Shown here: positions 1 to 31,185 of the stretch, in pieces
How the letters are laid out: each line of letters opens with the position of its first letter
How positions within the stretch are numbered: position 1 is the first letter of the stretch
Virus record (IMG/VR): IMGVR_UViG_3300020160_000032
Span: 1 to 31,185 of that record
DNA length: 31,185 bases
Source: a virus
Direction: 5' to 3' (one strand)
Notes under the pieces: generated by a model
What the model saw: the letters and a program-made list of their open reading frames with translations, nothing else
Told to the model about the DNA's origin: nothing
The model's database searches: none
Program-made: the position numbers and the translations under genes

Positions 1-1089
1 GGTACAGGTGCAGCATCTCAGATGGTTGAGCAAAAAGCACCTGAGCAAGAAGAGCCTGAATACAGTAAGGGCGGATCAATTGCCAAGATGGCGGCACTAG
101 CTAAGCTCAAGCAGATGAGAGGCGAAATGGCTCCTCGAGCAGAAGCTGTCAAAGCTTTGATTGCTAGGGACGAAAACAGATACCTACGAGATGTTGCCCC
201 TAACTCCCTGACCAATCCTGAGATTGAGGCTGAGATAGCTCGTATGGCGGCTAAAGCTCCGATGATCATGAAGCCTAGCGCATTGACTGAGCTGAGAAAG
301 ATTGTTGAGCAAGAGAAGGGTGGCTACGGCTCAAGGCGTCTAGAACGTGCTGCTGACGAGATCCCTAATCTTGAGAATCTATATAACGAACGAGCATTAA
401 AAGATGTGTTTACTGGCGACAACGCTAGAGCCTTGATGACTATGAACCCTGCGGACTTTGAGGAGTATGCGGCTCGGTTGTCACCAAGAAATATATCTGT
501 GCCAGGGTTCAATGGCGACAAGCAACGTCAATCAACAGAAGACTATGTGAAGTATCTGACAAGTCTTAATCGGTTTGATGATGTGCCATTTTTGCTGATC
601 AACAAAGAAGAGCAAGGTTTGCCTTTGATGCCTTTTATCTCTGGTCATGAGGGTCGCCATCGCAATCGGTCTTTGGTCAAGAGAGGTGAACAGACAGGAT
701 TAGTGCAGTTGTTGCCTAGAGCTGAGTTGCGTGAGCCATTCCCCCGTCGCTCTCAACAGGAGTACATTGAGGCACTCAAGGAAGAGATGGAGATGACAGG
801 CAACAAGGTCAAGCCTGAGTCATACTTTGACGACTCATTGCCTAAAAACTTGTTTATTGAGCGCCCTCCAATCAAACTGCCTGACATCTATGCCAAAGGT
901 GGATCAGTCAAACAGCAAGTTAAAAAGGCTGATGGTGGTGCAATAAATTATGATACAGCACCCGATATGAATGATGGAGGGCGTATCATTCAGGGTGCTC
1001 CATTTAAACGTGGAGGTAAAGTCAACATGACTGCCAACCGCGATACCATGTTTTTGGAACTGAGCAACAAGAAGCTCAAAAGGAAATAA
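1..1089 (+). CDS. 3' part of phage protein with ParB-like HEGRHR motif and KGGS motifs
   Basis: The reading frame is open from the first base, so the gene is probably cut by the window edge; the first in-frame ATG is at 22 (355 residues from there). A central segment, around residues 205-235, reads FISGHEGRHRNRSL, then KRG and a hydrophobic strand. That resembles the Gx(E/H)RxxA signature of ParB/sulfiredoxin-fold domains, and similar HEGRHR segments occur in large multi-domain proteins of environmental phages. Both ends carry short glycine motifs: KGGSI near the N-terminus, and KGGSV, DGGAI, DGGRI and RGGKV in the last 60 residues. The same motif type recurs in other head-region proteins here. 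The gene ends 3 bases before the portal start, so it is probably co-transcribed and may be a virion or internal protein. The function is unknown; the ParB-like reading rests on one motif. Confidence 0.75.
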   Translation, partial: GTGAASQMVEQKAPEQEEPEYSKGGSIAKMAALAKLKQMRGEMAPRAEAVKALIARDENRYLRDVAPNSLTNPEIEAEIARMAAKAPMIMKPSALTELRKIVEQEKGGYGSRRLERAADEIPNLENLYNERALKDVFTGDNARALMTMNPADFEEYAARLSPRNISVPGFNGDKQRQSTEDYVKYLTSLNRFDDVPFLLINKEEQGLPLMPFISGHEGRHRNRSLVKRGEQTGLVQLLPRAELREPFPRRSQQEYIEALKEEMEMTGNKVKPESYFDDSLPKNLFIERPPIKLPDIYAKGGSVKQQVKKADGGAINYDTAPDMNDGGRIIQGAPFKRGGKVNMTANRDTMFLELSNKKLKRK

Positions 1090-1092
1090 GCT

Positions 1093-3642
1093 ATGGCGAC
1101 ACAATTCCCGCAAGACCCTAACGCTGGTCGTTTTATAGATGGTCTGAGTGACCAGCAAGCCAGTGATGATGAGGGCATGGAGTTTGAGATGCCGACTGAT
1201 GATGCTGATGTTGAGGAGCTTCCTGATGGCTCAGCAATTGTCCGCATGGAGACTACTGGCCCCATGGAGGATGAAGACTTCTATGCCAACTTGGCAGAAG
1301 AGATTGACCCCTATGACCTGAACAAGATTGCTCTGCGCTACATGGACTTGGTCGAGAACGACAAGAAGTCCCGTGAAGAGCGAGACAAGAAGTATGAAGA
1401 GGGTTTGAAGCGCACAGGCATGGGCAATGATGCTCCTGGTGGCGCAACCTTCATGGGTGCATCTAAGGTAGTTCACCCCGCCATGGCTGAAGCCTGTGTG
1501 GACTTTGCCTCTCGGGCTATCAAAGAGATGTTCCCACCTGACGGCCCCACTCGCACCAAGATCTTGGGCGATGTGGATGAAGCCAAGATCCAGAAGGCTG
1601 AGCGCAAGCGCGACTACATGAACTGGCAGTTGACCGAGCAGATTGAAGAGTTCCGTGATGAACAAGAACAACTGCTGACTCAGCTCCCCTTGGGTGGCTC
1701 GCAGTACATGAAGCTCTGGTATGACGAGAAGAAGAAGCGTCCCTGTGCTGAGTTCATGCCCATCGACAACATCCTGCTACCCTTTGCCGCGGCTAACTTC
1801 TACACAGCCCAACGCGTCACCGAGATGCAGACCATTACTGAGTGGGAGTTCAAGAACCGCATCCGCTCAGGTCTGTACCGAGACATCGACCTGATCCGTG
1901 TGTCTGCTGAACCAGAGGAAACCCACTCTGAGAAGGCGAACAACAAGATTGAAGGCCGCAAGTGGGAAGACAATGAAGATGGTCTTCGCAAGGTCTACCA
2001 CATCTACACATGGTTGGAGCTCGAAGATGATCCTCTGACCAATGGCGAGTCTGCTCCTTACATCTTGATGGTTGATGAGCATGAAAATGAGTGCGTTGGC
2101 TTGTACCGCAATTGGGAAGAGGGCGATGAGACTCAGACCAAGCTTGATTGGCTAGTCGAGTTCAAGTTCATTCCTTGGCGTGGTGCATATGCTATCGGTC
2201 TGCCACAACTGATTGGAGGGCTTTCAGCAGCCCTTACAGGCTCTTTGAGAGCTTTGTTGGACTCTGCCCATATCAACAATGCAGCGACCATGCTAAAGCT
2301 CAAGGGAGCGAAGATCTCTGGACAATCCCAACAGGTTGATGTGACACAGGTCTGTGAGATCGAAGGCGCTCCTGGTGTCGATGACATCCGCAAGATCGCC
2401 ATGCCTATGCCATTTAACCCACCTTCACCAGTGCTATTTCAGCTTCTAGGATGGCTAGACAGTGCGGCTAAGGGGGTAGTGACCACCGCAGAGGAAAAGA
2501 TCGCTGACGTGAACTCCAACACCCCTGTTGGTACAACTCAGGCTTTGATTGAGCAAGGTGCGGCAGTATTCTCTGCCATTCACTCACGCCTCCATGACAG
2601 CCAGGGCCGCGTCTTGAAGATTCTTGGTCGCTTGAATCGATGGTATTTGGATGAGCAACGCAAGGGTGAAGTGGTTGCTGACCTTGAAATCCGCAAAGAA
2701 GACTTTGCATCTAACACCGATGTGATCCCTGTATCTGACCCACACATCTTCTCTGAGACCCAGCGTATGGCTCAGAGTCAGGCGGTGATGCAGATCATGG
2801 AGAAGAACCCTGACCTGTTTAATCGCAAGGTGGTGATAGAGCGGTTCTTGAAGCAGATCAAGGTTCCTGGCATCAATGAGTTGATGATTGATGTGCCTTC
2901 TCCTGAGAAGCGAGATGCCGCCAATGAGAATGTCGCCATGATGCTCGGTCAAGCAGCCTTTGCCTATATGGAGCAAGACCACTTGTCCCACATCCAAAGC
3001 CACTTGGAGTTCTACCAAGACCCGATCTTTGGCTCAAACCCCACAATTCAGCCGATCATCCTCCCTCACATGATGGAGCATATCAAGCAACACTTATCTT
3101 TGTGGTATCTGAACCGCATGAATGGCTATGTAACCAAGTCTCTGGGCCGTAGACCTACCGACTATGACGATCCGAAGATCACTCCTATGGCAGACAAGCT
3201 CTATGCTGGTGCTTCTCAGAACGTCACGCTCGACACATCCAAGGTTTTTGCCAAGGTTGTGCCGATCATGCAGAAGATGGCTCAGCAATTACAGCAGTTG
3301 AAGCAACAACAGACCCCTCCAATGACACCAGAGGCTCAGGTTTTGCTCCAAACAAGCATGGCAGAGACCCAACGACTGACAGCCAAAGACCAAGCAGACA
3401 TCCAATTGCAGGGTCAGAAGCTCCAAAACCAACAACAACTCGACGTTGCCAAGCTCGAACAGAGCCAACAACAGTTCGATGGCGAACAACAGCTCAAAGC
3501 CGCGATGGAAACAGAGAAAAACCTCACGCAAGAGCGCATAGAGTCTGCAAGGTTGACGCGAGACGCGGCAAAACTGCAACAAGAGCAGGTAAAAACTGCA
3601 TCCATGCTTCAAAACGAAGCTCAATCTTACTTAGGAGGCTGA
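1093..3642 (+). CDS. Portal protein (podovirus-type, 849 aa)
   Basis: This is the dodecameric ring through which DNA enters and leaves the capsid. The acidic N-terminus (residues 15-60) is followed by a helical stretch and a conserved GASKVVHP segment at about 119-129, typical of large P22-like and related environmental-phage portals. The body continues through residues 130-700 with a clip/stem-like region. The last 120 residues (from about 729) are very rich in Gln, Leu and Ala and predicted helical (QQLQQLKQQQ, then many Q/K/E heptads). That recalls the long C-terminal helical barrel of the P22 portal. The length is far above siphovirus portals and suits a podovirus. An AAGGAAA Shine-Dalgarno lies upstream, partly inside the preceding gene. 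The position ahead of chaperonin, scaffold and capsid genes supports the call. Confidence 0.9.
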   Translation: MATQFPQDPNAGRFIDGLSDQQASDDEGMEFEMPTDDADVEELPDGSAIVRMETTGPMEDEDFYANLAEEIDPYDLNKIALRYMDLVENDKKSREERDKKYEEGLKRTGMGNDAPGGATFMGASKVVHPAMAEACVDFASRAIKEMFPPDGPTRTKILGDVDEAKIQKAERKRDYMNWQLTEQIEEFRDEQEQLLTQLPLGGSQYMKLWYDEKKKRPCAEFMPIDNILLPFAAANFYTAQRVTEMQTITEWEFKNRIRSGLYRDIDLIRVSAEPEETHSEKANNKIEGRKWEDNEDGLRKVYHIYTWLELEDDPLTNGESAPYILMVDEHENECVGLYRNWEEGDETQTKLDWLVEFKFIPWRGAYAIGLPQLIGGLSAALTGSLRALLDSAHINNAATMLKLKGAKISGQSQQVDVTQVCEIEGAPGVDDIRKIAMPMPFNPPSPVLFQLLGWLDSAAKGVVTTAEEKIADVNSNTPVGTTQALIEQGAAVFSAIHSRLHDSQGRVLKILGRLNRWYLDEQRKGEVVADLEIRKEDFASNTDVIPVSDPHIFSETQRMAQSQAVMQIMEKNPDLFNRKVVIERFLKQIKVPGINELMIDVPSPEKRDAANENVAMMLGQAAFAYMEQDHLSHIQSHLEFYQDPIFGSNPTIQPIILPHMMEHIKQHLSLWYLNRMNGYVTKSLGRRPTDYDDPKITPMADKLYAGASQNVTLDTSKVFAKVVPIMQKMAQQLQQLKQQQTPPMTPEAQVLLQTSMAETQRLTAKDQADIQLQGQKLQNQQQLDVAKLEQSQQQFDGEQQLKAAMETEKNLTQERIESARLTRDAAKLQQEQVKTASMLQNEAQSYLGG

Positions 3643-3643
3643 A

Positions 3644-3799
3644 ATGGCTACATCTAACCCTTACCACAACGAAGCAGTGCCAATGCACAAGCGTATTGCC
3701 GCAGGCGAGAAGCTTGATGGCACATCTTTGAAGTCATCTGGCGGCTCTCAGCCCGCTAAAAAACAAGGAGGCGCTCTATCGCAAGCTAAAAAGAAATAA
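3644..3799 (+). CDS. Small Lys/Gly-rich head-region protein (51 aa)
   Basis: This short frame starts with ATG directly after the portal stop. A strong AGGAGG at 3633-3638 sits five bases upstream of the start, inside the last codons of the portal gene. The product begins MATSNPYHNEAVPMHKRIAAG and ends in a basic tail with SGGS, QGGAL and KKK. No domain is recognised. The Gly-Gly/basic pattern resembles, in short form, the glycine motifs of the genes at 1-1089 and 7976-9001. The excellent ribosome site and tight fit between two genes make it very likely real. It could be a minor head or internal virion protein, but the function is unknown. Confidence 0.8.
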   Translation: MATSNPYHNEAVPMHKRIAAGEKLDGTSLKSSGGSQPAKKQGGALSQAKKK

Positions 3800-3801
3800 T
3801 T

Positions 3802-3990
3802 ATGTTCTCAGTAAGAGATCTGATCGGTGCGTTAGAGGTACGGATGGCTGAAATACGCCTCTCGTTAGCGTTGGGAAACGCTGTCAATATCGAATCCTAC
3901 CAACGCATGGTCGGGCAGTACCAAGGTTTACAAGATACCTTGGACATCATTAACAATATGTTAAAGAAAGAAGAAGAAGATGAGCGATAA
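3802..3990 (+). CDS. Small conserved helical phage protein (62 aa)
   Basis: The product is a single, probably all-helical polypeptide: a segment RDLIGALEVRMAEIRLSLA, then SYQRMVGQYQGLQDTLDIIN and a charged KKEEEDER end. Proteins of this kind recur between portal and scaffold in related environmental phages, without a known role. The start codon is two bases after the previous stop. No good Shine-Dalgarno is visible, so translation is probably coupled to the strongly initiated gene upstream. Its end overlaps the next gene by 11 bases. I infer a small assembly or scaffold-associated helper only from position. Confidence 0.75.
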   Translation: MFSVRDLIGALEVRMAEIRLSLALGNAVNIESYQRMVGQYQGLQDTLDIINNMLKKEEEDER

Positions 3991-4414
3991 CCCGGAAGTG
4001 TTGGAAAACGCTGAAGTTAAGTGGGCATTCCCCGCTGTGAATCCCGGTGCTAAGCCTCTTGGTGGTCGAATTTTGGTGCAATTACGTCGCACAAAGCAGA
4101 AAACGACAAGCGCAGGGATCATTTTGGTCGAAGAGACCAAAGAGACCGAGAAGTGGAACAACATGGTGGCGAAAGTCATTGAGATTGGCCCTCTCGCATT
4201 CAAAAACCGTGAAACCATGCAAGGCTGGCCTGAAGGCTCGTGGTGCGAGGTTGGTGATTACATCCGAGTCCCTAAATGGGGCGGAGATCGATGGGAAGTT
4301 AAGGTTCAAGGACAGGATGATCATGAAGATCCAGCCTTGTTCATGATTCTGAACGACCACGAAGTCATTGCCAAAGTCATTGGTGATCCCCTAGCTATGA
4401 AAGCATTCTTATGA
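3980..4414 (+). CDS. GroES-like co-chaperonin (144 aa)
   Basis: The product has the order of elements of the chaperonin-10 fold: PLGGRILVQL (residues 26-35) as the first strands, then a flexible loop TTSAGIILVEETKET (42-56). SAGIIL there corresponds to the SAGGIVL hydrophobic tripeptide that GroES uses to dock on GroEL. Next come MVAKVIEIGP (62-71), VGDYIRVPKWGG for the later barrel strands, and a closing LNDHEVIAKV. Phage co-chaperonins such as T4 gp31 replace host GroES so that GroEL can fold the capsid protein. The length exceeds the usual 95-110 residues because of short N- and C-terminal extensions and an insert with GQDDHEDP. It starts inside the preceding gene and ends with an ATGA overlap with the scaffold gene, tying it to capsid assembly. 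GroEL binding itself is inferred. Confidence 0.82.
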   Translation: MSDNPEVLENAEVKWAFPAVNPGAKPLGGRILVQLRRTKQKTTSAGIILVEETKETEKWNNMVAKVIEIGPLAFKNRETMQGWPEGSWCEVGDYIRVPKWGGDRWEVKVQGQDDHEDPALFMILNDHEVIAKVIGDPLAMKAFL

Positions 4415-5364
4415 CCACAGAAAACGAACTTGAAAATATAGTAGTCACGGAAGAAGCTGACGGTTCAGCCGTTATTGACCTTCCTGACAGTATTGAATCC
4501 CCTGATGACCAAGATGATGACCGGAATATGGCGTCTGGTGGCTCTTCTGATGGTGATGACGATGTCGCCCCTGAAGATGAGACCGAATACCAACGCGCCA
4601 GACGCGAGAAGCGCAGGGCTAAGCGAGAACTAGCCAAGAAGACAGGCGTAGAGAAGGACATGAAACTCCAACTCTTGGAACGCAAGAACCAAGAACTGAT
4701 GGAGCGTTTGTCTGTGGTGGAGCGCAAGACGCACTCTGCTGACTTAGCCCGAATTGACAAGGCTATTGAAGACCAGGAACTTCGCTTGCAGTATGCCAAG
4801 ATGAAGATTGCTGAGGCGGCAAGTGCCGCTGATGGTCATGCCATGACAGAAGCTCAGGAGATCATGTATGACGCCCGCCGTCAGATGGAAGCCCTGACCA
4901 ATGTCAAAAAGGCGGCTGTTGAGCCTCGCAAAGCCCAAGGAAATGTCCCAGATCCTCGCCTACAACGCTTGGCAGCGAACTGGATGGAACGAAATGAGTG
5001 GTATGACCCGAACGGTCGGGATACCGATTCCAAGATTGCAAAGCAGATTGATGAGGCTCTCGTAGCGGAAGGTTGGAACCCAACTGAATCCGATTATTGG
5101 GAAGAACTTGACAATCGCTTGCATAAGTACTTGCCACACAAGTACAATGACACCACGGACGTACGTTCGTCTACTAAGAGACCAAGGAGTGTTGTAACAA
5201 GTTCTGGTCGCGAAAGCGTCAACGGAAGCACCAACAGGAACACATTTGTTTTGAAACCAGAACAAGTTCGTGCCATGAAGGATGCTGGCTTTTGGGATGA
5301 TCCCGAGAAGCGATCCAAGATGATCAAGCGATATGCGCAAGAAGCTAGAAACAACTCTTACTAA
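4411..5364 (+). CDS. Capsid scaffolding protein (317 aa)
   Basis: The layout is that of a podovirus scaffold. There is a very acidic N-terminal region with Asp/Glu/Ser runs (residues 1-55), then a strongly charged coiled coil (about 60-135, beginning RARREKRRAKRELAKK). A conserved central module follows with ANWMERNEWYDP and AEGWNPTESDYWEELDNRL (about 185-240), then a linker rich in Ser, Thr and Arg. It ends in a helix-turn-helix-like tail with LKPEQVRAMKDAGFWDDPEKR, where scaffolds usually bind the coat protein. The ATG overlaps the GroES-like stop (ATGA), so translation is probably coupled. The place between portal and capsid genes agrees. No protease is seen nearby, so removal of the scaffold may be by exit rather than cleavage; that is inference. 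Confidence 0.82.
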   Translation: MTTENELENIVVTEEADGSAVIDLPDSIESPDDQDDDRNMASGGSSDGDDDVAPEDETEYQRARREKRRAKRELAKKTGVEKDMKLQLLERKNQELMERLSVVERKTHSADLARIDKAIEDQELRLQYAKMKIAEAASAADGHAMTEAQEIMYDARRQMEALTNVKKAAVEPRKAQGNVPDPRLQRLAANWMERNEWYDPNGRDTDSKIAKQIDEALVAEGWNPTESDYWEELDNRLHKYLPHKYNDTTDVRSSTKRPRSVVTSSGRESVNGSTNRNTFVLKPEQVRAMKDAGFWDDPEKRSKMIKRYAQEARNNSY

Positions 5365-5374
5365 GGAAACAAGT

Positions 5375-5926
5375 ATGACCGAATCACGTTTGAAAAAATC
5401 TCTGAACGCAGGTGGACGCAATGATCGCGCAAGCGAGGATGCTAGTCGCGCCTCTCCAGAAACAAAGTTCGTAAGCTCACAGGAACGTCGAAAGATGTGG
5501 AGTGATGAATGGAACCAATCAGCACTGCCAAAAGTCCCGCCGATGCCCGGCTGGCACCTTATCTGGCTTTCAACCACCAACGCATACGACACCATTGATA
5601 AAAGGGTGCGACTTGGCTACATTCCCGTGAGAGCGGACGAAATGGCTGGGTTCGACAACTACAAAGTCAAGGCTGGCGAGCACGTTGGATACATATCATG
5701 CAACGAGATGTTGCTGTTCAAATTGCCCATGGATGTCTACCAAGACGTTATGGCGCAACTGCACTACGAAGCTCCCATGGAAGAAGCGGACAAAGTCCGT
5801 GTACAACTTGAGAATCTTCAAGGTCAGCGTGACAGCAGTGGCAAGTCGCTGGTACGAGTTGAAGGCGATGGTATGGGCAGGTTTGACCAATCTCAACCTA
5901 ATCGTGCCCCCATTTTTGAGGGCTAA
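5375..5926 (+). CDS. Conserved phage protein of unknown function between scaffold and capsid (183 aa)
   Basis: I chose the ATG at 5375 because AAGGAAA lies seven bases upstream and it follows the scaffold stop; an in-frame ATG at 5333 would overlap that gene. Residues 1-45 are polar and probably disordered. The conserved core begins PPMPGWHLIWLSTTNAYDTI, then RLGYIPVRADE, GEHVGYISCNEMLLFKLP and a helix VYQDVMAQLHYEAP. This core is recurrent in environmental podovirus-like genomes at the same place, but I know no assigned function. It lacks membrane segments or an evident catalytic motif. A minor head or head-completion role is possible from its position only. Confidence 0.8.
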   Translation: MTESRLKKSLNAGGRNDRASEDASRASPETKFVSSQERRKMWSDEWNQSALPKVPPMPGWHLIWLSTTNAYDTIDKRVRLGYIPVRADEMAGFDNYKVKAGEHVGYISCNEMLLFKLPMDVYQDVMAQLHYEAPMEEADKVRVQLENLQGQRDSSGKSLVRVEGDGMGRFDQSQPNRAPIFEG

Positions 5927-5944
5927 CTTCAAAGGAGTAAGACT

Positions 5945-6535
5945 ATGTCTGCTACAAATGCTCCGTTCGGTTTGCGTCCTGCGTTCCACCCTTCTGGTCT
6001 GGATCGCGCTCAGGCGTTAGCTGACGGTATCGTCTCTGCGTATAACGCAAACATCTTAAAGGGTCAACCCGTTAAGATGGCTACAACTGGTGTTATTCAA
6101 GCCGCAGCCGCTGGTGATGCGTTCCTTGGTGCCTTCTCAGGCGTCGAGTGGACTGACACTACTGGTCGTCGTCGCGTGTCTAACTACTGGCCTGCAAACA
6201 CCGCCTATCAAACAGGCTCTTGCATTGCCTACTACTACGATGATCCAAACATCGTTTATGAAATCCAAGGCGATGGTTCTATGACCCAGAACATGGTTGG
6301 TGCAGAGAGCGATCTCAGCGCAACCACAGATGGTTCTACAACCACTGGTTTGTCTCAATGCACTATCAGCACCTCGGTTGTTGCCGCTGGTTCTGGTGCT
6401 CAGATGCGAATCATCAATCTCGCTCCGTACCCCGGCAATGCTTGGGGAGACTCTTTCACTATCGTTCGCGCAACTGTGGCTAAGCATCAATATGTCCAGA
6501 TCGCATCCGGTGGTGGTTACCCCGTAGCTATCTAA
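5945..6535 (+). CDS. Putative capsid decoration or minor head protein (196 aa)
   Basis: The product starts SATNAPFGLRPAFHPSGLDR and continues with a small-residue-rich beta pattern: KGQPVKMATTGVIQAAAAGDAFLGAFSG, RRRVSNYWPA, then repeated Thr/Ser/Gly strands to GGGYPVAI. Proteins with the NAPFGLRP start lie next to the capsid gene in many environmental phages and are usually regarded as structural. AAGGAGT lies eight bases before the ATG, a strong site fitting high expression. The major capsid gene follows 16 bases later. No enzymatic motif is seen. Capsid decoration is the best guess from fold type and neighbours, not from a family with proven function. Confidence 0.75.
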   Translation: MSATNAPFGLRPAFHPSGLDRAQALADGIVSAYNANILKGQPVKMATTGVIQAAAAGDAFLGAFSGVEWTDTTGRRRVSNYWPANTAYQTGSCIAYYYDDPNIVYEIQGDGSMTQNMVGAESDLSATTDGSTTTGLSQCTISTSVVAAGSGAQMRIINLAPYPGNAWGDSFTIVRATVAKHQYVQIASGGGYPVAI

Positions 6536-6551
6536 TAGGAGGACATGAACC

Positions 6552-7469
6552 ATGGCCGCTCCAATGCGCAGTACCGACTTTCGTAGCATCGTCGAACCTA
6601 TCTTGAATGAATGTTTCGACGGTGTATACGACCAACGTGCCGATGAATGGTCTCGTGTTTTCACGGAACAAGAAGGCATTCCCCGCAACTACCACGAAGA
6701 ACCCGTTCTGTACGGTTTCGGTGCAGCTCCTCAGCTTCCTGATGGCACTCCTGTGTCCTATCAGCAAGGTGGCGTTCTGTTCTTGAAACGCTACGTGTAC
6801 AGTGTGTACGGTTTGGCATTTGCTTTGACCAAAGTTTTGGTTGAAGACGGTGACCACATCCGTATTGGTCAAGTGTACGCACGTCACTTGGCTCAGTCAT
6901 TGATTGAGACCAAAGAGACTTTGTCTGCTAACGTGTTGAACAATGCCTTCACTGGTGGTGCTTCAGCAGGTGGCGACGGCGTTGCTTTGATCGCCACTAA
7001 TCACCCAATCGTGAACGGTACATTCAGCAACCAATTGGCTACAGCCGCCAATCTGTCACAGACATCTCTCGAACAGATGTTGATCCAGATTCGTCAAGCT
7101 GTGGACAACAACGGTAAGAAGATTCGTCTGGTTCCCCGCCAATTGGTGGTCGCTCCTGGCAATGTCTTCCAAGCTGAAGTTCTCTTGAAATCCGTCTTGC
7201 GTGCTGGTAACGCAAACAATGACATCAACCCTGTCAAGTCCATCGGTTTGTTGGATGAAGGCGCGGCTGTTTTGTCACGTTTGACCAATGCATCGTCATG
7301 GTGGGTACAGACCGACGCTCCAGAAGGCATGAAGCTGATGATGCGTCGTAAGCTCGAGAAGACTATGGAAGGTGACTTCGAGACTGACTCTATGCGCTAC
7401 AAAGCGACAGAGCGTTACGACGTTGGCTTCACTGATCCTCGTGCGATGTACGGCACTGCTGGCGTCTAA
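6552..7469 (+). CDS. Major capsid protein (HK97-like fold, 305 aa)
   Basis: This is the shell subunit. Residues 1-60 (RSTDFRSIVEPILNECFDG, then RNYHEEPVLYGFG) form an N-terminal arm. A long helix region follows (DGDHIRIGQVYARHLAQSL, ETKETLSANVLNNAF), then the characteristic ALIATNHPIVNGTFSNQ and LSQTSLEQMLIQIRQAVDNNGKKI. PRQLVVAPGNVFQAEVLL and a C-terminal RYDVGFTDPRAMYG strand complete it. This order is shared with Mu gpT-like and many environmental HK97-fold coat proteins. The AGGAGG at about 6538-6543 is the strongest type of ribosome site and suits the most abundant virion protein. The start at 6552 was preferred to an out-of-frame ATG at 6545. A GC-rich hairpin follows the stop. Confidence 0.93.
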   Translation: MAAPMRSTDFRSIVEPILNECFDGVYDQRADEWSRVFTEQEGIPRNYHEEPVLYGFGAAPQLPDGTPVSYQQGGVLFLKRYVYSVYGLAFALTKVLVEDGDHIRIGQVYARHLAQSLIETKETLSANVLNNAFTGGASAGGDGVALIATNHPIVNGTFSNQLATAANLSQTSLEQMLIQIRQAVDNNGKKIRLVPRQLVVAPGNVFQAEVLLKSVLRAGNANNDINPVKSIGLLDEGAAVLSRLTNASSWWVQTDAPEGMKLMMRRKLEKTMEGDFETDSMRYKATERYDVGFTDPRAMYGTAGV

Positions 7470-7475
7470 ACCCAA

Positions 7476-7500
7476 GTGGGGGGTTCGCCCCCCGCGTTTC
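7476..7500 (+). terminator. TTCG-loop hairpin after the capsid gene
   Basis: GTGGGGGG, loop TTCG, CCCCCCGC gives an 8-bp stem (one G-T pair) at 7476-7495, starting seven bases after the capsid stop. Only three T residues follow, so it is a weak terminator. It may reduce read-through or protect the 3' end of the capsid message. Confidence 0.6.
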
Positions 7501-7514
7501 AAGGAGAAAAGACA

Positions 7515-7964
7515 ATGGCACAAACCTATTTTGGTTCTACCCTGCGCGCAGGTTCTGGCACATTGACTGACACTACTGATGGCGGTTTCGTCGTCATGAC
7601 TCAGACAACTACTGTCACTACCGCCGCCGCAGGTACTGCTACTAGCGCAACTCTGACTCTCCCTGCTTCTTCACAAATCATCAGCTTTTTTGCTGACATG
7701 GTTGTGGATGAAGTGGTGGGTGCTGGAACCGCTACGACAATCCCTATGACTATCGGCACAGCCGCCGCAGGCACACAATACGTGTCTTCGACTGATGTGT
7801 TTGCTGGTGGTCGTATTGCTTTAACTTTTACAGCCGCACAGTTGCTCGCAATGAGCGATATTGGTACTAATACCTCTGTCGTCGTTACGCTTGACCCTAA
7901 CGGTACGATCGTTACAACTCAAGGTGTTATTCGCCTGACGGTTGTTTACGCTCAGAAAGTTTAA
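7515..7964 (+). CDS. Putative head decoration or fibre-like protein (149 aa)
   Basis: The ATG at 7515 follows AAGGAGA by eight bases; an upstream in-frame GTG at 7476 would run through the hairpin and was rejected. The product is almost entirely small residues in strand-like alternation: YFGSTLRAGSGTLTDTTDGG, VVMTQTTTVTTAAA, ASSQIISFFADMVVDEV, VFAGGRIALTFTAAQLL and a closing VIRLTVVYAQKV. This is the composition of a compact beta-sandwich structural protein. It sits directly after the capsid gene, where decoration or head-fibre proteins often lie. I recognise no named family. A capsid-surface role is inferred from composition, position and the strong ribosome site. Confidence 0.72.
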   Translation: MAQTYFGSTLRAGSGTLTDTTDGGFVVMTQTTTVTTAAAGTATSATLTLPASSQIISFFADMVVDEVVGAGTATTIPMTIGTAAAGTQYVSSTDVFAGGRIALTFTAAQLLAMSDIGTNTSVVVTLDPNGTIVTTQGVIRLTVVYAQKV

Positions 7965-7975
7965 GGAGCACGATC

Positions 7976-9001
7976 ATGGGTCAATTCAAGCCAATGGTCA
8001 AAATGGAGACCACAGAGCCTTCTATTGAGTTAAAGCTCAAAAAAGGCGGATCCGTGAAGAAGGCTATGGGCGGCACTATGGGTTCTCCCATGGGTGCTGC
8101 TATGCCCGCTCGCGGTGGCATGATGCCCGTCGCTCGACCTAAGCGTCCTACTATGGCGGCACGTCGTGCAGCTATGTTGGGCATGAAGGAAGGTGGCGAG
8201 TCCAAGGGTGAGCACAAAGCTGAGATGTCGAAGATGAAGGGTCTTGAAAAAGAACTGAAGTCTCACGAGTCTAAGCCTGCTAGCAAAGGCCATAAAGGTC
8301 TTGCTACTGGTGGCGTGACCAAGTCTACTAAGCCAGGCGAATATGCCACAGGCGGTGTAGTCAATGGTCAAGGCGGCTATAAAAAGGGCGGTGCTATCGC
8401 TAGCGTGATTCCTGAGTCTGTATCTGCTAAAGGTGCTGAAGGCTACAAGAACACGAAGATGGACACAGCTAAGCCTAACCACAACAGCGCCCCCACAGGC
8501 GAGGTGAAGTTAGGTAATGGCGGTGGCTACAAAAAAGGCGGTGCAACAAAAAAGCACTTCGCTACGGGGGGAGCTGTTAATAACAGCGGTCACGCCGTAG
8601 CAATGCCTTCCAAAAAGCCATCTGCTCCTGTCAGCAATGATCGTCAATCTGGCACCTTTAAAACAGGTGGCAGTGTGACTCCAGCCCAGAAGAAAGAGCA
8701 ATCTGCCTTCAAAGCTGAGAATGCTACTGCGATGAAGCAAGCGAAAGCCCAGAGCAACGAGAAGTACAAAGACGGCGGGAGCATCACTGATCTGTCAAAA
8801 GGCGCTTACGACAAATCAATCGGCCCATCTGAGGAAGAAATGGACATGGCGAAAGCTATCCGTAACATCCCTAGCAAGCTATATGAGGGTGCGAAGAGCC
8901 TGTTTACTAGCAAGGACAAGCCTGCTGGCTCTGTCACCAAGACTGAAAAGTCTGTGACTGTGTCCCCACCTAAGAAACGTGGCGGATCAGTAAAGTGCTG
9001 A
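7976..9001 (+). CDS. Basic Gly/Lys-rich protein with repeated GG motifs (341 aa)
   Basis: The protein is low-complexity and strongly basic. It carries about ten short motifs of the form (K/T/D/R)GG(S/A/V)(V/I/T): KKGGSV near residue 24, then TGGVT, TGGVV, KKGGAI, KKGGAT, TGGAV, TGGSV, DGGSI and a terminal RGGSV just before the final Cys. An early Met-rich stretch (AMGGTMGSPMGAAMPARGGMM) is followed by Lys/Glu helices. There is no catalytic motif or membrane segment. AAGGAGC precedes the ATG by seven bases. The same motif appears in the genes at 1-1089 and 9330-9845. A packaged internal or DNA-contacting protein is plausible from its charge, but the function is unknown. A terminator follows its stop. 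Confidence 0.8.
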   Translation: MGQFKPMVKMETTEPSIELKLKKGGSVKKAMGGTMGSPMGAAMPARGGMMPVARPKRPTMAARRAAMLGMKEGGESKGEHKAEMSKMKGLEKELKSHESKPASKGHKGLATGGVTKSTKPGEYATGGVVNGQGGYKKGGAIASVIPESVSAKGAEGYKNTKMDTAKPNHNSAPTGEVKLGNGGGYKKGGATKKHFATGGAVNNSGHAVAMPSKKPSAPVSNDRQSGTFKTGGSVTPAQKKEQSAFKAENATAMKQAKAQSNEKYKDGGSITDLSKGAYDKSIGPSEEEMDMAKAIRNIPSKLYEGAKSLFTSKDKPAGSVTKTEKSVTVSPPKKRGGSVKC

Positions 9002-9005
9002 ACCT

Positions 9006-9031
9006 AAGTGGGGGCTTCGGCTCCCACTTTT
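9006..9031 (+). terminator. Rho-independent terminator with TTCG loop
   Basis: AAGTGGGGGC, loop TTCG, GCTCCCACTT form a 10-bp stem (one G-T pair) at 9006-9029, and the run TTTT closes it at 9028-9031. It starts five bases after the stop of the Gly/Lys-rich gene and is the best terminator in the window. Confidence 0.8.
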
Positions 9032-9045
9032 AATTGGAGATTTAA

Positions 9046-9327
9046 ATGTCAACATTGACGAATGTATTTGCCGTTCATGAAGATGCAACTGGTACGATGT
9101 ACGCTGGCGCAACAAACCTTGCTGGCTACCAATTAGCCTCTGGCGGCACTGCTGGAGAGATTGTGTTTCGCGATGGCGGTGCAAGTGGTACAGTACGGTT
9201 GCGCGTAAACATTACGGTTAACACGGCTGTAATTTCAACGCTAATCCCGGGTAACGGTATCCGCTTTTACACAGACATTCACGTCACGCTACCTGCTAGT
9301 GCGGCTGTGACTATTTTCTGCGGCTAA
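9046..9327 (+). CDS. Small beta-rich putative virion protein (93 aa)
   Basis: The product begins STLTNVFAVHEDATGTMYAG and continues LAGYQLASGG, EIVFRDGGASGTVRLRVNI and PGNGIRFYTDIHVTLP, ending VTIFCG. It looks like a single small beta-barrel or sandwich with no charged clusters. Small proteins with a GEIVFRDG strand and a final VTIFY/CG strand are frequent in head-region operons of environmental phages. GGAG lies nine bases before the ATG, just after the terminator hairpin. It could be a decoration or head-completion protein; I know no demonstrated role. Confidence 0.72.
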   Translation: MSTLTNVFAVHEDATGTMYAGATNLAGYQLASGGTAGEIVFRDGGASGTVRLRVNITVNTAVISTLIPGNGIRFYTDIHVTLPASAAVTIFCG

Positions 9328-9329
9328 TT

Positions 9330-9845
9330 ATGCCAAGCAAATCACCAGCCCAACACAAGTTGATGCAAGCCGCCGCCCATACCAAGGGTGGCTTTGGTGG
9401 TGTCCCTCAAAAGGTCGGCAAAGAGTTTGCCAAGGCTGACAAGGGTAAAGAATTTAAAGGAGGCGGATTGTATGAAAACATTCATAAAAAACGCGAAAGA
9501 ATCGTTGAAGGCTCTGGCGAAAAAATGCGCAGACCAGGTAGCGAAGGTGCGCCAACGGCTAAAGCCTTCAAAGAATCCGCCAGAACAGCCAAAATGAAGG
9601 ATGGTGGGCCAAGCCTAGCCATCGGTCGTGGTGAGAAGCTACCTGCTAAACAAGGTGCTGGTTTGACTGCTAAAGGTCGGGCTAAGTTCAATCGTGAAAC
9701 AGGGTCAAATTTAAAAGCTCCACAGCCCCAAGGCGGTGCTCGTAGAGACTCGTTTTGCGCCAGAATGGGGCCTGTGGCAGAGAAGAGCGAAAAGGGTAGC
9801 CGAGCTCGTGCATCAATGCAGCGATGGAACTGCCCTGGCTGGTAA
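9330..9845 (+). CDS. Three-module basic protein with DUF6321-like C-terminus (171 aa)
   Basis: Three segments, each known separately in phage small proteins, are joined here. Residues 1-40 (SPAQHKLMQAAAH, VPQKVGKEFAKADKG) match a short module common in T4-like and other phages. Residues 48-88 (ENIHKKRERIVEGSGEKMR, then GAPTAKAFKESA) form a second one. Residues 100-171 (KQGAGLTAKGRAKFNRETG, DSFCARM, SMQRWNCPGW) resemble DUF6321. Two Cys in that part could be structural. KDGG and TKGG echo the motif of neighbouring proteins. The start is two bases after the previous stop and has no clear Shine-Dalgarno, so coupled translation is likely. The protein is very basic; DNA binding or packaging inside the virion is a guess. 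Confidence 0.8.
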   Translation: MPSKSPAQHKLMQAAAHTKGGFGGVPQKVGKEFAKADKGKEFKGGGLYENIHKKRERIVEGSGEKMRRPGSEGAPTAKAFKESARTAKMKDGGPSLAIGRGEKLPAKQGAGLTAKGRAKFNRETGSNLKAPQPQGGARRDSFCARMGPVAEKSEKGSRARASMQRWNCPGW

Positions 9846-9854
9846 GGAAACACA

Positions 9855-10925
9855 ATGGCGTACTCAGATACATATGGTCAGACAGTCAATGTCCAAACCT
9901 TGATTGATCATGGTGCAAGGCGTGCTGGCAAACTCGCAGAAGAGTTGACCTCTGAGCAACTTGTTTCCGCTCGCCAGTCGCTTGGCTTCTTGCTTCAACG
10001 CCTGATCAACATCGGAATACAGTATTTCGCCATTGATAAGATCGTTTTGGGCGTTTCTGCGAACAATTACATATATAGCCTACCTGTGGGTGCAAATGAT
10101 GCCCTAAACGTGCTGTATCGCAAGATGAGCCGCCCTTCTTGTAGCTACTCATCCTCCGCAGGCGGTACTGTTGCCAATGTTGGCGACAATGATGTAGATA
10201 CCTACTGCCAACAGACCTCTTCTAATGGGAATATTTCAGCCAATTTTGGGACAAACAACCCCATTTATGCTGGCTCAATTGGTATCTTGCCCTATGTGGC
10301 AGGTGGTGGAAGCGCAACATGGACGCTGACCCTTGAGTACTCAACAGATAACAGTACTTGGACAACCTTAGAGAGCCTCGGAACTGTCTCTGTAACTGAT
10401 AACCAATGGATTTGGACTGACATCAACCCAGGGCAAGATGTTCAGTACTACCGGGTTCGTGCCTCCAATGGAACTACCCTTGCTTTGCGAGAGTTCTATG
10501 TGGGAAACAACTCTACCGAGATCACCATGTCTCGCCTCAACCGCGATGACTACACCAATCTGCCAAACAAGAACTTTACGGCTAATCAGCCTTTCCAATT
10601 CTGGTTTGACCGAACAATTCCGCAGCCTACTCTGTATCTCTGGCCAGTTCCTAGTGATCCATTTGTTCAGATCACAGTGTGGTATAGCAAACAAATCATG
10701 GATGTGGGTGCTTTGACTGATGAGCTATACATCCCCACTCGATGGTATGAGGCGACACTGATGATGTTGTCGCATAGGATGGCTTTAGAGCTTCCTGGTG
10801 TTGACCTCCCACGCATCCAGTACCTTGAACAACAAGCCGAGAAGTATCTCAATGAAGTTGAGCAAGAGGAAAGAGACAAGTCTCCGATCTACTTCGCCCC
10901 TAACATCAGCGTGTACACAAGATAA
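9855..10925 (+). CDS. Head-tail adaptor-like protein with inserted beta-sandwich (356 aa)
   Basis: The N-terminal part (VNVQTLIDHGARRAGKLAEE, SARQSLGFLLQRLINIG) and the C-terminal part (YLWPVPSDPFVQITVWY, PTRWYEATLMMLSHRMALEL) form a helical and beta frame. It resembles podovirus adaptor or tail-tubular-A proteins that sit below the portal. Between them, from about residue 95 to 217, is a separate unit (GILPYVAGGGSATWTLTLEY, NSTWTTLESLG, VQYYRVRASNG, ALREFYVGNN). It reads like an F5/8-type-C or carbohydrate-binding-like sandwich. Such an insertion would project from the tail ring. AAGGAA precedes the ATG, and the TAATG junction couples it to the next gene. A second adaptor candidate is at 20303. 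Adaptor assignment is moderate; the insert fold is inferred from pattern. Confidence 0.7.
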   Translation: MAYSDTYGQTVNVQTLIDHGARRAGKLAEELTSEQLVSARQSLGFLLQRLINIGIQYFAIDKIVLGVSANNYIYSLPVGANDALNVLYRKMSRPSCSYSSSAGGTVANVGDNDVDTYCQQTSSNGNISANFGTNNPIYAGSIGILPYVAGGGSATWTLTLEYSTDNSTWTTLESLGTVSVTDNQWIWTDINPGQDVQYYRVRASNGTTLALREFYVGNNSTEITMSRLNRDDYTNLPNKNFTANQPFQFWFDRTIPQPTLYLWPVPSDPFVQITVWYSKQIMDVGALTDELYIPTRWYEATLMMLSHRMALELPGVDLPRIQYLEQQAEKYLNEVEQEERDKSPIYFAPNISVYTR

Positions 10926-11272
10926 TGCCAACCTTTCTGGACACTCGTGGGAATGCGACTTTATCAATAGCGATCTGTGATCGTTGCAAGATGAAGCGCG
11001 CCCATGATGAGATGAGGCCAGACCCTAACTTTCCTGGTCTCCAAGTCTGCGGTCAAGGATGTGCAGATGAGAAAGATCCCTATAGACTTCCAGCCCGTAA
11101 AACTGAGAGAATAACGATCAGATTCCCACGCCCTGATGTGAGCGTTGCTGCCAATGACAATAACATTGTCACCACACAAAATGGAATTACTGGTGGTAGC
11201 TTCATCATCTCGACTGAAGGAAATACTCAGGATCCTGAGAACAACGGCAACCTTGACCAACTGAGCCCATGA
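10925..11272 (+). CDS. Small protein with four-cysteine zinc-site pattern (115 aa)
   Basis: Cys18 and Cys21 (ICDRCKMK) with Cys42 and Cys46 (VCGQGCAD) give a CxxC-x20-CxxxC arrangement that fits one structural zinc. The segment FLDTRGN...AICDRC...RPDPNFPGLQVC...DPYRLPARK, then ITIRFPRPDVSV, is a conserved unit in environmental phages beside the adaptor gene. The last 40 residues are polar and acidic. Translation is probably coupled, since its ATG shares an A with the preceding TAA. Zinc binding is inferred from spacing; a tail-connector or neck role is suggested by position only. Confidence 0.78.
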   Translation: MPTFLDTRGNATLSIAICDRCKMKRAHDEMRPDPNFPGLQVCGQGCADEKDPYRLPARKTERITIRFPRPDVSVAANDNNIVTTQNGITGGSFIISTEGNTQDPENNGNLDQLSP

Positions 11273-11273
11273 T

Positions 11274-13535
11274 ATGTCCGCACAAGTAACGATTACCCAA
11301 CTACCACAAGCTGGCGCAATTACAGGGACTGAAGCTGTTCCTATCGTTCAGAATGGTCAAACCGTACAGACTACGACAGCCGCTATCTCGGCTTCTCCTA
11401 GCCAGACATACCAGTACCTAACCGCTATCCAGACCCCTCAGCTACCTAATAGCCGCTATGTCTCAGGTGGTACAGGTATTGGTTTAACTGATAGCGGCGC
11501 TCAATCAACCTTCCAAGTGTTCTTGAATGGCACTTCAGGAAGCCTTGAAACGGCTGGTAATGGCATGATTGCCAAGTCTAGTGGTGTAGTCATTCCACGC
11601 ACGATTACAGCCTCTGGGAGCGGTTTAAGCGTCACCAATGGTGATGGTGTATCAGGTAACCCAACGATTGCTCTGTCAGGTCTCTCAGCCGCTCTAGCGA
11701 GTGTGAGTGGTACTGGGTTGATCAATGTGGTCAGTGGTACTACAGCAGGTAGTGTGAGCATCCTTGGAACTGCTGATCAGGTCAGTGTAGCGAATGGAAA
11801 CGCTTCTGCTGGAAGTCCAACGATCAGTTTGGCGAGCAATGCGGTGATGCCTGGCGTGGCTGGAATGACCATCCCCAAAGGTACAACCGCACAGCAACCC
11901 GCTGGCGCAGAAGGTCAGTTCCGCTTCAACACAACCACATCGACCTTTGATGGCTATGCCTCTGGTTCTTGGAGACAGTTCTCCTTGTCTGGTGGTGTTA
12001 CATCTTTCAGCGCTGGATCTACTGGTCTAGCCCCTTCTTCCGCTTCTACTGGTGCTATCACCTTATCTGGCACATTGAATGTGTCTAGCGGTGGTACTGG
12101 TGCGAATTCCTTGTCTGGTTACTTGTTTGGTAATGGAACAAGCCCTGTCACTGCTGTTGCAACCATTCCTAATGCTGGTTTGACAAATAGCTCAGTCACG
12201 ATCAATGGATCTCCTGTAAGCCTTGGTGGATCAATCACTGTTACAGCGACTGCATCCAATGCATTGATCATTGGAACTGGTCTGTCAGGTACTTCCTACA
12301 ACGGTTCAGCTCCTGTCACGATTGCGATTGATTCGACTGTAGCTACGCTGACTGGTTCACAAACCCTGACAAACAAGACGATCAGTGGTTCAAACAACAC
12401 GCTGTCAAACATTGCCAATGCAAGCTTGACTAACTCGTCCTTGACTATTGGAACAACAGCAATTTCCTTGGGTGGTTCTAGCGTAACGCTAGGTGGTCTA
12501 ACTTCTGTTGCTGTAACGCAAGACCCAGTGAGTGCTTTGCAGTTAGCAACCAAGCAGTATGTGGACGCAGTAGCTGAAGGTCTTCATGTCCATGCATCTT
12601 GTGCGGCGGCTACTACAGGAACGCTTGCATCAATCACTGGCGGTACAGTAACTTACAACAATGGCACGGCTGGTGTTGGTGCTACCTTGACTCTGTCTGT
12701 GGCATTGACTACGCTTGATGGTTACACCCTACTCAATGGTGACCGTGTACTCGTTAAAAACGAAGCTACGCAGGCTAACAACGGTATCTACACATGGGCT
12801 ACAGGCGGAACTGTCCTAACTCGTGCAACTGACTTTGACACTGCCGCTGAAATGGCAAGTGGTGACTTCACCTTTGTCTCGAACGGTACTTTGTATGCAA
12901 ACACAGGATGGGTTCAAACTGACCCAGTGACTGTTGTTGGTACAAGTCCTGTGACATGGATTCAGTTCTCAGGTTCCGGTACGTATACAGCAGGTACTGG
13001 TCTAACCCTCACAGGTACGCAGTTCAGCATCACCAACACAGCAGTCACTGCTGGATCCTACGGATCTGCTACCCAAGTTGGCACTTTCACAGTCAACTCT
13101 CAAGGTCAACTGACCCTAGCTGGAAACACAACGGTTACCCCTGCGGTGGGATCTATTACTGGTTTAGGTACTGGTGTAGCAACCTTCTTAGCGACACCTT
13201 CATCAGCCAATCTAGCGGCGGCGGTGACGGATGAAACTGGTACAGGTGCTTTGGTCTTTGCGACTAGCCCAACATTGGTCACTCCAATATTGGGGACACC
13301 AACAAGCGCTACCCTGACAAACGCAACTGGATTGCCCCTGACAACAGGCGTAACAGGTACACTACCAATTGCAAATGGTGGTACGAATTCAACCGCAACA
13401 CCTACGGCTGGTGGTGCTAGTTATGGAACTGGAACTGCCTTTGCATTTACTGCGGCAGGAACGGCTGGTCAAGTATTAACATCGGCAGGAGCAAGCGCAC
13501 CGACATGGTCGGGCATCTCTGGCGGAACATTCTGA
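11274..13535 (+). CDS. Tail fibre, Gly/Ser/Thr-rich (753 aa)
   Basis: Recognisable fibre units occur in order. A short N-terminal segment ITQLPQAGAITGTEAVPIVQ (about 5-25) resembles virion-attachment starts. Repeated strand blocks follow (SGNPTIALSG, SAGSPTISLAS, GQFRFNTTTSTFDGYASGSW at about 220). ATKQYVDAVAEGLHVHASC at about 425-445 leads into a stem domain with GYTLLNGDRVLVKNEA, NNGIYTW and LTRATDFD. The end is LPIANGGTNSTATPTAGG...TSAGASAPTWSGISGGTF, common at the tips of phage fibres. Only a few charged residues are present. It lies one base after the zinc-site gene and is followed by a second fibre. Receptor binding is not shown by the sequence; it may form a shaft for the next protein. 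Confidence 0.85.
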   Translation: MSAQVTITQLPQAGAITGTEAVPIVQNGQTVQTTTAAISASPSQTYQYLTAIQTPQLPNSRYVSGGTGIGLTDSGAQSTFQVFLNGTSGSLETAGNGMIAKSSGVVIPRTITASGSGLSVTNGDGVSGNPTIALSGLSAALASVSGTGLINVVSGTTAGSVSILGTADQVSVANGNASAGSPTISLASNAVMPGVAGMTIPKGTTAQQPAGAEGQFRFNTTTSTFDGYASGSWRQFSLSGGVTSFSAGSTGLAPSSASTGAITLSGTLNVSSGGTGANSLSGYLFGNGTSPVTAVATIPNAGLTNSSVTINGSPVSLGGSITVTATASNALIIGTGLSGTSYNGSAPVTIAIDSTVATLTGSQTLTNKTISGSNNTLSNIANASLTNSSLTIGTTAISLGGSSVTLGGLTSVAVTQDPVSALQLATKQYVDAVAEGLHVHASCAAATTGTLASITGGTVTYNNGTAGVGATLTLSVALTTLDGYTLLNGDRVLVKNEATQANNGIYTWATGGTVLTRATDFDTAAEMASGDFTFVSNGTLYANTGWVQTDPVTVVGTSPVTWIQFSGSGTYTAGTGLTLTGTQFSITNTAVTAGSYGSATQVGTFTVNSQGQLTLAGNTTVTPAVGSITGLGTGVATFLATPSSANLAAAVTDETGTGALVFATSPTLVTPILGTPTSATLTNATGLPLTTGVTGTLPIANGGTNSTATPTAGGASYGTGTAFAFTAAGTAGQVLTSAGASAPTWSGISGGTF

Positions 13536-13546
13536 GGAAATAGAAA

Positions 13547-16500
13547 ATGGCACAAACAGGATACACACCCATTCAGTTGTACTACAGCACCACAGCGGCG
13601 GCTGTTCCTCTAGCGGCAAACCTTGCGGCTGGTGAATTGGCAATCAACACTGCTGACGGAAAACTTTATTACGAGAACAGTTCTGGTGTTGTGACATTGT
13701 TGGCTTCAGCCGCAGGCGCTTCTGGCGATGTGGTTGGCCCATCTTCCGCAACAGACAATGCTCTAGCACGTTTTGACTTGACCACAGGCAAACTAATTCA
13801 GAACTCTGTTGGCATCTTGAGCGATGCAGGCATTCTGACTGGTTTGACTGGCATCACATCGTCTGGCTCCATCACGTTTTCAAGCCTGACATCTGGTCGC
13901 GTTCCTTACGCATCTACAGGTGGATTGCTGACTGACTCTGCCAATCTAACATTCAACGGCACTACATTAACCGCCAACACCATAGGAGCATTTACTCTTA
14001 GTGGAACAATTGCGGGTGGCGGCAATCAAATCAACAATGTAATTATTGGCACATCTACCCCTTTGGCGGGTTCATTTACTACTTTAACTGCATCCACTTC
14101 TATTACAAACAGTAGCCTGACCACTAGTCGTGTGGTCTACACCACTACAGGTGGCTTGGAAACAACCTCTGCCAACTTGCTGTACTCTGGTACTGACCTG
14201 ACTGTTTATGGTCTGACTGTTGGTCGTGGTGGCGGTGCTTTGTCTACCAATACTGCTATTGGCGCAACTGCATTGGCGGTTAACGTAAGTGGAACGGCAA
14301 ATACCGCAATTGGTGAAAGCTCTTTAGCAAACAGCACTGGCAACAACAACACCTCAGTTGGTCGTTTTGCAATGCAAGCAAACGTAGGCGGAAGCAGTAA
14401 CACCGCCGTCGGCTCTGCCGCGCTTACAGCAAATTTGGCTGGAGATAGTAATGTTGCAATCGGACAGCAAGCGCTTTCAGCAAACACAGCGTCTAACAAC
14501 ACCGCAGTGGGTTACAGGGCAGGCTATACAAACACCTCAGGTACTGGACTTGCCTTTTTTGGCTATTTGGCTGGATATTCTTCAGGAACAGTCAATTCAA
14601 ACTCCGCTTTTGGTGCGTATTCTTTATATACAGCCACGGGTTCGGATAACACGGCAATTGGTAATTCCGCCCTATATTTAACATCTTCTGGCACGTCTAA
14701 TACAGCCGTAGGTACTGCGGCACTTCGCGCCAACACCACAGCATCGGGCAACACCGCCGTGGGCTTTCAAGCTTCATATAGTAATCAGACATCTTCTGGT
14801 ATTACTGCGGTTGGTTATAGAGCGCTGTATACAAACACTACTGCAAACAATACTGCGGTTGGATACCAAGCTTTGTACACAAATGTTGGACAAAGCAATG
14901 TGGCGATGGGTAACAACACGCTTTATGCCAATACCTCTGGCGAATTTAATGTTGGAATAGGTGACTTAGCACTTCGCTTTAACACCACAGCATCAAACAA
15001 CACTGCGGTAGGCTACCAAGCCGCTTACTCAAACACAGGAAACAACAACTATGTAACTGCAATTGGCTATCAAGCACTTTACTCATATAACACCGCAAAT
15101 GGCAATCCAAACATTACGGCTGTTGGTGCTTTAGCGGGATATTCAGCCAACTCAGGAAATTATTTAACTGCTATTGGCGGTTATTCTGGTTATCGGGCCA
15201 CTGGCTCAGACAACACAATGCTGGGCTACTCGGCAGGCTACTATGTTACTTCTGGGGCTGGCAATACCTATCTTGGCGCTGTGTCAGGGCCAAATGTTTC
15301 TGCGTCAACTGGCTCGTTTAATGTTTCTGTTGGCGTTGCCGCACTTCTAAATAACACTTCAGCTAGTAACAACACGGCTGTGGGTTATCAGGCGGGGTAT
15401 AGCGGGACAACATCAGCCAACAACGCTTACCTTGGTATCCGAGCCGCATACTCTACAACCACAAGTTTTGGTTCAAACGTGGCGGTTGGCTACGAGTCGC
15501 TTTACACCAATACAACTGGATATTCAGTCGTTGCTGTTGGTGGTCAGGCTTTATATACCAATAACGGAAACAACAACACTGCTTTAGGTTATCAATCTGG
15601 TTACAGTAATACGAGTGCGTCAAACAACACTTTTTTAGGTTGGTCTGCGGGTTATTACAACCAAACAGGTGCTAATAACGTAGCCGTTGGCTCACAAGCG
15701 TACGCCCAAAGTGGGACGTTGGCTACTGGTAGTAACAACATTGCAGTTGGTGCTAGTTCACTACAGGCAATCCAGACGGGCTCTAACAACATTGCTTTAG
15801 GTACTAACGCCCTCTACTCCAATAACACAGCATCTAACAACATTGCCGTAGGGCATCAAGCTCTTACTTTTAACTCCACAGGCGCAAGCAACACTGCTGT
15901 AGGTTATCAGGCGGGGTTCACCACTGCCACCTCTACTTACAACGTGTTTATTGGGTATCAAGCGGGATACACATCAAATGCGTCCCAAACAAATTGGGGA
16001 AATGTTTGCGTAGGCCCACAGACTGGTTATGCGTTAACTACTGGATACGGAAATACTTTTATAGGTGGTAATTTCCAAAATCCCGCAGGTGGCTCAATGA
16101 CCACTGGCAACAAAAACACTATTCTTGGTGGTTTTGGTGGAGTCGCCTCAGGGATAAGCATTGCCACATCAAGCAACAATGTTGTGCTGTCTGATGGCGA
16201 CGGCAACGTGGCTGTTGCCTATTCAGAATCTGGCTCTGGAAATCCAAACATTGAGAAAAAAGGAAACTTTGCAAGTTCTTATAACATACCAACCGTAGTT
16301 GTTGGAACTGGTGTAAAGGTTGATTGTGTTGAGGCTGTTAACTCTAATTCCAACCAAATCTATGGTTGGATGATGAAGATTTATTTCTCGTTGTACCAAA
16401 ATACTGGCTCTGCAAAAAATTTACGTTTGACTTTTTCAAGGACAAGCACTGCAAGTTTGGCAGGGTTTAGGATGCTGGTTAATGGCGAATATCCTTCAGA

Positions 16501-16750
16501 CTCAATTACGCAATATATTGCGCGACTTGCAACTGCTGGAGGTAGTGGAAACACATACTCGTCAAGTAGCTACGCTACGGGAGATTTGGGGGCTGGCTCT
16601 TGGACAAACCCCGGAGGAACTGCGGACTATTATTGGCAATCGGCAGGCGCTTCTATTTACGACACTGGTGGTATTCAAGGCATTATTGAAATTGTTGCCC
16701 CACTTGAAGCCGTGCAAGCATTTTCATCAATCACAATTAGTTACGCATAA
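13547..16750 (+). CDS. Tail fibre with YadA-head-like repeats (1067 aa)
   Basis: The N-terminal module (TPIQLYYSTTAAAVPLAANL, GELAINTADGKLYYENSSG, residues 5-52) is a widespread fibre attachment start. After a linker of strand repeats, residues 235-841 contain about 36 copies of a roughly 17-residue repeat with core NTAVGYQAL. It is similar in style to the left-handed beta-roll of YadA/Hep_Hag adhesin heads. The last 190 residues (from about 880) lack repeats and are richer in charged and aromatic residues (YGWMMKIYFSLYQ, SKIS-like strands, GGIQGIIEIVAP), a likely receptor-binding tip. AGGAAA lies before the ATG. Codon use within the repeats looks more A/T-rich than in the capsid genes, which may mark separate origin. 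Confidence 0.85.
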   Translation: MAQTGYTPIQLYYSTTAAAVPLAANLAAGELAINTADGKLYYENSSGVVTLLASAAGASGDVVGPSSATDNALARFDLTTGKLIQNSVGILSDAGILTGLTGITSSGSITFSSLTSGRVPYASTGGLLTDSANLTFNGTTLTANTIGAFTLSGTIAGGGNQINNVIIGTSTPLAGSFTTLTASTSITNSSLTTSRVVYTTTGGLETTSANLLYSGTDLTVYGLTVGRGGGALSTNTAIGATALAVNVSGTANTAIGESSLANSTGNNNTSVGRFAMQANVGGSSNTAVGSAALTANLAGDSNVAIGQQALSANTASNNTAVGYRAGYTNTSGTGLAFFGYLAGYSSGTVNSNSAFGAYSLYTATGSDNTAIGNSALYLTSSGTSNTAVGTAALRANTTASGNTAVGFQASYSNQTSSGITAVGYRALYTNTTANNTAVGYQALYTNVGQSNVAMGNNTLYANTSGEFNVGIGDLALRFNTTASNNTAVGYQAAYSNTGNNNYVTAIGYQALYSYNTANGNPNITAVGALAGYSANSGNYLTAIGGYSGYRATGSDNTMLGYSAGYYVTSGAGNTYLGAVSGPNVSASTGSFNVSVGVAALLNNTSASNNTAVGYQAGYSGTTSANNAYLGIRAAYSTTTSFGSNVAVGYESLYTNTTGYSVVAVGGQALYTNNGNNNTALGYQSGYSNTSASNNTFLGWSAGYYNQTGANNVAVGSQAYAQSGTLATGSNNIAVGASSLQAIQTGSNNIALGTNALYSNNTASNNIAVGHQALTFNSTGASNTAVGYQAGFTTATSTYNVFIGYQAGYTSNASQTNWGNVCVGPQTGYALTTGYGNTFIGGNFQNPAGGSMTTGNKNTILGGFGGVASGISIATSSNNVVLSDGDGNVAVAYSESGSGNPNIEKKGNFASSYNIPTVVVGTGVKVDCVEAVNSNSNQIYGWMMKIYFSLYQNTGSAKNLRLTFSRTSTASLAGFRMLVNGEYPSDSITQYIARLATAGGSGNTYSSSSYATGDLGAGSWTNPGGTADYYWQSAGASIYDTGGIQGIIEIVAPLEAVQAFSSITISYA
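14249..16070 (+). repeat. About 36 tandem ~17-residue NTAVG repeats in the fibre gene
   Basis: Units start with N(T/V/I)A(V/I)G and then (Y/x)(Q/x)(A/S)(L/G), separated by 8-11 variable Ser/Thr/Asn residues. Spacing is usually 16-17 codons but reaches 20. The DNA copies differ in many third positions, so the array is old or selected at protein level rather than freshly duplicated. Confidence 0.85.
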
Positions 16751-16759
16751 GGAAAAATC

Positions 16760-16963
16760 ATGGTTATGCAAAATCTTACTCCCGAGCAACAAGATAAACT
16801 CGTGCGTCAATATGCCGCCAACGAGTACAAAGAAAAACGTCGTAACGAATATCCACCAATTACTGACTACATTGATGGCGTGGTGAAGGGCGACCAATCT
16901 CAGATTGACGCTTACGTTGCGGCTTGTCAAGCCGTTAAAGCAAAATACCCCAAACCCGTTTAA
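16760..16963 (+). CDS. Small conserved fibre-adjacent protein (67 aa)
   Basis: The product is helical and charged: LTPEQQDKLVRQYAANEY, then YPPITDYIDGVVKGDQSQID and VAACQAVKAKYPKP. The motif YPP(I)xDYxDGxVKGDxxQIxxYxxxCxxVKAKYPK is frequent in phages immediately after tail-fibre genes. It may be a fibre chaperone or short fibre accessory, but no function is proven. AAGGAAAAA lies upstream of the first ATG (16760); a second ATG two codons later is also possible. The neighbour downstream begins 12 bases after the stop with its own AAGGAGC. Confidence 0.82.
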   Translation: MVMQNLTPEQQDKLVRQYAANEYKEKRRNEYPPITDYIDGVVKGDQSQIDAYVAACQAVKAKYPKPV

Positions 16964-16975
16964 GGAGCCTAAATC

Positions 16976-17290
16976 ATGACCACTTTTACAACCAAAATCA
17001 CGGCTATGTACACCCTGCAACAGCCTGACCCAAACTACGTAGTGAACGCCCTCTGGGAAGTCACTGGCGTTGACGGCACATACACCGCATCCATCGGTGG
17101 CAACACACAGTTCAACTCTGCTGACCAAGAGGGTGCATTCATCCCCTACGCCAGCCTAACTGAGGCAATCGTCATCGGTTGGATTCCTGAGTCTGCCATT
17201 GCAAGCGCACAAGCCTGTGTACAGGGACAAATCGACAGCATGATTACACCGCCTGTCAGCCCCCAGAACACAGCTTTGCCTTGGGCATAA
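16976..17290 (+). CDS. Conserved phage protein, DUF7936-like (104 aa)
   Basis: The product starts TTFTTKITAMYTLQQPDPN, followed by VVNALWEVTGVDGTYTASI and GGNTQF, then LTEAIVIGWIPESAIASA and a short tail ending LPWA. The WxVTGxDGTYTASxxGxxxF strand and LTExxVxGW segment are characteristic of a small unassigned family found beside phage fibre genes (I recall it as DUF7936). It has a strong AAGGAGC before the ATG. The length is normal for this family. The role is unknown; co-location with fibres suggests a small fibre or tail accessory. Confidence 0.75.
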   Translation: MTTFTTKITAMYTLQQPDPNYVVNALWEVTGVDGTYTASIGGNTQFNSADQEGAFIPYASLTEAIVIGWIPESAIASAQACVQGQIDSMITPPVSPQNTALPWA

Positions 17291-17301
17291 GTTAACGGGA
17301 A

Positions 17302-17323
17302 GCCACCACCCGATCTTGGTGGC
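17302..17323 (+). other. Hairpin in the gap before the DUF6447-like gene
   Basis: GCCACCA at 17302-17308 pairs with TGGTGGC at 17317-17323 (7 bp) around an 8-base loop. No T-run follows, so it is not a standard terminator. The GCCACC arm is also used in the hairpin at 17581-17604. Confidence 0.5.
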
Positions 17324-17340
17324 GCATTAAAGGAAACATC

Positions 17341-17577
17341 ATGGGAAAAACAGAAAAGACCCCTGTGACAATCGACGGCGTAGAGTACAAGTTTGAAGAC
17401 ATGACACAGCAACAACAAATGTTGCTAAACCATGTCGCAGACTTGGATCGCAAACTAGACTCAGCACGATTCAACGTGGATCAGTTGCAAGTTGGCAGAG
17501 ATGCCTTCTTCAGAATGCTGAAAGATGCGTTAGAAGCCAAGCCTGAAGAGGCGGTTACAGACGTAACAGTTAACTAA
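17341..17577 (+). CDS. Small helical protein, DUF6447-like (78 aa)
   Basis: A short beta hairpin (VTIDGVEYKFEDMTQ, residues 9-23) is followed by one long helix (QMLLNHVADLDRKLDSARF, then QLQVGRDAFFRMLKDALE). This is the layout of the DUF6447 family of small phage proteins, which share an xxIDGxEYxxxxL start and a coiled helix. AAAGGAAA lies upstream, seven bases before the ATG. The gene is enclosed by the hairpin at 17302 and the terminator at 17581, so it may be the last gene of the fibre transcript. Function is unknown. Confidence 0.75.
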   Translation: MGKTEKTPVTIDGVEYKFEDMTQQQQMLLNHVADLDRKLDSARFNVDQLQVGRDAFFRMLKDALEAKPEEAVTDVTVN

Positions 17578-17580
17578 AAA

Positions 17581-17604
17581 GAGCCACCTTCGGGTGGCTT
17601 CTTC
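17581..17604 (+). terminator. TTCG-loop hairpin closing the fibre block
   Basis: AGCCACC, loop TTCG, GGTGGCT at 17582-17599 forms a 7-bp perfect stem, preceded by AAAAAG and followed by TCTTC. The stem starts five bases after the stop of the DUF6447-like gene and separates the fibre block from the lysis block. Confidence 0.65.
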
Positions 17605-17614
17605 AAGGAATTTT

Positions 17615-17809
17615 ATGGAATCGGTGGATACTAAATTGGCTGTTCACGAGGCAATCTGCACAGAAAGATACAACAGTATCGACCGATCCCTGCGCGATGG
17701 AGACAAGCGCATGACGAAGATTGAGTACCTCTTGTATGGGGTGATCATTTGTGTGCTGTTTGGCCCCGGCGTGGCTGGCGAGTTAGTCAAAAAGATATTG
17801 GGTTTGTAG
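17615..17809 (+). CDS. Small single-pass membrane protein of the lysis block (64 aa)
   Basis: The ATG at 17615 follows AAGGAA; an in-frame GTG at 17594 lies inside the hairpin and was not used. The N-terminal 42 residues are soluble and helical (DTKLAVHEAICTERYNSIDR, DKRMTKIEYLL). Then comes one membrane helix (LYGVIICVLFGPGVAGELV) and a short basic end KKILGL. The soluble part resembles the xERxxxIxxRLxxxEx heptad of small phage membrane proteins placed beside holins. It is the first gene of a run of overlapping small genes leading to the endolysin. An antiholin or lysis-regulator role is possible but not shown. Confidence 0.75.
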   Translation: MESVDTKLAVHEAICTERYNSIDRSLRDGDKRMTKIEYLLYGVIICVLFGPGVAGELVKKILGL

Positions 17810-17810
17810 C

Positions 17811-17906
17811 ATGTGGGAGTGGCTGGAAGCTATCGTAGCCTTCAGCGCAATTGTTTGCTTTGTAATATTTTGCTCTTACGTGATTGCATGGGCTGGGATA
17901 TGGTGA
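17811..17906 (+). CDS. Very short hydrophobic peptide (31 aa)
   Basis: This ATG is two bases after the preceding TAG. The frame encodes WEWLEAIVAFSAIVCFVIFC and then SYVIAWAGIW, nearly all one membrane helix. It ends directly against the next start (TGAATG). There is no clear Shine-Dalgarno, so it would rely on re-initiation after the upstream gene. The case rests on exact packing between two genes and on a coherent membrane helix. Small membrane peptides of this type are typical of phage lysis blocks, but it could be non-coding spacer. Confidence 0.5.
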   Translation: MWEWLEAIVAFSAIVCFVIFCSYVIAWAGIW

Positions 17907-18062
17907 ATGCGTTGTCTATTGATGCTTTTTTTGGTGTTTCTACCGGGAGCATCCACTCAGGACAAGAAGACTGAATACCGCTGTGTGCGGTGGGCGTGGA
18001 CGGGTGATGTTTATAACCGCAAAGTTGTTTGCCTACAGTGGGAAAAGGTTGTACGGAAATGA
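17907..18062 (+). CDS. Small exported protein with signal peptide (51 aa)
   Basis: The product begins RCLLMLFLVFLPGAS, a short signal peptide with likely cleavage after PGA. The mature part, about 36 residues, is basic: KKTEYRCVRWAWTGDVYN, then RKVVCLQWEKV. The CxRWxWTGDVYNRKVVCLxW pattern recurs in other phages within lysis regions, so this is very likely a true gene. Two Cys in the mature part could form a disulfide in the periplasm. Its start is directly after the preceding stop and its end overlaps the next ATG by four bases (ATGA). A periplasmic helper of lysis is inferred; no activity is known. Confidence 0.72.
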   Translation: MRCLLMLFLVFLPGASTQDKKTEYRCVRWAWTGDVYNRKVVCLQWEKVVRK

Positions 18063-18553
18063 TTGATCCTCTAACGGCCCTAGCGGGGATACAGAGTGCG
18101 ATCAGCATGGTCAAGAAGGCCAGTGCTGTGGCTAACGATCTTGGTTCATTAGCCCCGATGATTGGGAAGCTATTTGATGCCAAGAGTACTGCTACCAAGG
18201 CATTGATTGAGGCGAAGAAGAGCAAAGGCTCCAACATGGGGACTGCCCTCCAGATTGAGATGGCGCTTGAGCAAGCCAGAGTTTTTGAGGAAGAGCTAAA
18301 GATGCTCTTTATGACCACTGGCAAGGTTGACGTGTGGAACAAGATTAAAGCCAGACAAGACCAGATGGACATAGATGATGCAAGAGAGCTTCGCGCTTTA
18401 GAACGGGCTGAAAAGAAAGCCAAAGAGAAAGAAGAAGAGCTAAACGAGCTTGCCATGATTATTGGCGGCTGTGCATTTGTTGTGTTTTTGGTTGCAATTG
18501 GAATCTATGAGTTGATGGACTTCTGTGCAACTACTAGAAGGTGTGGTCGGTGA
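18059..18553 (+). CDS. Coiled-coil protein with C-terminal membrane helix (164 aa)
   Basis: The ATG at 18059 overlaps the previous stop (ATGA); a further in-frame TTG at 18029 is not needed. Residues 1-45 (DPLTALAGIQSAISMVKKAS, SLAPMIGKLFDAKS) are amphipathic. Residues 60-130 are a charged helix with LRALERAEKKAKEKEEELNE. A single membrane helix follows (AMIIGGCAFVVFLVAIGIY, about 133-152) with a short Cys/Arg tail. The start with DPLTA and the C-anchored layout recur in lysis and tail regions of unrelated phages, function unassigned. Spanins usually have an N-terminal anchor, so this is not a standard inner spanin. A lysis-control role is likely from context. Confidence 0.8.
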   Translation: MIDPLTALAGIQSAISMVKKASAVANDLGSLAPMIGKLFDAKSTATKALIEAKKSKGSNMGTALQIEMALEQARVFEEELKMLFMTTGKVDVWNKIKARQDQMDIDDARELRALERAEKKAKEKEEELNELAMIIGGCAFVVFLVAIGIYELMDFCATTRRCGR

Positions 18554-18687
18554 ATGAGTACCAAAAGCAGTTTGACCTCTTCTGTAAAGTCTTTGTCAGG
18601 CTCTGTGTGGCGTGGTGGGTGCTTGGACTGCTCCGCTTCTTGCCTGACGATGTTGCCAAAAAAGTACTAGGGATGTTTGGACTATGA
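18550..18687 (+). CDS. Short membrane protein with GTG start (45 aa)
   Basis: GTG at 18550 overlaps the preceding TGA (GTGA), and the stop at 18685-18687 overlaps the next ATG (ATGA). It is therefore held in frame by coupling on both sides. The product reads NEYQKQFDLFCKVFVRLCVA, WWVLGLLRFLP and DDVAKKVLGMFGL: an N-terminal amphipathic helix, one membrane helix and a basic end. The last part resembles the KKILGL end of the protein at 17615-17809. A competing 38-codon frame from the ATG at 18554 is less hydrophobic and does not fit the overlap. The role is unknown, probably lysis-related. Confidence 0.65.
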   Translation: MNEYQKQFDLFCKVFVRLCVAWWVLGLLRFLPDDVAKKVLGMFGL

Positions 18688-19295
18688 GTGACGAAAAGCC
18701 ATCAGATGTACTAAGTAAGGTGCTGTCCTATGTGGATAGTCCGTTCAAGCTGTTTGCGCTGATCCTTATGGCGGTGTTTGCGTTCTGTGGGTACTTTGTT
18801 TGGCAGAACCAAGAACTGTTGATGGGCGCATACAAAGAGTCCAAGCGAATGCCGAGCATTGTTGAGGACAGAGTAGAGGACGCGGCTTCTCATTTGTTTA
18901 AAACCACCAACGCTACCATTGTTGCCGTGTTTAAAGTTAATCCCATGTTTGGAACCAGAGTGCTGTACCGCGCTTACACCAAAGAAGGTCGAGACAAAGT
19001 TAACGATGGGCTAGATGTAGGTCTGTTTACCCAGAATTCTGCCAACAACGCTGATGTGGTGAAGCTGATGGCTAGTGAGATACCTTGTGGCGAGTACAAG
19101 TCAGCGCAATCCGAGATGGGTTTGTGGTACATCGCCAAAGGGGTTACCTACACTTGCCGAATTAGCATACCGCCTGACCCAAGCAGATTTGTAGGCCAGA
19201 TTACCGTGGGTTGGGATAATGAACCTACCGACATTCAAGTGGCAAGAACCATGATGGAAATTGCAGCCACCATGCTTTCAAGGAGTAAACAGTAA
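18684..19295 (+). CDS. Membrane-anchored protein with GAF-like periplasmic domain (203 aa)
   Basis: A cytoplasmic N-terminus of 20 residues is followed by one membrane helix (LFALILMAVFAFCGYFVW, about 23-40). The remaining 160 residues would then be periplasmic: ATIVAVFKVNPMFGTRVLYR, GLDVGLF, MASEIPCGEY, GVTYTCRISIPPDPSRFVGQ, then ITVGWDNEP and a closing helix QVARTMMEIAATML. The strand-helix order and the final VGQITVGW strand with a long helix recall small GAF-type domains. Two Cys (in EIPCGEY and TYTCRIS) could pair. Similar proteins occur beside the endolysin in environmental phages. A sensor-like or antiholin role is speculative, and the fold is inferred by pattern alone. Confidence 0.75.
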   Translation: MSDEKPSDVLSKVLSYVDSPFKLFALILMAVFAFCGYFVWQNQELLMGAYKESKRMPSIVEDRVEDAASHLFKTTNATIVAVFKVNPMFGTRVLYRAYTKEGRDKVNDGLDVGLFTQNSANNADVVKLMASEIPCGEYKSAQSEMGLWYIAKGVTYTCRISIPPDPSRFVGQITVGWDNEPTDIQVARTMMEIAATMLSRSKQ

Positions 19296-19810
19296 TGGCT
19301 CAGTTTGAACCAGCTTTTGAGCAAATGATCAAGGATGAGGGCGGATATGTCCTCCACGAAGTCCCTGGTGACACAGGAGGGATGACCTACGCAGGGATCG
19401 CTCGTAACAAGAACCCTCAGTGGAATGGTTGGGCGCTTGTGGACAAGAAAGAGTTTGGCGGGTCTTTGACGCCTATGGTGCGTGAGTTCTACCGTGTTGA
19501 GTTCTGGGACAAGATGCGAGGCAATGAGATCACTAACCAGGAAGTAGCCAACACCATCTTTAATTTTGGGGTAAATGCTGGCATGGGCATGGCTGTAAAG
19601 CTAGCTCAATTGATCGTTGGAGCGACTCCTGACGGCGGGATTGGGGCTAAAACCATAGAGAAACTCAACCAAGTTACTGATGGGCAGCGGTTCAAGGAGT
19701 CCTATGCTTTGGCTAAGATTGCCCGTTATGTTGAGATATGCAACAAGAACCCTGTGCAGGTCAAATTCCTCAAGGGCTGGATCAACAGAACATTGAAAGG
19801 TCTAGCATGA
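19295..19810 (+). CDS. Endolysin, GH108 N-acetylmuramidase with peptidoglycan-binding domain (171 aa)
   Basis: The enzyme cuts the glycan backbone of peptidoglycan at the end of infection. The N-terminal glycosyl hydrolase 108 part has the family signature: KDEGGYV with the catalytic Glu at residue 15, followed by DTGGMTYAGIAR (26-37). Then come REFYRVEFWDKMRG and VANTIFNFGVNAGMGMAVKL, leading to TPDGGIGAKTIEKLN of the type-3 peptidoglycan-binding domain. The length is normal for the family. No signal peptide is present, so it depends on a holin. The ATG shares a base with the preceding TAA and has AAGGAGT upstream; the holin gene overlaps its stop. Confidence 0.93.
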   Translation: MAQFEPAFEQMIKDEGGYVLHEVPGDTGGMTYAGIARNKNPQWNGWALVDKKEFGGSLTPMVREFYRVEFWDKMRGNEITNQEVANTIFNFGVNAGMGMAVKLAQLIVGATPDGGIGAKTIEKLNQVTDGQRFKESYALAKIARYVEICNKNPVQVKFLKGWINRTLKGLA

Positions 19811-20244
19811 GCTTGCTTGCCGTTGGATCAATTATTGAAGCCGTGGGTAAGGTTGCAGGCGACCTGATCACCACCGACAAAGAGAAGATGGAGATGGAGA
19901 TTGAGCAAAGAAAGCTAGATCTCGAAGAAAAAAAGATCGACCAAGCTACAGACTTAGCTCAGATTGAGGTTAACAAGATCGAAGCGGCATCCTCTAGCGT
20001 GTTTGTTTCGGGCTGGAGACCTGCCATTGGCTGGATCGGTGTGGCAGCTATGGGTTATCAGTTTTTGGCTTACCCACTGTTTCAGTGGGCATGGAAGTAC
20101 TTGCAGGCTATGGGATGGGTTCCTGTAGGCATGGATCCCCCTCCAGTGCTTGAAGCTGACCAGCTTTGGGTCATCCTGTCAGGTATCTTGGGTATTGCTG
20201 GTATGCGCTCCTTTGAGAAGACCAAGGGTGTGGCTAGCAAGTAA
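19807..20244 (+). CDS. Three-helix holin of the GTA type (145 aa)
   Basis: The ATG at 19807 overlaps the endolysin stop (ATGA). The N-terminal 60 residues contain an amphipathic stretch (LLAVGSIIEAVGKVAGDLI) and a long charged helix (KEKMEMEIEQRKLDLEEKK). The membrane part begins SGWRPAIGWIGVAAMGYQFL (68-87), the hallmark of the GTA_holin_3TM family (PF11351). It continues LAYPLFQWAW, and a last helix LWVILSGILGIAGMRSFEK ends in the family's GxRxxEK motif. It would form lesions that release the endolysin. The order lysin then holin is reversed from the classical cassette but known for this family. A promoter candidate follows in the gap. Confidence 0.9.
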   Translation: MSLLAVGSIIEAVGKVAGDLITTDKEKMEMEIEQRKLDLEEKKIDQATDLAQIEVNKIEAASSSVFVSGWRPAIGWIGVAAMGYQFLAYPLFQWAWKYLQAMGWVPVGMDPPPVLEADQLWVILSGILGIAGMRSFEKTKGVASK

Positions 20245-20246
20245 CC

Positions 20247-20275
20247 TTGTCACAACCTAAAAGGCATACTAAAAT
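20247..20275 (+). promoter_or_regulatory. Sigma70-like promoter for the tail genes
   Basis: TTGTCA (20247-20252) and TAAAAT (20270-20275) are separated by exactly 17 bases. They lie in the largest intergenic gap of this half of the window (58 bases). GAGGTG, five bases before the ATG at 20303, provides the ribosome site. Transcription would begin near 20282. Confidence 0.6.
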
Positions 20276-20302
20276 GTCCCAACGAATCTACGAGGTGAAC
20301 GC

Positions 20303-20938
20303 ATGACGACCGCAAGTGTTATGACCTATGACAGTTTGGTCGAAAACATCCAGTCTTATCTGGAGCGTACCGACCCTGCCACAATTGAGAAAATCCCTCT
20401 GTTCATCATGCTTGCTGAGCAGATCATTGCCTCTCAGATCAAGTTTTTGGGCAACATGACCGTGAACACAAGCAACATGGTTATTGGCGAGAATATCATC
20501 GCCAAACCTGCTCGTTGGCACAAAACAGTCTCAGTCAATGTCACAGTCGCAGGAAAGCGTCAGCCAGTCTTTAACCGCAGGTATGAGTACCTTCGTGAAT
20601 ACTGGCCAGACCCCGCAGCAACTGAAGTCCCCAAGTTCTATTGTGACTATGACTACACCCACTGGTTGATCGCCCCCACGCCAGATGATGATTACGCCTT
20701 CGAGGTTTTGTACTACGAGCGAGTGCAACCCCTTGATTCTTCCAACCAGACGAACTGGTTTACGCAGTACGCTCCTCAAGCGCTCCTGTATGGTGCTTTG
20801 TTGCAAGCTATGCCATTCTTGAAGAACTATGACCTAGTTCCTTCCTGGCAAGCTCAGTACAAGCTCATCATGGATACCTTGATGGCTGAAGACAAGTTGC
20901 GTATCGCAGATCGTCAAGCAGTGGCATCAGACTCATGA
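20303..20938 (+). CDS. Head-to-tail adaptor, SU10/T7 gp11-like (211 aa)
   Basis: The product has the typical podovirus adaptor order. Helices come first: YDSLVENIQSYLERTDPATI, KIPLFIMLAEQIIASQIK. A beta part follows (NMVIGENIIAKPARWHKTVS, RRYEYLREYWPDP, PKFYCDYDYTHWLIAPTPDD). A final helical part carries FEVLYYERVQPLD, NWFTQYAPQALLYGALLQAM, then PFLKNYDLV. The PKFYxDYDYxHWxIAPTP and YAPxALLYGALxxAxPFLK segments are strong family markers. It attaches the tail nozzle to the portal ring. It is the first gene after the promoter candidate and overlaps the next gene (ATGA). The other adaptor-like gene, at 9855, may serve as a second ring or neck part. Confidence 0.82.
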   Translation: MTTASVMTYDSLVENIQSYLERTDPATIEKIPLFIMLAEQIIASQIKFLGNMTVNTSNMVIGENIIAKPARWHKTVSVNVTVAGKRQPVFNRRYEYLREYWPDPAATEVPKFYCDYDYTHWLIAPTPDDDYAFEVLYYERVQPLDSSNQTNWFTQYAPQALLYGALLQAMPFLKNYDLVPSWQAQYKLIMDTLMAEDKLRIADRQAVASDS

Positions 20939-22194
20939 GTTACAACAGCCCATTCACAGGTCAGGTCATTCAACCGACCGACGTCTCCTATCGTGCCATT
21001 ACGCTGAGTGCAAACACCCAGTTGCAGTGGCCTATCAACGGTAACGCAACAGATGACTATGCTGCCAGAATTATGCAGGTCACAGCGACCACAGCAGGTC
21101 TGAGCTTGTACATGCCTCCAGCCAACCAAACCTCGGTTGGTAATGACGCGCTGATCCGAAACACTGGTGCGAATACCTTCACAGTCAAAGACTATGCTGG
21201 TACGAACACCATTGTCTCTATTGCCGCAGGTGAGACCAAGTACATCTACGTCACAGCCAACCCTAATGACCAAGGTACTTGGGGGATCATTGCTTTTGGT
21301 GTTGGTACATCATCTGCTGATGCCGCCACCTTAGCTGGTTATGGCTTGGTTGCAAGTGGTACAACCTTGAACCAGAGTCACCCTGTCCTGTCTTTAACAG
21401 CAGGTTACACATTTGCTACTACAGACCGAGCTCAGACCTATGTGTGGGGTGGCGGTACAACTACTGCTACCTTACCTGCTAGCTCTACAGTTGGGAACAA
21501 CTGGTTCACGCTGATTAAAAACAACGGTACTGGAACCTTGACTGTCAACACAACTGGATCTCAGTTGATTGATGATGGCTTAACTAAGACCTTTGCCCCT
21601 AATGAGTCAGCATTCTTGATTTCCACAGGTACTGCCTATGTGACTGTTGGTTATGGAACAAGTACTCAGTTTGAGTTCACAGCTCTAGTCAAGAGCGTGA
21701 CAAGTGGTGCATACACCCTGACAGCTAGTGAAGCATCAAACACCATCCAAACTTACATTGGGACGCTGACAGGTAATGTCACAGTCACTTATCCGCCTGT
21801 GGTTAACTTCTATGTGGTGAGTAACCAGTGTACGGCTGGTGGTTATACGTTGACCTTGACAACAGGTGTATCTGGTGGTGCGACTGCTACGATCCCTGCT
21901 GGCGGTCAGGCTACGCTGATCTGCGATGGTACGAACTTCTTGAACGCCAACACAGCTTTGGCTGGTGGTGTGTCGCTTTCGCTGATCAATGGTACGGCTG
22001 GTACGCCTTCACTGAACTTCTCTTCGGAGACCAACACAGGTATCTATCGCCCTGGTGCGGGTCGCTTTGGCATCACTGTCCTTGGTAATCAGATTGTTGA
22101 TGTGGATGCTACTGGCGCACAGGTCACAGGTGCTATTGACTCAACAGGTGTGGGTACATTTGTGGGTGGCGTAAGAGGCGGAACGTTCTCATGA
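20935..22194 (+). CDS. Fibre-like structural protein (419 aa)
   Basis: The product is beta-rich with few charged residues. It starts [30 protein letters not shown], then shows repeated blocks where a [30 protein letters not shown] unit occurs about three times (near residues 55-110, 170-230 and 245-320). These resemble the repeat of phage side-fibre or tail-spike shaft proteins. The C-terminus reads [32 protein letters not shown] and closes GGVRGGTFS. That ending is close to the SGGTF end of the fibre at 11274-13535. It is linked by ATGA overlaps to the adaptor and the tail hub, so it is probably made in fixed ratio with them. Confidence 0.8.
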
Positions 22195-25100
22195 CAAAAA
22201 AGGTCTTTGCGCTTGATACGAAGCCGGGCATCCAGCGCGATGGCACGGTCTTCGACAAAGACTTCTACAACGACGGCAGATGGGTCAGGTTTCAGCGTGG
22301 TCGCCCTCGCAAGATCGGTGGCTACCGCGAGATCACCGCAGCCTTAGCTGGCATCTCTCGGGGCATCTTTGTTGACTCTGAGAATGGTTTTTCCAAGATC
22401 TTCAATGGTTACCGCGATGGTCTCCAAGTTCTTGAGATCAACAATAGCGGTATCGGTGCTGGTATCACTAACTTTGTGATCTCATCACCCCTAAACACTT
22501 TGGGTACGATTACCGCTGGTTCTCAGTACACCAATGGCTCGTACACAGCCATTCCTTTAACTGGTGGAAGTGGATCAGGTGCGACAGCCAACATTACTGT
22601 AGCGTCTAATGGTGTGACCGCCGTCACTATTGTCAATGATGGAAATGGTTACTTGGTTGGTGACTCTCTGTCAGCAGCCGCGGCTTCGATTGGTAATGGA
22701 GTCAACACCTATTCAACGATCACAGGTGGAACTTTGTACACCAATGGGACATATTTGAATGTTCCCATGATCAATGCAACCTCTACACCTGTTGGAACTG
22801 GATCAGGAGCTACTGCAAATATTACTGTCTCTGGTGGTGCAGTCACTGGTATCACAGCCCAAGACCGTGGTGTTGGTTACAAAGACACAGATGTTTTGAC
22901 TGCAAACCCTGCCTTTATTGGTGGTGTTTCTGGGATTATTGACACCTATGGACAACTTGTAGGTGGATCTTTGTACACACCAGGAACTTACACAGGTGTA
23001 AGCTTTACAGGCGGATCAGGTACAAGTGCCGTAGGTACTGTTGTTGTTACAACAAACACGATCACCGCTGTCACTAGCATCATTGGTGGCTCTAACTACA
23101 CAAACGGATCTTTTCCTAATGTCGCCCTAACAGGCGGTGCTGGAACTGGTGCTTTGGCTACTGTCACAACCTCTGGCGGAAATGTTGTTGCTGTGGTTAT
23201 TACTTATGGCGGCAACAACTATGCAGCCAATGATGTGCTATCTTGCTCAGCTTCTAGTATCGGTAAAGGTGTAACAGCCTTTGGAGCGATCACAGGGGGT
23301 TCTGGCTATGTGAATGGCATCTACCCTAATGTGACCCTCACAGGAGGCACAGGAAGCGGTGCTAGAGCCACCATAACCGTCTCTGGCGGGATAGTTATAT
23401 CTGTGACCCTCACTTATGGTGGAGTCGGTTATACCGCCTCTGATAGCCTCACAACCGCCAACACGAACCTTGGCGGCACTGGCTCTAGTTTCGCTGTTGT
23501 AGCCTCTACAGTAGCCGCTAGTTCTGGCTTCCAATGCTCGGTTTTCTCTGTTTCAACAGGATCTGTGGGTTCTGTTACCTTGACCAATGATGGATCAGGC
23601 TATGCCGCGGGCAATGTTCTGACAGCCGCAAGTGAAGACATTGGCGGTGTCAATGGTGTGATCGGTGCTATTGGTGGGATCACCACTGGTAACTACTACA
23701 CCAACTCCACAACAGGATATGTGACTGCATCCATCTCGGGAACTGTAATGACAGTGACTGCTGTCAGCTCTGGTGCTTTGGTTGTTGGCCAGACTGTCTT
23801 TGGAACTAGCGTCACAGCAAACACCACAATCACATCTTTTGGTACTGGTTCTGGCGGAGTCGGTACTTACAACGTCAACACAAGCCAAACCGTAGCTAGC
23901 ACAAGCATTTCATGTATTGGTGTGTTCCGTGATACACCTCTAACTGGTGGCTCAGGAACAGGCGCAACTGCAAATATCATCATTCTGAATAGCCGAATCT
24001 ACTCAGTTGAGATCGTCAATCCTGGTGTGAACTATGCTGTTGGTGACACCTTGAGTGCGACATTCTCAGGTTCTACAAATGGTATTGCCACGATCTCTGC
24101 TGTGACCGGAGGTTCTAACTACACCAATGGAACTTATACAGCAGTTCCCTTGACAGGCGGTACAGGTTCAGGCGCACAAGCAACAATTGTGGTTGCTGGT
24201 AACACCGTGACCTCTGTAACCGTGACATCCGCAGGAACAGGATATACAGTAGCTGATGCCATGAGTGCATCTTCTGCCTTGCTAGGTAATGGCATCAATG
24301 CTCTGAACACAGGTTCTTTGGTTGGCGGTACTAACTATGGCCCAGGAACATATTCCAATGTTCCTTTAACTGGCGGTACAGGATCTAATGCTCAAGCAAC
24401 AATTGTTGTTGGAGCTGGCGGTGATGTGACCTCTGTGACTTTGTCTGCTCGAGGCATCAACTACACCGCTGCTGACTCACTAAGTGCCGCGGCATCTAAT
24501 CTTGGTGGTGTCACCAATGGTGTGGGTACTTTAGGTGCAGTTACTGGTGGATCTAACTATACCAATGGAACTTTTACGAATGTCCCCTTAACTGGTGGAG
24601 CAGGTACAGGTGCTCAGGCAACGATTGTTGTCTCAGGTAATGCTGTGACCTCTGTGACCATCACATCAAAGGGAAACAACTATGTTGTTGCCAACACTCT
24701 GTCAGCTTCTGCAACCAACATTGGTAATGGTATCCAGACCTTGGGGACTTTAACTGGTGGTGGTGCTTACACAGCTAATGGTATCTTGACCACAAACACC
24801 CTTGTGGGCGGTACTTTGTACACCAACGGTACATACACAGGCGTGTTTTTGACAGGTGGAACAGGTTCTGGTGCAGTGGCAACCATTGTCGTAGCTGGCA
24901 ACACAGTGACCACCGTTACCTTGACCGAGACAGGTTCAGGTTACACCGTAGCAGATACCTTGTCAGCCAATGCTGTTGACATCGGTGGTACAGGTTCTGG
25001 CTTCTCAGTCAAAGTAGCTACAGTTGGTGCGGCAACATTTACCAATGTGTCTCTCACTGGCGGTTCAGGCACAGGGGCTAAAGCAACTATTGTCGTAGGA

Positions 25101-27023
25101 ACTGCTGGTGCGGTTACTTCTGTCACCCTGACTGACCGTGGCCGTGGCTACATCTTGAGCAACATCATGTCAGCCAACTCCACAAGTATCGGTGGAACTG
25201 GTTCAGGCTTTGTTGTTCCTGTCTCTGCGATCTATGCAAGCACAGGGTTCTCAGTCCCTGTCTCTACAGTTGTTACAAGCTCAGGCTTCACTATCCCTGT
25301 CTCCACGGTCTATGCAAGTTCAGGTTTAGCCTTTACTGTTGCTAGCTTAGGCAGCGCAGGAGGCTTCTCAGTTCCTGTGACCTATGTGAAGTCTAGCAAT
25401 GGGTTTCAGTTCAGCGTATTTACAGTTACACAAAGCTCTGGCTTCCAAGTGGAAGTAGGGACTGTTTATGCGAGCTCAGGCTTCTCAGTCCTAGTAACTA
25501 GCGTTGATCCGCAATTTATCTACAATGACAACAACCTTTGGCAGTTTGATGCTTTGTATGACACTCAGGGTGGGAATAACCTACTCCTAGCACACCCAGG
25601 GCAGAACCTGACCGAGATTGACAGCACTGTGAATACTCCAGTTCTGTTTGGAAACATCGCAGGAAGCGTTGTCTCTCCCCTCAAGGACACAGGCGGAGCT
25701 CTTCCTACTGGTGACATCATTGATGTCTCTGGCGGTGTGGTCTCCCTTCACCCCTATGTGGTGGTCTATGGGAACAATGGTCTCCTAAAGAACTGCTCAG
25801 CAGGTGATCCTACTGATTGGAACTCTGCGGATGCCAATGAGGTCAACGTAGCGACTGGAAAGATCGTCAAGGGCTTACCCGTCAGGGGCGGTTCAAACTC
25901 GCCTTCAGGACTGTTTTGGAGTCTTGATAGCCTAGTTCGTATGTCCTACATCGGTGGTGTGGGAACTCCTCCCCAATATTGGCGCTATGACATCATCTCT
26001 AGCCAAACTTCTATCCTCTCGTCTCAGTGCGTCATTGAGTACGACGGTATCTACTACTGGATCGGTGTTGATCGCTTCCTCTTGTACAACGGTGTTGTGA
26101 AAGAGATTCCTAACAACATGAACCAGAACTTCTTCTTTGACAACCTGAACTACTCTCAGCGTCAAAAAGTATGGGCAACCAAAGTCCCTCGCTATGGTGA
26201 GGTGTGGTGGTACTACCCCCGTGGTGACTCAGAAGAGTGCAATGATGCAATCATCTACAACACTAGGGAAAACACTTGGTATGACGCAGGAACTGCTTTA
26301 GGAGCTAGGCGCTCTGCTGGTTACTTCTCTCAGGTTTTCCGCTTCCCTATTGCTGCTGGTGCAGATGTAAACCTTATTGGTGCAATCAATCAAATCTCAA
26401 TTACAAATGCTGGCTCTGGTTATACAAACGGAACCTACCGCTTTATCAATTTGACAGGTGGATCAGGATCAGGAGCGACCGCAACAATTGTGGTGGCAGG
26501 TGGAATCATTACATCTGTAGCACTTGAGAACTTTGGTCAAAACTATGTCATTGGTGACACTCTGTCAGCCTCTATTCCCGCTGGTATTAACTTTGTTTTG
26601 ACAGTCAATCAGGTCAATAGTGAAGTTTCCTTGTGGCAACACGAGGTAGGAACAGATGCAGTTAGGGGTACAAGTGCTGTGGCAATTGAGTCATACTTTG
26701 AGACCAATGACTTAGGTTGGGTCTCTGGTGGCCCATCTCAACCAGCTCCAGTAGGCGAGAACAAGTGGATTCACCTTGACCGGATTGAGCCTGACTTTAT
26801 CCAGAGCGGGACTATGTATGTCCAAGTGACTGGCCGCCCATTTGCTCAGGCAGATGATGAAACCTCTTCTCCTAGAGCATTTGAGCCAGGAACACACAAG
26901 GTCGATGTTCGTGAGCAACGCCGCGAGATGCGCCTAAAGTTTGGAAGTAACATCGCAGGGGGAGACTACCAACTCGGTAAGGTCATCCTTGATGCTGACT
27001 TTGGAGATGTGCGTGGATACTAA
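22191..27023 (+). CDS. Tail hub/nozzle protein with giant repeat insertion (1610 aa)
   Basis: Residues 1-102 ([40 protein letters not shown]) and 1106-1610 ([90 protein letters not shown]) make up a protein of about 600 residues. It matches a family found after the adaptor in environmental podoviruses, which I infer to be the tail nozzle, analogous to T7 gp12 or P22 gp10. Between the two halves lie about 1000 residues of tandem Gly/Thr/Val repeats. One more repeat copy is at about 1396-1476. The family lacks such an insert as I know it, so this gene looks expanded. ATGA overlap links it to the preceding gene. Confidence 0.8.
22498..25505 (+). repeat. Repeat array inserted in the tail-hub gene
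   Basis: About eleven units of 65-75 residues follow one pattern: GG(S/T)xYTNGTYxxVPLTGG, then (S/T)GSGAxATIxV, a V(T/A)xVT strand, GxGYxxxDxLSA and xxIGxG. Some units are cut short (near 22960-23085). One holds an unrelated block at about 23699-23914 ([42 protein letters not shown]), a repeat known from other phage proteins. DNA copies are diverged, with short identical tracts. Confidence 0.85.
25194..25505 (+). repeat. Eight exact-length 13-residue repeats at the end of the array
   Basis: Eight units of exactly 39 bases fit 312 bases with no gap. The protein pattern is xxSxGFxVPVSTV, for example [13 protein letters not shown] and [13 protein letters not shown]. Single or double copies of the same 13-mer ([26 protein letters not shown]) end earlier units of the large array. 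Confidence 0.85.
26376..26618 (+). repeat. Isolated copy of the large repeat near the hub C-terminus
   Basis: Residues from about 1396 read [20 protein letters not shown], then [30 protein letters not shown] and VIGDTLSAS. They match the array unit but are 870 bases away from its end, between two segments of the conserved hub body. Confidence 0.8.
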
Positions 27024-27276
27024 TCCTCTAAACGTAGCGTTAGTCTATGACCCAAGGTATCATTCGTTTGAGTCTTGGGCGTCTTTGATGTGTGAGTTGT
27101 ATGCAACGCAGCAACTTGCTATTCCTAATGCTTTGACGGATTGGAAAGAGTGGGCTTCTGGGTTGAAGGCTATTGATGTGTTTAACAATGAAGCCGTTCC
27201 TGGTCCTTATGTCTTTGAAGAATGGCAAGAATGGGCGCAAGCCGTAGTCAATGCTGTAAACCCATCGGTAAATTAA
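27007..27276 (+). CDS. Small conserved phage protein after the tail hub (89 aa)
   Basis: The product is helical and aromatic-rich: [59 protein letters not shown] and [12 protein letters not shown]. The two WxxWA segments suggest an internal duplication of a short helix pair. Proteins with [17 protein letters not shown] and [19 protein letters not shown] are frequent after the hub gene in related phages, with no function assigned. The first ATG (27007) overlaps the hub gene by 17 bases; the GTG at 27013 has a better distance from GGAG at 27003-27006 and may be the true start. The next gene begins two bases after the stop. Confidence 0.78.
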
Positions 27277-27277
27277 C

Positions 27278-30200
27278 ATGGCATTCAGACTTGATCGCAA
27301 TCCAAATTTCAAAATGGATTTTGAAGACAACGGAGGGTTTGAGACCTCTGGTGATGACTTCTACTTTGGAGGCCCTGACACCTCTGTTGGAGTAGATAAT
27401 GGCGGTGGTGGTGGGTTGGATGTCTTAACTCCTGTAACACCTACAGCCCCTGATACAACCCCTGACACTAGTACTGTCACCACTGGTGGCGGTCTGGATG
27501 TTCTGACTCCAGTTACACCTTCAAATCCAGTTACTACAACTACAGTTACTGATGCATCCGATGGTGGTTTGGATGCTCTGACACCAACCACAGTAACTCC
27601 ATCACCAACCGTCAAAGATACTGTTGAGACCCGCGGTGGGTTGGATGTTTTTACGCCTAAAACGCTTAGTTCAGTTACAACTGATTTTGAAGATGTCATT
27701 GCACCCCCAGGCGGTGAAACTAAGTCTGCTACCGTTACACCTACAACCCCAGCAAAACTCTCAGATTCAGGGATCATTCAACTGTTGTTGGACAACCCAG
27801 GAGCGAGCGATCTCACCATTGCTGGTTTGATGGATGCAAATGGGTTAACTCCTGCGGATATTGCGCGTGTGACTGGCGTTGATTTAGCAACCATCACTAA
27901 CCGATACAACACCGCAAAGAACCCTGTTACAACTGTTACCCCTACAGTAGTACCTACCCCTACCCCTACCCCTACACCAACTCCTACTGCACTTCCAACG
28001 CCTACTCCGACACCTATAGCTACTCCTACACCAACACCAACAAACACAACCAAGTGGCGTGAATTCACGCTAGACAATGCGGTGGTTGATAAGTTGGCTG
28101 AACAAATTACAGCCCAGCAAAAAGCTGGTACGGCTAAGTACTATCAAGGTCAAGGTCTAGGTTCTATTGAAGCCAACACTCGTGAGATGGCAAATATCTT
28201 GGCTAGTGTTGGTGTGACTGACATCAAAGACTTTGGCAAGGTTCCTCTACTTGAGCAGGCTATAGGTCAACTAGGCTTTAATGGGCAGATTGCAAGACAA
28301 GATGAGGATGGAAACTACTTCATCATGACGCCTTCAGGCGAGTATGACAGTGATGGCAATCAGATTGCTAACAGAGTTAATGTTGATCCATCAAAGCTCA
28401 CTAATGTCTATGGAACTTTGGATGGAGATGGTAACTTTGTTCTTGCTGATCAATCCAAAGTAGTCACCAAAGATGGTGTGCCGATGGTGCAGATTGGCGA
28501 GACTTTTGGAAACAAGACAACAGGTCAAGCTGTTCCTAATACATATAGCGAGCGTCAAACAGGTAATGCTTTCGGTGGAACATTTGAAGGTAGTGGAAAT
28601 ACTGGTTTCCGTGTGCAGTTTGATGCAATGGGTAATCCAATCTTCTACACAACCAAAGCCTCGTCCAATGACCTAGCTAACATCTTGGCGGACTTAGGCC
28701 CCCTTGGGCAGATCGCCATAGCTGTAGCCACTGGTGGAATGTCCCTGCCTATGCAGATTGGTACTCAGTTTGCCATCAATGTTTTGAGCGGTGGAGATAT
28801 TGGCACAGCCATCAAGAATGCTGTAGCCACCTATGCTGGCGGTCAGATCTTGTCCAATAGCATGATTGGTGACATCACTAAACAACTTAATGGTATTGAT
28901 GCCTCTGGGATGCTTGCAAAGGCTTTCCAAGGCTCTGTGGTAGGTGCTACCAAGGGCTTTATCACTGGTCAAGACGTGTTGGCTTCAGCAAAGACTGGTT
29001 TTATTCAGGGAGGAACTGGTGGTGCGGTTGATGCTGTGATGGGTCAGTTTGGAGATCAGCTAAGCGGTTTATCTAAGACTCAAAGAGATGCACTCAAGAC
29101 TAGCTTGACTGGACTGATTACTGGTAAGCCATTGGATCAAGTTCTGATGGACACCATTATCAGCACTGCTACCAATGAGATTAAAGCCAACAAAACCGCC
29201 AACGACGCAACCAAAGTCAAGCTTGCTGAGTCTGGTGTTGGAACTAAAGAGTCTGATGCTATTACCTTGTCTGGTTTAGATGAAAAAGACATGGAGTACC
29301 TGACAAAAGGTACAAAACCTGATCTTGAAACAGCTCGTGCTTTGGTTGCCATTGGTATCAATCCAGAGACAGGTAAATTCATAACTGACTTAGAGGGTGG
29401 TGAGAGTGAGACTGTAGCCGGTCCTGGTGGACTGCCAAAGAAAACCACACAAGTCCAATATGATGCAAATGGCAAGCCTTCCACAATCTCTTTTGTAGAC
29501 ATCAATGGTGTAACTCAGAACTTGCCAGTAGCTTTGGATAAGCAAGGCAACATGACCTATGTAGAGAATGGCAAGACTGTTTCTCTAGTGACAGATGCTA
29601 AGGGTCAACCAATCACAATGCCTTTTGTTGATGACAATGGCAAGCTCACACAACTCAATGTCAAACAAGATCCCGTAACTGGCAAGATCTATTTTGACTT
29701 GAATGGTCAGCCAACTATTGTTCCTCCTGATCAGATGATCAGCGTGTTAGCCCGTAAGTTTCCTGACCAGTTCTTGAAGGCTTCTGACGAGTTCTATGGC
29801 GGTATTGGAAAAGAAGCAACAGACCTCAATGCCAAACTGCAAGAGGTATTGCAACGTGAAGGCTTGATGCCTAGTGCTACACCTGTTGATACGATTACTG
29901 AACCTAAAAAAGTCAATAGCTTTAGTGACTTTATTGACAACTTGAAGAAAATCAACCCTGCCGCTGCCAAGTCAGCTGCAACTGGTGATTTTACTGATAT
30001 GGCTGGAATTGTTGAGGCGGCAAAAACAGATCCGTCTCTTAAATCTCTTGTTGACTGGTGGAAAACAAAAGCAGACACGCCTTTTGTGGACATGATCTCG
30101 GACGAGTTGGCTAAAGATGTGACAGGAACAGATCCTGCATTTGATGCTTTGCGTGAAGAGTACAAGAAGAAGACTGGTTCTGACTATGTTGTCAAAATGC

Positions 30201-31185
30201 CAGAGTCAGTGCCAACAAGTTCTGTAAAAATAGATATTGGTGACGGACAGTTTGCTTATTACGATAAAGCAACCAATACAGTTTATGGGCTTGATGGTAA
30301 GGTGCGAGATGACGTTGTTGTGATGACAGGGGATCGTCCTAAGCCAACACCAACACCAGGGTCTGGTGTGATTTACATTGATCCAAACAGTATTAAGTTG
30401 CCTACACCCAAGCCAACTGAAACTGTTCCTACGTCGTTGCCAACCCCAACGCCTACACCTACTCCAACCCCGACTCCTACACCAACACCAACACCAACAG
30501 CGGAGCCAACTCCTACGCCTAGCGTAACTCCAACTCCCACGCCTACCCCTACCCCTACGCCTACACCGACGCCTACACCCACACCTACGCCAGAACCAAC
30601 ACCGAGCGTAACTCCTACACCCACACCTGAGCCGACTCCAAGCGTAACTCCGACACCGAGTGTGACGCCCACACCAACTCCGAGTGTGACACCTACCCCA
30701 AGCGTGACCCCTACGCCAAGTGTTACCCCTGAGCCGACTCCGACTCCAAGTGTGACCCCTACACCAACTCCGACGCCCACACCGACGCCTACTCCAAGTC
30801 CCACTCCAAGTGTGACTCCTGAACCTACGCCCACCCCCAGCGTAACACCTACACCTACGCCAAGTGTGACTCCCACACCTACTCCCACACCTACTCCGAC
30901 TCCAACACCTACTCCGACTCCTACGCCTACGCCTAGCCCGACTCCAACTCCGACTCCGACTCCGACTCCGACTCCGACTCCTACACCAAGTCCTACGCCT
31001 GAGCCAACCCCAACCCCTGTTGTCACACCGACACCAGTGGTAACGCCTACACCTGTGGTTACCCCAACTCCTGTGGTTACCCCCACACCTGTGGTGACAC
31101 CTACGCCTCCAGTCACACCAACACCACCAGTTGTTCCTACCCCTACCCCAACACCTACCCCTACCCCAACACCTACACCTACACC
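27278..31185 (+). CDS. Very large virion-type protein with Thr-Pro repeats, 3' end missing (>1300 aa)
   Basis: The frame from ATG 27278 stays open to the window edge (1302 codons). Residues 1-45 are acidic ([20 protein letters not shown]). Four GGLDVLTP motifs follow (45-127), then a small helical part ([39 protein letters not shown]). A first Thr-Pro run lies at about 223-257. A long mixed domain follows with [20 protein letters not shown], and a Gly/Ala-rich hydrophobic stretch ([20 protein letters not shown], about 479-545) like those in internal ejection-type proteins of environmental podoviruses. Next come [13 protein letters not shown]-type strands, helices around 880-960, and a second Thr-Pro run reaching the end. 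I infer an internal virion or ejection protein; no enzyme motif is visible. Direct coupling to the previous gene is likely. Confidence 0.82.
27410..27658 (+). repeat. Four GGLDVLTP repeats at the N-terminus of the large protein
   Basis: The protein motif GG(L)D(V/A)(L/F)TP occurs four times, 22-26 residues apart, with Thr/Pro-rich linkers. The first two copies ([12 protein letters not shown]) are identical over 12 residues. Confidence 0.8.
27945..28048 (+). repeat. First Thr-Pro run
   Basis: The sequence is a run of CCTAC/ACTCC-type triplet pairs encoding TPTP with a few Ala, Leu and Ile interruptions, about 34 residues. It joins two folded parts of the large protein. Confidence 0.85.
30397..31185 (+). 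repeat. Long Thr-Pro run, open at the window edge
   Basis: About 260 codons are almost only Thr and Pro, with higher-order units [17 protein letters not shown] and PTPPV. Third positions vary freely between A, C, G and T, so the protein pattern is kept while the DNA drifts. The array continues past 31185. Confidence 0.88.

Follow-up and report, generated by a model that had tools for sequence, protein, structure and literature searches.

A ~1000-residue repeat array inserted in the tail nozzle protein of an environmental phage

Results

The array-bearing gene lies in the tail block of the window

The window analysed here is a stretch of 31,185 nucleotides (IMG/VR virus record IMGVR_UViG_3300020160_000032, positions 1 to 31,185). 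At 22191–27023 it carries a gene for a 1610-residue protein, identified as a tail nozzle (hub) protein from its open reading frame (ORF), its match to PHROG 3287 and its matches to nozzles in the PDB. This gene, its subdivisions described below and the two genes before it all lie on the + strand. The tail adaptor gene is located two genes upstream (20303–20938; PF24175 SU10_adaptor, E = 6.8e-22). Between adaptor and nozzle, 20935–22194 encodes a 419-residue protein with weak matches to tail-fibre PHROGs, which is likely a short tail fibre occupying the position of gp16 in Escherichia phage SU10. A gene for ~400–430 residues was found at the same place in array-bearing and array-free relatives, and fibre-like neighbour genes are retained with and without the array.

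Several other features of the window were recorded. At 19295–20244, just before the adaptor gene and inside the tail block, a gene for an endolysin (PHROG 315) overlaps one for a holin (PHROG 3427). Directly downstream of the nozzle gene, an ORF of at least 1302 codons (27278–31183) remains open at the 3′ end of the window; the corresponding ORF of relatives encodes from 249 to over 2400 residues. Its long Pro-Thr-rich repeats (30440–31182; periods of 6, 18, 24 and 36 bp) likely form the flexible stalk of a fibre or needle-like protein. A 1067-residue repetitive virion protein is encoded at 13547–16750; tail-spike PHROG 4636 was matched by eight of its stretches and PHROG 6002 by seven. A gene for a GroES-like co-chaperonin (3980–4414; PHROG 3188, E = 2.8e-11) is found shortly downstream of the portal gene. 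Evidence for the host is weak: binning grouped related contigs with genomes of Limnohabitans and other betaproteobacteria, and Caulobacter is the host of cultured relatives at a greater distance.

The protein is a nozzle of the P22 gp10, Pa223 and SU10 gp17 family

The protein matched PHROG 3287 with an E-value of 2.5e-28, and SU10 gp17 belongs to the same PHROG (E = 8e-116). Against the PDB, the hub core matched chain 9nwi_Y of the phage Pa223 tail (E = 1.5e-11) and the VP1 nozzle (8zkm and 8zkk, ~1e-8). Folds were compared using the predicted structure of an array-free homologue (L024), a model of moderate quality (pLDDT 63) that displays the platform and seven-bladed β-propeller of nozzles. 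It aligned with solved nozzles over ~420–450 residues, with Z scores of 19.1 to Pa223 and 18.1 to VP1; scores were about 16 to P22 gp10 and SU10, and 15.4 to the crAss001 muzzle. These results show that the array-bearing gene encodes a short-tailed phage nozzle of the family that includes P22 gp10, Pa223 and SU10 gp17.

Twelve units, a nested domain and mini-repeats make up the insert

The N-terminal flank (residues 1–102; 22191–22496) comprises the start of the platform and the first propeller blades. It aligned with the nozzles of phages 7-11, PaP3 and SU10, and in homologues devoid of the insert it runs on into the C-terminal flank without a break. The insert follows at a position termed site A, in the loop between blades 2 and 3 (residues 103–1105; 22497–25505), a placement derived from the closest homologues in which the site is empty (19/80) and from a two-step alignment. 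An HMM built from nine copies of the ~70-residue unit detected 12 copies at residues 105–1007, the domain E-values of which mostly range from 1e-26 to 1e-32. No other ORF of the window scored above noise with this HMM, indicating that the array is not a chance resemblance. The earlier note on this DNA had recognised a repeat array inserted in a tail-hub protein, and both elements are borne out, the array by the HMM copies and the hub by nozzle matches in sequence and predicted fold. Two details required correction: the units number 12 in the array rather than about eleven, and the insert begins in frame at 22497, not 22498.

Units 1–5 occupy residues 105–434 (22503–23492), units 6–7 residues 433–634 (23487–24092) and units 8–12 residues 636–1007 (24096–25211), the last group being modelled with a pLDDT of 80–85 per unit. 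Eight units are full-length; unit 3 is reduced to model positions 2–42, and the first ~11 positions are missing from units 6, 7 and 12. Unit 7 is interrupted by an unrelated domain of ~80 residues (~495–575; 23673–23915; PHROG 21413, E = 7e-12), for which the pLDDT of the model is low. Among array carriers the length of this nested domain differs, with ~160 residues in L018–L022 as against ~85 in the others. The array ends with about seven ‘SSGF’ mini-repeats of ~13 residues (residues ~1008–1105; 25212–25505), visible in the DNA as a 39-bp tandem period (TRF, 25218–25324), which look like reiterations of the last strand or exit linker of the unit.

Beyond the insert, the first part of the hub core (C1, propeller; residues 1106–1390; 25506–26360) includes the match to solved nozzles at residues 1205–1364. 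A thirteenth unit, identified by the same HMM at a second position, site C (residues 1404–1464; 26400–26582), separates C1 from C2 (residues 1465–1610; 26583–27020), which aligned with nozzle C termini and by analogy would form the velcro strand and the C-terminal platform. With the thirteenth unit discounted, the hub itself is nearer 530–550 residues than the ~600 first estimated. Four relatives (L014, L016, L045 and L048) have no counterpart of the site-C unit. In SU10 gp17, blade 1 bears a loop with three tryptophans at which the short tail fibre docks (PMC9509320). Site C is probably in the region of this loop: it fell near SU10 Trp839–857 in several alignment settings and elsewhere in others, and it holds a repeat unit and no Trp loop.

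The array occupies the loop that carries the SU10 nozzle domains

In SU10 gp17, four Ig-like nozzle domains are inserted between propeller blades 2 and 3 (PMC9509320). Comparison with insert-free relatives mapped the SU10 insert to residues 99–107 of the Salmonella phage 7-11 nozzle. The empty site A of L024 (residues 97–100) mapped to 7-11 residues 99–108 in all three alignments of insert-free nozzles. Since both positions converge on 7-11 residues ~99–108, the SU10 insert and site A occupy the same loop. Loop equivalence rests on this two-step mapping (SU10 to 7-11, L024 to 7-11), which proved robust. A one-step alignment of SU10 with an array-free hub was set aside; it gave the same loop in one setting, with boundaries that shifted from setting to setting.

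Arrays of graded length occur at site A among relatives

In the main comparison set, the 80 closest IMG/VR relatives, site-A classes were counted by hand from tables. No unit was present in 19, one unit in 22, two to three (about 2.5) in 17 and 11–12 in the remaining 22, whose long arrays measure roughly 912–1110 residues. Residues 1–98 run directly into residue ~1109 in the 19 homologues with an empty site, confirming that the flanks belong to one continuous family. As the earlier note had anticipated, most relatives lack the array or have far fewer units and copy number varies (0, 1, 2.5 or 11–12), so that the homologues do not all share an array of one length. The pattern was unchanged in a wider set of 161 loci, the more distant relatives being devoid of the array.

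On a tree of the flanks, the distribution of site-A states needs nine changes; for the commonest states, branches with support make at least seven of them unavoidable. Small gains and losses of units at site A are thus frequent. One example is the pair L049 and L060, whose hub DNA is 91% identical over 1833 bp and differs at site A by one clean in-frame unit of 252 bp, present in L049 and absent from L060. All long arrays fall in a single clade (SH-aLRT 91), suggesting that the long array probably arose once, with clade support that falls short of conclusive. Within this clade copy number varies by about one unit only: unit order is common to L001–L022, and one unit is missing in L007 and L009–L012. 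Placement of the array-free L039 inside the long-array clade, obtained with FastTree at a support of 0.3, was rejected because a better model places it outside.

Three loops of the hub vary. Besides site A, these are site C (residues ~1390–1465) and site B, located within C1, and the latter two vary independently. Between its motifs, site B is mostly about 55 or 110 residues long and is expanded to ~200 residues in L142 and ~375 in L138. Lengths of ~57 and ~145 residues, initially considered as site-A inserts, were discarded since they partly correspond to site B.

The array is under strong purifying selection

We estimated dN/dS between the window and L004, the pair with the least saturated dS (0.4–1.25). 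Values were 0.06–0.07 in array units, compared with 0.04–0.09 in the hub flanks; the fastest-evolving piece of the hub was the site-C unit. Units at the same position are ~50–70% identical between deeply split carriers, whereas units at different positions within one protein share 40–45% on average. The array is an ancient feature kept under constraint, and not a surface in rapid change. A possible recombination of unit 5 between the window and L014 (96% identity, versus 58–79% elsewhere) was rejected, as DNA identity there is only ~71%, which points to conservation at the protein level and not to exchange.

The unit recurs in other virion proteins

AlphaFold2 predicted each unit as a small β domain, mostly with a pLDDT of 70–85, in a whole-array model of pTM 0.33. 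A Pfam search of the units gave no family above threshold, lectin-like and adhesin families included, while Big_2 was recovered from SU10 at E = 1.6e-22. The array gave no profile match to SU10, and nothing was found when the PDB was searched by sequence with the array profile. Searches with the array model returned no convincing solved fold (best Foldseek E-value 1.5; VIA Z scores of at most 3.8, to EF-Tu barrels); such weak or missing structure matches do not demonstrate a new fold.

The unit, or one similar to it, was found in families of fibre, baseplate and other virion proteins (PHROG 5342, 438, 708 and 4406), and units of the same kind were recognised in cyanophage virion proteins from their predicted structures. 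A tblastn search of phages with the array matched S-WAM2 alone, probably because low-complexity filtering hides repeats. No further units were found in the other ORFs of the relatives' loci that were fetched.

Discussion

A 3-kb in-frame array of 12 related units occupies the blade 2/3 loop of a phage nozzle and is as constrained as the hub that carries it. What the array does can be approached through SU10, whose nozzle domains straighten during infection and contribute to a 28-nm lengthening of the tail (PMC9509320). We lean, with modest confidence and by analogy, towards the array being the SU10 nozzle-domain design on a much larger scale: a structural extension of the tail which possibly rearranges during DNA delivery. 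If the nozzle is a hexamer placed beneath the adaptor, six arrays would leave the propeller, on its outer or distal face as the SU10 nozzle domains do. In the virion they would be packed around the tail or beneath it; upon contact with the host they may extend or rearrange, lengthening the channel or giving it a brace against the envelope. The single units of the other loop would serve as docking or contact knobs. A more speculative and rather doubtful extension of this proposal is that the nozzle is extendable and its length depends on how many units the blade 2/3 loop contains, in which case 0, 1, 2.5 and 11–12 units would constitute a tunable ruler with which related phages fit their delivery channel to the thickness of the host envelope or capsule.

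The earlier note had instead suggested host contact evolving within a core tail part, through fibre-like projections or a surface coat. In this alternative, each of the six arrays would be a flexible projection that adheres to the host by binding a receptor or surface glycans. Their location at the tail tip, the presence of the unit in tail-fibre and baseplate families (PHROG 5342, 438 and 708) and in cyanophage structural proteins, the variation of copy number across the family and the rapid evolution of the site-C unit would all suit such arms. However, dN/dS is as low in the array as in the hub core, unit order is fixed in 22 contigs, neighbouring fibre-like genes are there whether or not an array is present, and no lectin-like or adhesin family was matched above threshold. 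Strong purifying selection and unit-by-unit conservation are more readily explained by an extended nozzle with a structural role than by a receptor surface that evolves fast, and we regard adhesive arms as possible though unlikely.

Passive decoration of the virion is less probable still. Units would then be sticky or stabilising domains of marine and freshwater virions, accommodated in any tolerant loop with little specific function; their occurrence at two loops in varying combinations, the variable length of a third loop, gains and losses between close relatives and the spread of the unit over many unrelated virion proteins are what this would produce. Yet a 3-kb array maintained in frame, with a dN/dS of ~0.06 and a unit layout shared by 22 contigs despite their deep divergence, argues for a specific, selected role. 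Mis-assembly, to which repeats are prone, or gene decay can be dismissed given the open frame, the same layout in 22 IMG/VR contigs and purifying selection throughout.

We found no published description of such a nozzle array in the open-access literature, so that the earlier view of the feature as undescribed stands for this particular array. As regards its kind, the statement was too strong, because large nozzle insertions in the same loop are known from SU10 gp17 (PMC9509320) and crAss001 gp44 (PMC10172136). In SU10, domains placed in a single loop have been shown to make the nozzle an extending tube. Here, a large environmental phage group has placed an unrelated domain in the same loop, in a graded series reaching ~1000 residues per subunit. 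This natural dose series, which includes a 91%-identical pair one unit apart, offers a test of what such insertions do.

Among known systems, the closest is gp17 of SU10 (Kuravirus; PDB 7z47 and 7z4f), which shares PHROG 3287, the adaptor family and the blade 2/3 insertion loop; the order adaptor, ~420-residue protein, nozzle also parallels the adaptor, short fibre and nozzle of the SU10 tail set, with extra genes in between in SU10. In relatives such as Salmonella phage 7-11 the loop is empty. The SU10 insert consists of four Big_2 domains (~420 residues), in contrast to the 12 unrelated units (~1000 residues) found here, and the nested foreign domain, the mini-repeats and the unit in a second loop set the present nozzle further apart. 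Since the unit is not Big_2, the behaviour of the SU10 domains cannot simply be transferred to it. Nozzles of P22 (gp10), Pa223 and VP1 (PDB 8eap, 9nwi and 8zkk) have the fold in common with the present hub, and those of Pa223 and VP1 detectable sequence homology as well, but their chains of 471–521 residues are too short to hold the array; the PaP3-type relatives that were aligned likewise have no insert at site A. The units themselves have their counterparts in cyanophage and other marine phage proteins (PHROG 5342, 4406, 438 and 6005; P-SSM3, ACG-2014e and S-WAM2), where a similar ~70-residue unit often forms arrays; unlike the nozzle loop described here, these carriers are mostly baseplate, fibre or unnamed structural proteins. 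Finally, the muzzle gp44 of crAss001 (PDB 7qok and 7qol) is a T7-nozzle-like propeller at the tail tip with very large insertions, resembling the present hub by predicted fold, and has a domain inserted between blades 2 and 3 (PMC10172136). Compared by description, its inserts are two Ig-like domains and a unique ‘crass’ fold, not a tandem array. That different domains are found between blades 2 and 3 in such nozzles suggests that this loop is a general insertion point in podovirus nozzles.
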